Source of the DNA: Streptomyces bottropensis ATCC 25435
GTDB taxonomy: Bacteria > Actinomycetota > Actinomycetes > Streptomycetales > Streptomycetaceae
Length of the DNA stretch: 64,000 bases
Reading direction: 5' to 3'
NCBI RefSeq assembly: GCF_000383595.1
Contig: NZ_KB911581.1
Coordinates: 7,647,519 to 7,711,518, forward strand
The position numbers were made by a program, and so were the translations under genes. The notes under the pieces are model-generated. The model made no database searches. It saw nothing but the letters and a program-made list of their open reading frames with translations, and was not told where the DNA came from. Positions 1 to 64,000 of this stretch are shown in pieces; positions within the stretch are counted from its first letter, which is position 1, and every line of letters begins with the position of its first letter.

Positions 1-229
1 CCACCCTCCGCTTCGCCCCGGTCAACAACTGCCCGCTGATCCCCACCAGCAGCTCCGCGAGCATCGCGTCCTTGCCCGCGAAGTGCCGGTACAGGCCCGG
101 CCCGCTGATGCCGACGGCCGCCCCTATCTCGTCGACGCCGACACCGTGGAAACCACGCTCGGCGAAGAGGCGGGCGGCTTCCTTGAGGATCTGCTCGCGA
201 CGGGTGGGCGCGTCGGTTCTCGTGGCCAT
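1..229 (-). CDS. accR: TetR-family repressor, C-terminus beyond window edge
   Basis: Reading leftwards from the ATG at 229, the first 76 codons encode a typical TetR N-terminal helix-turn-helix (TRREQILKEAARLFAERGFH, then GVDEIGAAVGISGPGLYRHF). The ligand-binding domain lies outside the window, so the gene is partial. It is divergent from the acyl-CoA carboxylase operon, and the gap holds two GTTAR-N6-TTAAC palindromes. From memory, S. avermitilis AccR, a TetR repressor of the equivalent operon that senses short-chain acyl-CoAs, binds GTTAA-N6-TTAAC. Position plus operator make AccR the best identification. The HTH and the operators are seen directly; the ligand is inferred. Confidence 0.85.
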   Translation of the reverse strand, partial: MATRTDAPTRREQILKEAARLFAERGFHGVGVDEIGAAVGISGPGLYRHFAGKDAMLAELLVGISGQLLTGAKRRV

Positions 230-251
230 GGAGCCAATTCTAGACAGGGAG

Positions 252-267
252 GTTAGCGGTCGTTAAC
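252..267. promoter_or_regulatory. AccR-type operator, imperfect copy
   Basis: GTTAG-N6-TTAAC is an imperfect palindrome between the divergent TetR gene and accD1. It starts 29 bp upstream of a perfect copy, roughly three helical turns away, so two repressor dimers could bind the same DNA face. Confidence 0.6.
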
Positions 268-280
268 CTGAGGGAAACGC

Positions 281-296
281 GTTAACGCTCATTAAC
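281..296. promoter_or_regulatory. AccR-type operator, perfect palindrome
   Basis: GTTAACGCTCATTAAC fits GTTAA-N6-TTAAC exactly and ends 29 bp before the accD1 ATG. It is well placed to repress both the TetR gene and the acyl-CoA carboxylase operon. Confidence 0.75.
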
Positions 297-325
297 AGGA
301 ATCCACTGGGTGAGGGGACCGCACG

Positions 326-1942
326 ATGGACCAGGCACCGGAGCTGACGACCGCGGCAGATCCCGCGGCCGAGGCGTATCGGGCCAACGAGGCCGCGCAC
401 CGCGCGCTGGGCGAGGAGCTGCGGGCCAAGCTGGCCGCGGCACGGCTCGGCGGCGGCGAGAAGGCGCGCGCCCGGCACACCGCGCGCGGCAAGCTGCTGC
501 CGCGCGACCGGGTGGACACCCTCCTCGACCCCGGCTCGCCGTTCCTGGAGCTGGCCCCGCTGGCCGCCGACGGGCTGTACGACGGCCAGGCGCCGGCCGC
601 GGGTGTCATCGCGGGCATCGGCCGGGTCTCCGGCCGCGAGTGCGTGGTCGTCGCCAACGACGCCACCGTCAAGGGCGGCACGTACTACCCGATGACGGTG
701 AAGAAGCACCTGCGGGCCCAGGAGGTGGCCCTGGAGAACCGTCTGCCCTGCCTCTACCTGGTGGACTCCGGCGGCGCCTTCCTGCCCATGCAGGACGAGG
801 TCTTCCCCGACCGCGAGCACTTCGGCCGCATCTTCTACAACCAGGCGCGGATGTCGGGCGCGGGCATCCCGCAGATCGCCGCCGTCCTCGGCTCGTGCAC
901 GGCGGGCGGCGCGTACGTCCCCGCCATGAGCGACGAGGCCGTCATCGTCCGGGGCCAGGGGACGATCTTCCTCGGCGGTCCCCCGCTGGTGAAGGCCGCC
1001 ACCGGCGAGGTCGTCACCGCCGAGGAGCTGGGCGGCGGCGAGGTCCACTCCCGGATCTCCGGCGTCACCGACCACCTCGCCGAGAGCGACGCCCACGCCC
1101 TGCGCATCGTGCGGACCATCGTCTCCACCCTCCCCGCCCGGGGCCCGCTGCCCTGGTCGGTCGAGCCGGCCGTCGAACCCAAGGTCGACCCGTACACGCT
1201 GTACGGCGCGGTGCCGGTGGACTCCCGCACTCCGTACGACGTGCGCGAGGTCATCGCGCGCGTGGTCGACGGTTCGCGGTTCGCCGAGTTCAAGGCGGAG
1301 TTCGGGCAGACCCTCGTCACCGGCTTCGCCCGGATCCACGGGCACCCGGTCGGGATCGTCGCCAACAACGGCATCCTCTTCTCCGAGTCCGCCCAGAAGG
1401 GCGCCCACTTCATCGAGCTGTGCGACCAGCGCGGCATCCCGCTCGTCTTCCTGCAGAACATCTCGGGCTTCATGGTCGGCCGGGACTACGAGGCGGGTGG
1501 CATCGCCAAGCACGGCGCCAAGATGGTGACGGCCGTGGCCTGCACCCGCGTCCCCAAGCTGACGGTCGTGATCGGTGGCTCCTACGGCGCGGGCAACTAC
1601 TCGATGTGCGGCCGGGCGTACTCACCGCGCTTCCTGTGGATGTGGCCGGGCGCCAAGATCTCGGTGATGGGCGGTGAACAGGCCGCGTCCGTCCTCGCGA
1701 CCGTGAAGCGGGACCAGATGGAGGCACGCGGGGACTCCTGGTCCGCCGAGGACGAGGAATCCTTCAAGGACCCGATCCGCGGCCAGTACGAGCGCCAGGG
1801 CAGCGCCTACTACGCCACCGCCCGCCTCTGGGACGACGGCGTGATCGACCCGCTGGAGACCCGTCAGGTCCTGGGCCTCGCCCTGACCGCCTGTGCCAAC
1901 GCGCCGCTGGGCGACCCCCAGTTCGGCGTCTTCCGGATGTGA
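326..1942 (+). CDS. accD1: acyl-CoA carboxylase carboxyltransferase (beta) subunit, methylcrotonoyl-CoA type
   Basis: This 538-residue protein is the carboxyltransferase half of a biotin-dependent acyl-CoA carboxylase. It moves the carboxyl group from carboxybiotin to an acyl-CoA in the cytoplasm. The glycine-rich oxyanion segments of the crotonase-like fold are visible ([13 protein letters not shown] near residue 190 and [16 protein letters not shown] near residue 418). The ATG at 326 follows GAGGGG at 312-317. It heads an operon with the biotin carboxylase, HMG-CoA lyase and an acyl-CoA dehydrogenase, the gene set of leucine degradation, so methylcrotonoyl-CoA is the likely substrate; propionyl- or acetyl-CoA is the alternative. 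It is probably repressed by the TetR protein through the palindromes at 252-296. Confidence 0.92.
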
Positions 1943-1955
1943 GGGGGCTCTCAAG

Positions 1956-3998
1956 GTGAGCATGTTCGACACGGTCCTCGTGGCCAACCGGGGCGAGATC
2001 GCCGTCCGCGTCATCCGCACCCTGCGCGCCCTCGGCGTCCGCTCGGTCGCGGTCTTCTCCGACGCGGACGCCGACGCCCGCCACGTGCGGGAGGCCGACA
2101 CGGCGGTACGGATCGGTCCGGCGCCTTCGTCGGAGAGCTATCTGTCGGTGGAGCGGCTGCTGGAGGCCGCCGCCCGCACCGGCGCCCAGGCCGTCCACCC
2201 CGGGTACGGCTTCCTCGCGGAGAACGCCGCCTTCGCGCGGGCGTGCGCGGAGGCCAGCCTGGTCTTCATCGGCCCGCCCGCCGACGCCATCTCCCTGATG
2301 GGCGACAAGATCCGCGCCAAGGAGACGGTCCGGGCCGCCGGGGTCCCGGTCGTGCCCGGTTCGAGCGGCAGCGGCCTGACCGACGCCCAACTCGCCGAGG
2401 CCGCCCGTGAGATCGGCATGCCGGTCCTGCTCAAGCCCAGCGCGGGCGGCGGCGGCAAGGGCATGCGGCTGGTGCGGGAGGCCGGGTCGCTGGCCGAGGA
2501 GATCGCCGCCGCCCGCCGCGAGGCCCGCGTCTCCTTCGGCGACGACACCCTCCTGGTGGAGCGGTGGATCGACCGTCCCCGGCACATCGAGATCCAGGTC
2601 CTCGCCGACGGCCACGGCGGTGTCGTCCACCTCGGGGAGCGCGAGTGCTCCCTCCAGCGCCGCCACCAGAAGATCATCGAGGAGGCGCCCAGCGTCCTGC
2701 TCGACGAGGCCACCCGTGCCGCGATGGGCGAGGCGGCCGTCCAGGCGGCCCGCTCCTGCGGCTACTCCGGCGCGGGCACGGTCGAGTTCATCGTCCCCGG
2801 CGGCGACCCCTCCTCGTACTACTTCATGGAGATGAACACCCGCCTCCAGGTCGAGCACCCGGTGACCGAACTGGTCACGGGCGTCGACCTGGTGGAGTGG
2901 CAGCTGCGGGTCGCGGCGGGCGAGCGGCTGGCCTTCGGACAGGAGGACGTCACGCTCACCGGGCACGCGGTCGAGGCCCGTGTCTGCGCCGAGGACCCGT
3001 CCCGGGGCTTCCTCCCCTCCGGCGGCACGATCCTGCGGCTGCGCGAGCCCCAGGGCGCCGGTGTGCGCACCGACTCCGGTCTCACCGAGGGCACGGAGGT
3101 CGGCTCGCTCTACGACCCGATGCTCTCCAAGGTCATCGCCCACGGCCCCGACCGGCCCACCGCCCTGCGCAGGCTCCGCGCGGCGCTCGCGGAGACGGTC
3201 ACCCTGGGCGTGCAGACGAACGCCGGCTTCCTGCGGCGGCTGCTGGCCCATCCGGCGGTGGTGGCGGGCGAGCTGGACACCGGGCTGGTGGAGCGCGAGG
3301 TCGAGCAACTGGTCCCGCGGGAGGTGCCGGTGGAGGTGCACGCGGCGGCGGCCCTGCTGCGCCAGGCGGCGCTGACCCCGGCCCGCGGCGACGGCACCGG
3401 CTGGACCGATCCGTTCGACACGGCGGTCGGCTGGCGGCTGGGCGGCGAACCGGCCTGGACGGCCCACCACCTGCGGCTGCCGGGCCACGACCCGGTGACG
3501 GTACGGGTGCGCGGCACGGCGGACGGCGGGACGGAGGTACTGCCGGACGGGGCCGAGGCGCCGCTGCGGGGGCCTGGGGGCGTGCCCCGGTCCGGCGGGG
3601 ACACGGGCCGGTTCACCTTCCTTCTCGACGGCCTCACCCACACCTTCCACCACGCGGGCGAGTGGCTGGGCCGCAACGGAGACGCCTGGCAGGTGTCCGC
3701 TCACGACCCGGTGGCCATGTCGCTGAACCGGTCCGCCCACGCGGGCGCCGACTCGCTCACCGCCCCCATGCCCGGCACCGTCACCGTCGTGAAGGTGGCG
3801 GTGGGCGACGAGGTGACCGCGGGTCAGAGCCTGCTGGTGGTGGAGGCGATGAAGATGGAGCACGTCGTCTCCGCGCCGCACGCCGGGACGGTCGCCGAGC
3901 TGGACGTGACGCCGGGCGCGACCGTCGCCATGGACCAGGTGCTGGCCGTGATCGCACCGCACGAGGAGCAGGAGCAGCACGAGGAGGTGGCGCGGTGA
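1956..3998 (+). CDS. accA1: acyl-CoA carboxylase alpha subunit (biotin carboxylase plus BCCP)
   Basis: A 680-residue protein joins a biotin carboxylase (FDTVLVANRGEIAVRVIRTL at the N-terminus, ATP-grasp GGGGKGMR loop near residue 168, ERECSLQRRHQKI) to a C-terminal biotinyl carrier domain with the EAMKM motif, where Lys633 would carry biotin. It carboxylates biotin with ATP and bicarbonate and hands the group to AccD1. I chose GTG 1956 because the GAGGGGG just upstream (1941-1947) is at normal spacing; ATG 1962 is the alternative. The gene follows accD1 by 13 bp and overlaps the next start (GTGA at 3995-3998), so the operon is translationally coupled. Confidence 0.93.
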   Translation: MSMFDTVLVANRGEIAVRVIRTLRALGVRSVAVFSDADADARHVREADTAVRIGPAPSSESYLSVERLLEAAARTGAQAVHPGYGFLAENAAFARACAEASLVFIGPPADAISLMGDKIRAKETVRAAGVPVVPGSSGSGLTDAQLAEAAREIGMPVLLKPSAGGGGKGMRLVREAGSLAEEIAAARREARVSFGDDTLLVERWIDRPRHIEIQVLADGHGGVVHLGERECSLQRRHQKIIEEAPSVLLDEATRAAMGEAAVQAARSCGYSGAGTVEFIVPGGDPSSYYFMEMNTRLQVEHPVTELVTGVDLVEWQLRVAAGERLAFGQEDVTLTGHAVEARVCAEDPSRGFLPSGGTILRLREPQGAGVRTDSGLTEGTEVGSLYDPMLSKVIAHGPDRPTALRRLRAALAETVTLGVQTNAGFLRRLLAHPAVVAGELDTGLVEREVEQLVPREVPVEVHAAAALLRQAALTPARGDGTGWTDPFDTAVGWRLGGEPAWTAHHLRLPGHDPVTVRVRGTADGGTEVLPDGAEAPLRGPGGVPRSGGDTGRFTFLLDGLTHTFHHAGEWLGRNGDAWQVSAHDPVAMSLNRSAHAGADSLTAPMPGTVTVVKVAVGDEVTAGQSLLVVEAMKMEHVVSAPHAGTVAELDVTPGATVAMDQVLAVIAPHEEQEQHEEVAR

Positions 3999-4945
3999 CC
4001 CTGCCCATGACGGTCCCCGAACCCGGTCTGCCGGCCCGGGTCCGCATCCACGAGGTCGGCGCCCGTGACGGCCTGCAGAACGAGAAGTCGACCGTGCCCA
4101 CCGAGGTCAAGGCGGAGTTCGTCCGCCGCCTCGCCGACGCGGGGCTGACGACCATCGAGGCCACCAGCTTCGTCCATCCCCGCTGGGTGCCCCAACTGGC
4201 CGACGCGGAGCAGCTGTTCCCGCAGGTCGCCGACCTGGCCGTGGACCTCCCGGTCCTCGTCCCGAACGAGCGGGGCCTCGACCGCGCCCTCGCCCTCGGC
4301 GCCCGCCGGGTCGCCGTCTTCGCCAGCGCCACCGAGTCCTTCGCCAAGGCCAACCTCAACCGCACGGTCGACGAGGCGCTGGCGATGTTCGAACCGGTCG
4401 TCGGCCGGGCGAAGGCCGGGGGCGTCCACGTCCGCGGCTACCTGTCGATGTGCTTCGGCGACCCCTGGGAGGGCGCCGTCCCGATCCCGCAGGTCACGAG
4501 GGTCTGTCACGCCCTGCTCGACATGGGCTGCGACGAACTCAGCCTCGGCGACACGATCGGGGTGGCGACCCCGGGGCACGTGGGGGCGCTGCTGAGCGAA
4601 CTCGACGTCCCCGTGGAGAAGCTGGGCGTGCACTTCCACGACACCTACGGCCAGGCGCTCGCCAACACCTACGCGGCGCTGCGGCACGGCGTCACCACCG
4701 TGGACGCCTCCGCGGGCGGCCTGGGCGGCTGCCCGTACGCGAAGTCCGCCACCGGCAACCTCGCCACCGAAGACCTCGTCTGGATGCTGCGCGGCCTCGG
4801 CATCGACACGGGCGTCGACCTCGGCCGCCTCGTCGCCACGAGCGCGTGGATGGCCGGACACCTGGGCCGACCCAGCCCGTCCCGCACCGTACGAGCCCTG
4901 TCCCACGAGGACGACGAGGGCACCGAGGACAGCAAGGAGCAGTGA
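3995..4945 (+). CDS. hmgL: hydroxymethylglutaryl-CoA lyase
   Basis: This 316-residue TIM-barrel enzyme cleaves HMG-CoA to acetoacetate and acetyl-CoA, the last step of leucine catabolism. Diagnostic motifs are present: EVGARDGLQNE near the N-terminus, LGDTIGVATP, and the HMG-CoA lyase signature GGLGGCPYA with its catalytic cysteine. The GTG at 3995 overlaps the accA1 stop and has GGAGG at 3983-3987; ATG 4007 is a weaker alternative. Its presence beside a two-subunit carboxylase strongly suggests that the carboxylase acts on methylcrotonoyl-CoA. Confidence 0.93.
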   Translation: MTLPMTVPEPGLPARVRIHEVGARDGLQNEKSTVPTEVKAEFVRRLADAGLTTIEATSFVHPRWVPQLADAEQLFPQVADLAVDLPVLVPNERGLDRALALGARRVAVFASATESFAKANLNRTVDEALAMFEPVVGRAKAGGVHVRGYLSMCFGDPWEGAVPIPQVTRVCHALLDMGCDELSLGDTIGVATPGHVGALLSELDVPVEKLGVHFHDTYGQALANTYAALRHGVTTVDASAGGLGGCPYAKSATGNLATEDLVWMLRGLGIDTGVDLGRLVATSAWMAGHLGRPSPSRTVRALSHEDDEGTEDSKEQ

Positions 4946-4950
4946 CGTCC

Positions 4951-6111
4951 ATGAACCACCGCCTCTCCCCCGAGCTGGAAGAACTCCGCCGCACGGTCGA
5001 GGAGTTCGCGCACGAGGTCGTCGCGCCAAAGATCGGCGACTTCTACGAGCGCCACGAGTTCCCGTACGAGATCGTGCGCGAGATGGGCCGCATGGGGCTG
5101 TTCGGGCTGCCGTTCCCCGAGGAGTACGGCGGCATGGGCGGCGACTACCTGGCGCTGGGCATCGCGCTGGAGGAACTGGCCCGGGTGGACTCGTCCGTGG
5201 CCATCACCCTCGAAGCCGGGGTCTCCCTGGGCGCGATGCCGATCCACCTCTTCGGCACACCGGCCCAGAAGGCCGAGTGGCTGCCGCGTCTGTGCTCCGG
5301 CGAGGTGCTGGGCGCGTTCGGTCTCACCGAGCCCGACGGCGGCTCGGACGCGGGCGCGACCCGTACGACGGCCCGCCTGGACGAGTCGACGAACGAGTGG
5401 GTCATCAACGGCAGCAAGTGCTTCATCACCAACTCGGGCACGGACATCACGGCCCTGGTCACGGTGACGGCGGTGACCGGCCGCACCCCGGAGGGCAAGC
5501 CCCTCATCTCCTCGATCATCGTCCCGTCCGGCACCCCGGGCTTCACGGTGGCCGCCCCCTACTCGAAGGTCGGCTGGAACGCCTCCGACACCCGTGAGCT
5601 GTCCTTCACGGACGTCCGGGTCCCGGCGGAGAACCTCCTCGGCGAACTGGGGCGCGGCTACGCCCAGTTCCTGCGCATCCTCGACGAGGGCCGCATCGCC
5701 ATCTCGGCGCTCGCCACGGGGCTGGCTCAGGGCTGTGTGGACGAGTCGGTGAAGTACGCGAAGGAACGGCACGCCTTCGGCCGCCCGATCGGCGCCAACC
5801 AGGCCATCCAGTTCAAGATCGCCGACATGGAGATGAAGGCCCACACGGCCCGCCTGTCCTGGCGGGACGCGGCCTACCGCCTGGTCGCCGGTGAACCCTT
5901 CAAGAAGGAGGCGGCGCTGGCGAAGCTGTACTCGTCCACCGTCGCCGTCGACAACGCCCGCGACGCCACCCAGATCCACGGCGGGTACGGCTTCATGAAC
6001 GAGTACCCCGTCGCCCGTATGTGGCGCGACTCCAAGATCCTGGAGATCGGCGAGGGCACCAGCGAGGTGCAACGCATGCTGATCGCCAGGGAGTTGGGCC
6101 TCGTCGGCTGA
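4951..6111 (+). CDS. fadE4: acyl-CoA dehydrogenase (isovaleryl-CoA dehydrogenase-like)
   Basis: A 386-residue FAD acyl-CoA dehydrogenase. Visible are the N-terminal helical domain, the flavin-contact stretch FGLTEPDGGSDAG, NGSKCFITNSG in the beta domain, and the C-terminal QIHGGYGFMNEYPVARMWRD with EGTSEVQRM. The enzyme oxidises an acyl-CoA to the 2-enoyl-CoA and passes electrons to ETF. In this operon isovaleryl-CoA is the expected substrate, although short-chain specificity cannot be fixed by eye. The ATG at 4951 follows AAGGAG (4934-4939); the GTG at 4942 is too close to that site. It is the last gene of the operon and is followed by a terminator hairpin. Confidence 0.9.
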   Translation: MNHRLSPELEELRRTVEEFAHEVVAPKIGDFYERHEFPYEIVREMGRMGLFGLPFPEEYGGMGGDYLALGIALEELARVDSSVAITLEAGVSLGAMPIHLFGTPAQKAEWLPRLCSGEVLGAFGLTEPDGGSDAGATRTTARLDESTNEWVINGSKCFITNSGTDITALVTVTAVTGRTPEGKPLISSIIVPSGTPGFTVAAPYSKVGWNASDTRELSFTDVRVPAENLLGELGRGYAQFLRILDEGRIAISALATGLAQGCVDESVKYAKERHAFGRPIGANQAIQFKIADMEMKAHTARLSWRDAAYRLVAGEPFKKEAALAKLYSSTVAVDNARDATQIHGGYGFMNEYPVARMWRDSKILEIGEGTSEVQRMLIARELGLVG

Positions 6112-6188
6112 CGGACAGCCCCGACCGACAGCTTGTGTTCGAACGACGGCCGGAGCGCGCCGGGACGGCACGGCTCCGGCACCCTCCC

Positions 6189-6224
6189 ACCCGGCTCGCC
6201 GCCAGCGAGCCGGGTTCCCTTTTG
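6189..6224 (+). terminator. rho-independent terminator of the acc operon
   Basis: ACCCGGCTCGC (6189-6199) and GCGAGCCGGGT (6205-6215) form an 11-bp stem with a 5-nt loop, followed by TCCCTTTTG. It lies 78 bp after the acyl-CoA dehydrogenase stop. Confidence 0.8.
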
Positions 6225-6324
6225 TCCCCTATGAGGGACTGCCGGACCACGGACGGAAGCCCTGCACATCAGCGACACGAGCCACCACTTGAAACATCAA
6301 TGACACTCCGTGAGCCCGACCGAC

Positions 6325-6348
6325 CTTTGATTCACAGGTAATTCAAAG
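6325..6348. repeat. inverted repeat CTTTGA-N12-TCAAAG upstream of desE
   Basis: CTTTGA (6325-6330) and TCAAAG (6343-6348) flank a 12-bp A/T-richer centre, about 60 bp before the desE iron box. It is a candidate second operator or promoter element. No regulator is known to me for it, and the rest of the 6225-6407 gap holds nothing else recognisable. Confidence 0.4.
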
Positions 6349-6407
6349 ATTGAGGCGGAGTCGGACGCGGGAACTCCACTTCCTGGAACCCCCCACTGGA
6401 CAAGCAG

Positions 6408-6426
6408 TGAGGTTAGGCTAACCTAC
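6408..6426. promoter_or_regulatory. iron box (DmdR1/IdeR operator) of desE
   Basis: TGAGGTTAGGCTAACCTAC matches the 19-bp actinobacterial iron box TTAGGTTAGGCTMACCTAA at all but the outer positions. It lies 54 bp upstream of the desE start and should repress desE when Fe2+-loaded DmdR1 is present. Confidence 0.85.
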
Positions 6427-6479
6427 CTTCGAACTCGCCCTCGGGCGGCCCTCCGCCCCGTTCGAAAGTAGCCATAGAC

Positions 6480-7532
6480 ATGTCCAACGCCAGAGCCGCT
6501 CACCTCACCCGCCGTGGCATCCTCGCCGCCGGTGGCGCCCTCGGCCTCGGCGCCGCGCTCGCCGCCTGCGGGGACGAGAAGTCGACGAGCGGCAGCTCTG
6601 GCTCCGGCAAGGAGACGACTGCCGCCGCGTCCGGCCCCTGGTCGTTCAAGGACGACCGCGGCGTGACCGCCAAGACCGACAAGGTCCCGGCGAACATCGT
6701 CGCCTTCGTGGGTGTCGCCGCCGCGCTCCACGACTACGGCATCGGCGTCAAGGGCGTCTTCGGGCCCACCACAACGGCCGACGGCAAGGCCGACGTCCAG
6801 GCCGGCGACCTGGACACCAGCAAGGTCACCGTCCTCGGCAACGTCTGGGACGAGTTCAACGTCGAGAAGTACGCCGCCCTGGCGCCCGACGTCCTCATCA
6901 CCACGATCTTCGACGACGCCGGCACCCTCTGGTACGTGCCCGAGACCTCCAAGGACAAGATCGCGGGGCTCGCCCCGAGCGTCGGCATCTCCGTCTACGA
7001 CCGCCAGATGACCGAGCCCCTGCAGCGCATGCTGGAGCTGGCCAGGTCGCTCGGCGCGGACACGGGGTCGCAGAAGATCACCGCCGCCAAGAAGCGGTTC
7101 GAGGACGCGGCGGCCCGGCTGCGCGCGGCCACCAAGGCCAACCCCGGCATCAAGGTGCTCGCGGGCTCCGCCAGCCAGGACATCTTCTACGTCTCCGGCT
7201 CCAACCTCTCCATCGACCTGGAGTACTTCAAGGCCCTCGGCGTGAACTTCGTCGAGCCGAGCGCCGCCGCATTGAAGGCCAGCGGCGGCTGGTTCGAGAA
7301 CCTCAGCTGGGAGAACGTCGACAAGTACGACGCGGACCTCATCATCATGGACAACCGCACCTCGGCCATCCAGCCGGACGCCATCGAGGAGGCGACCTGG
7401 AAGAAGCTTCCCGCGGTGAAGGCCGGCCAGGTCATCGGGCGCAACCCCGAGCCGATCCTGTCCTACGACAAGTGCGCGCCGCTCCTGGGGGAGCTGGCCG
7501 AGGCCATCGAGAAGGCGAAGAAGGTCAGTTAG
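6480..7532 (+). CDS. desE: desferrioxamine-binding lipoprotein DesE
   Basis: A 350-residue periplasmic-binding-type lipoprotein. A twin-arginine segment (LTRRGILAAGGALGLG) is followed by a lipobox ending at Cys30, then a Ser/Gly-rich linker and a FepB/FhuD-like siderophore-binding fold. It captures ferrioxamine at the cell surface for an ABC importer; no permease or ATPase is encoded nearby, so those must be elsewhere. The iron box and the adjacent desABCD genes support the identification. The ATG at 6480 has no clear ribosome binding site; it was chosen because the signal peptide begins there. Confidence 0.9.
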   Translation: MSNARAAHLTRRGILAAGGALGLGAALAACGDEKSTSGSSGSGKETTAAASGPWSFKDDRGVTAKTDKVPANIVAFVGVAAALHDYGIGVKGVFGPTTTADGKADVQAGDLDTSKVTVLGNVWDEFNVEKYAALAPDVLITTIFDDAGTLWYVPETSKDKIAGLAPSVGISVYDRQMTEPLQRMLELARSLGADTGSQKITAAKKRFEDAAARLRAATKANPGIKVLAGSASQDIFYVSGSNLSIDLEYFKALGVNFVEPSAAALKASGGWFENLSWENVDKYDADLIIMDNRTSAIQPDAIEEATWKKLPAVKAGQVIGRNPEPILSYDKCAPLLGELAEAIEKAKKVS

Positions 7533-7560
7533 GGCTTCGGCCGCAGGTCGACCGCGGGTC

Positions 7561-7682
7561 CGGTGGGACTTCTCGCGCAGTTCCCCGCGCCCCTGAAAGC
7601 AACCGGCCCCTGCGGGCCGCTGAAAAAGCACCGGCCGCAGCCCCTGCTTTTTCCAGGGGCGCGGGGAACTGCCCGACCAGCC
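7561..7682. repeat. intergenic repeat: two inverted copies of an 18-mer
   Basis: CAGTTCCCCGCGCCCCTG at 7578-7595 reappears as its exact reverse complement at 7654-7671, with flanking similarity (TTCTCGCGCAG / CTGCCCGACCAG). The pair could fold into a long hairpin between desE and the reductase gene. The same 18-mer occurs at 44006-44023 and 63106-63123. Confidence 0.8.
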
Positions 7683-7734
7683 CACGCACCCGCACCCGCC
7701 GAACCACCCGAGCCCCCGACCCATGAGGCGCCCC

Positions 7735-8592
7735 ATGACGACGGCCGTAGCCGCCCCTTTCCGATTCTTCGCTCTACAGGTCTCGCGGACGGAGCGGCTG
7801 GGACCGTCTCTCGTCCGTGTCTCTTTCGCGGGGGACGATCTGCGGTACTTCCACTCCGACGGCCGGGACCAGTCACTGTCCCTCTTCCTGCCGCACCCCG
7901 GGCAGGAAGTCCCGGCCGTGCCCTACGAGCTGGGCGACGGCTGGTGGCAGGCGTGGCGGGAACTGCCGGACGACGTGCGGGCGGTGATGCGCTCGTACAC
8001 GCTGCGGGGGCTGCGCTCGGACGCCCACGGCGACACCGTCGAGATCGACATCGACTTCGTGCTGCACGGGGTCGAGCCGGGGGCCGCCGCGCCCGCCGGG
8101 CCCGCCTCGCGGTGGGCGTCCGAGGCCGCCCCCGGCCACCGGGTCGTGCTGCTCGGGCCGGCGATCGCGGACAACCGCGCGATCCGTTTCCGCCCGCCGG
8201 CCGACACCGACCTGGTGCTGATCTGGGGCGACGACACCGCGCTGCCCGCCGCCTCGGCGATCCTGGAGTCGCTGCCGGCCGGTACGCCGGCCCGGGTCTG
8301 GCTGGAGGTCCACCACGCGGGGGACATCCAGGACCTGGCCACCGAGGCCGACGCCGAGATCACCTGGCTCGTGCGGAGCGAAGGGGCGCCGGCCGCCCTC
8401 GACACCGTCCGTGCCGCGCGGCTCCCCGCCGGCGAGTCGGCGTACGCCTGGATCGCCGGCGAGTCCGGCCGGGTGAAGGAGTTGCGCCGTCATCTCGTGC
8501 GGGAGCGCGGGATCGACAAGCGGCGCGTCACCTTCGTCGGGTACTGGCGTGAGGGTCTGACGGAGGAGCAGCTGCGGGAACGCGGCGAGTAG
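7735..8592 (+). CDS. desF: siderophore-interacting protein, NAD(P)H-dependent ferric-siderophore reductase
   Basis: A 285-residue member of the SIP/ViuB family. It has an N-terminal FAD-binding beta-barrel with RSYTLRGL, and a C-terminal NAD(P)H-binding half ending in the family signature FVGYWREGLTEEQL. It should reduce imported ferrioxamine and release Fe2+ in the cytoplasm, which fits its place between the DesE receptor gene and the biosynthetic genes. I prefer the ATG at 7735 (GAGG at 7726-7729); ATG 7723 in the same frame lacks a ribosome binding site. The symbol desF rests on position and family only. Confidence 0.85.
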   Translation: MTTAVAAPFRFFALQVSRTERLGPSLVRVSFAGDDLRYFHSDGRDQSLSLFLPHPGQEVPAVPYELGDGWWQAWRELPDDVRAVMRSYTLRGLRSDAHGDTVEIDIDFVLHGVEPGAAAPAGPASRWASEAAPGHRVVLLGPAIADNRAIRFRPPADTDLVLIWGDDTALPAASAILESLPAGTPARVWLEVHHAGDIQDLATEADAEITWLVRSEGAPAALDTVRAARLPAGESAYAWIAGESGRVKELRRHLVRERGIDKRRVTFVGYWREGLTEEQLRERGE

Positions 8593-8671
8593 TCAGGCTC
8601 GCGCGGACGCCGAAGCCGGAGTCGGTGAAGTGATCACAGTCACGGCAGAGCCAGGGCTTCGCGCACGTTAG

Positions 8672-8690
8672 TTAGGTTAGGCTTACCTAA
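8672..8690. promoter_or_regulatory. iron box of the desABCD operon
   Basis: TTAGGTTAGGCTTACCTAA is a near-perfect 19-bp iron box, 73 bp upstream of the desA start. It should make siderophore synthesis respond to iron through DmdR1. The sequence between it and desA holds only the leader and a GGAGG at 8751. Confidence 0.92.
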
Positions 8691-8763
8691 GTTGGACGAT
8701 GTGATGACACCCCCCACTCACCTCTCCGTCCCATCCGGACCGCCCCGCTCGGAGGACCTCCCC

Positions 8764-10209
8764 ATGCGCTCGCACCTGCTCAATGACACGACCGCGGAGC
8801 GGTACCGCCGCACCGTGACCGAAGGCGTGGAGCGGGTGGCGGCCAGAATCGCCACCACCGACCGACCGTTCACCGGTGTCACCGTCGACGCCCTCTCCCC
8901 CGCCATCGAGAGGATCGACCTCGACAAGCCGCTGCACGACACGGCCGCCGTCCTCGACGAGCTGGAGGACGTCTATCTGCGCGACGCGGTCTACTTCCAC
9001 CACCCGCGCTACCTGGCCCACCTCAACTGCCCGGTCGTCATCCCGGCCGTGCTCGGCGAGGCCGTCCTCTCGGCCGTCAACTCCTCCCTGGACACCTGGG
9101 ACCAGTCGGCCGGCGGCACCCTGATCGAGCGCCGCCTGATCGACTGGACCAACGAGCGCATCGGGTTCGGGCCCGCCGCCGACGGCGTGTTCACCTCCGG
9201 CGGCTCACAGTCCAACCTCCAGGCCCTGCTCCTCGCCCGGGAGGAGGCCAAGACCGACAGCGCCGCCGAACTGCGGATCTTCGCCTCCGAGGTCAGCCAC
9301 TTCAGCGTGAAGAAGTCCGCGAAACTGCTCGGCCTCGGCCCGGACGCCGTCGTGTCCGTGCCCGTGGACGGCAACCAGCGCATGCAGACGGTCGCCCTCG
9401 CCCGTGAGCTGGAGCGCTGCCGGAACGACGGCCTCGTCCCCATGGCCGTCGTCGCCACCTCCGGCACCACCGACTTCGGCTCCATCGACCCGCTGCCCGA
9501 GATAGCCGAGCTGTGCGCCCAGTACGACACCTGGATGCACGTCGACGCCGCCTACGGCTGCGGCCTGCTCGTCTCCCGCAGGCGCCGCGACCTGCTGAAC
9601 GGCATCGAGCGCGCCGACTCCGTCACCGTGGACTACCACAAGTCCTTCTTCCAGCCGGTGAGTTCGTCCGCCGTGCTGGTCCGCGACGCGGCCACGCTGC
9701 GCCACGCGACCTATCACGCGGAGTACCTCAACCCCCGCCGCATGGTCACCGAGCGCATCCCCAACCAGGTCGACAAGTCCTTGCAGACCACCCGCCGCTT
9801 CGACGCGCTCAAGCTGTGGATGACGCTGCGCACGATGGGCGCCGACGGCATCGGACAGCTCTTCGACGAGGTCTGCGACCTGGCCTGGGAGGGCTGGCGG
9901 CTGCTCGCCGCCGACCCGCGCTACGACGTGGTCGTCGAGCCGCAGCTGTCCACGCTGGTCTACCGCTACATCCCCGAGGCCGTCACCGACCCGGCCGAGA
10001 TCGACCGCGCCAACCTGTACGCCCGCAAGGCCCTGTTCGCCTCCGGCGACGCCGTGGTCGCGGGCACCAAGGTGGGCGGCCGCCACTACCTGAAGTTCAC
10101 CCTGCTCAACCCCGAGACCACGGTCGGCGACATCGCCGCCGTACTCGATCTGATCGCCGGCCATGCCGAGCAGTACCTGGGAGAATCCCTTGACCGCGTC
10201 GCTTCCTGA
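8764..10209 (+). CDS. desA: lysine decarboxylase DesA
   Basis: A 481-residue PLP-dependent group II decarboxylase that converts L-lysine to cadaverine, the first step of desferrioxamine synthesis. The PLP-lysine motif is [10 protein letters not shown] with Lys293, and the upstream [11 protein letters not shown] holds the PLP-pyridine aspartate. ATG 8764 follows GGAGG (8751-8755) at normal spacing and gives the expected family length; in-frame starts near 8692 would sit directly on the iron box. It heads the four-gene operon, whose genes overlap or nearly overlap. Confidence 0.95.
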
Positions 10210-11485
10210 ACCCGCCGAATCCGCCGTGCGCGTCCACGACTTCATCGGCATCGGACTGGGACCCTTCAACCTCGGCCTCGCCTGCCTCACCGAGCCCATC
10301 GCCGAACTCGACGGTGTCTTCCTGGAGTCGAAGCCGACCTTCGAGTGGCACTCGGGGATGTTCCTCGACGGCGCCCACCTCCAGACCCCGTTCATGTCGG
10401 ACCTGGTCACCCTCGCCGACCCGACCTCCCCGTACTCCTTCCTGAACTACCTCAAGGACTCGGGCCGGCTGTACTCGTTCTACATCCGCGAGAACTTCTA
10501 CCCGCTGCGGGTCGAGTACGACGACTACTGCCGCTGGGCCGCGAACCGGCTGAGCAACGTCCGCTTCGGCACCACGGTGACGGAGGTGACGTACGAGGAC
10601 GAGGACGAGGTCTATGCCGTACGGACGGCCGACGGCGATGTCCTGCGCGCCCGGCACCTCGTCCTCGGCACGGGCACTCCCCCGTACGTCCCGGAGGCGG
10701 TCCAGGGCCTGGACGGCGACTGGATCCACAACTCCCGCTACATGCGGCACAAGCGGGAGCTGCAGAGCAAGGAGTCCATCACCCTCGTCGGCTCGGGGCA
10801 GTCGGCCGCCGAGATCTACCTCGACCTGCTCAGCGAGATCGACGTCCACGGCTACCGGCTGAACTGGGTGACACGCTCCCCGCGCTTCTTCCCGCTGGAG
10901 TACACCAAACTCACGCTGGAGATGACCTCCCCGGAGTACATCGACTACTTCCGCGAGCTGCCGGAGCCGACCCGCTACCGCCTGACCCAGGAGCAGAAGG
11001 GCCTCTTCAAGGGCATCGACGGAGACCTCATCAACGAGATCTTCGACCTGCTCTACCGGAAGAGCCTCGGCGGCCCGCTCCCCACCCGGCTGCTCACCAA
11101 CTCCTCGCTGAACAGCGTGCGTCACGAGAACGGCACGTACACCCTCGGCCTGCGCCAGGAGGAGCAGGAGAAGGACTACGAGATCGACTCGCAGGGCCTG
11201 ATCCTCGCCACCGGCTACCGGTACGCCGAGCCGGAGTTCCTCAAGCCCGTCCGCGACCGCCTGCGCTACGACTCCCGGGGCAACTTCGACGTCGCCCGCA
11301 ACTACGCCATCGACACCACCGGCCGGGGCGTCTTCCTGCAGAACGCGGCCGTCCACGCCCACAGCATCACCTCACCCGACCTGGGCATGGGCCCGTACCG
11401 GAACTCGTACATCATCCGCGAGCTGCTCGGCCGCGAGTACTACCCGGTGGAGAAGTCCATCGCCTTCCAGGAGTTCGCCGTATGA
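10190..11485 (+). CDS. desB: cadaverine N-monooxygenase DesB
   Basis: A flavin N-hydroxylating monooxygenase of about 431 residues that converts cadaverine to N-hydroxycadaverine. The FAD motif [12 protein letters not shown] lies at the N-terminus, and the NADPH motif [10 protein letters not shown] near residue 200. The start is uncertain. I chose TTG 10190, 5 nt after GGGAGA, which overlaps the end of desA by 20 bp; ATG 10163 (longer overlap) and GTG 10226 are alternatives. Its stop overlaps the desC start (ATGA). Confidence 0.92.
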
Positions 11486-12045
11486 GCGGCCCGCACGGCA
11501 CGTCCTTCACCTTCCGCCCGCTCGACCCGCCGCACGACGCCGAGCTGCTGCACCGCTGGGTGACGCACCCCAAGGCGGCGTACTGGATGATGCAGGACGC
11601 CCGGTTGGAGGACGTCGAGCGCACCTACCTGGAGGTCGCGGCCGACCCGCACCAGCAGGCCCTGCTGGGGCTGCTGGACGGCGAGCCCGTGTTCCTCATG
11701 GAGCGGTACGACCCCGCCCACCGCGAACTGGTCGGCCTGTACGAGCCCGAGCCGGGTGACGTCGGCATGCACTTCCTGGTGCCGCCGACGGACACGCCGG
11801 TGCACGGCTTCACCAGGGCCGTGATCACCGCCGTGATGGCGCACCTCTTCGCGGACCCGGTCACCCGCCGGGTCGTCGTCGAGCCGGACGTGTCCAACAA
11901 GGCCGTGCACGCCCTCAACGAAGTCGTCGGTTTCGTCCCCGACCGCGAGATCGACAAGCCGGAGAAGCGCGCACTGCTGAGCTTCTGCACGCGAGAGCAG
12001 TTCTTTCGCAGCCAGAGCCTGGCTGCCCGAGGAGTCGCCGTATGA
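11482..12045 (+). CDS. desC: hydroxycadaverine N-acyltransferase DesC
   Basis: A 187-residue GNAT-fold acyltransferase of the siderophore type that transfers succinyl or acetyl groups from CoA to N-hydroxycadaverine. The IucB-like core ([54 protein letters not shown]) is clear. The start overlaps the desB stop as ATGA at 11482-11485, and its own stop overlaps desD at 12042-12045, so the four Des proteins are translationally coupled. Confidence 0.93.
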
Positions 12046-13814
12046 CCCTGTCCGATGCCGTGGCGCATCTGTCCCCCCACCGCTGGGCACGGGCCAACCG
12101 CCTGCTGATCCGCAAGGCCCTCGCGGAGTTCGCCCACGAGCGGCTCATCACGCCGGAGGCCACCGCCGACGGCCGCTTCGAGGTCCGCGGCGACGACGGT
12201 ACGACCCGCTACGGGTTCACCGCCGTCCGGCGCGCCCTCGACCACTGGCAGATCGACGCCGACTCGATCACCCGTCACCGGGACGGCGTCGACCTCCCTC
12301 TGGCCGCGCTGGACTTCTTCGTCGAGCTGAAGCGGTCCCTCGGCCTGAGCGACGAGATCCTCCCGGTCTACCTGGAGGAGATCTCCTCCACCCTGGCCGG
12401 CACCTGCTACAAGCTGACCAAACCGCAGACACCGGTCGCCGAGCTGGTCGACGCCGGCTTCCAGGCAGTCGAGACCGGGATGACCGAGGGCCACCCCTGC
12501 TTCGTCGCCAACAACGGCCGCCTCGGCTTCGGTGTCCACGAGTACCTGTCGTACGCCCCCGAGACGGCGAGCCCGGTCCGCCTGGTCTGGCTGGCCGCGC
12601 ACCGCTCACGGGCGGCGTTCACGGCGGGCGTGGGCATCGAGTACGAGACGTTCCTGCGGGACGAGCTGGGCGCGGAGACGGTCGCCCGCTTCCACGCCGT
12701 CCTCACCGGCCTCGGGCTGGACCCCGCCGACTACCTCTTCATCCCGGTCCACCCCTGGCAGTGGTGGAACAAGCTCACCGTCACCTTCGCCGCCGAGGTC
12801 GCGCAGCGGAACCTGGTGTGTCTGGGCGAGGGCGACGACGAATACCTCGCCCAGCAGTCGATCCGGACCTTCTTCAACACGTCCGCCCCCGAGAAGCACT
12901 ACGTCAAGACCGCCCTCTCCGTCCTCAACATGGGCTTCATGCGCGGCCTCTCGGCGGCGTACATGGAGGCGACCCCGGCCATCAACGACTGGCTCGCCGC
13001 GCTCATCGACAACGACCCGGTCCTGAAGTCGACGGGCCTGTCGATCATCCGCGAGCGGGCCGCCGTCGGCTACCGGCACCTGGAGTACGAGGCCGCCACC
13101 GACAAGTACTCCCCGTACCGCAAGATGCTGGCCGCGCTGTGGCGCGAGAGCCCGGTCGGCTCGCTCCGGGAGGGCGAGTCCCTGGCGACGATGGCCTCCC
13201 TGGTCCACGTCGACCACGAGGGCAACGGTTTCGCGGCGGCCCTGATCGCCCGCTCGGGCCTGCCGCCGACGGAGTGGCTGCGCCGCTACCTGCGGGCCTA
13301 CTTCACCCCGCTCCTGCACAGCTTCTACGCCTACGACCTCGTCTTCATGCCGCACGGCGAGAACGTGATCCTGGTCCTGAAGGACGGCGTGGTCGAGCGG
13401 GCGATCTACAAGGACATCGCCGAGGAGATCGCGGTCATGGACCCGGACGCGGTGCTCCCGCCGGCGGTCGAACGCCTGCGCGTGGACGTCCCCGAGGACA
13501 TGAAGCTCCTCTCGATCTTCACGGACGTCTTCGACTGCTTCTTCCGCTTCCTCGCGGCGAACCTCGCGGAGGAAGGGGTGCTGGGCGAGGAGGAGTTCTG
13601 GCGCACGGTCGCCGAGTGCGTCCGTGACTACCAGCACGCGATGCCCGCACTCGCCGACAAGTTCGCCCAGTACGACATGTTCGCCCCCGAGTTCGCGCTG
13701 TCCTGCCTCAACCGCCTGCAACTGCGCGACAACAGGCAGATGGTCGACCTGGCCGACCCCGCGGGCGCACTCCAACTGATCGGCACCCTGAAGAACCCCC
13801 TCGCGGACCTCTAG
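12042..13814 (+). CDS. desD: desferrioxamine NIS synthetase DesD
   Basis: A 590-residue IucA/IucC-family, NRPS-independent siderophore synthetase. It adenylates the succinyl carboxylate of N-hydroxy-N-succinylcadaverine with ATP, joins three units and closes the ring to make desferrioxamine E; with the acetylated unit it gives linear forms. The family core is visible as EGHPCFVANNGRLGF, FIPVHPWQW, and LLHSFYAYDLVFMPHGENVI. The ATG overlaps the desC stop. It is the last gene of the operon and is followed by a 16-bp hairpin. Confidence 0.95.
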   Translation: MTLSDAVAHLSPHRWARANRLLIRKALAEFAHERLITPEATADGRFEVRGDDGTTRYGFTAVRRALDHWQIDADSITRHRDGVDLPLAALDFFVELKRSLGLSDEILPVYLEEISSTLAGTCYKLTKPQTPVAELVDAGFQAVETGMTEGHPCFVANNGRLGFGVHEYLSYAPETASPVRLVWLAAHRSRAAFTAGVGIEYETFLRDELGAETVARFHAVLTGLGLDPADYLFIPVHPWQWWNKLTVTFAAEVAQRNLVCLGEGDDEYLAQQSIRTFFNTSAPEKHYVKTALSVLNMGFMRGLSAAYMEATPAINDWLAALIDNDPVLKSTGLSIIRERAAVGYRHLEYEAATDKYSPYRKMLAALWRESPVGSLREGESLATMASLVHVDHEGNGFAAALIARSGLPPTEWLRRYLRAYFTPLLHSFYAYDLVFMPHGENVILVLKDGVVERAIYKDIAEEIAVMDPDAVLPPAVERLRVDVPEDMKLLSIFTDVFDCFFRFLAANLAEEGVLGEEEFWRTVAECVRDYQHAMPALADKFAQYDMFAPEFALSCLNRLQLRDNRQMVDLADPAGALQLIGTLKNPLADL

Positions 13815-13837
13815 CCCCCGGCCCGGCCCCCCGAACA

Positions 13838-13876
13838 GACGGGCACCTCGCAGTACGGTCCTGCGAGGTGCCCGTC
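13838..13876 (+). terminator. terminator of the desABCD operon
   Basis: GACGGGCACCTCGCAG and CTGCGAGGTGCCCGTC form a perfect 16-bp stem with a 7-nt loop, 24 bp after the desD stop. There is no U-tract, as is common in Streptomyces. Confidence 0.85.
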
Positions 13877-13908
13877 GCGTCTTCCCCGGTCCGCTGTCGG
13901 GTGCCGCT

Positions 13909-13943
13909 CCGGTGGGGCTTCCCGCGCGACGAGCCCCCACCGG
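13909..13943. terminator. second hairpin between desD and the convergent hexosaminidase gene
   Basis: CCGGTGGGGCT (13909-13919) pairs with AGCCCCCACCGG (13932-13943), with one bulge. It lies 36 bp beyond the stop of the minus-strand hexosaminidase gene and probably ends that transcript. Confidence 0.55.
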
Positions 13944-13978
13944 GCCCGCACCCGCCGACGCACCGAACCGACCGCCCC

Positions 13979-15592
13979 CTACCGCGCCACCGCCGGGGGC
14001 CACGGCACCCCCGGCGCCCGGAAGTACCCCACCCCCAGCGCCTCCCACCGAGCAGCCTGCGCGGCAAGCCGCACCCGGTACCCGCCCCACCCATGTGTGG
14101 ACACCGGCGACCACCCCAACTCCGCGACCCCCGGCAACCGCGGAAACACCATGTACTCCACGTCCTCCGAGGAGTCGATCGTCTCCGTCCACAGCGGCGC
14201 CTCGACCCCCCGCACCGCGGCCCCCGGCACCCCCGCCAGGTACGCCCCCGGATCCCAGTCGTACGCCCGCCGCACATCCACGTACCCGGCCCAGTCGAGC
14301 CCTATCGGCGTGTCCTTGTCGTACTTCATGTCGAGGTAGATCCGGTCGGCCGGCGACAGAACGATCCCCGTCCCGTTCCGCGCGGCGGCAGCCACCTGCT
14401 CCTTCTCCTCCGCCTCCGTACCGTCCAGCCCCCAGTACTGCGCGAGAGCGCCCCGTACCGGAGTGGCCCCGGTCAGCTGGTGCCACCCGATGACCGTCTT
14501 CCCGTACTTCTCGACCACCGGCTGCACCCGGTCCATGAACGTCGCGTAGTCCTCGTGGCTGGTGGAGTGCGCCTCGTCACCGCCGATGTGCAGGTACCGC
14601 CCCGGAGTGAGCGCGGCCAGCTCCCGTACGACGTCCTCCACGAAGTCGTACGTCACGTCCTTGTCGACGCACAGGGAGCTGAAGCCGACCTCGGTGCCGG
14701 TGTAGAGCGGCGGCGCGATCCCGTCGCAGTTCAGCTCGGCGTAGGACGCGAGGGCCGCGTTCGTGTGGCCGGGCAGGTCGATCTCGGGGACGACCTCCAG
14801 ATGGCGCGAGGCCGCGTACCGGACGATCTCCCGGTAGTCGGCCTTCGTGTAGTACCCGCCCGGACCGCCGCCGACCTGCGTGGAGCCGCCGTACGAGGCC
14901 AGACGCGGCCAGGAGTCGACGGCGATGCGCCAGCCCTGGTCGTCGGAGAGGTGCAGGTGCAGCTTGTTGAACTTGTAGAGCGCCAGCTGGTCGATGTAGC
15001 GCTTGACCTGGTCCACGCCGAAGAAGTGGCGGGAGACGTCCAGCATCGCGCCGCGCCAGCCGTAGCGCGGGAGGTCCCTGACGGTGCCGCCCGCGACCAG
15101 CCAGGGGCCCGGTTGCACGGAGTCCTTCTCGACGGCGGCGGGCAGCAGCTGACGCAGGGTCTGCACGGCGTGGAAGAGACCGGCGGGCGCGCGGGCGGTG
15201 AGGGTCACCCCGGAGGGGTGGCTCTCCAGGCGGTAGCCCTCCTGGCCGAGACTCGTCTCCTCGGCGGCCAACCGCAGGCGGATTCCGGCCTCCTGGCGGT
15301 CCGTCACCGGCAGCCGGTATCCCGTCGAGGGCCGCAGGATGCCCGCGAGGTACTCCCCGACCCGGCGGGCCTCGGGCCCGCCGTCCACGACGATGCGCGC
15401 GGCGCTCGTCAGCCGGTACGGCGATCCGTCGGGCCGGACCGAGGCGGGGGCCGGGATCACCTGCCCGAGCGGGATCGTGACGGCGGCGGCTTGCGTGTTC
15501 TCGGACACGGGTGCGGCTCCCACGGCGAACATCCCGGTCGCCACCAGCAGCAGCGAGCCGAGCAGGCGGGTCGATCTGTGGCGCGGATTCAC
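13979..15592 (-). CDS. secreted beta-N-acetylhexosaminidase, GH20
   Basis: A 537-residue exported GH20 enzyme that removes terminal GlcNAc/GalNAc, probably from chitin or wall oligosaccharides outside the cell. An N-terminal signal segment (LLGSLLLVATGMFAVGAAPV) precedes the GH20b domain. The catalytic barrel carries YLHIGGDEAH, with the Asp339-Glu340 pair used in substrate-assisted catalysis, and HLHLSDDQGWRI. GTG 15592 was chosen because GGGAG/GGAGG lies 8-11 nt upstream and the signal peptide follows. The product would feed the GlcNAc economy, but no DasR site was recognised upstream. Confidence 0.93.
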   Translation of the reverse strand: MNPRHRSTRLLGSLLLVATGMFAVGAAPVSENTQAAAVTIPLGQVIPAPASVRPDGSPYRLTSAARIVVDGGPEARRVGEYLAGILRPSTGYRLPVTDRQEAGIRLRLAAEETSLGQEGYRLESHPSGVTLTARAPAGLFHAVQTLRQLLPAAVEKDSVQPGPWLVAGGTVRDLPRYGWRGAMLDVSRHFFGVDQVKRYIDQLALYKFNKLHLHLSDDQGWRIAVDSWPRLASYGGSTQVGGGPGGYYTKADYREIVRYAASRHLEVVPEIDLPGHTNAALASYAELNCDGIAPPLYTGTEVGFSSLCVDKDVTYDFVEDVVRELAALTPGRYLHIGGDEAHSTSHEDYATFMDRVQPVVEKYGKTVIGWHQLTGATPVRGALAQYWGLDGTEAEEKEQVAAAARNGTGIVLSPADRIYLDMKYDKDTPIGLDWAGYVDVRRAYDWDPGAYLAGVPGAAVRGVEAPLWTETIDSSEDVEYMVFPRLPGVAELGWSPVSTHGWGGYRVRLAAQAARWEALGVGYFRAPGVPWPPAVAR

Positions 15593-15697
15593 GGCGTGCT
15601 CCCTCCACCCATCGAACTGTGCGCTCCCCACCCTCGCCCCTGCACCCCCTCCAGGTCTAGACCACATCGCCCCGCAGCCGGTGGAACAATCCTGCGC

Positions 15698-16573
15698 ATG
15701 GCGGAAATCATCCAGCGGGACGGCACGTGGACCTTCGACGGCGACACCCTGCGACTGACCCCGGGCCGCGACAAGAGCGTGAGCCTGCTCCGCAAGACCC
15801 TGGGTGAACTCACCGTTCCGCTGGGCGCGTTGGCGGGCATCTCCTTCGAGCAGGGAAGGAAGTCGGGGCGGCTGAGGCTGCGCCTGCGCGACGGCTCCGA
15901 CCCCCTCCTGCAGGCCACCGGCGGCCGGCTCACCGACTCCGACGACCCGTACCAGCTGAGCGTCGACCCCGACCGGTACGGCGTCGCCGAGTACGTCGTG
16001 GACGAGGTCCGTAACGCGCTGCTCCTGGACGAGGTGCCGGGCGACGCGGTGGACACCTATCTGCTCGCCGGGCCGGCCGTCCCGCTCTCCGTCTCCGCCG
16101 GGGACGGCACGGCGAGCTTCGACGGCGACCACGTACGCCTGGAGTGGAACTGGAAGACCGAGGACGCGAAGGCCGCGTCCGGGCCTCGGACGCTGCCGCT
16201 GGCCGACATAGCCGGCGTCGCGTGGCACCCCTCGGTCGGCCTGGAGAACGGCAGCCTGCGCTTCACCGTGCGGAACTCGCCGACCAAGGCCCCGCCCAAG
16301 TACGACCCCCACTCCGTGGAGCTGTGGGGCTTCAAGAAGGACCCGCTGATGGCCCTGGTCGCGGCGGCCGTCCAGGCACGGCTCCCGCACCCTGCGGCCC
16401 CGGCGCCGAAACAGCTCGCCCCGTCCCCGTCGCCCCAGGACCGGCCCGCCCCCGAGGTGGACCACGACGCCCTGCTGCGCCGGCTGCGCGAACTGGGCGA
16501 CCTCCATCGGTCCGGGGTGCTCACGGACGAGGAGTTCACGAGGGCCAAACAGGCGGTCCTCAAGCGCATCTGA
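15698..16573 (+). CDS. DUF4429 / SHOCT-domain protein
   Basis: A 291-residue cytoplasmic protein without a signal peptide or membrane span. Two related beta-rich repeats (GTWTFDGDTLRLTPGRDKSV at residues ~8-95 and GTASFDGDHVRLEWNWK at ~130-215) match the DUF4429 pattern. A Pro/Ala linker follows, then a C-terminal SHOCT motif (LLRRLRELGDLHRSGVLTDEE, ending FTRAKQAVLKRI). Such proteins are widespread in actinomycetes, and SHOCT domains are thought to mediate oligomerisation; no biochemical role is known to me. It is divergent from the hexosaminidase gene and convergent with the phosphatase gene. Confidence 0.85.
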   Translation: MAEIIQRDGTWTFDGDTLRLTPGRDKSVSLLRKTLGELTVPLGALAGISFEQGRKSGRLRLRLRDGSDPLLQATGGRLTDSDDPYQLSVDPDRYGVAEYVVDEVRNALLLDEVPGDAVDTYLLAGPAVPLSVSAGDGTASFDGDHVRLEWNWKTEDAKAASGPRTLPLADIAGVAWHPSVGLENGSLRFTVRNSPTKAPPKYDPHSVELWGFKKDPLMALVAAAVQARLPHPAAPAPKQLAPSPSPQDRPAPEVDHDALLRRLRELGDLHRSGVLTDEEFTRAKQAVLKRI

Positions 16574-16610
16574 CGCGCGGAAGGGCCGTCTGCCCGGTGC
16601 CCGGCCGTGC

Positions 16611-16633
16611 GTGCGCCCGCCTTCCGGGCGCAC
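16611..16633. terminator. bidirectional hairpin between convergent genes
   Basis: GTGCGCCCG and CGGGCGCAC form a 9-bp stem with a 5-nt loop. It lies 38 bp after the DUF4429 gene and 8 bp beyond the stop of the opposing phosphatase gene. Confidence 0.55.
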
Positions 16634-16640
16634 CCCGGCA

Positions 16641-18239
16641 CTACTTGGCCCTGCGCGCCACCGTGAAGTGGTCGACCCGTGCCCCCGTCTCCGCGATCCC
16701 CCGCACGGTCAGCGTGGCCCAGTGCCCCTTCGGCGCGGGCTTCACGTCCACCCGCAGGAAGGAGTAGTCGAGGTACCGCACCCGCGACCAGGTGACGGTC
16801 TCGTTCTGCTTGCCCGCCTTGGTGTTGATGGAGGAGGGGACGGACTCGACCTCGTTCTCGTGGCCCTCGTACGACAGCGGGGCGGTGAAGGAGTAGAGGC
16901 TGCGGCCGGCCGCGCCCGCCGTCACGTAGACCACGCCCTCGGTCTCCGGGTATGCCGTGCCGCCGATCGGGAGCTTCTTGGTGACCGCGCCCGACTTGAT
17001 GACGTCGGTGCGCTCGTACTGGTGGTTGTGGCCGTTGATGACGAGGTCCACGGAGTACTTCTCGAACAGCGGCACCCACTCCTGGCGCACACCGCCCTCG
17101 GAGGCGTGCGCGGTGGAGGTGCAGTAGGCGCAGTGGTGGAAGAAGACCACGACGAAGTCGATGTCCTTGCCGGCGCGGAACTTCTTGAGCTGCGCCTCCA
17201 GCCACGTGGTCTGGGTGCCGCCGGAGATGCCGAGGTTGGCCGGGATCTCGAAGGAGATGTCGTTGGCGTCGAGCGAGACGACGGCCGTGTTGCCGTAGAC
17301 GAAGGAGTAGACGCCCGGCAGGTTCTTGGGGTCGGGGCCGTTGTCGGGGAGGTTCCAGCGGGCCTCTTCGCCGCCGTACCCGCTTGGCGAGTACCAGGCC
17401 TCCATGTCGTGGTTGCCGTAGGCGGGCATCCACGGGACGGACTTGGCGACGGACTCGGTCTGGGCGAGGAACTGGTCCCACACGCGGGAGTCGAAGCCCG
17501 TGTCGGCGGTCTTGCCCTGGCCGGCCGGGTCGGCGTAGGCGATGTCGCCGGCGTGCAGGTGGAAGGCCGGGTTCTGGCCGAGGAGGAGGCTGTTGTTGGC
17601 GAGGCCGTGGTAGCCGACGCCCTCGTCGCCGAAGGCCGTGAAGGTGAAGGGCTCCTTGCCGGCGGGGGCGGTGGTGAAGGTGCCGATGGTGCCCGCGAAC
17701 CGCGGCGAGGCCGGGTCGAAGCCGTCGTGGCCGACACCGTAGAAGTAGGTCCTGCCGGGCTTGAGGTGGGTCAGCTCGGCGTGCACGTAGTACTGGGTGT
17801 GGTCACCGCTCGCGCCGACGCCGGCCGGCGTGTGGAGGGTGCGGACCTCGGCGTCGATCTTGACCGAGAGGTGCGAGGCGTGGGTGCCGACCCGGACGAA
17901 GGGCTTCTTCACCGGGAGCGGGACCTGCCAGGAGACGGTGATCTCGGTGCGCGGGTCGTTGCCGTAGGCGAGGTGGCGGCCGAAGGGGGCGACGAAGGAG
18001 CCGTCGACGTGCTCGGCGCTCGCGGCGGCCCGGGTGGGCACCGAGGTTCGGAGTGCGGCGGGGGTGGCGGCCTGGGCCGTGGCGGGCACGAACGCGCCGC
18101 CCGCGACGGCGCCGAGGGTGACCGCGCCGCCTCTGATCATCGAGCGCCGGGAGAACTTGGAGCGCAGGTACTCGTGCTGCTCGGCCATGCTCATGCGCTC
18201 GGCCAGCTGCTCGGGTACGCCCATACGAGGTGTGTCCAT
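16641..18239 (-). CDS. Tat-exported purple acid phosphatase-like metallophosphoesterase
   Basis: A protein of about 532 residues with a twin-arginine signal (FSRRSMIRGGAVTLGAVAGG...AQA). A fibronectin-type purple acid phosphatase N-terminal domain follows (ITVSWQVPLPVKKPFVRVG, GRTYFYGVGHDG). The dinuclear-metal motifs are all present: FGDEG, HAGDIAYAD, YGNHDME, FFHHCAY and INGHNHQYER. It probably hydrolyses phosphoesters outside the cell. The start is uncertain: ATG 18239 gives about 30 residues before the RR motif; GTG 18308 and ATG 18224 are alternatives, and none has a good ribosome binding site. No pho box was recognised. Confidence 0.87.
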   Translation of the reverse strand: MDTPRMGVPEQLAERMSMAEQHEYLRSKFSRRSMIRGGAVTLGAVAGGAFVPATAQAATPAALRTSVPTRAAASAEHVDGSFVAPFGRHLAYGNDPRTEITVSWQVPLPVKKPFVRVGTHASHLSVKIDAEVRTLHTPAGVGASGDHTQYYVHAELTHLKPGRTYFYGVGHDGFDPASPRFAGTIGTFTTAPAGKEPFTFTAFGDEGVGYHGLANNSLLLGQNPAFHLHAGDIAYADPAGQGKTADTGFDSRVWDQFLAQTESVAKSVPWMPAYGNHDMEAWYSPSGYGGEEARWNLPDNGPDPKNLPGVYSFVYGNTAVVSLDANDISFEIPANLGISGGTQTTWLEAQLKKFRAGKDIDFVVVFFHHCAYCTSTAHASEGGVRQEWVPLFEKYSVDLVINGHNHQYERTDVIKSGAVTKKLPIGGTAYPETEGVVYVTAGAAGRSLYSFTAPLSYEGHENEVESVPSSINTKAGKQNETVTWSRVRYLDYSFLRVDVKPAPKGHWATLTVRGIAETGARVDHFTVARRAK

Positions 18240-18350
18240 GGTGTCCGAAAGTCGTCGCCTCAGGCAACGGGATGCGGGACGCCGGATGGACGGCGCACGA
18301 ACAGCCACTCATGACACATTCAACGTTCCCCCAAGATGCGGTAACTGCAC

Positions 18351-18370
18351 CCTGCCCGATATCGGGCAGG
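18351..18370. promoter_or_regulatory. perfect 20-bp palindrome in a divergent intergenic region
   Basis: CCTGCCCGATATCGGGCAGG has no loop, so it looks like an operator rather than a terminator. It lies between the phosphatase gene (minus) and the small plus-strand gene. It sits between two direct copies of GTTCCCCCARGAT (18325-18337 and 18391-18403) spaced 66 bp apart. No regulator is encoded next to it. Confidence 0.6.
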
Positions 18371-18410
18371 ATTCTTGCGAAACGCCCGCCGTTCCCCCAG
18401 GATCTACCGA

Positions 18411-18668
18411 GTGCACGACGACCTCGTTGACCATTTGACGCGATCCTCGCCCCTCAACCGGGGCGAGGCGCTGCGAGTGATCCAGGACGTGCTCGCCTAC
18501 TTCGACGAGACGACCGAGGCCTACGTCCGTCGCCGCCACCGCGAACTCCAGGCCCAGGGCCTGGTCAACGCGACGATCTTCGAACGGATCGAGGCGGACC
18601 TGAAGTACCGGGCGGTCGCACCGCCGGAGCTCACGCTCCGGCAGCTGCGCCGCATCGTCTACGGCTGA
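18411..18668 (+). CDS. small conserved hypothetical protein
   Basis: An 85-residue, charged, helix-rich protein (HDDLVDHLTRSSPLNRGEA, DVLAYFDETTEAYVRRRHRE, and a C-terminal TLRQLRRIVYG). It has no signal or membrane segment. I do not recognise a family. The GTG at 18411 (AGGAT about 8 nt upstream) is preferred; ATG 18375 would add 12 residues and begin just after the palindrome. It precedes glmS by 55 bp in the same direction and may be cotranscribed with it. Codon use is typical of its neighbours, so I believe it is real. Confidence 0.65.
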   Translation: MHDDLVDHLTRSSPLNRGEALRVIQDVLAYFDETTEAYVRRRHRELQAQGLVNATIFERIEADLKYRAVAPPELTLRQLRRIVYG

Positions 18669-18723
18669 CCGGCCGCGACCGGTCGGCCGGGGCCGACCAC
18701 CTACAGCTAGGGGATACGTCTAT

Positions 18724-20541
18724 ATGTGCGGGATCGTCGGTTACATCGGCAGGCGCGATGTGGCGCCGCTGCTCCTCGAAGGCCTGCAGCGCCTGGAGTA
18801 CCGGGGCTACGACTCGGCGGGCATAGTGGTCACCTCGCCCAAGACGGCCGGCCTGCGGATGGTCAAGGCCAAGGGCCGGGTCCGCGACCTGGAGGCCAAG
18901 GTCCCCGCGCGTTTCAAGGGCACCACCGGCATCGCGCACACCCGCTGGGCCACCCACGGCGCCCCGTCCGACGTCAACGCCCACCCGCACATGTCGGGCG
19001 ACAACACGGTCGCCGTCGTCCACAACGGCATCATCGACAACGCCTCCGACCTGCGCAGGAAGCTCGAAGCGGACGGCGTGGAGTTCCTCTCCGAGACGGA
19101 CACCGAGGTCCTGACCCACCTCATCGCCCGCTCCCAGGCCACCACCCTGGAGGAGAAGGTCCGCCAGGCGCTGCGCATCGTCGAGGGCACGTACGGCATC
19201 GCCGTCATGCACGCCGACTTCAACGACCGCATCGTCGTCGCCCGCAACGGCTCCCCGGTCGTCCTCGGCATCGGCGAGAAGGAGATGTTCGTCGCCTCGG
19301 ACATAGCCGCTCTGGTCGCCCACACCCGCCAGATCGTCACCCTCGACGACGGCGAGATGGCCACGCTCAAGGCCGACGACTTCCGCACCTACACCACGGA
19401 GGGCACCCGCACCACGGCCGAGCCCACCACCGTGGAGTGGGAGGCCGCCTCGTACGACATGGGCGGCCACGACACGTACATGCACAAGGAGATCCACGAG
19501 CAGGCCGACGCCGTGGACCGGGTGCTGCGCGGCCGGATCGACGACCGTTTCTCCACCGTGCACCTCGGCGGCCTCAACCTGGACGCCCGCGAGGCGCGCC
19601 AGATCCGCCGGGTGAAGATCCTCGGCTGCGGCACCTCGTACCACGCGGGCATGATCGGCGCCCAGATGATCGAGGAGCTGGCGCGCATCCCCGCGGACGC
19701 CGAGCCGGCGTCGGAGTTCCGCTACCGCAACGCGGTCGTCGACCCGGACACCCTCTACATCGCCGTCTCCCAGTCCGGCGAGACGTACGACGTGCTGGCG
19801 GCCGTCCAGGAGCTGAAGCGCAAGGGCGCGCGGGTCCTCGGCGTGGTGAACGTCGTCGGTTCGGCGATCGCCCGCGAGGCGGACGGCGGCATCTACGTGC
19901 ACGCGGGCCCCGAGGTCTGCGTGGTCTCCACCAAGTGCTTCACCAACACCACCGTCGCGTTCGCCCTGTTGGCGCTGCACCTGGGCCGCACCCGCGACCT
20001 CTCCGTCCGCGACGGCAAGCGGATCATCGCGGGCCTGCGCAAGCTCCCCGCCCAGATCGCCGAGATGCTGGAGCAGGAGGAGGAGATCAAGAAGCTGGCC
20101 GAGAGTTACGCCGAGGCCCGCTCGATGCTCTTCATCGGCCGCGTCCGGGGCTACCCGGTGGCCCGTGAGGCCTCCCTGAAGCTCAAGGAGGTCTCGTACA
20201 TCCACGCCGAGGCCTACCCCGCCTCCGAGCTGAAGCACGGCCCCCTGGCCCTCATCGAGCCCGCCCTGCCCACGGTCGCGATCGTCCCGAACGACGACCT
20301 GCTGGAGAAGAACCGCGCCGCCCTGGAGGAGATCAAGGCCCGCAGCGGCAAGATCCTCGCCGTCGCCCACCAGGAGCAGGAGAAGGCCGACCAGACGATC
20401 GTCGTGCCGAAGAACGAGGACGAGCTGGACCCGATCCTCATGGGCATCCCCCTGCAACTCCTCGCGTACCACACGGCGTTGGCCCTGGGCCGTGACATCG
20501 ACAAGCCGCGCAACCTGGCGAAGTCGGTGACCGTGGAGTAG
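18724..20541 (+). CDS. glmS: glutamine-fructose-6-phosphate aminotransferase (GlmS)
   Basis: A 605-residue enzyme making glucosamine-6-phosphate from fructose-6-phosphate and glutamine, the entry to peptidoglycan amino sugars. Cys2, immediately after the initiator Met in MCGIVGYIG, is the N-terminal nucleophile of the glutaminase domain (residues 1-230). Two SIS domains follow (GCGTSYHAGMIG near residue 300; FIGRVRGYPVAREASLKLKE near residue 463), and the C-terminus NLAKSVTVE is typical. No ribozyme-like leader is apparent. A 19-bp hairpin terminates the gene. Confidence 0.96.
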   Translation: MCGIVGYIGRRDVAPLLLEGLQRLEYRGYDSAGIVVTSPKTAGLRMVKAKGRVRDLEAKVPARFKGTTGIAHTRWATHGAPSDVNAHPHMSGDNTVAVVHNGIIDNASDLRRKLEADGVEFLSETDTEVLTHLIARSQATTLEEKVRQALRIVEGTYGIAVMHADFNDRIVVARNGSPVVLGIGEKEMFVASDIAALVAHTRQIVTLDDGEMATLKADDFRTYTTEGTRTTAEPTTVEWEAASYDMGGHDTYMHKEIHEQADAVDRVLRGRIDDRFSTVHLGGLNLDAREARQIRRVKILGCGTSYHAGMIGAQMIEELARIPADAEPASEFRYRNAVVDPDTLYIAVSQSGETYDVLAAVQELKRKGARVLGVVNVVGSAIAREADGGIYVHAGPEVCVVSTKCFTNTTVAFALLALHLGRTRDLSVRDGKRIIAGLRKLPAQIAEMLEQEEEIKKLAESYAEARSMLFIGRVRGYPVAREASLKLKEVSYIHAEAYPASELKHGPLALIEPALPTVAIVPNDDLLEKNRAALEEIKARSGKILAVAHQEQEKADQTIVVPKNEDELDPILMGIPLQLLAYHTALALGRDIDKPRNLAKSVTVE

Positions 20542-20562
20542 GTCCCCCGCGCGACACACGAC

Positions 20563-20603
20563 AACGGACCCCCACGTGATGCCCCATCACGTGGGGGTCC
20601 GTT
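20563..20603 (+). terminator. strong terminator after glmS
   Basis: Arms 20563-20581 and 20585-20603 (core ACGGACCCCCACGTGATG) form a perfect 19-bp stem with a CCC loop, 21 bp after the glmS stop. Confidence 0.9.
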
Positions 20604-20815
20604 CACGACGCGCCGGGGTCGCCCAACATCCCGACGCCGCTGCCAACTACCCGTGGCCGTCACGCCACTTTGTCAGGCATCACGCGGGTTATGCCCTTCA
20701 CAAGGGCACAAACACCTCTACGCGCCAGTAGACTTACGCGCTTCGGGAAGCGGGCGGAAGGACGACGGACGGACGGATCAACGGAAGGAACGACGGACGA
20801 ACGACGGACGCAACG
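20604..20815. other. intergenic region with GGACGA-rich low-complexity tract
   Basis: No gene is apparent. Positions ~20757-20812 consist of irregular repeats of GACGGACG/GAACGACG directly after the stop of the stress-protein gene. I see no hairpin here strong enough to call a terminator. Confidence 0.5.
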
Positions 20816-21346
20816 TCACGGAATGACGATGACCGGCCGCTGCGCCCGCTTGGCGAGCCGCCCCGCGACGGATCCGAAGATCCGCCCGACGATCCCGTGC
20901 GTGGACCCGACGACGATCGCGTCGGCCTCGTACTCCCGCCCGACCTCTTCGAGTTCGTGGCAGATGTCGCCGCCACGCTCGACGAGGATCCAGGGCACCT
21001 CGGCGAGATAGTCGGCGCAGGCGAGTTCCAGGCCGAGGACCTCGGTCCGGTGGTCGGGGACGTCCACGAACACGGGCGGCTCGCAGCCGGCCCACACGGT
21101 CGTGGGCAGCCGGTTGGCGACATGCACGATGATCAGGCCCGAGCCGGAACGGCGGGCCATGCCGATGGCGTACGCGAGGGCGCGCTCACTGGACGTCGAA
21201 CCGTCGAAGCCGACGACGACGCCGTGCTTGAAGGCGGGATCACAGGAGGGACGCGGCTCTTCCGCCGCAAGGGGTTCGGCCGCCGTGTGATCGGCGACGG
21301 GCCGCCGCTCGCGGTCCGCGGATTCGAAGAATTCTTGACCGGCCAT
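20816..21346 (-). CDS. universal stress protein (UspA family)
   Basis: A 176-residue single-domain Usp protein. After a 40-residue variable N-terminus comes GVVVGFDGSTSSERALAYAI, and the C-terminus holds the ATP-binding pattern GSTHGIVGRIFGSVAGRLAKRA with PVIVIP. ATP-binding Usps modulate stress survival; the partner here is unknown. The gene is divergent from the membrane-protein gene at 21712. The shared 365-bp promoter region holds TACCCCCAAGGGTA at 21441-21454, which loosely resembles CsoR-type copper operators. Confidence 0.88.
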   Translation of the reverse strand: MAGQEFFESADRERRPVADHTAAEPLAAEEPRPSCDPAFKHGVVVGFDGSTSSERALAYAIGMARRSGSGLIIVHVANRLPTTVWAGCEPPVFVDVPDHRTEVLGLELACADYLAEVPWILVERGGDICHELEEVGREYEADAIVVGSTHGIVGRIFGSVAGRLAKRAQRPVIVIP

Positions 21347-21711
21347 GGGTGTCTCGGCGTTCGGATCCTCGTGTGGGACGACGTGGATGGGATGTCAGTG
21401 TGCGGCGGAGCGGTGTCCGGGAATCATCTTCCCCACCCCATACCCCCAAGGGTACGACCGCACGCCTCCTCCGCCCAGATCCCGCACCGGCTGCGCGGGG
21501 TTCCAGGGAGCATGCACGAGCACCACCCCGTAACGCAATGGTTGCTGCCACGTACAGCCGGTTCACGCGGTCCGCCGGGTCGCGGTGCCCGGCGCGGGTG
21601 AGTGAACCCGGGCCCCGCGGCAACCCGATCAAGCGGTACCAGTGACCGACAGGTCGAACACGCGTTGAACCCCGGTAAGCCGATCGCACGGGAGCCAGGA
21701 GGGAGCCCGCA
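21347..21711. other. divergent promoter region between the usp and membrane-protein genes
   Basis: About 365 bp without a gene. The only structured element I see is the near-palindrome TACCCCCAAGGGTA (21441-21454), 95-108 bp upstream of the usp start. An AGGAGG ribosome binding site for the plus-strand gene lies at 21697-21702. Confidence 0.45.
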
Positions 21712-22185
21712 GTGTCCGCGCACCGCACCGCGCCCCAGTCCGCCCCCGAGACCGACACCGGCGAGATCCCCCCGCAGCCGCCGCGCGCCCCCGAACGCGC
21801 TCCCGAACGCGCTCCCCAGCCCGCACCCCATCTCGCCGACCCCGCCACGGACGTGGTCCGCTGGGCGGCGTTCAGCTGCGTCCTCGTGCCGGTCGTCCTC
21901 GTCTGGTACGGCACCTCCCTCGCCGGCGCGACGGGCGCGGCCCTGGGCCTGGCCGCGGTCACCGGCGTCTGCCGCGTCCTCCTGCGCCAGTCCGAACGCG
22001 GCGCGGCCCGCGCGGCCCACGCCACCACGGCCCGCCCGCCGGCGCCCCGCACGACACCCGCCCGTGCGACGTCCGCCCGTTCGGTGGCCGAAGATCGCGC
22101 CCCTCGGCGCGGCCGGCACGGACGCCCCGCCTCCGGGGCGCACAGGGGCGGACGGAATTCGGGTCCGAGTACGCCGGTCGACTGA
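21712..22185 (+). CDS. small membrane protein of unknown function upstream of adpA
   Basis: A 157-residue protein with a Pro/Glu/Ala-rich N-terminus, two closely spaced hydrophobic segments (WAAFSCVLVPVVLVWYGT and GAALGLAAVTGVCRVLL, residues ~50-90), and a basic, Arg/Ala-rich low-complexity C-terminus. GTG 21712 has AGGAGG nine nucleotides upstream, which supports it as real. A similar small gene precedes adpA in other streptomycetes, as I recall. Topology suggests a hairpin in the membrane with cytoplasmic basic tails. No function can be assigned. Confidence 0.65.
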   Translation: MSAHRTAPQSAPETDTGEIPPQPPRAPERAPERAPQPAPHLADPATDVVRWAAFSCVLVPVVLVWYGTSLAGATGAALGLAAVTGVCRVLLRQSERGAARAAHATTARPPAPRTTPARATSARSVAEDRAPRRGRHGRPASGAHRGGRNSGPSTPVD

Positions 22186-22563
22186 CCGGTTTCCGCGCAC
22201 ACCCCGGTATCTTTTCAGCCAACTTCGGTTACCTGCGTGTTCCTTGGTCGAACACCCCCCCACCCCCCGTTCGACCTGCGCCGAAAGGGGTCCGGAGGCC
22301 TCGCGCACCCTACGTGGACCGGCCACGGGGACGAGGCCCACTTCCCTGCACGGCCCACGAGTGCAACGCTTCGTGATCGAATGCTTTACGCCAAGTTGCC
22401 ATGTCGACAATGTGCCGGTTGGCGATCTGGTCACGCCGGCACCACGGGACACAGTAGATTCGATCATGACTGTCTTACGGCGGGGGACTCGTGCAGGACC
22501 AAGGGGAAACGTGCAGGAGCGACACAACCGAGGAGCCGCGACCACCGAGGGGGGCTTAGCAGT
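22186..22563. other. long adpA leader / promoter region
   Basis: 378 bp without a gene. G+C falls locally around 22370-22470. A TAGATT hexamer (22455-22460) could be a -10 element, but no matching -35 is obvious. AdpA-type and BldD-type sites are expected from other species; I could not identify a clean match by eye. GAGGGGGG about 10 nt before the ATG is the ribosome binding site. Confidence 0.45.
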
Positions 22564-23787
22564 ATGAGCCACGACTCCACCGCCGCGCCGGAAGCCGCGG
22601 CCCGGAAGCTGTCCGGGCGACGCCGCAAGGAGATCGTCGCGGTGCTGCTGTTCAGCGGCGGCCCCATCTTCGAGAGTTCCATACCACTGTCGGTGTTCGG
22701 GATCGACCGCCAGGACGCCGGCGTACCGCGCTATCGGCTGCTGGTCTGCGCGGGCGAGGAAGGCCCGCTGCGGACCACGGGGGGCCTGGAACTCACCGCA
22801 CCGAACGGCCTTGAGGCGATCTCGCGTGCGGGCACGGTGGTCGTGCCCGCATGGCGTTCGATCACCTCACCGCCGCCGGAGGAAGCGCTCGACGCACTGC
22901 GCCGAGCGCACGAAGAGGGAGCCCGCATCGTCGGGCTGTGCACCGGCGCATTCGTGCTGGCCGCCGCCGGTCTGCTGGACGGCAGGCCCGCGACGACGCA
23001 CTGGATGTACGCGCCGACGCTGGCCAAGCGCTATCCGTCCGTCCACGTCGACCCACGAGAACTCTTCGTGGACGACGGTGACGTACTGACATCGGCCGGC
23101 ACCGCGGCCGGAATCGATCTCTGTCTGCACATCGTGCGGACCGACCACGGGAACGAGGCGGCGGGCGCGCTGGCCCGCCGGCTCGTCGTCCCGCCCCGTC
23201 GATCGGGCGGCCAGGAGCGCTATCTCGACCGGTCTTTACCGGAGGAGATCGGCGCCGACCCGCTGGCCGAGGTCGTCGCCTGGGCGCTGGAACACCTCCA
23301 CGAGCAGTTCGACGTGGAGACGCTCGCGGCGCGGGCGTACATGAGCCGTCGTACGTTCGACCGCCGGTTCCGCTCGCTCACCGGGAGCGCTCCCCTGCAG
23401 TGGCTGATCACTCAGCGCGTACTGCAGGCGCAGCGTCTGCTGGAGACGTCGGACTACTCGGTGGACGAGGTCGCGGGCCGCTGCGGCTTCCGTTCCCCGG
23501 TGGCGCTGCGCGGGCACTTCCGGCGGCAGCTGGGTTCGTCCCCGGCGGCGTACCGGGCGGCCTACCGCGCCCGTCGCCCCCAGGGCGAGAAGCACAGCGA
23601 CCACCATGACGGTCCGCACGGCGTGCCGGGGCCCTCGGTATCGCCGGAGCACGCTCCGGTGCCGCTCCAGGCCCGGCGCACGGCCGCGGCGAGCGCCCTG
23701 GCGCCGTCGGCGTCCTTGTCCACGGAGGGCGCCAAGCCGGAGCTGTACGCGACGGGCCGCCTGCCGGGCCAGCGCAGCGCCCCGTAG
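22564..23787 (+). CDS. adpA: AdpA, AraC-family master regulator of development (bldH)
   Basis: A 407-residue global regulator of aerial growth and secondary metabolism. The N-terminal half (residues ~20-195) is a DJ-1/PfpI-like dimerisation domain ([37 protein letters not shown]). The C-terminal half (~235-335) is the AraC DNA-binding domain with two HTHs ([32 protein letters not shown]). Codon 225 (23236-23238), in the linker, is TTA, the rare leucine codon read by bldA tRNA and a hallmark of adpA. The ATG at 22564 was chosen for its GAGGGGGG site. The gene ends in a long hairpin before orn. Confidence 0.97.
23236..23238 (+). promoter_or_regulatory. TTA (bldA-dependent) codon in adpA
   Basis: Codon 225 reads TTA in the interdomain linker. 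Translation of the DNA-binding half therefore depends on the developmentally regulated tRNA-Leu(UAA), as known for adpA in other Streptomyces. Confidence 0.92.
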
Positions 23788-23798
23788 CACCGATCGGC

Positions 23799-23852
23799 CC
23801 GTACGGCCCGGTCCCGCACCTGATCACCCCGGTGCAGGACCGGGCCGTACGG
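23799..23852 (+). terminator. long hairpin between adpA and orn
   Basis: Arms 23799-23820 and 23831-23852 (outer core CCGTACGGCCCGGTCC, inner GCACC/GGTGC) pair over 22 positions with one mismatch around a 10-nt loop. It begins 11 bp after the adpA stop and ends 26 bp before the orn start. Confidence 0.85.
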
Positions 23853-23878
23853 CTGTCACGGGCCGTAAGGTGAGACAC

Positions 23879-24481
23879 ATGAACGATCGCATGGTGTGGA
23901 TCGACTGCGAGATGACCGGCCTCTCGCTGTCCGACGACGCGCTCATCGAGGTGGCCGCCCTCGTCACCGACTCCGAGCTGAACGTGCTCGGCGACGGTGT
24001 CGACATCGTCATCCGCCCGCCGGACCCGGCGCTGGAGACGATGCCGGAGGTGGTGCGCGAGATGCACACCGCATCCGGCCTGCTCGACGCCCTGGCCGGC
24101 GGCACGACACTGGCCGACGCCGAGGCGCAGGTCCTCGCGTACGTGCGCGAGCACGTGAAGGAACCGCGCAAGGCCCCCCTGTGCGGCAACACGGTGGGCA
24201 CGGACCGCGGCTTCCTCCTGCGGGACATGCCGACGCTGGAGAGCCACCTCCACTACCGCATCGTGGACGTCTCCTCGATCAAGGAGCTGGCCCGCCGCTG
24301 GTATCCGCGGGCGTACTTCAACAGCCCCCAGAAGAACGGCAACCACCGGGCCCTCGCCGACATCCGCGAGTCCATCGCCGAGCTGCGCTACTACCGCGAG
24401 GCGATCTTCGTCCCGCAGCCCGGCCCCGACTCGGACACGGCCCGGACGATCGCCGCGAAGCACGTCCTGCCCGCGCTGTAA
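23879..24481 (+). CDS. orn: oligoribonuclease
   Basis: A 200-residue DEDDh 3'-5' exoribonuclease that degrades 2-5-nt RNAs and pGpG, the product of c-di-GMP hydrolysis. Exo I is WIDCEMTGL (Asp9, Glu11), exo II includes [10 protein letters not shown], and exo III is [11 protein letters not shown] with the DEDDh histidine and final aspartate. The ATG at 23879 follows AAGGTGAG. Its role in pGpG turnover links it to the GGDEF/EAL protein encoded at 55680. The order adpA-orn is conserved in Streptomyces. Confidence 0.95.
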
Positions 24482-24608
24482 CCCCGTCCACCGGGCCCCT
24501 CCGGGCCCCCGAACGCCCCCCACCGAAACGTGTGCGCGGGCACCCCTTCGGACCCTGTACACTTTTTCTCGGCCGGTCGGTGAAACCTTCGGATGAACCG
24601 CCGGTCAT

Positions 24609-24682
24609 GGTGGGTGTAGCTCAGCTGGTAGAGCACCTGGTTGTGGTCCAGGATGCCGCGGGTTCGAGTCCCGTCACTCACC
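24609..24682 (+). tRNA. tRNA-His (anticodon GTG)
   Basis: The cloverleaf is complete: acceptor GTGGGTG/CACTCAC, D arm GCTC...GAGC, anticodon stem CCTGG/CCAGG with loop TTGTGGT (anticodon 24643-24645), and T arm GCGGG TTCGAGT CCCGT. G24609 opposite C24682 supplies the G-1 that marks histidine tRNAs. CCA is not encoded. Confidence 0.97.
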
Positions 24683-24688
24683 CTGAAG

Positions 24689-24724
24689 AACGAGCCCCGG
24701 CCTGGGAACAGGTCGGGGCTCGTT
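24689..24724 (+). terminator. terminator after tRNA-His
   Basis: A 16-bp stem (AACGAGCCCCGGCCTG / CAGGTCGGGGCTCGTT, one G-U) with a GGAA tetraloop starts 7 nt after the tRNA. Confidence 0.92.
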
Positions 24725-24747
24725 CGTGTGCCCTCCGCGAAGGACCC

Positions 24748-25203
24748 TCAGCAGTCGCCGTAGCGCCAGTCACCGGCCTCGCGCGTCCACCGCTCCCGCT
24801 TCTGGTCGAACTTGGGGACGCCGACGCCGTACGAGACCCGTACGGAGTCGCCCGACCTCTCGTCGATCGCGAACCGCTTCACGTCCTGCGGCCCGTAGTC
24901 ACCGACGGCCCGTTCGGTCAGCGCGGCCATGCCCGCGCGGGTGATCCGCTTCTGGCAGCGCGCGGAAAGCATGCCGAAGGTGCTGTCGGGCTCGTTCGCG
25001 AAGTACGCCGCGGTGTACTCACCGACGGCCGCTTCGAGGCCGGCCACGTCGACGTCGTCGGTCCCGGCCCGGGTGGGCGTGACGCTCGGCCGTCCGGCGT
25101 CGACGGACGGCCCGTCGTCCGCTCCGCTCGGATCCTCGTCGGACGTGCAAGCGGTGAGCGCGAGCAGCGCGGCGGCGCATAAGACGGTGCCACGGGTGCG
25201 CAT
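24748..25203 (-). CDS. small lipoprotein of unknown function
   Basis: A 151-residue protein with a classic lipoprotein signal (TVLCAAALLALTAC, lipidated Cys about residue 19), an acidic Ser/Asp linker and a compact extracellular domain (EYTAAYFANEPDSTFGML, CQKRITRAGMAALTERAVG) ending in RYGDC. The domain is the size of an NTF2-like or similar fold, but I cannot assign a family. It is convergent with the tRNA-His unit. Its start ATG at 25203 is followed directly by the signal peptide. Confidence 0.75.
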   Translation of the reverse strand: MRTRGTVLCAAALLALTACTSDEDPSGADDGPSVDAGRPSVTPTRAGTDDVDVAGLEAAVGEYTAAYFANEPDSTFGMLSARCQKRITRAGMAALTERAVGDYGPQDVKRFAIDERSGDSVRVSYGVGVPKFDQKRERWTREAGDWRYGDC

Positions 25204-25263
25204 GGTCCCCCCCTGGGGTCGGTGTTCCGAGAGGGCATCCTGACACGGCCGGGGCGGGGGACT

Positions 25264-25560
25264 TCAGGCCCCAGCGGCCCTCAGCCAGGCGTCCGCGAAC
25301 TCCCGTACGCCCGCGAACCGTTCGCGGGGATCCGGGTGCGTGGCCCGCTCCAGCACGCCCAGTCGGGCCGCCGTGCCCCGCCAGGCGCGCTCCTCGTCGC
25401 CCGCGTCGAGCAACAGCCGGGCGGTACGGCCCAGGGCGTGGACCGTGGTGCGGGAGTCGATGGCCGCACTACCGAAGTCCGCCGCGAGCACCAGGGCGAG
25501 CCGTCGCCGGGACTGCCGGGCCTGTTCCCGCTCGGCCTCGACGACGTACGGCCGGACCAT
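25264..25560 (-). CDS. small hypothetical protein divergent from a GntR regulator
   Basis: A soluble helical protein of about 98 residues (RPYVVEAEREQARQSRRRLA, ALGRTARLLLDAGDEERAW, FAGVREFADAWLRAAGA). The frame stays open upstream to ATG 25608, but that codon overlaps the start codon of the divergent GntR gene (25607), so I prefer ATG 25560. Neither has a convincing ribosome binding site. No family is recognised. Codon use is normal and the pairing with a GntR gene suggests a real gene, with moderate certainty. Confidence 0.5.
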   Translation of the reverse strand: MVRPYVVEAEREQARQSRRRLALVLAADFGSAAIDSRTTVHALGRTARLLLDAGDEERAWRGTAARLGVLERATHPDPRERFAGVREFADAWLRAAGA

Positions 25561-25606
25561 GACGGTGGCGCCGCCGTCGAGCGGTCCGTGGAGGCCGTAG
25601 CTAGCC

Positions 25607-25912
25607 ATGGTGGACATCCCCAAGGGCTACGGCCCGGACGACGAGCTGGATCCGGAAGCGGCCGACCCGCTGTACCTGCGGCTCGCGGCCGCGCTCATCT
25701 CCCGGATCGGCAACGGCACCTACGCTCCGGGCCGCGCGGTGCCCGGCGTCGACCGGCTGATGCAGGAGTTCGGGATCGCCCGCGGAACGGCCCGCAAGAC
25801 CTTGGTGCTGCCGGCCGAGATGGGTTACGTACGGACGGTCGTCGGCAAGGGGTCGTTCGTGATCGAACGCGAGGTCGGCGAGGCAGTCGAGGGCAACGGA
25901 TCCACCGGCTGA
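25607..25912 (+). CDS. short GntR-family transcriptional regulator
   Basis: A 101-residue protein consisting almost entirely of a GntR winged helix (PLYLRLAAALISRIGNGTYAPGR, LMQEFGIARGTARKTL, VRTVVGKGSFVIER). It lacks the C-terminal effector domain of FadR or HutC types, so it binds DNA without an obvious ligand domain, like other short Streptomyces GntR proteins. The ATG at 25607 has GGAGG at 25590-25594, 12 nt upstream. It is divergent from the small gene to its left, a likely autoregulatory arrangement. Confidence 0.8.
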   Translation: MVDIPKGYGPDDELDPEAADPLYLRLAAALISRIGNGTYAPGRAVPGVDRLMQEFGIARGTARKTLVLPAEMGYVRTVVGKGSFVIEREVGEAVEGNGSTG

Positions 25913-26026
25913 CACTCCTTCCCTCGCCTGATGCAACGCAGCCCGAGAATGGTTCACCGCGGCGAGCAATGGCGAGGGCACTCCTCGGCTTCACCGGACC
26001 ACGGCAGACAGCTCAGTCCACTCACA

Positions 26027-26434
26027 TCAGGAACGCGCGTCCCGCTGGTCCACTTCCTTCAGCACGGCGGCGACGGTGACGAAGTCGTTGTCCACGTGCA
26101 GCACGGTGTGTCCGTGATGCACTGCCGCAGCGCACACCAGTAGGTCAATAGCACCAGCAGCCCGGTGCTGTCCGTATTGCGTGAGCTTGTACTGCGCGGT
26201 GTCGACCCAGCGCCACGCGCTCTTCGGAACGGCCGAGAGGTGACACAACGCATCCAGATCTTCCGCCAGTTCGTCCCGGTGAGCGGGCCCGGTGGCGGAG
26301 TGGAGGAATTCAGTACGCGTGGGCTCGCACACGTAGAAGGCTCCCGCGGCGATGTGCCCTTCCCAGACACGCAACGCCCCGGGGGCCCGGAAGAGGTACC
26401 ACAGAGCCGAGGTGTCGAGCAGGTATGTGATCAC
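26027..26434 (-). CDS. vapC: PIN-domain toxin (VapC family)
   Basis: A 135-residue PIN-domain ribonuclease. The four-acid metal site is recognisable: YLLDTSALW (Asp7), TRTEFLH (Glu), AIDLLVCAAA (Asp) and LHVDNDFVTVA (Asp). Its start overlaps the antitoxin stop as ATGA (26431-26434), the normal type II toxin-antitoxin arrangement. It should cleave a tRNA or other structured RNA when freed from its antitoxin; the target cannot be read from sequence. Third-position G+C is lower than in neighbouring core genes, consistent with acquisition. Confidence 0.88.
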   Translation of the reverse strand: MITYLLDTSALWYLFRAPGALRVWEGHIAAGAFYVCEPTRTEFLHSATGPAHRDELAEDLDALCHLSAVPKSAWRWVDTAQYKLTQYGQHRAAGAIDLLVCAAAVHHGHTVLHVDNDFVTVAAVLKEVDQRDARS

Positions 26435-26664
26435 TCGAAAGCCGCCCGGCGCGCCCGCTTGGCGTCCTCACGGGCCGCCGCCGCCGCGTCGAACTCACCG
26501 CGCTCGCCGCGAGCCGCGAGCCTCTCCGCGGCTTCCAGCCTCTTGACCCGCGCGACATAGTCCCTCAGGGCCGCATTCACCGTGTCCTTCTTCGTGGTGG
26601 AACCCATGAGCCGCATCGCTTCGGCAAGCGCTTCGTCGTCCAGATCGATCTGGGTCACGGTCAT
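26431..26664 (-). CDS. vapB: VapB-type antitoxin
   Basis: A 77-residue antitoxin. The N-terminal ribbon-helix-helix-like segment (TVTQIDLDDEALAEAMRLMG, TTKKDTVNAALRDYVARVKR) should bind DNA as a dimer, and the charged, flexible C-terminus (FDAAAAAREDAKRARRAAFE) would wrap the PIN toxin. I chose ATG 26664 because GGAGGTGG lies 5 nt upstream; earlier in-frame ATGs at 26688 and 26694 lack such a site. It is first in the operon and probably represses it. Confidence 0.85.
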   Translation of the reverse strand: MTVTQIDLDDEALAEAMRLMGSTTKKDTVNAALRDYVARVKRLEAAERLAARGERGEFDAAAAAREDAKRARRAAFE

Positions 26665-26788
26665 CGAATCCACCTCCATGTTGGCCATGTACATATGAAG
26701 CGTACTTGACCAACATCGCTCCTGCTCGCCTTACGGAGGCAGCGCCTGGACGCCCGCAGGCCGTCGCGCCCGGCGGCGTGCGCATCGC

Positions 26789-27028
26789 CTACCGCGTCTT
26801 GTCCGCGCCCGTTCCGCGCGACAAGATCTCGCTCACCGATATCGTCCCGGGAACCGCGATTCTCAGTGCCGGCGGATCGCCGAGCAAAGCTTCTTCGCCA
26901 CCCATCGGGTAACCGGTCCCTGGATCGATGAGCGACGAGTCGCGGAAAGTCGCGGCCTCGTGCCCGCCCTCCTGAGTGACAGCAAGGGCCTGCCGGCCCT
27001 TCCACGTGGTTGTCCTCGTCACCACCAC
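26789..27028 (-). pseudogene. possible remnant of a minus-strand gene
   Basis: 79 codons ending at a stop at 26789. The residues look protein-like (GRQALAVTQEGGHEAATF, GTGYPMGGEEALLGD) and the codons are less GC-biased than the core. There is no ribosome binding site and no matching upstream domain. It may be the 3' end of an acquired gene whose front was lost. A spurious frame is the alternative. Confidence 0.25.
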
Positions 27029-27072
27029 GTCGGTCCGGTTGACAAGGGCCCGCAGTTGTCGATGACGGTCAT

Positions 27073-27105
27073 GCCGAGCAGGCCGAGCAGGCCGAGCAGG
27101 CCGAG
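27073..27105. repeat. 9-bp tandem repeat (GCCGAGCAG)3.7
   Basis: GCCGAGCAG is repeated three times exactly plus GCCGAG, 26 bp beyond the cebR stop. It looks like a slippage tract, not a regulatory array. Confidence 0.7.
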
Positions 27106-27130
27106 ACCCCGGTGTTCGAACGGACCGCGC

Positions 27131-28189
27131 TCAGGAGGAATCCCGCTCCACAAGCGCCGTGGGCAGCACCACCTGCCGCCGCTCCAACCCCCTCGACACC
27201 GCCGGCCGGCGGTCCGCGATCTCGTCCAGGAGGAGATCGATCATCGCGCGGCCCATCTCCTCTATGGGCTGGCGGACGCTGGTGAGGGGCGGGTCCATGT
27301 GGCGGGCGATGGCCGAGTCGTCGTAGCCGACCAGCGCCACGTCGTCGGGTATGCGGCGCCCCTCCTCGCGCAGGACCTGGCGGGCACCGGCGGCCATGAC
27401 GTCGGACTCGGCGAAGACCGCGTCGAGGTCCGGGCAGCGGGTCAGGAGTTCACGCATCGCCCTGCGTCCGCCCTCCTCGGTGAAGTCGCCGGGGGCGATC
27501 AGGCGCTCGTCCACCTCGCGGCCGGCGTCCTCCAGGGCGTCGCGGTAGCCCTCGATGCGCCGCTGGGCGCCGTAGACGTCCAGGCGGCCGGTGATCGTGG
27601 CGATGCGGGTACGCCCCCGTGCGATCAGGTGCTCCACCGCCGAGCGACCGCCGCCGTAGTTGTCGGAGTCGACGGAGGGAAGCGTCTCGCGCTCCGAGCG
27701 GGGGCCGCTGATGACGGCCGGGATCTCCAGTTGCGACAGCAGATCCGGGAGCGGGTCGTCCGCGTGGACGGAGACCAGGAGGACACCGTCGACGCGGTGC
27801 GCGGCCAGGTACTGCGCGAGGCGCCGGCGCTCGCGGTCGTTGCCCGCGAAGATCAGCAGGAGCTGCATCTCCGTGTCGGACAGCTGCGCTCCGACACCCT
27901 TGAGGATGTCGGAGAAGTACGGCTCCGAGAAGAAGCGGGTCTCCGGCTCGGGCACGACCATCGCGATCGCGTCGGTGCGGTTCGCCGCGAGCGCGCGGGC
28001 CGCCGTGTTCGGGACGTAGCCCAGCTCCGCGACGGCCGCCTCGACGGCCGCGCGGGTCGCGTCGCTCACCCGGGGAGAGCCGTTGATCACCCGGGACACC
28101 GTCCCCCGGCCCACTCCGGCCCGTGCGGCCACCTCTTCCAACGTGGGCCGCCCACCGCTCCGGCCCCGTGCCCCGTGGCCTGCCACCAT
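27131..28189 (-). CDS. cebR: CebR, LacI-family repressor of cellobiose utilisation
   Basis: A 352-residue LacI/GalR repressor: HTH plus hinge (TLEEVAARAGVGRGTVSRVI, VSDATRAAVEAAVAELGYVP, ARALAANRTDA), then a periplasmic-binding-like effector domain (VVPEPETRFFSEPYFSDIL, VALVGYDDSAIARHMDPPLT). It represses the cello-oligosaccharide transporter and beta-glucosidase until cellobiose binds. The ATG at 28189 has GGGAGG just upstream. It is divergent from cebE, and its 14-bp operator occurs at 28650 and at 32228. No clear CebR box lies close to its own start. Confidence 0.95.
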   Translation of the reverse strand: MVAGHGARGRSGGRPTLEEVAARAGVGRGTVSRVINGSPRVSDATRAAVEAAVAELGYVPNTAARALAANRTDAIAMVVPEPETRFFSEPYFSDILKGVGAQLSDTEMQLLLIFAGNDRERRRLAQYLAAHRVDGVLLVSVHADDPLPDLLSQLEIPAVISGPRSERETLPSVDSDNYGGGRSAVEHLIARGRTRIATITGRLDVYGAQRRIEGYRDALEDAGREVDERLIAPGDFTEEGGRRAMRELLTRCPDLDAVFAESDVMAAGARQVLREEGRRIPDDVALVGYDDSAIARHMDPPLTSVRQPIEEMGRAMIDLLLDEIADRRPAVSRGLERRQVVLPTALVERDSS

Positions 28190-28780
28190 GGTCGCCTCCC
28201 GTCAGTAGCGCGCTGGCGTGGAATCTAACAGTCCTGATCCTTGTACGACGTCCGGGAACTGCTCAGCCGGGTTGCGGCGCCGTCGGCGACACCGGCCCCG
28301 CCGCCGCTCGGCGCCCCCGTCCGGGACGAGCCGCCGACGATCGGCCGGCCACGGGCCGACCACCGGTTACACGAGTCCAACAGTGCCCCCGGCCCGGAAG
28401 CCGACGTTCCGGGGGCGCTCCAATGGAGTTCCGGTGTCGCCGGACCGTCCGCCCGTACCGGCCCGAACGCCCCACACCCGGACCGTTCGCACCGGTCTGC
28501 GAACCCCCGCGCGGGCCTGTCCGGCCGATTTCGGGCATACCCGGCCACCGGCACCGGGTTAGTTAACAGCCCGATAACCGAAGACATCTCTCCGCGCTCG
28601 CTCCCTTGACACCCCCGCACGAACCGACGACCCTTCAACACATCACTCGTGGGAGCGCTCCCACAGTACCTGGCACTTACACATCCCGCACGTTCCCCGC
28701 CCGAGCCGCAGCATGTAACTAACGGGCCCAACAACGCCGTTGGCCGGGGGGTCGGCACGTCAGGGCATCAGGAGGACGCA
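28190..28780. other. cebR-cebE divergent regulatory region
   Basis: 591 bp without a gene. It holds a candidate -35 (TTGACA, about 28608) and the CebR box at 28650-28663. An A/T-richer patch at ~28557-28590 contains GTTAGTTAAC. The remaining ~350 bp next to cebR show only spurious frames. Confidence 0.55.
28650..28663. promoter_or_regulatory. CebR box upstream of cebE
   Basis: TGGGAGCGCTCCCA is the perfect CebR operator; with flanks the palindrome extends to 16 bp (28649-28664). It lies about 118 bp upstream of the cebE start. Confidence 0.95.
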
Positions 28781-30145
28781 ATGCGAGCACGTACCCTCCC
28801 GCACTCCCGGCTCCAGTCGGGCGGGGGCACCCGAATCGCCCGCCGGACGCGCAAGACGGTGGTCATCGCGGCCGTCGCCGCGCTGGGCGCCGGGCTGCTG
28901 GCCGGCTGCGCCGACGACGGCAAGGACGAGGACGGTTCGTCGTCGGACGGCGGCGGCGGTGGCAAGACCAAGATCACCCTGGGTCTCTTCGGCACCGCGG
29001 GCTTCGAGGAGTCCGGTCTGTACAAGGAGTACGAGAAGCTCCACCCGGACGTCGACATCCAGCAGACCGTCGTGGAGCGGAACGAGAACTACTACCCCGC
29101 GCTCCTCAACCACCTGACCACCGGCAGCGGCCTCCAGGACATCCAGATGGTCGAGGTCGGCAACATCGCCGAGATCGTCGGGACCCAGTCCGACAAGCTG
29201 CTCGACCTGTCGAAGTACGGCAAGGAGAGCGACTACCTGCCCTGGAAGTGGAATCAGGGCACCACCTCCGGCGGCCAGACCATCGCCCTCGGCACCGATG
29301 TCGGCCCGATGGCCATCTGCTACCGCAAGGACCTCTTCGAGGCCGCCGGCCTGCCCAGCGACCGCGAGGAAGTCGGCAAGCTGTGGACCGGCAGCTGGGA
29401 CAAGTTCGTCGACGCCGGCAACCAGTACAAGAAGAAGGCGCCCAAGGGCACCACCTTCCTGGACTCCCCCGGCGGCCTGCTGCAGGCGATCCTCAGCAGT
29501 GAGAAGGACCGCTTCTACGACGCCTCGGGCGAGGTCATCTACAAGACGAACCCGGCCGTGAAGTCCGCGTTCGACCTGACGGCGAAGGCCGCCAAGGACG
29601 GGCTGGTCGGCAACCAGACGCAGTTCCAGCCGGCCTGGGACACCACGATCGCCAACAGCAAGTTCGCCGCGATGTCCTGCCCGCCGTGGATGCTCGGCTA
29701 CATCAAGGGCAAGTCGAAGCCCGAGGCGGCCGGCAAGTGGGACATCGCGCAGGCGCCGAAGTCCGGCAACTGGGGCGGTTCCTTCCTCTCCGTGCCGAAG
29801 AACGGCAAGAACGCCGAGGAGGCCGCGAAGCTGGCCGCATGGTTGACCGCGCCCGAGCAGCAGGCGAAGCTCTTCGCCGTACAGGGCAGCTTCCCCAGCA
29901 CCCCGGCCGCCTACGATTCGGCCGCGGTGAAGGACGCGAAGAACGACATGACCGGTGACGCGCCGATCGGCACGATCTTCGCCGAAGCCGCCAAGAACAT
30001 CCCGGTCCAGACGATCGGCCCGAAGGACCAGATCATCCAGCAGGGCCTGACCGACAACGGCGTGATCCTGGTGACCCAGGGCAAGTCGGCCTCGGAGGCC
30101 TGGAAGAACGCCGTCAAGACCATCGACAACGCACTGGACAAGTGA
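28781..30145 (+). CDS. cebE: cellobiose/cellotriose-binding lipoprotein CebE
   Basis: A 454-residue extracellular solute-binding lipoprotein (family 1). The signal ends in the lipobox LLAGC with Cys43, followed by a Gly/Ser-rich linker and a sugar-binding fold (KITLGLFGTAGFEESGLYKEY, LGTDVGPMAICYRKDLFEAAG). It captures cellobiose and cellotriose for CebFG; the shared ATPase (MsiK) is encoded elsewhere, as usual in Streptomyces. The ATG at 28781 has GGAGG at 28771-28775. It is under CebR control through the box 118 bp upstream. Confidence 0.95.
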   Translation: MRARTLPHSRLQSGGGTRIARRTRKTVVIAAVAALGAGLLAGCADDGKDEDGSSSDGGGGGKTKITLGLFGTAGFEESGLYKEYEKLHPDVDIQQTVVERNENYYPALLNHLTTGSGLQDIQMVEVGNIAEIVGTQSDKLLDLSKYGKESDYLPWKWNQGTTSGGQTIALGTDVGPMAICYRKDLFEAAGLPSDREEVGKLWTGSWDKFVDAGNQYKKKAPKGTTFLDSPGGLLQAILSSEKDRFYDASGEVIYKTNPAVKSAFDLTAKAAKDGLVGNQTQFQPAWDTTIANSKFAAMSCPPWMLGYIKGKSKPEAAGKWDIAQAPKSGNWGGSFLSVPKNGKNAEEAAKLAAWLTAPEQQAKLFAVQGSFPSTPAAYDSAAVKDAKNDMTGDAPIGTIFAEAAKNIPVQTIGPKDQIIQQGLTDNGVILVTQGKSASEAWKNAVKTIDNALDK

Positions 30146-31155
30146 CCGGTATGCCCACACGGCCCGACACCGCCGCGCCCCCCGTGAAGGGGGGCGCGGC
30201 CCCGGCCCGCCCACCCGCGGAGGCCGCGACCGAGGAACGACGCCGGGCCCGGCTGTCCCGCCGCTGGCAGCGGGACATGCGCTGGAGCCCGTACGCCTTC
30301 GTCTCCCCCTTCTTCCTGCTGTTCGTCGCGTTCGGCCTGTTCCCGCTGCTCTACACCGGCTGGGCCTCGCTGCACACCGTGGAACTGACCGCCCCCACCG
30401 ACATGAGCTGGGCGGGGCTGCGCAACTACACACGGATCTTCGACGACGAGTTCTTCTGGAACGCGGCGAAGAACACGCTGATCATCGGGATCATCTCGAC
30501 CGCCCCGCAGCTGATGATGGCGCTGGGCATCGCCCACCTCCTCAACTACAAGCTCCGCGGCTCGACCTTCTACCGGGTCGTGATGCTCGCCCCGTACGCC
30601 ACCTCGATCGCCGCGGCCACTCTGGTGTTCGTGCTGTTGTTCGGCCGTGACTACGGAATGATCAACTGGTTCCTGGAGCTGCTCGGTTTCGACCACATCG
30701 ACTGGCAGAACGGCACGTGGTATTCGAAGATCGCCGTGTCGACCATCGTCATCTGGCGCTGGACCGGCTACAACGCGCTGATCTACCTCGCCGCGATGCA
30801 GGCGATCCCGCAGGACCTGTACGAGTCGGCGGCCCTCGACGGTGCGAGCCGCTGGAAGCAGTTCATCCATGTGACGCTGCCGTCGCTGCGCCCGACGATC
30901 CTGTTCACCGTGGTCGTCTCGACCATCGGCGCCTCGCAGCTGTTCGCCGAGCCCCTGCTGTTCGACGCCAACAAGGGCGCGTCCGGCGGCTCCCAGCACC
31001 AGTTCCAGACGCTCGGCCTGTACCTGTACGAGCAGGGCTGGGTGAACCAGCACCTGGGCCGCGCCTCGGCGATCGCCTGGACCATGTTCCTGATCCTCAT
31101 CGTGGTCGGAATCATCAACTACGTCATCTCGCGCCGGCTGCGCGCCAGTAGTTAG
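30142..31155 (+). CDS. cebF: cellobiose ABC transporter permease CebF
   Basis: A 337-residue inner-membrane permease of the MalF/UgpA type with six predicted spans, beginning with FVSPFFLLFVAFGLFPLLY. The EAA loop that contacts the ATPase is YESAALDGASRWKQFIHVTLP. The GTG at 30142 overlaps the cebE stop (GTGA); ATG 30151 is a possible alternative. It forms the translocation pore with CebG. Confidence 0.93.
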   Translation: MTGMPTRPDTAAPPVKGGAAPARPPAEAATEERRRARLSRRWQRDMRWSPYAFVSPFFLLFVAFGLFPLLYTGWASLHTVELTAPTDMSWAGLRNYTRIFDDEFFWNAAKNTLIIGIISTAPQLMMALGIAHLLNYKLRGSTFYRVVMLAPYATSIAAATLVFVLLFGRDYGMINWFLELLGFDHIDWQNGTWYSKIAVSTIVIWRWTGYNALIYLAAMQAIPQDLYESAALDGASRWKQFIHVTLPSLRPTILFTVVVSTIGASQLFAEPLLFDANKGASGGSQHQFQTLGLYLYEQGWVNQHLGRASAIAWTMFLILIVVGIINYVISRRLRASS

Positions 31156-31165
31156 GAGACCGGCC

Positions 31166-32083
31166 GTGACGACGACAATCACCAAACCCCCGGCCGACGC
31201 GGTCCCCGAGCCGCCGAAGAACGGGCGGCGCGTGCGCCGGCCCAAGGCGGCCCGCGCGGGCGGCCAGCACCACGCCGGGCCCGTCGCCTACATCATTCTC
31301 ATCGCGTTCACCCTGATCTCATTGTTCCCGCTGTTCTGGACGGCGGTCGCCGCCTCCCGGGACAACGCGCGGCTGGCGGACACCCCGCCGCCGTTCTGGT
31401 TCGGCGCGAACCTCTTCGACAAGCTCGAAGTGGCCTGGAGCGACGCCAATCTGGGCGAGGCATTCCTCAACACGACGCTCGTGGCGGGCATTTCGTCACT
31501 GACCATCGTCTTCCTGTCGACGATCGCCGGGTTCGCCTTCGCCAAGCTGCGCTTCAAGGGCCGGGGCGCCATGATGCTGATCGTGATCGGCACGATGATG
31601 GTGCCGCCGCAGCTGCAGGTGATCCCGCTCTACATGATGGTCGCCAAGCTCGACTGGACCGACCAGCTCCAGGCGGTGATCCTGCCCTCGCTGGTCAGCG
31701 CGTTCGGTGTGTTCTTCATGCGGCAGTACCTGCTCCAGGCCCTGCCGGACGAGATCATCGAGGCGGCCCGCGTCGACGGCGCGAGCAGCTGGCGGGTGAT
31801 CTGGCACGTGGTGTTCCCGGCCGCGCGGCCCGCGATGGCCGTCCTGGGCATGCTGATGTTCGTGCAGACCTGGAACGACTTCCTGTGGCCGTTCCTGGTC
31901 CTGACCCAGCTGGGCAACCCGACCGTGCAGGTCGCGGTGGCCGGCCTGGGCCGCGGCTACACCCCCGACCAGGCCCTGATCATGGCGGGCGCGCTGCTCA
32001 GCACGCTACCGCTGCTCCTGGTCTTCGCGATCTTCGGCAAGCAGATCGTGGGGGGCATCATGCAGGGCGCGGTGAAGGGCTGA
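31166..32083 (+). CDS. cebG: cellobiose ABC transporter permease CebG
   Basis: A 305-residue MalG-type permease with six predicted spans ([20 protein letters not shown] first) and the EAA loop [23 protein letters not shown] 31166 is preceded by AGGAGA and lies 10 bp after cebF. It is the last transporter gene; bglC follows after 157 bp with its own CebR box. Confidence 0.93.
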
Positions 32084-32227
32084 GGCCCGGGTTCGCCCGC
32101 GTACGTCTTGTCACCGGGGGTCGGGTCACCGCCGCCTCGACCCCCGCTCTTCGCCTCCGTTCGCGCTTTCGCCTTCGCGCGTGCACCACTCCCCCCACCC
32201 ACCTCCGTCGGTCTACACGACCACCAA

Positions 32228-32241
32228 TGGGAGCGCTTCCA
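32228..32241. promoter_or_regulatory. CebR box overlapping the bglC start codon
   Basis: TGGGAGCGCTTCCA differs from the CebR consensus at one position, and its last base is the A of the bglC ATG. The GGGAG inside the box also serves as the ribosome binding site, so operator and translation start are superimposed. Confidence 0.88.
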
Positions 32242-33683
32242 TGCCTGAACCCGTGAATCCGGCCACCCCGGTGACCTTTCCTCCAGCCTTCCTCTGGGGC
32301 GCGGCCACCTCCGCCTACCAGATCGAGGGAGCGGTGCGGGAGGACGGTCGTACGCCCTCCATCTGGGACACCTTCAGTCACACGCCGGGCAAGACCGCCG
32401 GCGGCGAGACCGGTGACATCGCTGTCGACCACTACCACCGCTACCGCGACGACGTGGCGATGATGGCGGACCTGGGCCTCAACTCGTACCGCTTCTCGAT
32501 CTCCTGGTCGCGGGTGCAGCCCACGGGCCGGGGTCCCGCGATCCAGCGCGGCCTCGACTTCTACCGCCGTCTGGTCGACGAACTGCTCGACAAGGGCATC
32601 AAGCCGGCCGTCACCCTCTACCACTGGGACCTCCCGCAGGAGCTGGAGGACGCGGGCGGCTGGCCCGAGCGGGACATCGTGCACCGCTTCGCCGAGTACG
32701 CGCGGATCGTGGGCGAGGCCCTCGGCGACCGGGTCGAGCAGTGGATCACCCTCAACGAGCCGTGGTGCACGGCGTTCCTCGGCTACGCCTCCGGGGTGCA
32801 CGCGCCGGGCCGTACGGACCCGGTGGCGTCGCTGCGCGCGGCCCACCACCTGAACCTGGCGCACGGGCTCGGCGTCTCGGCGCTGCGTTCGGCGATGCCC
32901 GCCCGCAACTCGATCGCGGTGAGCCTCAACTCCTCGGTGGTACGGCCGATCACCAGCGCCCCCGAGGACGTGGCCGCGGCCCGCAAGATCGACGACCTGG
33001 CCAACGGCGTCTTCCACGGGCCGATGCTGCACGGGGCGTACCCGGAGAGCCTGTTCGCCGCCACCGCGTCGCTGACGGACTGGTCGTTCGTGCAGGACGG
33101 TGATGTGGCGGCCGCCAACCAGCCGCTGGACGCGCTGGGGTTGAACTACTACACGCCGACGCTGGTGGGCGCGGCGGACCCCGACGCCGTCGGGCCCCGC
33201 GCGGACGGCCACGGGGCGAGCAACCACTCGCCGTGGCCGGGCGCGGACGACGTCCTGTTCCACCAGACCCCGGGCGAGCGTACGGAGATGGGCTGGACCA
33301 TCGACCCGACGGGCCTGCACGAGCTGATCATGCGCTACTCGCGGGAGGCGCCGGGTCTGCCGATGTACGTCACGGAGAACGGCGCCGCGTACGACGACAA
33401 GATCGACTCGGACGGCCGCGTCCACGACCCCGAGCGCATCGCCTACCTGCACGGCCACCTGCGGGCGGTCCGGCGCGCGATCGCCGAGGGGGCGGACGTG
33501 CGCGGGTACTACCTGTGGTCCCTGATGGACAACTTCGAGTGGGCGTACGGGTACGGCAAGCGCTTCGGCGCGGTGTACGTCGACTACGCGACCCTGACGC
33601 GCACCCCGAAGTCGAGCGCGTACTGGTACGCGCAGGCGGCGAAGACGGGCGCGCTGCCGCCGCTGGTGACGACACCGGCGTAA
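32241..33683 (+). CDS. bglC: GH1 beta-glucosidase BglC
   Basis: A 480-residue cytoplasmic family 1 glycosidase that hydrolyses imported cellobiose and cello-oligosaccharides to glucose. The acid/base is Glu173 in ITLNEPW and the nucleophile Glu379 in [11 protein letters not shown]; the N-terminal signature [18 protein letters not shown] is complete. There is no signal peptide. The ATG at 32241 is the only start with a usable ribosome binding site, and that site lies inside the CebR box. BglC removes the inducer and so feeds back on CebR. Confidence 0.96.
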
Positions 33684-33730
33684 CGGCCACAGGGCCGGGG
33701 GCTGGGGAGCCCCCTGGGGGGAACGGGGGA

Positions 33731-33769
33731 CCGGGGCGCGGCGCACATAGGGGAAGCGCCGCGCCCCGG
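33731..33769 (+). terminator. terminator after bglC
   Basis: CCGGGGCGCGGCGC and GCGCCGCGCCCCGG form a perfect 14-bp stem with an 11-nt loop. A smaller GGGGGCT/AGCCCCC hairpin precedes it at 33697-33714. Confidence 0.85.
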
Positions 33770-33777
33770 AGGGGTGG

Positions 33778-33930
33778 TCAGAGCCGCCGGTAGGCGTCCG
33801 CGCAGGTCGGCGAAGGCGTGCTCGCACAGGGCGGTGCCGACGCGGGGCCGGCCCTCCAGGCGACGTAGCCGGCGATGACGCCGTCGGCCTCGGCGACCGC
33901 CACGTACGTGTCCTGGGCCGGATCGTGGAG
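33778..33930 (-). pseudogene. frameshifted remnant of a GNAT acetyltransferase
   Basis: On the minus strand one frame reads DTYVAVAEADGVIAGYVAW, a typical central GNAT strand pair. The continuation VGTALCEHAFADLRG, the acetyl-CoA-binding turn and helix, is in a different frame. The first frame stops at 33778 and no N-terminal part is found, because the Nudix gene occupies that DNA. It is best explained as the truncated, frameshifted end of a lost acetyltransferase gene. Confidence 0.55.
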
Positions 33931-33960
33931 AGTGGGGACCCCGACCGAAAGGACGTGCCC

Positions 33961-34404
33961 GTGACACTGCTGGTCGCCGCCGTCATCGTCCACGACCGGG
34001 CCGCGGGCCGGGTCCTCCTCCTCCAGCGGGGCGAGCACGCCAGATTCGCCCGGGGAAGGTGGGATCTGCCCGTCGGGAAGAGCGAACCCGGGGAGCCCGT
34101 CACCGGGACCGCCGTGCGGGAGCTGTACGAGGAGACCGGGCTGACCGTGAAGCCGGAGGCGCTGGAGGTCACGCACCTCATCCACGCGGCCCGCGGCGTC
34201 GATGCACCGGACGGCTATCTCACCGTCGTGTTCGTCGCCCACGAGTGGACGGGCGAGCCCGAGAACCGGGAACCGCACAAGCACGCCCAGGTCCGCTGGT
34301 TCGCCACCGACTCCCTGCCCGACGACTTCGTGGAGGGCAACTCCGGCGCGTTGCGCGGCTACCTGGCCGACGGTCCCCGGATGTCCCTGTACGGCTGGGC
34401 GTGA
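33961..34404 (+). CDS. Nudix hydrolase
   Basis: A 147-residue Nudix protein. The complete Nudix box GX5EX7REUXEEXGU is present as GKSEPGEPVTGTAVRELYEE followed by TGL, after LLLQRGEHARFARGRWDLPV. It hydrolyses a nucleoside diphosphate derivative; the substrate cannot be read from sequence. GTG 33961 is preceded by GAAAGGA at 33947-33953; in-frame GTGs at 33925 and 33955 lack a site. It is convergent with the beta-galactosidase gene. Confidence 0.88.
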   Translation: MTLLVAAVIVHDRAAGRVLLLQRGEHARFARGRWDLPVGKSEPGEPVTGTAVRELYEETGLTVKPEALEVTHLIHAARGVDAPDGYLTVVFVAHEWTGEPENREPHKHAQVRWFATDSLPDDFVEGNSGALRGYLADGPRMSLYGWA

Positions 34405-34449
34405 CGTCGGGACGTCGCCGCGGCGGCTCGTCGCGCCCTCGGAACGCCG

Positions 34450-34481
34450 CAGGGCCGCGCCCCCGAAGGAGCGCGGCCCTG
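34450..34481. terminator. bidirectional terminator between the Nudix and GH42 genes
   Basis: CAGGGCCGCGC and GCGCGGCCCTG form an 11-bp stem with a 10-nt loop, between the convergent stops at 34404 and 34498. Confidence 0.75.
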
Positions 34482-34497
34482 TCCGGTCATGAGCGGG

Positions 34498-36516
34498 TCA
34501 GCGGGGTTCGCGGACGACCGCCACGTCCCCGGCCGGTACCAGCACCGTCGCCGGGGCGTCGGTCGTGGTGACGGGCTTGCCCGTCAGCAGCTCGACGGAC
34601 CCGGCGGCGACCTCGACCTCGGCGTCGTCGTCGCCGTGGTTGATCAGGAAGAGGTAGTCCGCCTCCGGGCCCCGGCGCAGGGCCGCCTCGACGTGTGCGG
34701 GGGTCGGGCGCACCGAGGTCACGCCCGCCTCCTCGCGGACGCGGTCCAGGAGGGCGGCGAGGGTCGTCGGGTCCGGGCGGGTGGCGACGTACCAGGCGGT
34801 GCCCGCGCCGTGGGTGTGGCGGGTGACCGCCGGGACGCCGGTCAGGGGGCCGGAGGTGTACGAGGTCACCGCCTCCGCGCCCGCCAGGGCGACCCGCTCC
34901 GACCACAGTCCGGCCGTACCGCCGTCGCTCAGGCCCACCGACTCGCCCGGCAGCAGCGGGAACAGCTCGTCCGTGCGCACGCCCAGCGCCTCGCGGAACG
35001 CACCCGGGTAACCGCCCAGCCGGACGTGGCAGTTCTCGTCGACCGCGCCGCTGTGGAAGCCGACGGCGAGCGTGCCGCCGGTCTCGGCGAAGCCGGTGAG
35101 GTTCGCCGCGCCCGCGTCGTCCACCAGGTACAGGCTCGGCGCCAGCACCAGTTTGTACGCGGACAGGTCCGCGTCGGGGCGGACGAAGTCCACGGCCACG
35201 CCGCCCCGCCACAGCGGCTCGTACCAGGCGCGGACCAGGTCCTGGAAGCGGAGTTCGCCGCTCGGCTGGGAGGGGAGTTCCACCGCCCACCAGGCGCTCC
35301 AGTCCCAGGCGATCGCCACCTCGGCGACGCCCGTGCTGCCCCGCACCTCCGCCAACGAGCCCAGATCCGCGCCCAGTCGCACCACGTCCCGCCAGATCTG
35401 GCTGTCGGTGCCCGCGTGCGGGAGCATCGCCGAGTGCCACTGCTCGGCGCCGGCCTTGGCCGCCCGCCACTGGAAGTAGGCGATGCCGTCGGCGCCCCGG
35501 GCCACGTGGGACAGGGCGTTGCGGCGCAGCTCGCCCGCCGTCTTGGCCCGGTTGACCGGCTGCCAGTTGACCGCGCCGGTGGAGTGCTCCATCAGCAGCC
35601 ACGGACTGCCGCCGGCCAGCGAGCGCACCAGGTCGCCGCTGATCGCGATGTCGATCTCGGACTCGGGGTCGGTGGACTGGAGGTAGTGGTCGTTGGAGAC
35701 GATGTCCAACTCCGGTGCCCAGCGCCAGTAGTCCAGCTTGTCGAAGTTGAACATCACCATGAAGTTGGTGGTGGCGGGGGTGGTGGGGGCCGCCTCCAGC
35801 AGCACCTCGCGCTCCGCCTTGCACAGCGAGAGCAGCGCGTCGCTGCAGAAGCGGCGCCAGTCCAGCTGGTGGGTGGGGTTCGGGACCGCGCCCGTCGGGC
35901 GGGGCGGGATGATCTCGTCCCAGTCGTAGTACCACTGGCTCCAGAACGTCGTGCCCCAGGCGTGGTTGAGCGCCGCCAGGTCGTCGTCGTACTTCTCGCG
36001 CAGCCAGACCCGGAAGGCCGCCGCGCTCGTGTCGCAGTGGCACTCGCCGTTGTGGCAGCCGTACTCGTTGTGGACGTGCCACATGACGACGGCCGGGTGG
36101 TCGGCGTACCGCTCGCCCAGCACGCGGGCGATCCGCAGGGCGGCCTCGCGGTAGGCGGGGCTGGACGGGCAGAAGGTCTGGCGGCTGCCGTACGAGAGGG
36201 CACGGCCGTCCCCGTCGACCGGCAGGGCGTCCGGGTGCTTGACGAAGAACCAGGCCGGCGGGGCCGCCGTCGGGGTCGCCAGGTCGGCGGCGATGCCGTT
36301 CTCGTGCAGGAGGGCGAGGATCTTGTCCAGGCGGGAGAAGTCGTACTCGCCCTCGCGCGGCTCCAGCAGCGCCCACGAGAAGATGTTGACGCTGACCATG
36401 TTCACGCCCGCCTCGCGCATGAGGCGTACGTCCTCGGCCCACACCTCCTCGGGCCACTGCTCGGGGTTGTAGTCCCCGCCGTAGGCGATGCCGGGGACGT
36501 TCAGTTCGCGCTTCAT
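34498..36516 (-). CDS. GH42 beta-galactosidase
   Basis: A 672-residue GH42 enzyme. The barrel has GGDYNPEQWPEEVWAEDVRL at the N-terminus, the acid/base Glu151 in WHVHNEYG and the nucleophile Glu310 in LLMEHSTGAVNWQP. Cys116, Cys154, Cys159 and Cys161 (NEYGCHNGECHC) match the zinc-binding cluster of the family. A trimerisation domain and a short beta domain follow. There is no signal peptide, so it acts on imported galactosides. ATG 36516 has GGAGG 7 nt upstream. It is last in an operon with two permeases and a binding protein, which presumably bring in its substrate. Confidence 0.94.
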   Translation of the reverse strand: MKRELNVPGIAYGGDYNPEQWPEEVWAEDVRLMREAGVNMVSVNIFSWALLEPREGEYDFSRLDKILALLHENGIAADLATPTAAPPAWFFVKHPDALPVDGDGRALSYGSRQTFCPSSPAYREAALRIARVLGERYADHPAVVMWHVHNEYGCHNGECHCDTSAAAFRVWLREKYDDDLAALNHAWGTTFWSQWYYDWDEIIPPRPTGAVPNPTHQLDWRRFCSDALLSLCKAEREVLLEAAPTTPATTNFMVMFNFDKLDYWRWAPELDIVSNDHYLQSTDPESEIDIAISGDLVRSLAGGSPWLLMEHSTGAVNWQPVNRAKTAGELRRNALSHVARGADGIAYFQWRAAKAGAEQWHSAMLPHAGTDSQIWRDVVRLGADLGSLAEVRGSTGVAEVAIAWDWSAWWAVELPSQPSGELRFQDLVRAWYEPLWRGGVAVDFVRPDADLSAYKLVLAPSLYLVDDAGAANLTGFAETGGTLAVGFHSGAVDENCHVRLGGYPGAFREALGVRTDELFPLLPGESVGLSDGGTAGLWSERVALAGAEAVTSYTSGPLTGVPAVTRHTHGAGTAWYVATRPDPTTLAALLDRVREEAGVTSVRPTPAHVEAALRRGPEADYLFLINHGDDDAEVEVAAGSVELLTGKPVTTTDAPATVLVPAGDVAVVREPR

Positions 36517-36605
36517 TCGGAGGCCTCCGGGCCCTTCGTCAGCAGTCGGCGGGTCGTTTCCACGCCCCAGGTGTCCAGGGAGAGCAGGCGGTCGCTGGAG
36601 GCCAT
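36513..36605 (-). CDS. possible 30-residue leader peptide before the beta-galactosidase
   Basis: A 31-codon frame (ASSDRLLSLDTWGVETTRRL...) lies in the 109-bp gap between the permease and beta-galactosidase genes. Its stop overlaps the beta-galactosidase ATG as ATGA. The residues look protein-like, but the ATG at 36605 has only a weak ribosome binding site. It may couple translation of the downstream gene, or be chance. Confidence 0.3.
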   Translation of the reverse strand: MASSDRLLSLDTWGVETTRRLLTKGPEASE

Positions 36606-36625
36606 CAGGCCGCCCGCGGGAGCGG

Positions 36626-37531
36626 TCAGCCCTTGTTGGCGCCGAGGGTCAGTCCGCTGACGAACTGCCGCTGGAGCGCGAAGTACACGATCAGGGTGGG
36701 GATCGCGGTGAGCAGGGCGCCGGCGGCGACCAGGTTGGGGTCGGTGAAGTACTGGCCGGAGAGGTTGTTCAGGGCCGAGGTGATCGGCATGTTCTCGCCG
36801 GTGGAGATCAGTACGAGCGCCCAGAAGAAGTCGTTGTAGATCCAGATGGAGAGCAGGGTCGCCAGGGCGGCCATCGCGGGCTTGCACAGCGGCAGCACGA
36901 TCTGCCAGTACAGGCGCCACACGGACGCGCCGTCGACGAGGGCCGCCTCGGTCAGCTCGTGGGGCAGGGAGCGCATGTAGTTGCTGAGGACGAAGGCGCA
37001 GAACCCGGACTGGAAGGCCACGTGGATGAGGACGAGGCCGAGCGCGGAGTCGTACAGCTTGCCGGACATGGTGATGCCGGGCAGGTCGATGAGCAGGTAC
37101 ATGCGGTACAGCGGGGTGATGATGACCTGCTGGGGGAGCAGGTTGCCGGCCGTGAAGACCAGGAGCAGGAAGAGGTTGACGCGGAAGTCGAAGCGGCTGA
37201 CGTAGAAGGCGACCATCGAGGACAGGAACAGCGTCAGCAGCACCGCGGGGACGGCGATGATCAGGGTGTTCACGAAGTAGTGCGTCATGTCCGACTGGGT
37301 GAACGCGTTCGTGAAGTTCTCGATGTTCAGGCTGTCGGGCCACGAGACGTAGCCCTTCTCGGATGTCTCGCCGTAGGGGCGCAGGGCCGCGTACAGGGCC
37401 CACAGCAGGGGTCCCAGCCACGCCAGTGACATGCCGACGAGGAAGACGTGCAGCAGGATCCGGGCGGGGCGCAGGGGTGTGCGCTCCTTGGGAGCGACGG
37501 CCGCGGCGGTGGTGTCGACGGTGGTGCTCAC
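36626..37531 (-). CDS. sugar ABC transporter permease, MalG type
   Basis: A 301-residue permease with six predicted spans (ILLHVFLVGMSLAWLGPLLWAL first) and the EAA loop LTEAALVDGASVWRLYWQIV. GTG 37531 overlaps the stop of the upstream permease gene (GTGA) and has GGAG nine nucleotides upstream. With the upstream permease and the binding protein it forms a CUT1-type importer; no ATPase gene is present, so a shared ATPase such as MsiK is likely. The linked GH42 enzyme suggests a galactoside substrate. Confidence 0.9.
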   Translation of the reverse strand: MSTTVDTTAAAVAPKERTPLRPARILLHVFLVGMSLAWLGPLLWALYAALRPYGETSEKGYVSWPDSLNIENFTNAFTQSDMTHYFVNTLIIAVPAVLLTLFLSSMVAFYVSRFDFRVNLFLLLVFTAGNLLPQQVIITPLYRMYLLIDLPGITMSGKLYDSALGLVLIHVAFQSGFCAFVLSNYMRSLPHELTEAALVDGASVWRLYWQIVLPLCKPAMAALATLLSIWIYNDFFWALVLISTGENMPITSALNNLSGQYFTDPNLVAAGALLTAIPTLIVYFALQRQFVSGLTLGANKG

Positions 37532-38526
37532 GCTTGCCGCTCCTTCCGGAAGGTCGCGATCAGATACGGGATGATCACGGCGAGGGAGATCACCAGGAGG
37601 ACGACGGCGATCGCCGATCCGTATCCGATACGGCTGGACTCTCCGATGATGTTGTTGGTGACGAGGATGGAGAGCAGTTCCGTGCCCTCGGCGCCCTTGT
37701 TGAAGACGAAGACCAGGTCGAAGGCGCGCAGGGCCTCGATGATGGTGACGACCAGGACGACGGTGTTGGTGGGGCGCAGGGTGGGGAAGATGACGTTCTT
37801 GAACGTCTGCCACTCGTTCGCGCCGTCCAGCGCGGAGGCCTCGCGCAGGGACGGGTCGACGCCCTTGAGGCCGGCCAGGTACAGGATCATCATGTAGCCG
37901 GTGTGGCGCCAGGACGCGGCGATGAGGATGGCCCAGAGGTTGAGGTCCGGGTCGCCGATCCAGTCGATGTAGTGGCCCGGCTCGTTGGCGCCGATGAGGC
38001 TGTTGATCAGGCCCGTGTCGGGGTTGTAGATCAGCTGCCAGACGAAGCCGATGACGGCCAGCGACATCACGACGGGCAGGAAGAACGCCGTCTGGTAGAC
38101 GCGGCTGAAGCGGATGTTCTTGTCCAGCTGGACGGCCAGGAACAGGCCCAGCGGCGTCGGGATCAGGATGAGGACGACGAACCAGATGATGTTGTGCTCG
38201 ACGGCGGGCCAGAACTGCGGGTTGTTGGTGAACAGTTCCTGGAAGTTGTGCAGCCCGACCCACTTGATGGAGTCGAAGCCGATGCCGTCCCAGGTGGTGA
38301 AGGCCAGCAGGATCGACGCGAAGGCCGTCACCCAGACCAGGGCGACGTGCAGGAACGTCGGCAGACCGGCCATCAGGCCCAGCGTCAGGCGGTCCCGACG
38401 GGTCAGCAGCCGCCGATGCCCCTGGGGCACCTTGGCGGCCTTCCCGTTCTGTGCGGTTTTTGCGGCAGGGCCGGAGCCCGGAGGCGGCGTGGCCGCCTCC
38501 GGGCTCTCGGTGGGGGTGGTCGTCAT
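37528..38526 (-). CDS. sugar ABC transporter permease, MalF type
   Basis: A 332-residue permease with a Pro/Ala-rich cytoplasmic N-terminus of about 45 residues, then six predicted spans (LTLGLMAGLPTFLHVALVWV first) and the EAA loop LREASALDGANEWQTFKNVI. It is 48 bp downstream of the binding-protein gene and overlaps the next permease gene by 4 bp. Confidence 0.9.
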   Translation of the reverse strand: MTTTPTESPEAATPPPGSGPAAKTAQNGKAAKVPQGHRRLLTRRDRLTLGLMAGLPTFLHVALVWVTAFASILLAFTTWDGIGFDSIKWVGLHNFQELFTNNPQFWPAVEHNIIWFVVLILIPTPLGLFLAVQLDKNIRFSRVYQTAFFLPVVMSLAVIGFVWQLIYNPDTGLINSLIGANEPGHYIDWIGDPDLNLWAILIAASWRHTGYMMILYLAGLKGVDPSLREASALDGANEWQTFKNVIFPTLRPTNTVVLVVTIIEALRAFDLVFVFNKGAEGTELLSILVTNNIIGESSRIGYGSAIAVVLLVISLAVIIPYLIATFRKERQA

Positions 38527-38574
38527 GTCAGGAGGTCATCCAGTCGTGAGGACGGTCGATCGTCAGGACGGTCG

Positions 38575-39885
38575 TCAGGACGCGAAGATCGTCTTCTTCT
38601 GGCGCTCGATGGACGAGAGCAGGCTGTCGACGCCCTTGGGGTCGCGGATGAACTTCTGCAGCGCCGGCTGCATCACCGTGGAGGTGAAGTCCGGGCGGCT
38701 GTCGCGGTCCATGAACTGGGTGAGGCTCTTGGCGCCCGAGATCATCTCGTACGCCTTCTTCTGCAGCGGCGAGTACGAGGAGGTGTCCGCCTTGGTGGAG
38801 GCGGCGACCACGTTCGGGTCGGCCTTGAGGTAGATCTGCTCGGCCTCGGGGGTGCCGAGGAACTCCATGAGCTTGGCCGCGCCGGACTTGTTCTTCGGGG
38901 CCTTGCTCATCATGTAGCCGTCGGTGGGCGCCTCGACGGTGTCCTGGCCGTACGCCGGGTCTATCTCCGGGAAGGCGAAGAAGTCCAGGTCCTCCAGGTC
39001 GGCCTTGTTGGTGAACTGCTGGCCCACGAAGGTGCCCAGCAGGTACATGCCCGCCTTCTTCGACACCAGGGTCTGCGCGGCGTCCTGCCAGGTACGGCCG
39101 ACGGCGCCCTCCTGGTGGTACGGCAGCAGCTCGCTCCAGTGGTCGAAGACCTTGCGGACCTTGGCGTCGGTCCAGGACGCCTTGCCCGCCATCAGCTCGA
39201 CGTGGAAGTCGTAGCCGTTGGTGCGGAAGTTGAGCTGGTCGAACGTGCCCATCGCCGGCCACGCGTCCTTGTCGCCGAAGGCGATCGGGACGAGCTTGTC
39301 CTTCTGCATCTGCTTGCACAGGGCGATCAGCTGGTCCCACGTGGTGGGAACCTCGTAGCCCTTCTCCTGGAAGACGCTCTTGCGGTAGAAGAGCGCCCAG
39401 GGGTAGGTGTACAGCGGCACGAAGTAGTACTTGCCGTCCGCCCCCTTGCTGAGCTTCTTCATCGCGTCGGGGAAGTTGCCGCCGATCTTGTCCCACACGT
39501 CGTCGATCGGGCTGGCGAGGCCCTTGGCCGCGAAGAACTGCATGCGGTAGCCCGCGAACCAGTGGAACACGTCGTCCGGGGTGCCCTGGAGGTAGGAGTT
39601 GATCTGCTCCTGGAACGTGTTGTGGTCCTTGGTGTTCACGTCGACCGTGATCCCGGACTGCTTCTTGAACGCCGCGTAGATCTCGGCGAACGCCTTCTTC
39701 GGCACCGCGTCCGACGCGTTGGAGCCGAGCGAGACGGTCTTCGAGTCACCGGCCGAACTGCCACTGCCGCCACAGGCGCTGAGCAGGGGGACTCCAGCGC
39801 CGAGCGCCACCGCCCCGCCGACGCCGCGCAGCACAGTGCGGCGGCTCGGGCCGGGGACGGAGAGACCGGAAGGTGTGAGGTGCAT
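38575..39885 (-). CDS. sugar ABC transporter substrate-binding lipoprotein
   Basis: A 436-residue family 1 solute-binding protein. The signal combines a twin-arginine motif (SRRTVLRGVGGAVALG) with the lipobox LLSAC (Cys38), so Tat export followed by lipidation is likely. The mature part is a typical sugar-binding fold (AFAEIYAAFKKQSGITVDV, LFYRKSVFQEKGYEVPTTW). The ATG at 39885 follows GGGAG; an upstream in-frame ATG at 39987 runs through the promoter region and is rejected. It heads the operon, and candidate operators lie at 39937-39954 and 40034-40064. Confidence 0.9.
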   Translation of the reverse strand: MHLTPSGLSVPGPSRRTVLRGVGGAVALGAGVPLLSACGGSGSSAGDSKTVSLGSNASDAVPKKAFAEIYAAFKKQSGITVDVNTKDHNTFQEQINSYLQGTPDDVFHWFAGYRMQFFAAKGLASPIDDVWDKIGGNFPDAMKKLSKGADGKYYFVPLYTYPWALFYRKSVFQEKGYEVPTTWDQLIALCKQMQKDKLVPIAFGDKDAWPAMGTFDQLNFRTNGYDFHVELMAGKASWTDAKVRKVFDHWSELLPYHQEGAVGRTWQDAAQTLVSKKAGMYLLGTFVGQQFTNKADLEDLDFFAFPEIDPAYGQDTVEAPTDGYMMSKAPKNKSGAAKLMEFLGTPEAEQIYLKADPNVVAASTKADTSSYSPLQKKAYEMISGAKSLTQFMDRDSRPDFTSTVMQPALQKFIRDPKGVDSLLSSIERQKKTIFAS

Positions 39886-39936
39886 GTACGGCTCCCTGGG
39901 GACAGGTCGTTCGGTCTCAATGGCCCTCGCCGGTGA

Positions 39937-39954
39937 CTGATCGAAAACAATCAG
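39937..39954. promoter_or_regulatory. inverted repeat CTGAT-N8-ATCAG upstream of the galactoside operon
   Basis: CTGATCGAAAACAATCAG lies 52 bp upstream of the binding-protein start, in an A-rich patch. It is a plausible operator for the galactoside operon. No linked regulator is present. Confidence 0.5.
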
Positions 39955-40033
39955 AAACCAACTCGACCGAACATCGGTGGCCGCCATAACAGCTCTATGT
40001 CATGTCATGCGTCAAGACTTCTTGTCCCCCTTT

Positions 40034-40064
40034 GTTGAAACGTAATCCCTGGATGTCGAAACGT
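40034..40064. repeat. direct repeat GTYGAAACGT, two helical turns apart
   Basis: GTTGAAACGT (40034-40043) and GTCGAAACGT (40055-40064) are 21 bp apart. The flanking region 39886-40147 holds no gene. The spacing suits a protein binding direct repeats upstream of the galactoside operon promoter. Confidence 0.5.
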
Positions 40065-40147
40065 GACCGACACATACGTGACCCGCGTCACACCTGGACG
40101 ACGTCGCGTCCATGGGGCACGTGATCGCGCAAGATCGCCCACCCAGG

Positions 40148-41575
40148 TCAGCCACCGCCGTCCCCCACCCGCGCGGAGGCCGTTCCGAAGTGTTTGCGTC
40201 GGCGCATCGGCACTCCCCGGCGTCCCCTGCGCGCCGGCGCCCCGCCGCCGCCCGCCGCCCCGCCCCCGTCGAGCTGGATCCGGATCCGCACCTCGGTGCC
40301 GCCCAGCACCGACGACCCGAGGCGGACGTCACCCCCGGTCGACTCGGCGAGCCCGCGCACGATGTCCAGGCCGAGCCCGGTCGAGCCGTCGCTGCCGGAG
40401 CCCCGCCCACGGGCCATCGCGGCCTCGGGATCGGCGATGCCCGGCCCCGCGTCGGAGACCAGGACGATCACCGCGTCCCCGCCGTCGTGCACGTCCACCG
40501 CGAAGGCCGTGCCCTGGTCCGTGTGCCTGAAGACGTTGCCGAGGAGGGCGTCCAGCGCGGCGGCCAGGTCGGCCCGCGCGACGGGTGTGCGGACGGGCCG
40601 CTCGGCCCCGGCCACCCGCCACGTGCGGCCCTCGTCCTCCGCGAGCGCCGACCAGAACGCCATCCGCTCCCGGACCACCTCGGCCGCGTCGCACCCGGCG
40701 CCGGGCCCCGCCACCGCCGTCCGGGGCTTGGCCTCCCGCGCCGTACGGATGATCGTGTCGACCTCCCGCTCCAGCTGCTCGACCGCCGCCCGCGTCTGCG
40801 CGGCGGCCGGCCCGTCGCCGAGCGAGGCCGCGTTGAGCCGCAGCACGGTCAGCGGTGTGCGCAGCCGGTGCGACAGATCCGCCGCCAACTCTCGTTCGTT
40901 CGCGAGCAGTTGCACCACCTGGTCGGCCATCGCGTTGAAGGCCGCCGCCGCCAGGCGCAGCTCCTTCGGTCCCTTCTCCGGAACCCGCGCGCCCAACTGC
41001 CCCTCCCCCAGTTCGCGCGCGCTCTCCACCAGCCGCCGCGCGGGCCGGACCATACGCACCCCGAGCCGGTCGGCCACCGCCACCGAGCCGACGATCAGCA
41101 GGGCACCCACCCCGGCGAGCACCGCCCACGCCGTGGCGAGCCCCCGGCTCACCTCCGACGCGGGCACGTACACCTCCACCACCGCTATCGCGCCGGAGCC
41201 GATCGCGGTCGGCTGGAGCAGCGTGGACCCGCCGGGTACGCGCGTGGTGGAGGCCCGGCCCAGCTTCCGGACCGTCGCGATGTCCCGGTCGGACGCCCGC
41301 TGCCGGCCCAGGTCGAGCGCGGCGGTCTCCGTGCCGTCCGCCGGCAGGTGCACCGCCATCCCGTCGTCCGAGCCGGCCGAGGCGACGACCCGCTCCAGCT
41401 GCTCCCGGTCGGTGGTGATGGAGAGCGCCGGGGCGATCGCGGCCGCCTCCCGCTCGGCGTGGGAGAAGGCCCGGTCCCGTGCCATCTCCTTGACGACCAG
41501 CCCGAGCGGCACCGCGAAGGCCACCACGACCATCGCCGTCACCGCCAGGCACACCTTGACCAGGGCCCACCTCAT
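40148..41575 (-). CDS. two-component sensor histidine kinase
   Basis: A 475-residue membrane kinase. One span at residues ~8-28, an extracytoplasmic sensor of ~115 residues, and a second span at ~147-168 (AWAVLAGVGALLIVGSVAVA) precede a HAMP linker. The H-box is LSHRLRTPL with phospho-acceptor His236; the N-box (GNVFRHTDQG) and G-boxes (VSDAGPGI, STGLGLDIV) are intact. The Gly/Arg-rich C-terminal tail is unusual. The ATG at 41575 overlaps the response-regulator stop (ATGA). The signal is unknown. Confidence 0.92.
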   Translation of the reverse strand: MRWALVKVCLAVTAMVVVAFAVPLGLVVKEMARDRAFSHAEREAAAIAPALSITTDREQLERVVASAGSDDGMAVHLPADGTETAALDLGRQRASDRDIATVRKLGRASTTRVPGGSTLLQPTAIGSGAIAVVEVYVPASEVSRGLATAWAVLAGVGALLIVGSVAVADRLGVRMVRPARRLVESARELGEGQLGARVPEKGPKELRLAAAAFNAMADQVVQLLANERELAADLSHRLRTPLTVLRLNAASLGDGPAAAQTRAAVEQLEREVDTIIRTAREAKPRTAVAGPGAGCDAAEVVRERMAFWSALAEDEGRTWRVAGAERPVRTPVARADLAAALDALLGNVFRHTDQGTAFAVDVHDGGDAVIVLVSDAGPGIADPEAAMARGRGSGSDGSTGLGLDIVRGLAESTGGDVRLGSSVLGGTEVRIRIQLDGGGAAGGGGAPARRGRRGVPMRRRKHFGTASARVGDGGG

Positions 41576-42276
41576 GGCCCCGCTCCCGCCCCCGGCGGCT
41601 CCAGCTTCACACCGACCCCGCGCAGCGTGTGCAGATAGCGCGGCTTGGCCGCCGTCTCCCCCAACTTCCGCCGCAGCCACGACAGATGCACGTCGATGGT
41701 CTGGTCGTCCCCGTACGACTGCTGCCACACCTCGGCCAGCAGCTCCCTGCGCGCGACGACCACACCGGGCCGCCCGGCCAGGAACGCGAGCAGGTCGAAC
41801 TCGCGCCGGGTGAGATCGAGTCGTACGCCGTCCAGCTCGGCCTGACGGCGCAGCGGGTCGATCGCGAGGCCGCCGACCCGGATGACCGTGGAAGGGGGCC
41901 CCGCACCGGCGAAGGCGCGGGAGCGGCGCAGTACGGCGGCCATCCGGGCGGACAGGTGCTCGACCGAGAACGGCTTGGTCAGGTAGTCGTCCGCGCCCGC
42001 GTTCAACAGGCGGACGATCTCCGCCTCGTCGTCCCTCGCCGTCGCGATGATCACCGGGACGTCCGTGATGCCGCGCAGCATCTTCAGCGCCTCGGAGCCG
42101 TCGAGGTCCGGCAGCCCGAGGTCGAGGACGACCACGTCGAAACGGACGTGCGCGACCTCGCGCAGCGCCTCCAGGGCCGTACCGACGCTGCGCACGGTGT
42201 GCGCGGCGTCCGTCAGATGCCTGATCAGCGCCGAGCGTACGAACGGGTCGTCCTCGACCACGAGCACACTTGCCAT
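41572..42276 (-). CDS. OmpR/PhoB-family response regulator
   Basis: A 234-residue regulator. The receiver has SVLVVEDDPFV, phospho-acceptor Asp52 in VVLDLGLPDLDG, and the conserved lysine in LTKPFSVEHL. The winged-helix output domain spans residues ~135-230 (LTRREFDLLAFLAGRPGVVV, TIDVHLSWLRRKLG). ATG 42276 is chosen; GTG 42285 would add three residues, and neither has a clear ribosome binding site. It is cotranscribed with the kinase gene downstream. The target genes are unknown. Confidence 0.93.
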   Translation of the reverse strand: MASVLVVEDDPFVRSALIRHLTDAAHTVRSVGTALEALREVAHVRFDVVVLDLGLPDLDGSEALKMLRGITDVPVIIATARDDEAEIVRLLNAGADDYLTKPFSVEHLSARMAAVLRRSRAFAGAGPPSTVIRVGGLAIDPLRRQAELDGVRLDLTRREFDLLAFLAGRPGVVVARRELLAEVWQQSYGDDQTIDVHLSWLRRKLGETAAKPRYLHTLRGVGVKLEPPGAGAGP

Positions 42277-42419
42277 GCGCCGCACCGTACGCCATGCGCG
42301 GGAGCCCGGTCGGGGCCTGTGGACAACTCACGCGGGGGCCCCGCGCGCAGGCCCGTGAACGGACCGGTGGCCCCCCCGCCCCACGACACCACCGGGACAT
42401 GTGGGGCAGGATGGCCGCG

Positions 42420-42956
42420 ATGCGCAGAGGACTCCTACACGTACTGGCCTGGCTGCTCGCCACGGGCGCGGCGGTCACGGTGACGTGGTGGGGCGTCCAC
42501 ACGGTGATGGCCGGCACGGCCTACGACCCGCCGCGCGCCCTGCCCATCACGGCCGCCGACGCACGGGCCGAGGCAGCCCCGACGCCGGTCACCGCGGCGC
42601 CCCTGCCGGAGCCGTCGCAGAGCGCCGAGGCACCGGCGAGGCGCGACGCGGACGAGCCGTCCCCCACCCCCTCGAAGCCGCCGAGGTCCACGGAGCCCGG
42701 CCCCGGTCCGAGCACCGGCGCCCCGGCCGACCAGGGCGAGATCAAGGCGTACGACACCGAGGGCGGCCGGGTCGTCCTCTCGCTCGGCGAGCAGTACGCG
42801 ACCCTCGTGTCGGCGACACCCGGCTCGGGCTGGTCGATGCAGGTGTGGAAGACGGAGACCTGGATCCGGGTCGACTTCGCCGCCGGCGCGGACCGGGTGT
42901 CGGTGTTCTGCACCTGGCACGACAGCGCGCCCCGGGTGGACGTGCAGAACTTCTGA
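42420..42956 (+). CDS. membrane-anchored or exported protein of unknown function
   Basis: About 178 residues: an N-terminal hydrophobic segment (LLHVLAWLLATGAAVTVTWW), a Pro/Ala/Ser/Glu linker of ~80 residues, and a C-terminal beta-rich domain (IKAYDTEGGRVVLSLGEQYA, TWIRVDFAAGADRVSVFCTW). It looks like a wall-spanning single-pass protein with an outer domain. Starts at 42399, 42411 and 42420 are all in frame; 42420 is best placed after GGGGCAGG. It is divergent from the two-component genes, so it could be their target, but that is inference. Confidence 0.7.
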   Translation: MRRGLLHVLAWLLATGAAVTVTWWGVHTVMAGTAYDPPRALPITAADARAEAAPTPVTAAPLPEPSQSAEAPARRDADEPSPTPSKPPRSTEPGPGPSTGAPADQGEIKAYDTEGGRVVLSLGEQYATLVSATPGSGWSMQVWKTETWIRVDFAAGADRVSVFCTWHDSAPRVDVQNF

Positions 42957-43069
42957 GGATGAGCGGCCCTCCCGCGAGCCGGCGCGTCCCACGGGCCGAC
43001 GCGTCCACGGGTCGGCCCGTCCCCCGAAGCGGCGCCTTCAGGCCCGTTACTTCTGGAAATCGGGGAACC

Positions 43070-43948
43070 TCAGCGGAACGCCGACGACGGCGGCGCGGGT
43101 GAGGCCACCGCGCCCGCGTCCGTCACCGGCTGGGCGCCGCCGGTGAAGTCGGTGAGCGTCCTGCCGTGTTCGACCCGGCCGGGGTGCGGGTCGGAGGCGG
43201 CGCGGCGGGTCAGTTCGGCGACGGGCAGGGGCAGGCCGGAGGCGACGAGCACCGCGTTGCCGAACCGTCTGCCCCGCAGCACGGTGGGGTCGGCGAACAG
43301 CGCCAGTTCCGGGAAGACGACGGCGGCGGTGGCGATCTGGCCGCGCAGATGGGCCAGCGGCGGGCCGTCGGCGAGGTTGGCGGCGTAGTACCCGTCGGGC
43401 TTCACCACCCGCCGCACCTCCGTGAGGAACTCCGTCGACGTCAGATGCGCCGGAGTGCGCGCCGCGCTGAACACATCCGCTATGACCAGGTCCGCCCATC
43501 CGTCGGGCACCTTCGCGAGCCCCTCGCGCGCGTCCGTGGACCGCACCCGTACGCGCGCGTTGGGGTCCAGGGGCAGTTCGCGCCGGACCAGTCGGACGAG
43601 GGCCGCGTCCCGCTCGACGACCTGCTGGGTGGAGCGGGGGCGCGTGGCGGCGACGTACCGGGCGAGGGTGAAGGCGCCTCCGCCGAGGTGCACGGCGTGC
43701 ACGGGCCGCCCGGCCGGGGCGACGAGATCGATGACGTGCCCGATCCGGCGCTGGTACTCGAACGACAGATACGCGGGATCGTCGAGATCGACGTGCGACT
43801 GCGGCGCCCCGTCGACGAGCAACGTCCACGCCCGGGGCCGGTCCGGGTCCGGCAGCAGCTCGGCGAGCCCCCCGTCGACCTCCTCGACGACCGCGTCGGC
43901 CCCCCGCCCACGCCGTCCCTGCCCCTGCCCCTTCTTCGACCTGCCCAT
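43070..43948 (-). CDS. spermidine synthase-like methyltransferase-fold protein
   Basis: A 292-residue Rossmann-fold protein of the SpeE type. VHAVHLGGGAFTLARYV is the cofactor-binding loop, VVERDAALVRLVRREL the acidic second strand, and DLVIADVFSAARTPAHLTS the region after the fourth strand. It lacks the N-terminal beta-hairpin domain of true spermidine synthases, and the N-terminus is a basic Gly/Lys/Arg stretch. Polyamine synthesis is therefore unproven; a different aminopropyl- or methyltransferase is equally possible. The gene stands alone. Confidence 0.75.
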   Translation of the reverse strand: MGRSKKGQGQGRRGRGADAVVEEVDGGLAELLPDPDRPRAWTLLVDGAPQSHVDLDDPAYLSFEYQRRIGHVIDLVAPAGRPVHAVHLGGGAFTLARYVAATRPRSTQQVVERDAALVRLVRRELPLDPNARVRVRSTDAREGLAKVPDGWADLVIADVFSAARTPAHLTSTEFLTEVRRVVKPDGYYAANLADGPPLAHLRGQIATAAVVFPELALFADPTVLRGRRFGNAVLVASGLPLPVAELTRRAASDPHPGRVEHGRTLTDFTGGAQPVTDAGAVASPAPPSSAFR

Positions 43949-44005
43949 GAACTCATTATCGGGCGTGGGGCACCCTGGGCGCGCCGGCCGCCGGGAGCGC
44001 CCCGA

Positions 44006-44023
44006 CAGGGGCGCGGGGAACTG
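44006..44023. repeat. copy of the intergenic 18-mer repeat
   Basis: CAGGGGCGCGGGGAACTG is identical to the core of the repeat at 7578-7671. It is followed by CGCGACGAGCC, as in other copies, and sits upstream of the spermidine-synthase-like gene. Confidence 0.8.
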
Positions 44024-44045
44024 CGCGACGAGCCGCGACGCGCCC

Positions 44046-44080
44046 GCACCAGCACCAGCACCAGCACCAGCACCAGCACC
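44046..44080. repeat. 6-bp tandem repeat (GCACCA)5.8
   Basis: Thirty-five bases of uninterrupted GCACCA units directly follow the intergenic repeat. It lies outside genes and is a candidate variable-number tract. Confidence 0.85.
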
Positions 44081-44119
44081 CGTCTACGAGCAGAACCCCG
44101 ACGGCGACCGGCCCTCACC

Positions 44120-44494
44120 TCACCGGCAGTTGTCAGCCGCCTCGATCAACCGCGCCGCCTCGCCCAGCGCGGCGCGCAGCACCGCCGGATCCGTCGCGAG
44201 GTCCGCCTCCCCCGGCGGCAACAGCCAGTCCGCCCCGTCCGCGGGGACCAGGACCGCCCCGCGCCCGTCGCTCTGCGTGCACGTGCTCCCCGGTACGTCC
44301 CACGCGTCGGCCGTACCGGGCGGCACCAGGAACCCGAGGGTGTCGCAGGTGTCGTCGTGCAGTACGGGTCCGACCGCCATGACGGGCCCCACCACGTCGA
44401 GGGCGCCCCGGCGGAGGATGTCGACCGCCTCCAGTCCCTGCCGCGCGGGCACGGTCACCAGGTCGCACTCGGAACGGGGTTCGTGGTTCTTCAT
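44120..44494 (-). CDS. conserved hypothetical protein beside an HTH/TPR regulator
   Basis: A 124-residue soluble protein (VTVPARQGLEAVDILRRGA, LHDDTCDTLGFLVPPGTADA, VPGSTCTQSDGRG, DWLLPPGEADLATDP). I have no named family for it, although similar small proteins recur in Streptomyces genomes next to regulatory genes. The three cysteines are within the family-like core. ATG 44494 follows GGGAGG. It is divergent from the large regulator gene at 44753, an arrangement that suggests a functional link. Confidence 0.65.
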   Translation of the reverse strand: MKNHEPRSECDLVTVPARQGLEAVDILRRGALDVVGPVMAVGPVLHDDTCDTLGFLVPPGTADAWDVPGSTCTQSDGRGAVLVPADGADWLLPPGEADLATDPAVLRAALGEAARLIEAADNCR

Positions 44495-44752
44495 CCGGGC
44501 CTCCCACGCCTACCAGCCCCCTGCCCAACGCGCCGCCCTGTCAACGGCTACGGCGAAACTGCGCCGCAAAGGATGGCAGTTCATGGCATATCCAGGATGA
44601 GATATCCGGTTTGTAGCCAAACCTCGCGTGGGGGCCTCGATCGGGCGGGTACGTTCTTGCCCCGCCGGACACAGCGGAACCAACCGTGCAGCACGCACAC
44701 AAGTCCTACTGAATCCGGCATGGTTCGACGGTTCGCGAGAGAGGGCCCGGCC

Positions 44753-46264
44753 ATGACGTCGTCATCGGTGACCTCGTCCCAGTTCCCCCGGCCACAGCGG
44801 CCGAACCTCGCCTTCAGAGGGCTGCGCGGGCAGCGTTCGCCGGGCGAGTTCGCCTCGGTGGTGCGGCGGGCCGCGCTGGAGATCGGCGAGCGGGTGAGCT
44901 GTGACGCTCGTTACGTCGGGCGGGTCGAGTCGGGTGAGATCCGCTGCCCCAACTACGCCTACGAACGGGTGTTCCTGCACATGTTCCCCGGCCGGACACT
45001 GACCGACCTGGGGTTCGCGCCCCGCGCGGAAGTACGCGGTCGGGGGGCGCGCGCCGCCGAGGAAGCGCCCTCCCCTCGCAACGAGAGCCGTTCCCACCCC
45101 GCACCCGGAGTGAGGGGTGAGACGGAAGGGACGTACGAGCCGTATGACACGCAAGAGATGTACGACATGCAGGACCCGCGGGGCGACACGGGCTATGTGC
45201 GCGGCCGGCGGGGCACGCAGCACACGTACCGGAACCACGAGGAGAGCGACGTGCAACGTCGCGCATTCATGACCGGGGGCAGCGCCGCGATGGCGGCCGC
45301 CTCGCTCGGCCCCTTCACCCTGGGGGGTGCGGCCTCGGCCGCCGACCGCCCCGTCCACCGGGCGGGCACGGGGGAGGCGGGGGCGCTCGAAGCCGCCGTG
45401 CGCAAGATCCGGCTGCTGGACGACCGGCACGGGGCCGACGGGCTGTACCGCAGGGCCTCGGCACCGCTGCGGGCGGCGTACGCGCTGCTCGACGCGGGCA
45501 CCACCCGGCAGGCCACCGCCGACCGGCTGTACGCGGGGGCCGGGGAACTGGCCATCTCCGTGGGCTGGCTGGCCCACGACTCCGGGCGCTTCGACGACGC
45601 CCGCTCGCACTACGCGGAGGCGCTCGCGACGGCCCGGATGTCGGGGGACCCGGGTCTGGAAGCGCACGCGTTCTGCAACTCGGCGTTCCTCGCGCGCGAC
45701 GCGGGCCGGCCGCGCGAGGCGGTACGGGCGGCGCAGGCCGCGCAGCGGGTCGCCCGGCCGCTCGGGTCCCCCCGGCTGATGTCCCTGCTGGCGCTGCGGG
45801 AGGCGGGCGGCTGGGCGGGGCTCGCCGACCGCACCGGGTGCGAGCAGGCGCTGGCCCGGGCGCACGCCCTGTACGGACGGGGGGCCGCCGAGGCCGACCC
45901 GGAGTGGATGAGCTTCTACGGGGAGGCCGAGCTGGAGGGCCTGGAGGCGCAGTGCTGGTCCACGCTGGGCGACTGGCCCCGGGCGGCCCGGCACGCGCGC
46001 CGGGCGGCCGGTCTGCAGAACCCGCACTTCACCCGGAACATCGCGCTCTACACGGCCGAACTGGCCGACGACCTCGCGCGCGGGGGCCGGCCCGACGAGG
46101 CCGCGGCGGCCGGCATGCGGGTCCTCGACCTCCTCGACGAGGTCCAGTCCTCCCGCGTCCAGCAGATGCTGGCGGGCACGGCCCGGGTGCTCCTGCCGCA
46201 CCGCCGGGCCACGGGGGTGTCGGCGTTCCTGGAACGGCACGCCGGGGTCGCGCGGACGGCGTAG
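44753..46264 (+). CDS. HTH/TPR transcriptional regulator with internal Tat-like segment
   Basis: A 503-residue protein. Residues ~18-90 form an HTH-like domain (LRGQRSPGEFASVVRRAALE, VSCDARYVGRVESGEIRCPN, YAYERVFLHMFPGRTLTDLG). A disordered acidic linker follows, then at 169-197 a segment resembling a twin-arginine signal (QRRAFMTGGSAAMAAAS...GGAASAA), then a helical TPR-type repeat domain to the end. Related regulators in Streptomyces act in development and antibiotic control. The ATG at 44753 has GAGAGGG 8 nt upstream. The internal hydrophobic segment in a DNA-binding protein is odd and may be a membrane or folding element. Confidence 0.8.
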   Translation: MTSSSVTSSQFPRPQRPNLAFRGLRGQRSPGEFASVVRRAALEIGERVSCDARYVGRVESGEIRCPNYAYERVFLHMFPGRTLTDLGFAPRAEVRGRGARAAEEAPSPRNESRSHPAPGVRGETEGTYEPYDTQEMYDMQDPRGDTGYVRGRRGTQHTYRNHEESDVQRRAFMTGGSAAMAAASLGPFTLGGAASAADRPVHRAGTGEAGALEAAVRKIRLLDDRHGADGLYRRASAPLRAAYALLDAGTTRQATADRLYAGAGELAISVGWLAHDSGRFDDARSHYAEALATARMSGDPGLEAHAFCNSAFLARDAGRPREAVRAAQAAQRVARPLGSPRLMSLLALREAGGWAGLADRTGCEQALARAHALYGRGAAEADPEWMSFYGEAELEGLEAQCWSTLGDWPRAARHARRAAGLQNPHFTRNIALYTAELADDLARGGRPDEAAAAGMRVLDLLDEVQSSRVQQMLAGTARVLLPHRRATGVSAFLERHAGVARTA

Positions 46265-46292
46265 CGGGCCGTCCCGTGCCGCCCGGGGTCCG

Positions 46293-46892
46293 TCAGTGGC
46301 CCGCCAGGTGCCCGATGTCGTTCCAGGACTCGATCGCCGGGTCGCCGTAGGCCCAGCCGAGGACCGACAGGGACGTGGGGCTGAGGCGGATCCGGGCGGC
46401 GAAGGTGAGGTCGAGGCCCAGCCAGCGCGCGGCTATGGAGCGCAGGACGTGCCCGTGGGCGAAGACGAGGACGTCGCGTTCGGCGGAACGCGCCCACGCG
46501 ACCACCTCGTCCGCGCGCGCGGAGAGCTGTTCGAGGGTCTCCCCCTCGGGAACACCGTCGCGCCACATGAGCCAGCCGGGCCGGAAGGTCTGGATCTCGG
46601 CGGGGGTCAGCCCCTCGTACGCCCCGTAGTCCACCTCCATCAGCGTGTCCCACTCGGTGGCGCGGTCGCCGAAGCCCGCCAGATCGCAGGTCTCACGCGC
46701 GCGGGAGAGGGGACTCGTCCTGACGTCGACACCGGGCAGCCCGTCCAGGGGTGCCCGGTGCAGGCGCTCCCCGAGGAGCTTGGCACCGCGCCGGCCCTCT
46801 TCGAGGAGCGGGATGTCCGTCCTGCCGGTGTGCTTCCCGAGCAGGGACCATTCCGTCTGTCCGTGTCGGGCCAGCAGGATGCGCGGTGCCAT
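46293..46892 (-). CDS. histidine phosphatase family protein
   Basis: A 199-residue phosphoglycerate-mutase-like phosphatase. The catalytic RHG is in [20 protein letters not shown], the second catalytic residues in EVDYGAYEG, and the final histidine in [16 protein letters not shown]. It is a small-molecule phosphatase; the substrate is unknown. It is convergent with the regulator gene, whose stop is 28 bp away, and divergent from the PAP2-type gene. Confidence 0.9.
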
Positions 46893-47094
46893 GAGCGACC
46901 TTTCGGGGGCCTTCTGCGAGAAGGAAGAATGGGGAGGCGGATGCGTCCATCATCGCTCACGCTGTCGGGGGGCAACCCGGGAGGCGATCTCTGCGTCTTG
47001 GACATCGTCTTGCACAAGGGCCACAGCCGAACCACATATGGATGAACACCGCACGCAGGTGACCACCGAGGCACGCAGATGGGGGAGACGTCGG

Positions 47095-48126
47095 ATGCCG
47101 CAGACCGAGGCGACCGAGGCACCGGTTACCAGAAGGACCGGCGCACCGGTTACCGAGGAGGCGCCGACCGCGCGGCCCCGCTGGTGGACCGAGCTGCCGC
47201 TGATCCTGCTGGTGTACGGGGCGTACTCGGCCGGCCGGCTCCTCGCGCGCGGTGACACCGCCCACGCCGTCGACCACGGTCTGTCGATCCTGCGGATCGA
47301 GAAGGCCCTGTGGCTCAACGCCGAGCACCCGCTGAACCGCCTGTTCACCCGGGAGCCCTGGATCGGGATACCCGCCGACTTCTGGTACGCGTCGCTGCAC
47401 TACCTGGTCACGCCCGCACTGCTGGTCTGGCTGTTCCGGTCCCGCACCGTGCGCTACCGCGCGGCCCGCACCTGGCTGCTGACCTCCACCTTCATCGGTC
47501 TCATCGGCTTCACCCTGCTCCCCACCTGCCCGCCCCGGCTGCTGGACCCCTCCCACGGCTTCGTCGACACGATGGCCCAGTACAGCGCGTGGGGCTGGTG
47601 GGGCGGCGAGGCCAGCGCGCCCCGGGGTCTGGGCGGCATGACCAACCAGTACGCGGCGATGCCGAGCCTGCACGTCGGCTGGGCCCTGTGGTGCGGGGTG
47701 ATCCTGTGGCGCTTCGGGAGCGGCTCGCGCCTGGTGCGGACGGCAGCCGTCGCGTACCCGCTGATCACCACGATCGTGGTGATGGGCACCGCGAACCACT
47801 ACTTCCTCGACGCGGTGGCGGGCGCCGCCGTGATGGGGGCGGGTCTGCTGCTGACACCGCTGGTGCTGCGGACCGCGGACCGGTGCCGGGCGGCGCTCGG
47901 ACTCGCGGCGGTGGCCGAGGACCGGTTCGGCGGCTTCGGCGGACGGCCCGCGCAGGAGCCCGTCGCTCCCGCCACCGCCGCCTCACGGGGCTCGGTCTCC
48001 CCCATTGTCAGTGGGGAGTGCCAGACTTCCCCGGGTGAGCGAATTCCACGGCAGCGGATCATCGAGCCCGAGCCGGGTGCCGTCCCCGCGGAAGCAGGGG
48101 AAGGCGCTGCGGCAGCGGCTCGCTGA
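47095..48126 (+). CDS. PAP2-type integral membrane phosphatase/transferase
   Basis: A 343-residue polytopic membrane protein of the PAP2_3 (Aur1/Ipt1-like) family with about six spans. Active-site motifs are TLLPTCPPRLL (141-150), YAAMPSLHVGWA (186-197) and GTANHYFLDAVAGA. It may transfer or hydrolyse a phospho-headgroup on a lipid. ATG 47095 has GGGGGAG (47081-47087) in front; ATG 47038 lacks a site. The last ~40 residues run over the promoter and start of the nuclease gene, a 92-bp overlap, and look unstructured. Confidence 0.85.
   Translation: MPQTEATEAPVTRRTGAPVTEEAPTARPRWWTELPLILLVYGAYSAGRLLARGDTAHAVDHGLSILRIEKALWLNAEHPLNRLFTREPWIGIPADFWYASLHYLVTPALLVWLFRSRTVRYRAARTWLLTSTFIGLIGFTLLPTCPPRLLDPSHGFVDTMAQYSAWGWWGGEASAPRGLGGMTNQYAAMPSLHVGWALWCGVILWRFGSGSRLVRTAAVAYPLITTIVVMGTANHYFLDAVAGAAVMGAGLLLTPLVLRTADRCRAALGLAAVAEDRFGGFGGRPAQEPVAPATAASRGSVSPIVSGECQTSPGERIPRQRIIEPEPGAVPAEAGEGAAAAAR
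48005..48027 (+). promoter_or_regulatory. RecA-independent DNA-damage-type promoter (RecA-NDp / PafBC class)
   Basis: TTGTCAGTG-N8-CAGACT matches the known consensus TTGTCRGTG-N8-TANNNT except for the first base of the -10. The -10 hexamer (48022-48027) ends 7 nt before GTG 48035, so transcription should begin at or next to that codon and give a leaderless mRNA. It lies inside the 3' end of the PAP2-type gene. Confidence 0.75.
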
Positions 48127-49240
48127 GCTGCGCGGCCCCGAGGTCCCCCCCAAGGCGCTGGACGCGCGCGCCCTCGCCGCGCTCGCGGCCAACCCGGGCT
48201 GTGAGCGCCGCGCGCTGCTGGACGGCGCCGGGGTGAACAAGGCGGTGCTGGCCGACGCGCTCGGCTCGCCCTCCGCCTTCGGCCAGTCCCAGTTCGCCTT
48301 CATGCGGGGCAACGCCTTCGAGGCCCGCGTGAAGGCGGACGGCGGCGCCGAACTGCTGCGGCTGGTGCACGAGAGACTGGACCCCGGCGCCGAGCCCCCG
48401 GCCGCGGCCTCGGTCCCCGACCTCACGGCCGTGGGTCCCGAGGGCCGCGCCGCCCGCACGGCCCTGGCACTGCGCGAGGCCACCGACACCGGCGGCTGGA
48501 CGCTGCTCGACCACCCGATGCTCGCGCTCGACGTCGCGGGTACGCCCGCGTTCCTGGAGCCGGACGCGGTGGTGGTCCACCCCGACGGCACCTGGTCGGT
48601 CGTGGAGATCAAGTCCTTCCCGATGCTGGACGGTTCGGCGGACGCGGCGAAGGTGGGCGCGGCGGCCCGCCAGGCCGCGGTGTACGTGCTGGCCCTGGAA
48701 GAGGTCGCCGCCCGGCTCGGCGGCGCGACGCGCGAGGGCGCCCCCGCGCCCCAGGTCCGCCACCGGGTGCTGCTGGTCTGCCCCAGGGACTTCTCCAACC
48801 TCCCGACGGCCGCCGCGGTGGACATCCGCAAACAGCGGGCGGTCACCCGCCGCCAGTTGACACGGCTGACCCGGATCGAGGAGATCGCGGACACCCTCCC
48901 CGAGGGCACCTGCTTCGCCACCGACCTCCCGCGCGAGCGGCTGACGACGGCCGTCGAGGCGCTGTCCGCCACCTACGCCCCCGAGTGTCTCGCCGCCTGC
49001 GAGCTGGCCTTCCACTGCCGGGACCGCTCCCGTACGGAGGGCGCGGTGACCTCCCTGGGCCGGGGCGCGCGCGCCGAGCTGGGCGGCCTCACGACGGTCG
49101 ACGAGGTTCTGGCGGCGGCCCACGGCAGGGCCGGCGACCCGGACGACCCCGCCGTGGCGGCGTTGCGCCGGGCGGCGGAGCTGCGGGCGGAGGCGCTCGG
49201 CACCGCGGGCGCGGCACGGGAGGGCGCCGCGTGTCGCTGA
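48035..49240 (+). CDS. RecB/Cas4-like PD-(D/E)XK nuclease with probable Fe-S cluster
   Basis: A 401-residue nuclease. Motif I is GNAFEARV (Glu96), the catalytic core EPDAVVV...WSVVEIK (Asp177, Glu191, Lys193), and the RecB-type QxxxY motif RQAAVYVLAL (Gln213, Tyr217). Cys56 and Cys318/Cys322/Cys328 are placed like the cysteines that hold the iron-sulfur staple in Cas4, AddB and Dna2. No ribosome binding site precedes GTG 48035; the promoter at 48005-48027 predicts a leaderless start there. It is the first gene of a coupled operon with an unknown protein and an SF1 helicase, and probably processes DNA ends with them. No adaptation or CRISPR genes are present, so Cas4 proper is unlikely. Confidence 0.85.
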   Translation: MSEFHGSGSSSPSRVPSPRKQGKALRQRLAELRGPEVPPKALDARALAALAANPGCERRALLDGAGVNKAVLADALGSPSAFGQSQFAFMRGNAFEARVKADGGAELLRLVHERLDPGAEPPAAASVPDLTAVGPEGRAARTALALREATDTGGWTLLDHPMLALDVAGTPAFLEPDAVVVHPDGTWSVVEIKSFPMLDGSADAAKVGAAARQAAVYVLALEEVAARLGGATREGAPAPQVRHRVLLVCPRDFSNLPTAAAVDIRKQRAVTRRQLTRLTRIEEIADTLPEGTCFATDLPRERLTTAVEALSATYAPECLAACELAFHCRDRSRTEGAVTSLGRGARAELGGLTTVDEVLAAAHGRAGDPDDPAVAALRRAAELRAEALGTAGAAREGAACR

Positions 49241-50847
49241 TCGCCACCCTCGCCCGCCTGGAAGCCGTCAGCTCGGGCCGTGCCCAGCCCACGGCCACCG
49301 TCCTGCACCGGCATCTGTCGGACCGGCCCCTGGTCCTCGTGCCGCTCACCACCGCCGGCGAGGCCGGGGCCCCGCTCGGCGCGCTCGTCGGCACCGACCG
49401 GGACGCGCCCCGGCTGCTGGTGGTGCCCCAGCCTCGCGACCGTGACCTGCGATTCGCGTTCCTGGCCGAGCTGGCGGACATCGTGCTGCCGTACGTGGAC
49501 TCGTACGCCGACGTCGTGGAGGCCGCCGAGCGCAGCGAGACCGACCCGGAGACCGGCAAGCGGGTCAAGGTCGAGGTCGAACTGTGCGCGGACGCACCGC
49601 AGTTGATCCTGCCGAGCCGGACGGGCATCGACCTCGTACGGCTCCTCGGGCGCTCCATGCGGTTCCGGCGCACCGCCGAGCAGGACCCGGAGGCTCCCCA
49701 TCCGGCGCCGCCGCGCGTGCCGTTGCTCGGGCGATGGCTCACCCACTTCGGGGAGCGCGCGCGGGTGCCGGGCTCCTCGCTGCTGCTCGCGCTGACCGAT
49801 CTGCTGTCACGGCACTGGGCGACCGGGCAGTCCGGGGTGGAGGACCAGCATCTGGGGTCGCTGCTGGCCTGGATCGACCCCCCGGAGCGGGAGTCGGGCG
49901 AGGTGGCGGCGCGGCGGGCCGAGCTGGCGCGGGACGCCGAGGGCCAGTTGCTGTGCCCGCCCGCGGGACCGGCGACCGACCCGGCGTTCGACAACAAGCT
50001 GCTGGCCCCGGCCATCGAGCGGTACGACCGGGCACGGCTCGCGTTGGCCGCCGCCGAGGACGGTCTGGAGGCGGACGACCGGCTGGGCGCGCTGACCGCC
50101 GCCGAGCGGGAGATCCGCGCCCTGGTGGAGAGCCGCACCCGGCCCACCTGGGACGCGGTCTGGCACGGCCTGGACCTGCTGCGCGCCCTGCCGGAGGGCG
50201 CCCACGCGGCCGACCGGTGGACCCGCGACCGCTGGTCCTTCACCGGCCACCGGGACCGGATCGTCGCCGGGGAACCCCCGCAGCCCCGGATCGACGACGC
50301 GGTCACGGCGGCGAACAAACTGGCCGCGCGCGAGCGGGAGCAGGCCCGGCTCGACGCCCAGGAGGCCCTGGACGACCCCCTGGTCATGGCCGGGCGGCGG
50401 CTGGCCGGGGAGGCGTTCGCCGGTGAGGTCACGGATGTCGTGATGGCGTACAGCGAGGGCAAGCGGCCGAGCCCTCGGCCGCTGGTCACCGTACGGACCG
50501 AGGACCGGCCGCATCTCGGGGAGCGCGCGAAGGTGTACCGCTCGCTGGGCGGGAAGCCGCAGACGGCCGAGTTCGTGGGGTACGAGACGGACGCGGATGG
50601 TGAGGGCCCCGACGGCGGCCTTCTGGTGCTGCGCATCATGGACAAGATGGGGCGGGGCAAGGAGCCGGAGGCGGGGTCGGTCCCCGAGAAGGGGGACGCG
50701 CTCTGTTTCACCCTGTTCGAGCACGACCAGCGGGGCGGGGCGAAGCTGCCGGACCCGGAGGACACCCCGTGGACGCACGGCGGGCCGCCGGGTGAGCCCG
50801 GCGCCGTGCCGCTGCCGGACCCGGTGACCGAGGAGGACGTCCTGTGA
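49231..50847 (+). CDS. unknown 538-residue partner of the nuclease and helicase
   Basis: A soluble protein with no family I recognise. Residues 1-240 are mixed alpha/beta (SLIATLARLEAVSSGRAQPT, FAFLAELADIVLPYVDSYAD). Residues ~250-410 are long, charged helices likely to form a stalk or coiled coil (IERYDRARLALAAAEDGLEA, REREQARLDAQEALDDP). Residues ~440-520 look beta-rich (VTVRTEDRPHLGERAKVYRS, GLLVLRIMDKMG), like the barrel domain that UPF1-type helicases insert or carry in front. It may be the split-off accessory half of the helicase. GTG 49231 has GGGAGGG 6 nt upstream and overlaps the nuclease stop by 10 bp. Confidence 0.85.
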   Translation: MSLIATLARLEAVSSGRAQPTATVLHRHLSDRPLVLVPLTTAGEAGAPLGALVGTDRDAPRLLVVPQPRDRDLRFAFLAELADIVLPYVDSYADVVEAAERSETDPETGKRVKVEVELCADAPQLILPSRTGIDLVRLLGRSMRFRRTAEQDPEAPHPAPPRVPLLGRWLTHFGERARVPGSSLLLALTDLLSRHWATGQSGVEDQHLGSLLAWIDPPERESGEVAARRAELARDAEGQLLCPPAGPATDPAFDNKLLAPAIERYDRARLALAAAEDGLEADDRLGALTAAEREIRALVESRTRPTWDAVWHGLDLLRALPEGAHAADRWTRDRWSFTGHRDRIVAGEPPQPRIDDAVTAANKLAAREREQARLDAQEALDDPLVMAGRRLAGEAFAGEVTDVVMAYSEGKRPSPRPLVTVRTEDRPHLGERAKVYRSLGGKPQTAEFVGYETDADGEGPDGGLLVLRIMDKMGRGKEPEAGSVPEKGDALCFTLFEHDQRGGAKLPDPEDTPWTHGGPPGEPGAVPLPDPVTEEDVL

Positions 50848-52187
50848 CCCCCACCGAGGCCGTGCTCGACCCCGGGGCCGCGGCGGGCCGTGCCACCGAC
50901 GCCATCCTGCGCGACACGCTGCACGGCGACGCGCGCGGTGTCGTCGTCGACTCGCCGCCCGGCGCCGGGAAGTCGACGCTCGTCGTCCGCGCGGCGCTCG
51001 AACTCGCCTCCGCCGGGCGCCCGCTGATGGTGATCGCGCAGACGAACGCGCAGGTCGACGACCTGGTGATCCGGCTCGCCGAGAAGGAGCCGGACCTCCC
51101 GGTCGGCCGGCTGCACAGCAGCGACAGCGACCCGTACGACAAGGCGCTGGACGAACTCGCGAACGTACGGAAGTCGACGAAGGCGACCGATCTGGCCGGG
51201 CTGGACGTGGTGATCTCCACGGCCGCGAAGTGGGCGCACGTCAAGGGTGTCGAGCCGTGGCGGCACGCCATCGTCGACGAGGCGTACCAGATGCGGTCGG
51301 ACGCGCTGCTGGCCGTGGCCGGACTGTTCGAGCGGGCGCTGTTCGTGGGCGACCCCGGGCAGCTGGACCCGTTCGCGATCGTGGGCAGCGAGCAGTGGGC
51401 GGGGCTGTCGTACGACCCGTCGGCCTCGGCGGTGACGACGCTGCTGGCCCACAACCCCGAGCTGCCCCAGCACCGGCTGCCGGTGTCGTGGCGGCTTCCG
51501 GCGTCGGCGGCGCCCCTGGTGTCCGACGCGTTCTATCCGTTCACGCCCTTCCGCAGCGGTACGGGCCACGGGGACCGGCGGCTCGGGTTCGCGGTGCCGT
51601 CGGACGGCTCCGGTCCGGACCGGGTGATCGACGAGGCGGCCGAGTCGGGGTGGGGGCTGCTGGAGCTGCCGGCCCGGCACACGCCACGGACCGACCCGGA
51701 GGCGGTGCGTGCGGTCGCCCTGGTCGTACGGCGGCTCCTCGACCGGGGTGGGGCGGCCACCTCCGAGCGGTCCGAGGAGCCCGTGCCCCTGACCGCCGAC
51801 CGGATCGCCGTCGGCACGGCCCACCGCGACCAGGCCGCCGCGGTGCGCGCCGCGCTGGCCGAGCTGGGCGTCCGCGACGTGGTCGTGGACACGGCGAACC
51901 GGCTGCAGGGGCGGGAGTACGACGTCACGGTCGTCCTGCACCCGCTGTCCGGGCGGCCCGACGCGACGGCGTTCCACCTGGAGACCGGGCGGCTGTGCGT
52001 CCTCGCCTCCCGGCACCGGCACGCGTGCGTCGTGGTGTGCCGGGCGGGCGTCACCGACCTGCTCGACGACCATCCCTCGACCGAGCCGGTGCAGCTGGGG
52101 GTGACCGTGAAGTTCCCGGACGGGTGGGAGGCGAACCACGCGGTGCTGGCGGAGCTGGCGGAGCACCGGGTGGGCTGGCGGCCGTAG
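50844..52187 (+). CDS. compact SF1 (UPF1/Dna2-like) helicase
   Basis: A 447-residue helicase containing little beyond the two RecA folds. Walker A is SPPGAGKST (37-45), Ia QTNAQVDDL, Walker B AIVDEAYQM (142-150), III FVGDPGQLDPF (167-177), IV SWRLPASAAPLV, V VDTANRLQGREYDVTVV (348-364) and VI TGRLCVLASRHRHACVVV (381-398). This motif pattern is that of UPF1/Dna2-type SF1B enzymes, which move 5'-3'. No 1B or stalk insertion is visible, and those parts may be supplied by the preceding protein. GTG 50844 overlaps the previous stop (GTGA) and has AGGAGG at 50831-50836. Confidence 0.9.
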   Translation: MTPTEAVLDPGAAAGRATDAILRDTLHGDARGVVVDSPPGAGKSTLVVRAALELASAGRPLMVIAQTNAQVDDLVIRLAEKEPDLPVGRLHSSDSDPYDKALDELANVRKSTKATDLAGLDVVISTAAKWAHVKGVEPWRHAIVDEAYQMRSDALLAVAGLFERALFVGDPGQLDPFAIVGSEQWAGLSYDPSASAVTTLLAHNPELPQHRLPVSWRLPASAAPLVSDAFYPFTPFRSGTGHGDRRLGFAVPSDGSGPDRVIDEAAESGWGLLELPARHTPRTDPEAVRAVALVVRRLLDRGGAATSERSEEPVPLTADRIAVGTAHRDQAAAVRAALAELGVRDVVVDTANRLQGREYDVTVVLHPLSGRPDATAFHLETGRLCVLASRHRHACVVVCRAGVTDLLDDHPSTEPVQLGVTVKFPDGWEANHAVLAELAEHRVGWRP

Positions 52188-52384
52188 GTCCCTTTCCGCG
52201 GCGGGCTCGGGCGGAACTGAGCGGGGCGGCGCCCGCGGGACGTAGGTGTGTGGGGGGCCGCGGGTGGGGAGCCTGGGCAGGGTCGGTGCCCACTTGCGCG
52301 GTCACGAGAGAATGGACGGTGGCCCTCCACCCGGGAGACCCCCGGGGACCGGCCCACCGAACCGTCGTACGAGGAGGAGAAGAC

Positions 52385-52747
52385 ATGGCGGAGCCCACGT
52401 CGCGTCGGAACGAACCGCGGCTACGCCCGGCGCCCCTGCTCTTCGAGCCGGCGGAAGCGGCCGGCGATCCCGAGCACTTCTTCGATCTGGAGTCGATCGA
52501 CGATCCGCGGGCCCTGCTGTCGCGGGCGACGGAGTTGGCGCAGGCGTTCCGGGCGGCGGCGGACCGGGCCGTGGAGTTCCAGGCGATCGCGGCGGCACAG
52601 CTGGCGGACCCCCGGCGGTTCGACCGGCTGACCTCGGCGGACATCGCGGAGCGGGCGGAGTGGACCGAGGACTACGCCAGGAAGATGGTGGAGTACGGGC
52701 GGGAGTTGCTGCGGGGGCGGGACGTGAGCGGGCCGGAGTCCCTCTGA
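52385..52747 (+). CDS. conserved hypothetical helical protein
   Basis: A 120-residue soluble protein, mostly helical (FFDLESIDDPRALLSRATEL, AFRAAADRAVEFQAIAAAQL, DIAERAEWTEDYARKMVEYG). No family is recognised; the central DPRRFDRLTSADIAERAEW could be a small HTH-like turn. ATG 52385 follows a strong GGAGGAGAAG site. It is 197 bp after the helicase gene and could be read with it, but that gap is large enough for its own promoter. Confidence 0.7.
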   Translation: MAEPTSRRNEPRLRPAPLLFEPAEAAGDPEHFFDLESIDDPRALLSRATELAQAFRAAADRAVEFQAIAAAQLADPRRFDRLTSADIAERAEWTEDYARKMVEYGRELLRGRDVSGPESL

Positions 52748-53096
52748 GCTCCAGACCGCGGGGCGGGATGATCCGAGGACCGGGGCCGGACGGGCCGCGC
52801 GGACCCGGCGGCGGGTGATCGAGCCCGGTCCGAGCGCGGCCGGGTGTCGTGCACCGGCGCTCGACGGGCGCCCGCCGCTCTCGCCGTCCGCCGCCGCTCT
52901 CGCCGTCCGCCGCCGCTCCCGCAGGGCCGCGGCCACTCGCCGCCTGTGCGGCACACCCGCCCGCAGCTGGGAGAACGGGAACGAAAACAGCGTCTGGCAT
53001 ATGCCGGGCGGGCAAGATACCCCACTTGCCCACCTCCCGTCCCAGTTTCCGGCAACTGCCCGGGGTCGGGCGCTCACGGGCGGTAGATCTGGATGC
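52748..53096. other. intergenic region with 19-bp tandem repeat and small palindromes
   Basis: 349 bp without a gene. GCCGCTCTCGCCGTCCGCC is repeated twice (52874-52911) plus a partial third copy. GGCATATGCC (52996-53005) is a perfect 10-bp palindrome, and GGGCAAG...CTTGCCC (53010-53031) a small hairpin. TAGATC at 53084-53089 is a good -10 placed 7 bp before the ATG at 53097. Confidence 0.55.
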
Positions 53097-53774
53097 ATGA
53101 GCGCTGGAGTGGGGACGGGCAGGTACCCGCAGGACGGGGACGACGTCGCGGGGGTCACGGCGGACGGGGCGGCTTGGCTGGCCTCGGCAGGAACGTATCC
53201 GCGCAGCACCCTGGCACTGTGGGAGGAGCGGCCGTCCGCGCCGGTGGTGCTGCCGTGCGGGAGTGTCTTCGATGTCGTCAGCGTGCCGGCGATCTTCGGG
53301 CGGCGCATGCTCGACCGGCTGTGGGACGAGGGCCCCGGCTCCGGACCGGTCGCCGTCTACCGCGGGCGCATGCTGCTGTTCGCCTCCCCCGGCACCGCCC
53401 AACGGCTCCCCACCCTGCTGGAGTGGGAGGAGTGGGGCTCCCCCGGCCGCACCGGCGCCGTCCCGCCTCTCCTCTGTCACGGCACCGGCGACGCGGTCAC
53501 CGTCCCGGCCGTGCTGCGCACCGCCTCCGAGGACGGCGGAACCGACACCGGCGAGGGGTGCGGCGGCACACCGGACGGACCCGGAATCAGCCGCCTCGGA
53601 ACCCGCTGGCTCGTCGCCCCGGACACCCGCCGACCTTGGCTTCCGGGGCCCGAGGTGGTGCTCTGGGCGGCCGTCCGGGCGGCCCGCGCGAGCGCCTCCG
53701 CGACCGTGCGCGTATCGATTTTTCCTCCCGCCGATCAGGGTGCTAAGGTCTACGACGTCAGCAGGCGCCGCTAG
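53097..53774 (+). CDS. conserved hypothetical protein whose stop codon lies in tRNA-Lys
   Basis: A 225-residue protein (VTADGAAWLASAGTYPRSTL, VLPCGSVFDVVSVPAIFGRR, VAVYRGRMLLFASPGTAQRL, RWLVAPDTRRPWLPGPEVVL) resembling the bifunctional DNA primase/polymerase-like hypotheticals common in Streptomyces. No catalytic motif is clear. The ATG at 53097 is 7 bp after a TAGATC -10, suggesting a leaderless transcript; ATG 53093 is out of frame. The TAG stop at 53772-53774 is formed by the conserved TAGCTC of tRNA-Lys, and the last ~20 residues overlap the likely tRNA promoter. Confidence 0.72.
   Translation: MSAGVGTGRYPQDGDDVAGVTADGAAWLASAGTYPRSTLALWEERPSAPVVLPCGSVFDVVSVPAIFGRRMLDRLWDEGPGSGPVAVYRGRMLLFASPGTAQRLPTLLEWEEWGSPGRTGAVPPLLCHGTGDAVTVPAVLRTASEDGGTDTGEGCGGTPDGPGISRLGTRWLVAPDTRRPWLPGPEVVLWAAVRAARASASATVRVSIFPPADQGAKVYDVSRRR
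53744..53749 (+). promoter_or_regulatory. probable -10 element of the tRNA-Lys promoter
   Basis: TAAGGT lies 16 bp upstream of tRNA-Lys, with the T-rich TTTTTC (~53719-53724) at about -35. This promoter lies inside the coding sequence of the preceding gene. Confidence 0.45.
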
Positions 53775-53838
53775 CTCAGTTGGTTAGAGCAGCTGACTCT
53801 TAATCAGCGGGTCCGGGGTTCGAGTCCCTGGCGGCGCA
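53765..53838 (+). tRNA. tRNA-Lys (anticodon CTT)
   Basis: The cloverleaf is complete: acceptor GCGCCGC/GCGGCGC, D arm GCTC...GAGC, anticodon stem GCTGA/TCAGC with loop CTCTTAA (anticodon 53799-53801), T arm CGGGG TTCGAGT CCCTG, and discriminator A. CCA is not encoded. Confidence 0.97.
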
Positions 53839-53842
53839 CGAC

Positions 53843-53882
53843 ACGAAAGAAGCCCCTCGCGGAAGCGAGGGGCTTCTTTCGT
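53843..53882. terminator. terminator after tRNA-Lys
   Basis: An 18-bp perfect stem (core GAAAGAAGCCCCTCGC) with a GGAA tetraloop starts 5 nt after the tRNA. Read in the other direction it also lies 62 bp past the metallopeptidase stop. Confidence 0.93.
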
Positions 53883-53943
53883 CACGCCGACACCCACCAC
53901 TCCCCGCGCTCCGGCACCCACCGCTCCCCCGCGCCCGCCCCCT

Positions 53944-55293
53944 CTACGCCCCCGTCGTGATCCGCACCGTCCACGCCCCCGTCGCCGTGCGCCCCTCCAC
54001 CGCCACCCGCACGTCCTCCCCCGGCACCGTGAAGCTCTCGCCCACCGCCACCGGCGCGTCGGCCAGCGGCGGATATACGGACGCCTCCCCGCACGCCTCG
54101 GTGCGCGGATGCGCGTCGAGCACCTCGATGGGGCCGCCGCCCGACTCGGTCCCGCCGCGGATGCGGTAGACGAGGACGCCCTGCGTGCAGACGGACCCGT
54201 CGTTGCCGACCGCCCCCCGCGCCTCGATCGCGAGCACGCTGTCCGGACCGGTTCGGACGACCGCCAGCTTCGTCCCCCGCCCGGCGCCGAAGGCCCGCGC
54301 CCCGACACCGGTCACCACCCCGCCACCGGCCCCGCCGCCCGCCCGCCCGACGACCTGGCCGTCCCCTTCGGTCTCCCCCTCGTACGCCCCCCTCGGCCCC
54401 GCACCGACCGCCTCCAGCGTCAACCGGGTGCTCCCCGCTCCCCGTACGCACATCACCTGGCGCGGTTCCAGCCAGCCCAGCTTCCACTTGTGCCAGGCGA
54501 ACAGGTCCGGGGCGAGGGCGAACTGGCTGCCCATGAGGTCCCAGTCGCCGACATGGGTGTCCCAGTCGCCCTTGCCGTCCGCGGGACGGTGGTAGAGGTC
54601 GGGGAGGTCGAAGACGTGGCCGGTCTCATGGGCGAGGACGAGACGGTCCGGCGGATGCCGCTCGAACACGGTGACGACCCGGCGAAGGCCCGTCCCGTCG
54701 ATGTCCAGCGGGGTTTCGAGATTGACCACCTTCGTCGCGTCCGAGTCGACGCCGGGCGCGTGCGGGTCGGCGACGAAGTACACGATGTCGTAGCGGGAGA
54801 AGTCGACGTGCGGGTCGGCCGTGGCGAGCGCGTCCCTGAGGTAGGCGGCCCGGTGCGTGGCGTTCCAGTCACGTCGTATGGCGTACGCCGTCGACGGCCT
54901 GGGCATCTCCAGCCACTCACGGCGCGGATGGGGGTGGAGCGCGAACTTGCCGTACGACGCACGTTCGAAGAACTCACTGGTGGCCGGAAAGTGATCCGCT
55001 GTCAGCTCGGCCGGTGTGGTGAGAGGGGCCGCGTCCGGGAATGACAAGAATACGAGTACGGCGTCGAGGTCACGGGTGGGGCGCGGATACGCGGAGTTCC
55101 AGGTGTCGAGGCCCTCCGAGTGGTGCGCCTGGGTGCGTCGCAGCGTGCACGGCTCCGACAGCGGCACGGCGGAGGGGGCCGCGATCAGCGAGGTCGCGGC
55201 GAGTGCGGTGAGGGAGGTGAGCATGGCCGCTGTACTGCGCAGAGCGGGCGCCCGGTCGCCCAGGAGTTCCTGCCAGAGGAGCGGACGCTGCAC
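53944..55293 (-). CDS. secreted M6-family-like zinc metallopeptidase
   Basis: A 449-residue exported protease. An N-terminal hydrophobic signal (AMLTSLTALAATSLIAAPSA, residues ~23-42) precedes an M6-like catalytic domain with the zinc motif HETGH (222-226), then FDLPDLY and DTHVGDWDLMGS. The C-terminal ~170 residues are Gly-rich and beta-rich, possibly a substrate- or surface-binding domain. GTG 55293 follows GGAGG at 5-nt spacing; the longer upstream frame lacks a start signal. It is divergent from cdgA. Confidence 0.85.
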   Translation of the reverse strand: MQRPLLWQELLGDRAPALRSTAAMLTSLTALAATSLIAAPSAVPLSEPCTLRRTQAHHSEGLDTWNSAYPRPTRDLDAVLVFLSFPDAAPLTTPAELTADHFPATSEFFERASYGKFALHPHPRREWLEMPRPSTAYAIRRDWNATHRAAYLRDALATADPHVDFSRYDIVYFVADPHAPGVDSDATKVVNLETPLDIDGTGLRRVVTVFERHPPDRLVLAHETGHVFDLPDLYHRPADGKGDWDTHVGDWDLMGSQFALAPDLFAWHKWKLGWLEPRQVMCVRGAGSTRLTLEAVGAGPRGAYEGETEGDGQVVGRAGGGAGGGVVTGVGARAFGAGRGTKLAVVRTGPDSVLAIEARGAVGNDGSVCTQGVLVYRIRGGTESGGGPIEVLDAHPRTEACGEASVYPPLADAPVAVGESFTVPGEDVRVAVEGRTATGAWTVRITTGA

Positions 55294-55679
55294 GGAGACC
55301 TCCGGATGCGGATCTTGTGGACACCGCATCCAGATTTTCTGAATTAGTAGTACTTTGCCCTGTTTGCCTGCACCAGAAGAGTGAGGAAAAGGCGAGATGG
55401 AGCCGGATGACCTCTGATGGCCGACACCCCGGACACTCACGGAACGTCACAAGCGGTCGACAGAACGGGGAAGCCGTTCAGCTCGGGGCAGAAACGATCT
55501 GTCAGATCAGGTCGTTGTTCAGGGAGACTGGAGAGTGGCTGGAAGGCCTTGGGGGCAACCTCTATGATCGGCACACTTTCCTGCACGGACACGGCTTGAG
55601 CGCCCCGACGTACCGGTTCGGCCGCTCCGACGAGACACATGAGATCCGTACGAAAACGAGTGCACTGCGGGAGCGAACG
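55294..55679. other. divergent regulatory region of the metallopeptidase gene and cdgA
   Basis: 386 bp with lower G+C than its surroundings. The plus-strand frame stays open here, but its third positions are not GC-biased, so I read it as untranslated leader rather than coding. BldD control of cdgA is known in S. coelicolor; AGTGA at 55380-55384 could be a half-site, but I see no full BldD box. Confidence 0.5.
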
Positions 55680-57560
55680 GTGAGCGGAACGTCCCAAGGG
55701 CCGGCGCCCGCGCCAGACCTCGTCCGGCCGACGATCACAGAGCGTCACGCCAATGCGTCAGCTCAGCCGACACGGTCGTCGGAGGAGAGTCCCACGACAC
55801 CCGCCGCCTTTTCCCTCGCGCCGCTGGCCATGGCCGTCGTCGACCGCGACGGGCTGGTCGTCACGGCCAACGGGGCGATGGGGACCCTGCTCGGCACGGG
55901 CGCGGAACCGCTGGCCGGGCGGGTCGCCGCCGATCTGGTGGACCTCGCCTCGGACACGCGCACCTGGCACGCGTACCGCGAGGTGCTGCGCGGCCGGCAG
56001 GCCCGGCTGCGCTGTACGCGCCGGCTCAAACAGCCGGACGGCACCTGGCTGTGGGTCCAGGTGTCGGTGGCTCCGCTGCCCGAGGAGGAGCGGGCGGTGC
56101 TTCTCTCGGTCGCCGACATCAGCGCCACCCGTCAGCTTCAGGCCAGGCTCCGCCACCTGCAGATGCACGACCCGGTGACCCGGCTGCCCAACCGCACCCT
56201 CTTCTTCGAACAACTCTCCGCCGCCCTCGAACGGGAGGCCTACGACGAGGTCGGCACCGGGCGGATCGGCCTGGTCTATCTGGACCTGGACGGGTTCAAG
56301 GCGGTCAACGACACCCTCGGCCACCGTGTCGGCGACCGGCTCCTCGCGGCCGTCGCCGAGCGGCTCACCCGGTGCGCCGACGAGGCCGCCCTCCAGCGCA
56401 AGGCCGGTACGACCGCCGGGGCGCCGCTGGTGGCCAGACTCGGCGGTGACGAGTTCGCGCTGCTGGTGGAGGACTCCACCGGCACGGAGCAGCTCGCCGA
56501 CCTGGCCGACTCGGTCCTCAAGGCGCTTCAGGCGCCCTTCGACCTGGCCGGTCAGCGGCTGTCCGTCTCCGCGTCGATCGGGGTCGTCGAACGGCAGTCG
56601 ACGAGCACGACGGCGACCGGACTGATGCAGGCCGCCGACACGACGCTGTACTGGGCGAAGGCCGACGGCAAGGCCCGCTGGACACTGTTCGACCCGGAGC
56701 GCAACGCCCACCGGATGACCCGTCAGGCCCTGTCGTCCACCCTGCGGGCGGCCGTCGGGCGGGGCGAGTTCGTCCTGGAGTACCAGCCGCTGGTGGGCAT
56801 GGCGCAGGGCGAGGTGCGCGGGGTCGAGGCGCTGGTGCGCTGGCATCACCCGCAGTTCGGCCTGCTGACGCCGAATCGGTTCATCTCACTGGCCGAGGAG
56901 GACGGCTCGATCGTCCAGCTCGGGCGGTGGATTCTGGCCACCGCCTGCCGGCAGGCCCGCCGCTGGCAGATCGACCACCCCGACCGGGCGCCGATCTTCG
57001 TCAGCGTGAACGTGGCCGTCCGCCAGGTCTGGGACTCCGATCTGGTCGCCGACGTCGCCGAGATCCTCGCGGAGACCGGCCTCGCCCCGCATCTGCTGCA
57101 GCTGGAGCTGACCGAGTCCGCGCTCATGGGCTCCGCCGGCCGCCCCCTCCAGGCGCTCAGGGCGCTCAGCGACATGGGCGTACGCATCGCCATCGACGAC
57201 TTCGGCACCGGGTACTCCAACCTCGCCTACCTGAGCCGGCTGCCGGTGTCGGTGTTGAAGCTGGACGGGGCGTTCGTCCGGGGATTCCAGTACGAGGGCG
57301 CGCAGGAGGGCCCCGCCGCGGGGGACGACCAGGACTCCGGGCAGCCCAACCCCGCCGACGAGATCATCGTCGAGGCACTCGTCCAGCTCGCCCACCGGCT
57401 CGGGCTGTCGGTCACGGCGGAGGGCGTGGAGACCGACGCGCAGGCCTCCCGGCTGCGCAGACTCGGCTGCGACACCGGGCAGGGGTGGCTGTACTCCCGC
57501 GCGGTGTCGCCGGAACGGATCGCGGAACTGCTGGGGGCCGCGGCCTGCCCTCAGGCCTGA
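55680..57560 (+). CDS. cdgA: PAS-GGDEF-EAL c-di-GMP enzyme CdgA
   Basis: A 626-residue protein: PAS domain (~45-150, FSLAPLAMAVVDRDGLVVTA), GGDEF domain with an intact RLGGDEFALL (255-259), and EAL domain with VRGVEALVRWHHP, DFGTGYSNLAYL and TAEGVE. Both signatures look catalytically competent, so it could make or degrade c-di-GMP, the ligand of BldD. GTG 55680 has GGGAG 6 nt upstream; ATG 55407 in the same frame would add 91 residues of poorly biased codons. The S. coelicolor counterpart is CdgA (SCO2817). Its 3' end overlaps the convergent LLM gene by 10 bp. Confidence 0.9.
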   Translation: MSGTSQGPAPAPDLVRPTITERHANASAQPTRSSEESPTTPAAFSLAPLAMAVVDRDGLVVTANGAMGTLLGTGAEPLAGRVAADLVDLASDTRTWHAYREVLRGRQARLRCTRRLKQPDGTWLWVQVSVAPLPEEERAVLLSVADISATRQLQARLRHLQMHDPVTRLPNRTLFFEQLSAALEREAYDEVGTGRIGLVYLDLDGFKAVNDTLGHRVGDRLLAAVAERLTRCADEAALQRKAGTTAGAPLVARLGGDEFALLVEDSTGTEQLADLADSVLKALQAPFDLAGQRLSVSASIGVVERQSTSTTATGLMQAADTTLYWAKADGKARWTLFDPERNAHRMTRQALSSTLRAAVGRGEFVLEYQPLVGMAQGEVRGVEALVRWHHPQFGLLTPNRFISLAEEDGSIVQLGRWILATACRQARRWQIDHPDRAPIFVSVNVAVRQVWDSDLVADVAEILAETGLAPHLLQLELTESALMGSAGRPLQALRALSDMGVRIAIDDFGTGYSNLAYLSRLPVSVLKLDGAFVRGFQYEGAQEGPAAGDDQDSGQPNPADEIIVEALVQLAHRLGLSVTAEGVETDAQASRLRRLGCDTGQGWLYSRAVSPERIAELLGAAACPQA

Positions 57561-58657
57561 GGAGCGCCCCCGGCTCCCGGCAGGCCGTAGGCGTCGGCGA
57601 TCAGTTCGTACGAGCGCAGGCGCAGGTCGGGGCTGTGGGCGTGGGAGGTGAGCATCAGCTCGTCGGCGCCCGTGCGCTTGTGCAGGTCGTCGAGACGGGT
57701 GCGGACCTCGTCGAGGGTGCCGTGGACGACGTCGGCGTTCCAGGAGTCGATGAAGTCCTGTTCGACCGCGCTGAACTCGTACGCCTCCGCCTCCTCGGGT
57801 GTCGGGACGAGACCGGGGCGGCCGGTGCGCAGGCGGACCATGTTGAGGGCGGCGGCCCTGACCTGGCGGCGGGCCTCCTTCTCCTCGTCGGCGGCGAGGG
57901 CGGAGACGCCGATCAACGCGTACGGGGCGTCGAGGACCGGCGAGGGGCGGAACGACTCGCGGTAGAGGTCGAGCGCCGGGATCGTGTTCCGCGCGGAGAA
58001 GTGGTGGGCGAAGGCGAAGGGCAGGCCGAGGGAGCCGGCCAGCCGGGCGCTGAAGCCGGAGGAGCCGAGCAGCCAGATCGGGGGGCGGTGCGGGGACTGG
58101 ACGCCGCCGGGCGAGGTGCTCTGGACGGGACCCGGGACCGCGTGGATACGGCGGTAGGGGTGGCCGTCGGGGAAGTCGTCGTCCAGGAAGCGGGTCAGCT
58201 CCGCGAGCTGCTCGGGGAAGTCGTCGGCGCCCTCCTGGAGGCGGGCGGAGCGGCGCAGGGCGGCCGCGGTGGCGCCGTCCGTGCCGGGGGCCCGGCCGAG
58301 GCCGAGGTCGACGCGGCCGGGGGCCATCGCTTCGAGCGTGCCGAACTGCTCCGCGATGACCAGGGGGGCGTGGTTGGGGAGCATCACGCCGCCCGAGCCG
58401 AGGCGGATGCGGGTGGTGTGGGCGGCGAGGTGGGCGAGGATCACGGCGGGCGAGGAGGAGGCCACTCCCGGCATCGAGTGGTGCTCGGCGACCCAGTAGC
58501 GGTGGAACCCGCGGGCTTCGGCCTGGCGGGCGAGGGTGACGCTGGTGCGGAGGGCGTCCGTGGCGGTGCGGCCGGCGCCCACGGTGACCAGGTCGAGGAC
58601 GGAGAGGGGGACCGGGGCGGTGCCCTTGGCTTCGCCTCGTATCTCGGCTGTGGTCAC
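57551..58657 (-). CDS. LLM-class flavin-dependent oxidoreductase
   Basis: A 368-residue bacterial luciferase-like monooxygenase with PLSVLDLVTVGAGRTATDAL at the N-terminus, then RYWVAEHHSMPGVASSSPAV, RIRLGSGGVMLPNHAPLVIA, RVDLGLGRAPGTD and PIWLLGSSGFSARLAGSLGL. These are the signatures of the group that includes YceB/MsnO8-type proteins using FMN or F420. The substrate is unknown. The gene stands alone on the minus strand, and its stop lies inside the last codons of cdgA. Confidence 0.9.
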   Translation of the reverse strand: MTTAEIRGEAKGTAPVPLSVLDLVTVGAGRTATDALRTSVTLARQAEARGFHRYWVAEHHSMPGVASSSPAVILAHLAAHTTRIRLGSGGVMLPNHAPLVIAEQFGTLEAMAPGRVDLGLGRAPGTDGATAAALRRSARLQEGADDFPEQLAELTRFLDDDFPDGHPYRRIHAVPGPVQSTSPGGVQSPHRPPIWLLGSSGFSARLAGSLGLPFAFAHHFSARNTIPALDLYRESFRPSPVLDAPYALIGVSALAADEEKEARRQVRAAALNMVRLRTGRPGLVPTPEEAEAYEFSAVEQDFIDSWNADVVHGTLDEVRTRLDDLHKRTGADELMLTSHAHSPDLRLRSYELIADAYGLPGAGGAPQA

Positions 58658-58760
58658 GGTGGGGCCTCCTGGGGCGTGCGGGGGTTCGTGCGGGGCGCGC
58701 GCGTACGGGGTGTGCGCGTACGGGGTGAGGTAACAGGAGGGTGGCTCCGGTTATTCCCTC

Positions 58761-58866
58761 GCCCCCGCCGCCCCTACCGTTCCGTCCCGTCCCGTCCCGT
58801 CCCGTCCCAGGGGCTGCGCCCCTTCGACCTCCGGCTGACGGCCCGGTGGGGCTTCTCGCGCCGTTC
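58761..58866. repeat. composite intergenic repeat with CGTCC tandem tract
   Basis: GCCCCCGCCGCCCCTACC (58761-58778), a CCGTC tandem tract (~58781-58808), AGGGGCTGCGCCCCTTCGACC and CGGTGGGGCTTCTCGCGC occur in order. The same blocks recur at 63024-63123 without the tandem expansion. Confidence 0.7.
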
Positions 58867-58867
58867 C

Positions 58868-58907
58868 CCGCTCCCCTGAACGGCCCGCGGGCCGTTCAGG
58901 GGAGCGG
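58868..58907 (-). terminator. perfect 40-bp palindrome, probable terminator
   Basis: CCGCTCCCCTGAACGGCCC and its exact complement form 19-bp arms around a GC centre. It starts 5 bp past the stop of the minus-strand isomerase gene (58912), so it probably ends that operon. Confidence 0.85.
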
Positions 58908-58911
58908 GTGG

Positions 58912-59643
58912 TCACACCTGCACGATCGGTTCCCTGGTGAACAGTCGGCCCAGTCGTGGTGCGTTGACCCTCCTGTCGGCCAGCCGCAGGGCCTCCCAGA
59001 CCGTGACCTGGTTGGCGGTGAGGACCGGTTTGCCGAGTTCCTTCTCCAGGGTGGGGAGGTGGGAGACGGTGTGCAGGGCCGTGTCCGGGAGGAGCAGGGC
59101 CTCCGCCTCCGGATGGTCGGCCGCGCGGGCGAGGGCGAGTATCTCGTCGAGACCCCAGGTGCCCACCTCCGCCGCCGTGACGATCCCGGCGCCCCGCACG
59201 GAGAGGACCTCGACGCCGGCCGCCGCCAGGAAGTCGACGAAGAGGCGGGCCACGTCGTCCGGGTAGGTCGCCGCCACGGCGACCCGCGTGGCGCCGATCT
59301 CCCGTGCCGCGTGGGCGAAGGCGAAGGACGTGGAGGAGGCCGGGAGGCCCGCCGCGCGGGCGAGGGCGCGGATCTGCTCGTGGGCGCCCTCGTAGCCGTG
59401 GACGAAGCTGCCGCTCGTGCAGGCCCAGACGACGGCCTCCGAACCGGAGAGGCGCAGGGCCTCGCAGCCGGCGGACAGGCGTTCGGGGGCGCCCATCTCA
59501 CGCAGGGCGTCCACGCGGTGGGCGTCCTCGCCGATGTCGGTGTGCACCACGTCCACCCGGATGTCGCTGCCGAGCAGTTGCTCCATGCGCGGATAGTCGT
59601 CCTCGGCGGAGTGGCCCGGGTAGAGGAAACCGAGTGCGGTCAT
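58912..59643 (-). CDS. Asp/Glu racemase / maleate isomerase-family protein, single-Cys form
   Basis: A 243-residue member of the maleate cis-trans isomerase / arylmalonate decarboxylase group. The first catalytic cysteine is present (Cys75 in WACTSGSFVHG). At the position of the second cysteine the sequence reads LLLPDTALHT, with Asp187 in place of Cys. The shared C-terminal TANQVTVWEAL is intact. With one cysteine it may be a decarboxylase, a lyase or an inactive partner, not a two-base isomerase. The ATG at 59643 overlaps the stop of the paralogous gene (ATGA) and has GGAAGG upstream. Confidence 0.8.
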   Translation of the reverse strand: MTALGFLYPGHSAEDDYPRMEQLLGSDIRVDVVHTDIGEDAHRVDALREMGAPERLSAGCEALRLSGSEAVVWACTSGSFVHGYEGAHEQIRALARAAGLPASSTSFAFAHAAREIGATRVAVAATYPDDVARLFVDFLAAAGVEVLSVRGAGIVTAAEVGTWGLDEILALARAADHPEAEALLLPDTALHTVSHLPTLEKELGKPVLTANQVTVWEALRLADRRVNAPRLGRLFTREPIVQV

Positions 59644-60449
59644 GCCCAACCTTCCTGTTCTTCCGGCAGTACCGGCGGTGGCGGAACAGGCCCCGCACCG
59701 AACGGCTGCCTGGCCGACTCGTCGAGCAGAGCCTGGTACGGACCCACCGCCCGGGTACCCAGATGACGCAGTGCCGCCCACATCGTCACCTGGTTGGCCG
59801 AGATCACCGGCATCCGCAGCTCCGCTTCGAGCTGGGGGATGACGTCGTACGTGGGCAGATTGGTGCAGGAGATGAAGAGGGCGTCCGGGGTCGTGGCGCG
59901 GACCGCCCGGTGGGCCATGGCGACCACGTCGCGGTAGGGGACCTTCCAGATGTGCCGGACCAGGCCCAGCGAGGCGCGGCCGGTGACCAGGATGCCCGCC
60001 TCGGCCAGGTACTCCTCCAGGGACCGGGTGACCGAGACGGTGTAGGGGGTGACGAGGGCGACACGGCGCGCGTGCAGCTCGGCCAGGGCGGTGAGCAGCG
60101 CGCCCGAGGTGGTGACCGCGTGCGCGGCGCCCGCGCGGGTCATCGCCTCGCCCATCGCGCGCTCCCCCGCGACCCCGCCGACGAAGCTGCCGCTGGTGCA
60201 GGCGTAGGCCACGATCTCGGGCGCGACCTCGTTCAGGGCGCGGACCGCCTCGTGCAGCGTCTCGTGCTCGGAGACCAGGCGGGCCAGGTGGAGGCTCACC
60301 TCGACCGGGACGTACGGGGTCCGGGTGAGGTGCAGGGAGACGTCGTCCGGGACCCACCGCCACAGTTCGCGGTCGAGGGCGAAGTCGAAGGGGGCGATGA
60401 CACCGATGCCGCGCTGCGGTCGGGGCCCACCGAGGAAGGAGACGTTCAT
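59640..60449 (-). CDS. Asp/Glu racemase / maleate isomerase-family protein, two-Cys form
   Basis: A 269-residue paralogue of the next gene, with both catalytic cysteines: Cys84 in YACTSGSFVGG and Cys195 in FISCTNLPTYD. It also has SANQVTMWAAL. This fits maleate cis-trans isomerase or a related racemase. The two coupled paralogues may form a heteromer or act in sequence. I chose ATG 60449; GTG 60467 is possible. It is divergent from the hydroxyacid dehydrogenase gene, so the 166-bp gap probably holds promoters for both arms of the cluster. Confidence 0.82.
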   Translation of the reverse strand: MNVSFLGGPRPQRGIGVIAPFDFALDRELWRWVPDDVSLHLTRTPYVPVEVSLHLARLVSEHETLHEAVRALNEVAPEIVAYACTSGSFVGGVAGERAMGEAMTRAGAAHAVTTSGALLTALAELHARRVALVTPYTVSVTRSLEEYLAEAGILVTGRASLGLVRHIWKVPYRDVVAMAHRAVRATTPDALFISCTNLPTYDVIPQLEAELRMPVISANQVTMWAALRHLGTRAVGPYQALLDESARQPFGAGPVPPPPVLPEEQEGWA

Positions 60450-60615
60450 GACGGTCACCGGCCTCACGGAGAGAGATGTGCGGACGACAGAACGTGCGCA
60501 AGTCCGTGTTGACGAAGGTAGGTTCGGGTGCGAGCGTGGTCAATCAGTGCACGTCACACACGTCTTCGTGGTGCCGGTAGAGCCGCTTTTCGATCGTGAG
60601 GGGTTGCCTTCGCCC

Positions 60616-61575
60616 ATGACCTCGTCGCAGCGCCCGCGCCTGCTCGTCCTCGACGCCGAACCGCGCCCCCGGCTCGGGCGGCTCACCGGGCGGGCCACCG
60701 TCGAGTACACCGACGCCTCGACGCTGGCCGAGCGGCTGCCGTACGCCGATGTGCTGCTGGTGTGGGACTTCGCGTCCCTCGCGGTGCGGGACGCCTGGCC
60801 GCGCGGCGGGCCCCGGCCCCGCTGGGTGCACACGGCGAGCGCGGGCGCCGACCATCTGCTGGGCCCCGGGCTCGTCGCCGACGAGGAGGCGGTGGTGACG
60901 AACGCGCGCGGGATCTTCGAGGCGCCGATCGCCGAGTACGTCGCCGCGCTCGTCCTCGCCATGGCCAAGGATCTGCCGGGCAGCTGGGAGCTGCAGGGGC
61001 GGCGGGAGTGGCGGCACCGGGAGGCCCTGCGGGTGGCCGGTGGCCGGGCCTGTGTGGTGGGGTCCGGGCCGATCGGGCGGGCGATCGCGCGGTACCTCAA
61101 GGCCCTCGGCCTCCACACGGCCGTGGTGGGCCGGGCCGCGCGGGCGGGGGTGCACGGCCCGGAGGAGCTGGACCGGCTGCTGGCCCGCGCCGACTGGGTG
61201 ATCGTGGCCGCGCCGCTGACGGAGGCGACGTACGGCATGTTCGACGCCCGGCGGTTCGGGGTCATGCAGCCGTCCGCGCGGTTCGTCAACGTGGGGCGTG
61301 GGCAGCTCGTGGTGGAGGACGCGCTCGTCGAGGCGCTGCGCAAGCGATGGATCGCGGGGGCCGCGCTGGACGTCTTCGAGCGGGAGCCGCTGGGACCGGA
61401 CGATCCGCTGTGGGAGGTGCCGGGGCTGATCGTCTCTCCCCACATGAGCGGGGACACGGTGGGGTGGCGGGACGAACTCGGCGCCCAGTTCGTGGAGTTG
61501 TTCGAGCTGTGGGAGGCGGGCAAACCGCTGCCCAACGTGGTCGACAAGCAGCGCGGGTACGTGCCCGGGCACTGA
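60616..61575 (+). CDS. D-2-hydroxyacid dehydrogenase
   Basis: A 319-residue NAD(P)-dependent oxidoreductase. The nucleotide-binding loop is VVGSGPIGRAIARYL, the catalytic arginine lies in FVNVGRGQLVVEDAL, the glutamate in FEREPLGPDDPLW, and the histidine in VSPHMSGDT. It interconverts a 2-keto acid and a D-2-hydroxy acid. Its place between the isomerase pair and an amidase suggests a step in the breakdown of an amide- or imide-derived dicarboxylate. The ATG at 60616 is 13 nt after GAGGGG; the start is moderately certain. Confidence 0.87.
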   Translation: MTSSQRPRLLVLDAEPRPRLGRLTGRATVEYTDASTLAERLPYADVLLVWDFASLAVRDAWPRGGPRPRWVHTASAGADHLLGPGLVADEEAVVTNARGIFEAPIAEYVAALVLAMAKDLPGSWELQGRREWRHREALRVAGGRACVVGSGPIGRAIARYLKALGLHTAVVGRAARAGVHGPEELDRLLARADWVIVAAPLTEATYGMFDARRFGVMQPSARFVNVGRGQLVVEDALVEALRKRWIAGAALDVFEREPLGPDDPLWEVPGLIVSPHMSGDTVGWRDELGAQFVELFELWEAGKPLPNVVDKQRGYVPGH

Positions 61576-61595
61576 ACTCCCCTGGAAGGGGCCGG

Positions 61596-63020
61596 ATGTC
61601 GGAGCTCACGGAACTGTCCGCCGTACGACTGGTCGAGGGGTATCGCAAGGGCGAGTTCGGTCCCGTGGAGGTGGCGCGGGCGGCGCTGGAGCGGGCCGAG
61701 CGGGTGCAGCCGGAGGTGAACGCCTTCGTGCGGATCGACACCGGGTCCGCCCTCGCGCAGGCGCGCGAGTCGGAGGAGCGCTGGCGGCGCGGGGAGCCGG
61801 CCGGGGCGGTGGACGGGGTGCCCGTCACGGTGAAGGACATCCTGCTGGTGCGGGGCGGGCCGACGCTGCGGGGCTCCAGAACGGTCTCGGCGGAGGGGAG
61901 TTGGGACGAGGACGCGCCCTCCGTGGCCCGGCTGCGGGAACAGGGGGCGGTCTTCCTGGGCAAGACCACGACGCCCGAGTTCGGCTGGAAGGGCGTCACC
62001 GACTCACCCCTCAGTGGCGTGACGCGCAATCCGTACGACCTCTCGCGTACGGCCGGGGGCTCCAGCGGGGGCGCCGCCGCGGCCGTCGCGCTCGGGGCCG
62101 GGCCGCTGGCGCTGGGCACGGACGGGGGCGGCAGTGTGCGTATCCCGGCCGCGTTCTGCGGGGTGTTCGGGATGAAGCCGACGTACGGGCGGGTGCCGCT
62201 GTATCCCGCGAGCGCGTTCGGCACGCTGTCCCATGTGGGGCCGCTGACCCGGGACGCGGCCGACGCCGCGCTGATGCTGGACGTCATCTCCGGGCCCGAC
62301 GCGCGGGACTGGTCCGGGCTCGGACCGCCCTCCGGTTCCTTCGTGGACGCGCTCGACGGTGGGGTGCGGGGGCTGCGGGTGGCGTACTCGGCGTCGCTGG
62401 GCGGGCAGGTCGCGGTGCGGCCCGGCGTCGCGCGCGCCGTGCGGCGGGCGGTGGAGGGGCTCGCCGGGCTCGGCGCGTACGTCAGCGAGGCCGATCCCGA
62501 CTTCTCCGATCCCGTCGCCGCGTTCCACACGCTGTGGTTCAGCGGGGCGGCTCGGGTGACGCAGCGGCTCGGGGCGGGGCAGCGGGGTCTGCTGGACCCC
62601 GGGTTGCGGGAGGTGCGGGATCTCGGGGCGCGGCTGTCCGCGCTGGACTATCTGGCCGCGGTGGACGTGCGGATGGAGGTCGGGCGGCGGATGGGGGCGT
62701 TCCATGAGCGGTACGACGTTCTTGTCACGCCTTCCCTGCCGGTGACCGCGTTCGAGGCGGGGGTGGAGGTGCCGGGGGGTTTCGGGGGGCGGCGGTGGAC
62801 TGCCTGGACGCCGTTCACGTATCCGTTCAATCTGACGCAGCAGCCTGCGGCGAGTGTGCCGGTGGGGGTGGATGAGGCTGGGTTGCCTGTGGGGGTGCAG
62901 GTGGTGGCGGCTCGGTATCGGGACGATCTGGTGTTGCGGGTGGCTCATGCGTTGTACGGGGCGGGGGTTGCCGGGGTGGGGGTGGGGGTGACGGGCGCCG
63001 TCGGTTCGTCGGGGGGTTGA
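61596..63020 (+). CDS. amidase (amidase-signature family)
   Basis: A 474-residue amidase with the full Ser-cisSer-Lys triad: Lys80 in VTVKDILL, Ser156 in GGSSGG and Ser180 in GTDGGGSVRIPA. It hydrolyses a carboxamide, and context suggests an early step of the linked pathway. ATG 61596 follows GGAAGGGG and lies 20 bp after the dehydrogenase gene, so the two are cotranscribed. There is no GatBC partner nearby, which makes a tRNA amidotransferase role unlikely. Confidence 0.9.
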   Translation: MSELTELSAVRLVEGYRKGEFGPVEVARAALERAERVQPEVNAFVRIDTGSALAQARESEERWRRGEPAGAVDGVPVTVKDILLVRGGPTLRGSRTVSAEGSWDEDAPSVARLREQGAVFLGKTTTPEFGWKGVTDSPLSGVTRNPYDLSRTAGGSSGGAAAAVALGAGPLALGTDGGGSVRIPAAFCGVFGMKPTYGRVPLYPASAFGTLSHVGPLTRDAADAALMLDVISGPDARDWSGLGPPSGSFVDALDGGVRGLRVAYSASLGGQVAVRPGVARAVRRAVEGLAGLGAYVSEADPDFSDPVAAFHTLWFSGAARVTQRLGAGQRGLLDPGLREVRDLGARLSALDYLAAVDVRMEVGRRMGAFHERYDVLVTPSLPVTAFEAGVEVPGGFGGRRWTAWTPFTYPFNLTQQPAASVPVGVDEAGLPVGVQVVAARYRDDLVLRVAHALYGAGVAGVGVGVTGAVGSSGG

Positions 63021-63023
63021 TGC

Positions 63024-63123
63024 GCCCCCGCCGCCCCTACCCGTCCCGCCCCAGGGGCTGCGCCCCTTCGACCCCCATGCGCCGGCCCGGTGGGGGCTGG
63101 TCGCGCAGTTCCCCGCGCCCCTG
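63024..63123. repeat. composite intergenic repeat including the 18-mer
   Basis: GCCCCCGCCGCCCCTACC, AGGGGCTGCGCCCCTTCGACC, CCGGTGGGGGCT and CAGTTCCCCGCGCCCCTG (63106-63123) occur in the same order as at 58761-58890. It fills the gap between the convergent amidase and DUF3830 genes, where it may act as a terminator. Confidence 0.75.
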
Positions 63124-63146
63124 GAAGGCAGGGGCCGGCCCCGATG

Positions 63147-63650
63147 TCAGGCTCGGCGGAAGGTCAGGGTTTCGCCCTGGGCTCCCGTCCGCCAGAGATC
63201 GTTGCAGGCCTGGGCCATCTCGCGCAGGCCCTCGGTCACCTGGCCCCAGACGATGCCGGGTACCCAGCCCACGTCCCCGTTCAGCAGCAGGTTGTTGCGT
63301 TCGTAGAAGAGGGCCAGGTCGACGAGGGTCGCGTCGGGGCGGACGTCGCGGTCGTAGCCGTAGGCGCCGGTGGCCAGTTCCGTGCCGGCGAAGGAGAAGT
63401 AGCAGAGGTCGCCCGGGATGGGCGTGACCGTCGGGTTCTCCAGGGGCGGCTCGCGGTCGGCGAAGGGCGGGAAGAGGGCGTAGATCTCGTTGCGGGCGTA
63501 CTTGGCGTGGTAGACGTCGCCGGACAGGGGCAGCGCGTCCCACACCGCGGCGCAGGTGATCGGCGCGCGGTCGTCGAGCAGCAGGGCCGTGCAGCGGACC
63601 CCCCGCCGGTCGAGCGCGATCTCGATGTGCCGTTCCGCCGGTTCCGCCAC
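63147..63650 (-). CDS. DUF3830 family protein (cyclophilin-like fold)
   Basis: A 167-residue protein of the DUF3830 type (IEIALDRRGVRCTALLLDDR, AVWDALPLSGDVYHAKYARN, PIPGDLCYFSFAGTELATGA, NNLLLNGDVGWVPGIVWGQV). Members are predicted to have a cyclophilin-like beta-barrel and are, as I recall, usually encoded with amidases and Asp/Glu racemase-family genes; no activity is established to my knowledge. GTG 63650 has GGAGG 5 nt upstream. It is divergent from the binding-protein gene at 63773. Confidence 0.82.
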   Translation of the reverse strand: MAEPAERHIEIALDRRGVRCTALLLDDRAPITCAAVWDALPLSGDVYHAKYARNEIYALFPPFADREPPLENPTVTPIPGDLCYFSFAGTELATGAYGYDRDVRPDATLVDLALFYERNNLLLNGDVGWVPGIVWGQVTEGLREMAQACNDLWRTGAQGETLTFRRA

Positions 63651-63772
63651 CGCAGCCTCCTCGCGTCGACACACCCGCCCCGCGCCTGCCCGGTATCCCG
63701 GGCTTCAACCCGCGCGTGAAGGACCGGAAAAGACCTGGCATACCCCCTGCCGCCTCGGGTAGCCGCGCGGCC

Positions 63773-64000
63773 ATGGCTCGATTGCACGCACACGACAGGA
63801 AAAGCCGACATCCCAGCAGACCCGGCATCCCCCGCCGCACCCTGCTCACCGGCACCGCCGCCCTGGTCGGCACGGGCGCGGTGGTGGGCGCGAGCAGTGG
63901 ATGCAGCCGGGTGGCCACCGCGGACACCGGCGACGGCGGGCAGCTCCTGCAGCAGCTGCGCGCCAAGGGCACCGTACGGCTCGGGATCGCCGGCGAGCAG
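63773..64000 (+). CDS. ABC transporter substrate-binding lipoprotein, 5' part only
   Basis: The first 76 codons before the window ends. A twin-arginine-like stretch (GIPRRTLLTGTAALVGTGAV) is followed by a lipobox-type SSGC, and the mature start LLQQLRAKGTVRLGIAGEQ is typical of family 3 (amino acid or ectoine type) binding proteins. The rest of the gene and probable permease and ATPase genes lie beyond the edge. It is likely the importer for the substrate handled by the neighbouring amidase/isomerase genes. Confidence 0.75.
   Translation, partial: MARLHAHDRKSRHPSRPGIPRRTLLTGTAALVGTGAVVGASSGCSRVATADTGDGGQLLQQLRAKGTVRLGIAGEQ

Follow-up and report, generated by a model that had tools for sequence, protein, structure and literature searches.

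A conserved ten-gene locus of Streptomyces bottropensis as a probable variant cluster for the catabolism of ectoine and 5-hydroxyectoine

The window analyzed here is a 64,000-nucleotide stretch of S. bottropensis DNA, and its last part (58912–64000) carries six adjacent genes. As a preliminary description of this DNA had stated, they form two divergent arms; all six were found with intact reading frames and a strand layout of two divergent pairs, and raceA and raceB overlap by 4 nt (Table 1). Extension of the locus past 64000 revealed that the unit continues with the rest of a four-gene ABC importer (EhuBCDA) and an IclR-type regulator. The earlier statement that no dedicated regulator lies within the window was confirmed, this one being located just past it. 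The full order is raceA, raceB, HADH, amidase, DUF3830, EhuB-C-D-A, and IclR, and the six window genes are the left portion of this conserved ten-gene Streptomyces unit.

Table 1. Features of the ten-gene locus, in window positions unless marked L002
Feature	Position	Strand	Description
raceA	58912–59643	−	243 aa; Asp/Glu-racemase superfamily (Pfam Amdase)
raceB	59640–60467	−	Asp/Glu-racemase superfamily (Pfam Amdase)
raceB/HADH control region	60468–60615		Divergent; 40-bp block CCGTGTTGACGAAGGTAGGTTCGGGTGCGAGCGTGGTCAAT
HADH	60616–61575	+	D-isomer-specific 2-hydroxyacid dehydrogenase; 319 aa; PF02826 158.6 bits
Amidase	61596–63020	+	Amidase-signature hydrolase; 474 aa; NF004815 735.5 bits (cut-off 506)
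DUF3830 protein	63147–63674	−	PF12903 210 bits (cut-off 26)
EhuB	from about 63773 past 64000 to about 64708	+	Ectoine/hydroxyectoine-type binding lipoprotein (TIGR02995); 5' part in window
EhuC, EhuD, EhuA, then IclR regulator	L002 7215–10539		Beyond window, after EhuB
IclR-type regulator	67262–68020 (L002:9781–10539)		Just past window, after rest of importer

All ten genes were present in 58 of the 59 full Streptomyces loci, in line with the previous view of one coherent uptake-and-catabolism unit that includes a family of unknown function, an amidase and a 2-hydroxyacid dehydrogenase. When the co-occurrence of DUF3830 with the racemase-type genes was surveyed, a raceB orthologue was found in all DUF3830-positive Streptomyces genomes (21/21) and in none of the DUF3830-negative ones (0/19). 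Poor co-conservation, named in the preliminary description as a refuting outcome, was not observed; the grouping is conserved far above chance, and the gene set is no chance neighbourhood. The complete cluster is carried by S. antibioticus DSM 40234 (L079) and S. coelicoflavus (L082), among others. In several Streptomyces, raceB, the amidase, and DUF3830 have been lost while Ehu, raceA, and HADH remain, so Ehu is not strictly bound to the full set. Neighbouring luciferase-like monooxygenase and GGDEF/EAL genes were judged to lie outside the unit, because they are conserved nearby even where the core has been lost.

All four importer subunits surpassed the NCBIfam equivalog cut-offs for ectoine/hydroxyectoine: EhuB with 247.6 bits (TIGR02995, cut-off 190.9), EhuC with 234.8 bits (196.95), EhuD with 250.6 bits (205.2), and EhuA with 354.1 bits (345.4). 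The nearest solved relative of the cluster EhuB is S. meliloti EhuB (2q88), whose ligand residues we take to be E21, F24, Y60, F80, and R85. This box is retained as E-[YF]-[FW]-[YA]-R and reads E-Y-F-Y-R in S. bottropensis, with preserved aromatic character and both charges. The genomic data support the prediction that EhuBCDA imports an ectoine-type solute.

The 40-bp block between raceB and HADH is almost invariant across Streptomyces, and its 9-mers were found in 69–71 of 71 loci compared to at most 6 for shuffles. The two divergent promoters showed no surplus of shared 8- to 10-mers that would mark a common operator, and the palindrome TGGCATATGCCA is conserved solely 5' of the IclR gene. 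Joint regulation of the arms is therefore putative.

Both racemase-family proteins match PF17645 (raceA 100 bits, raceB 99 bits). Neither reached the EutA profile TIGR02990 (107.8 bits for raceB and 99.8 for raceA, cut-off 318), and their identities to S. meliloti EutA were 33% and 29%, respectively. In raceB, both catalytic cysteines were present in 33 of 33 cases. In raceA, the first catalytic position is Cys in 32 of 44 (Ser in some relatives), and the second is Asp, not Cys, in 40 of 44. The superfamily is shared with the arylmalonate decarboxylase/maleate isomerase family, as are the two cysteines of raceB. The differences are the unreached decarboxylase cut-off (NF052327, 100.1 bits for raceA and 96.5 for raceB, cut-off 225), the Cys/Ser plus Asp of raceA, and a genomic context that points to osmolyte catabolism.

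HADH, with 5mh5 as best solved relative, contains the NAD domain PF02826 and the catalytic Arg-Glu-His (R228, E257, and H276, invariant in 42 sequences). The amidase (PF01425, 343.7 bits) retains its Ser-Ser-Lys residues (K80, S156/S157, and S180, invariant in 34 sequences). The DUF3830 protein is full length, and its gene is the sole copy in the S. bottropensis genome. The solved homologue of this family is 3kop, a structure of unknown function, and the AlphaFold model had a mean pLDDT of 45, which is too low for a fold search. Short-form members elsewhere have different neighbours (L130, L131, and L132), and proteobacterial plasmids carry distant members only, the single annotated one having other neighbours.

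The five enzymes (raceA, raceB, HADH, amidase, and DUF3830) are also clustered in Actinomycetota outside Streptomyces. The core is usually without Ehu there; several clusters carry ProP- or BCCT-type osmolyte transporters in its place, and most have a regulator of the GntR type along with class-III aminotransferase and semialdehyde dehydrogenase genes. Ehu homologues co-locate with the core in the distant lineage L128, and L127 has EhuA/D alongside DUF3830 and the aminotransferase. The core adjoins ectABCD in two genomes (L136/L137), and Ehu homologues lie immediately behind ectABCD/ectABC in L165/L183. Sinorhizobium has a raceB-like gene beside Ehu, DABA aminotransferase, and aldehyde dehydrogenase (ALDH) genes.

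Outside Streptomyces, ectoine synthase (EctC) was found in 30 of 33 genomes with a long DUF3830 and in 31 of 322 without it (p about 1e-8 at the genus level), three sampled DUF3830-positive genomes lacking it. Ectoine hydroxylase (EctD) was present in 29/30 core-positive versus 14/29 core-negative genomes; the EctC and EctD associations partly follow phylogeny. DoeA-type clusters occurred in 0/30 core-positive versus 6/29 core-negative genomes. In L174/L175, a DoeA-like protein (426–432 bits), an M20 protein, and a class-I/II aminotransferase take the place of raceA, raceB, the amidase, and DUF3830, and adjoin the same HADH, class-III aminotransferase, and ALDH families; L174 also has GntR, with ectB-ectC alongside.

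The S. bottropensis genome yielded no DoeA/EutD ectoine hydrolase (best match 74.5 bits, cut-off 613), and the DoeB deacetylase, EutB, and EutC were not among the genes at the locus. The claim that the set matches no established pathway held. The ehuABCD-eutABCDE and doeABCD clusters of Sinorhizobium meliloti and Halomonas elongata (PMC5924519) have an Ehu-type importer and a EutA-superfamily protein in common with it, and relatives of the cluster also encode an aminotransferase and an SSADH-like ALDH, which shares 48% identity with its S. meliloti counterpart. In contrast to those clusters, the one in S. bottropensis lacks DoeA, DoeB, EutB, and EutC, has two EutA-like proteins, one with an altered active site, and carries the amidase, HADH, and DUF3830 in addition. 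The regulator is IclR or GntR/FCD here and the MocR-type EnuR there. For Tsukamurella paurometabola and methylotrophs, a doeBDAC cluster has been reported (PMC7192451); it also represents actinobacterial ectoine catabolism, and similar clusters were seen in L177 and L180. This type uses DoeA and the EctB-like DoeD, and occurred in no core-positive genome of our sample.

Ectoines are widespread, salt-protective compounds and nitrogen-rich nutrients. The importer, the replacement transporters, the ectABCD adjacency, and the ectoine synthase co-occurrence all point to ectoine/5-hydroxyectoine as the substrate class, which is well supported by genomics; concerted action of the five enzymes as one unit is also supported by the genomic comparison. 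We consider it likely that this is a dedicated catabolic unit for ectoine and, probably mainly, 5-hydroxyectoine. The racemase-family proteins, amidase, and DUF3830 most likely substitute for DoeA/DoeB in a variant cluster.

The coherent catabolic unit without a known gene set, as first described, is retained, and the substrates proposed with it (maleamate, hydantoins, succinimides, and N-carbamoyl compounds) are replaced by ectoines, as the importer, transporters, ectABCD, and ectoine synthase indicate. A pathway taking up and hydrolysing amides or imides, for instance maleamate, hydantoin, or succinimide, and including a maleate isomerase or hydantoin racemase reaction, would account for the amidase, racemase-superfamily, and 2-hydroxyacid dehydrogenase genes. 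It is very improbable, since the identifiable transporters and neighbours indicate osmolytes rather than imides, and about 40 loci showed no recognisable recurrence of genes for a hydantoinase, a carbamoylase, or the maleate pathway. Readings of the enzyme set as a pantothenate, pyrimidine, vitamin B6, or hydantoin pathway were likewise set aside when osmolyte transporters and ect genes were found.

The unit might instead degrade another compatible solute or related zwitterion (e.g., N-acetyl-diaminobutyrate or betaine), the ectoine link then reflecting broad-specificity transporters. ProP and BCCT proteins do transport several solutes, raceA and raceB attain no more than roughly one-third of the bit score required for EutA, and DoeA is absent from the genome and DoeB from the cluster. 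However, the four Ehu equivalog matches together with direct ectABCD adjacency, and the module exchange with DoeA/DoeB-like enzymes together with the ectoine-synthase association, make this unlikely. That Ehu is a mere osmoprotectant importer beside an unrelated five-enzyme operon would fit its persistence in Streptomyces without raceB, amidase, and DUF3830, and the mostly Ehu-free cores outside the genus; the co-location in L128 and L127 and the membership of the identified replacement transporters in osmolyte-transporter types leave it highly unlikely.

A 2018 review confined ectoine consumers to Proteobacteria and regarded the route from 5-hydroxyectoine as untested (PMC5924519); a single actinobacterial example, a doeBDAC cluster, was added afterwards (PMC7192451). 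If the ectoine assignment is true, a common DoeA-independent cluster in Streptomyces and its relatives would explain the recycling of their own osmolyte by many soil producers, DUF3830 and a racemase relative with an altered active site would gain a first testable function, and the annotation of the cluster genes would be corrected.

The modules suggest a division of labour. raceA/raceB, DUF3830, and the amidase would form an upper module for ring opening and acetyl removal, replacing DoeA/DoeB. The lower module would comprise HADH, joined in relatives by the class-III (omega) aminotransferase and SSADH-like ALDH. The following order of reactions is hypothetical. A Cys racemase-type enzyme would abstract the C4 proton with departure of the 5-hydroxyl, and DUF3830 would hydrolyse the dihydropyrimidine so formed to a 4-acetamido-2-oxo acid. 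HADH would reduce this to the D-2-hydroxy acid, the amidase would release acetate, and omega-transamination and oxidation would lead to D-malate (or tartrate) and then pyruvate. In Streptomyces, the last steps would need general enzymes because the cluster contains no aminotransferase or aldehyde dehydrogenase gene; the closest counterpart of the clustered aminotransferase in the S. bottropensis genome shares only 39% identity with it. It is a tentative and rather doubtful proposal that this amounts to a second, chemically distinct 5-hydroxyectoine route, in which DUF3830 would be the ring hydrolase, raceA/raceB, rather than EutABC, would abstract the proton and catalyse the elimination, and carbon would exit as D-malate via a D-2-hydroxy acid, not as aspartate. 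The lower module of relatives sometimes appears to include a tartrate/D-malate dehydrogenase; in L118, a tartrate dehydrogenase above its cut-off is encoded by a gene overlapping the ALDH gene.

The window occupies positions 7647519-7711518 on a single 8.96-Mb contig. All six genes named in the preliminary description were found, with good reading frames and high third-position G+C. Extension of the locus past the window end, proposed there as a check, yielded EhuC, EhuD, EhuA, and an IclR-type regulator. The gene order was raceA< raceB< HADH> amidase> DUF3830< EhuB> EhuC> EhuD> EhuA> IclR>, in which raceA and raceB are Asp/Glu-racemase superfamily proteins, HADH is a D-isomer-specific 2-hydroxyacid dehydrogenase, and DUF3830 is PF12903. 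The closest match of the DUF3830 gene was 98% identical, in Streptomyces stelliscabiei.

Conservation was analyzed in 59 full-length loci from Streptomyces, gathered by means of DUF3830. All ten genes were kept in 58 loci, and the flanking two-component genes were kept in 4. Co-occurrence of DUF3830 with a racemase-type gene was surveyed in 40 Streptomyces genomes: raceB had an orthologue, at 72% identity or more, in 21/21 DUF3830-positive versus 0/19 DUF3830-negative genomes (Fisher p = 8e-12). At the same chromosomal site of DUF3830-negative strains, raceB, amidase, and DUF3830 were gone together, but raceA, HADH, Ehu, and IclR were often retained. Therefore, the ten-gene set is one unit made of two sub-modules. 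Short raceB remnants (63-88% identity) in three DUF3830-negative loci (L162, L164, and L172) indicate that the loss of the three genes was secondary. A 165-aa gene lies in the gap in L162 and L172.

Sequence features of the unit and its surroundings
Feature	Position	Context	Occurrence
GGDEF/EAL regulator and luciferase-like monooxygenase genes	55317-58657	Flank the site	Throughout Streptomyces, also in strains without the cluster
40-bp block, nearly unchanged, bounded by TTGAC/GTCAA	Within 60468-60615	Divergent raceB/HADH region	69-71 of 71 Streptomyces loci
12-bp palindrome TGGCATATGCCA	Within ~67050-67260 (window-equivalent)	Source locus past the window end (L002), between EhuA and IclR, upstream of the IclR gene	

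Of 67 Streptomyces loci, 65 carry the palindrome, with at most two mismatches, ahead of the IclR gene; it is likely an autoregulatory site.

The four Ehu proteins (EhuB, EhuC, EhuD, and EhuA) all scored higher than the curated cut-offs of the respective NCBIfam equivalogs for the ectoine/hydroxyectoine importer. Among binding proteins of solved structure, S. meliloti EhuB came closest to the EhuB of the unit. The ligand box of the S. meliloti protein, located in the alignment, is preserved in S. bottropensis as E-Y-F-Y-R.

The cluster directly abuts ectABCD in two genomes (L136 and L137), and Ehu homologues directly follow ectABCD or ectABC in L165 and L183. An ect-ehu arrangement in Nocardiopsis gilva is salt-induced (PMC5884947). 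In a class-wide sample excluding Streptomyces, ectoine synthase was present in 30/33 genomes with long-form DUF3830 versus 31/322 without it, or by genus in 13/15 versus 16/121. Among ectoine producers, the hydroxylase was present in 29/30 genomes with the five-enzyme core (raceA, raceB, HADH, amidase, and DUF3830) versus 14/29 without it; the synthase and hydroxylase tests share phylogeny and are to be taken as associations. Outside the phylum, the highest identity to raceB among the matches listed was 39.7%, on a proteobacterial plasmid; this Sinorhizobium relative adjoins an Ehu importer, a diaminobutyrate aminotransferase, and an aldehyde dehydrogenase. Ectoine and 5-hydroxyectoine as the substrate are not separable with certainty from sequence.

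The unit resembles an ectoine utilisation cluster in its predicted working, but it is a variant set apart from the DoeA/DoeB type, since the S. bottropensis genome lacks DoeA and both raceA and raceB fall below the EutA cut-off. A 2018 review placed ectoine consumers in Proteobacteria only and emphasized the lack of proof for the 5-hydroxyectoine steps (PMC5924519); a later paper noted an actinobacterial doeBDAC cluster in Tsukamurella (PMC7192451). The clusters L174 and L175, from ectoine producers without the hydroxylase, carry the same HADH, class-III aminotransferase, and aldehyde dehydrogenase families as the core clusters, together with a DoeA-like M24 enzyme, an M20 deacylase, and a class-I/II aminotransferase. 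raceA, raceB, amidase, and DUF3830 are absent from both; L174 has the same GntR family and ectB-ectC alongside. In L112, a DoeA/DoeB-like set is combined with HADH and DUF3830. DoeA-type clusters were found in 0/30 core-positive versus 6/29 core-negative ectoine producers. This module exchange is the main ground for proposing that raceA/raceB, amidase, and DUF3830 take over the work of DoeA/DoeB.

Judged from sequence, HADH and the amidase retain their catalytic residues and raceB retains both cysteines; raceA has Asp where the second cysteine would be. raceB, perhaps with raceA, would abstract the C4 proton, with departure of the 5-hydroxyl. Hydrolysis of the unsaturated ring by DUF3830 would yield a 4-acetamido-2-oxo acid, from which HADH would form the D-2-hydroxy acid; the amidase would release acetate. 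An omega-aminotransferase and aldehyde dehydrogenase could then give D-malate or tartrate, an end product that fits the tartrate/D-malate dehydrogenase of some clusters. A lower route that, like the known pathway, converts diaminobutyrate into aspartate is equally permitted. The Streptomyces cluster lacks the last-step enzymes, and the best aminotransferase homologue was 39% identical.

The 28 non-Streptomyces loci, each with at least four core enzymes, retained the gene set in shuffled order. Gene calls in all relatives came from a simple script based on codon usage, which gives only approximate starts and may have overlooked some genes. Of the 28 loci, a GntR-type regulator was present in 27/28, and class-III aminotransferase and aldehyde dehydrogenase in 18/28 each (together in 17). 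ProP-like MFS (5/28) or BCCT (3/28) transporters stand in for Ehu in several lineages, and an Ehu-like importer reappears in L128. Three loci added a tartrate/D-malate dehydrogenase; that of L118 scored above the curated cut-off, and its gene shares 4 bases with that of the aldehyde dehydrogenase.

In several lineages (L122-L125, L127, and L150), a Glu/Leu-dehydrogenase-family gene repeatedly adjoins DUF3830 and possibly provides an alternative deaminating step. In one family (L139-L147), genes for a LuxR-type response regulator and a GAF-domain histidine kinase adjoin the amidase, and L139 has an adjacent formate-tetrahydrofolate ligase gene.

No mention of DUF3830 was found in the literature searched. 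The PF12903 family probably serves several roles, as L130, L131, L132, and genomes of one genus (e.g., G502 and G516) show. It includes a short form (~128 aa) that has none of the cluster neighbours. In Novosphingobium, a member adjoins urea carboxylase and allophanate hydrolase genes, and one actinobacterial genus carries three tandem copies.
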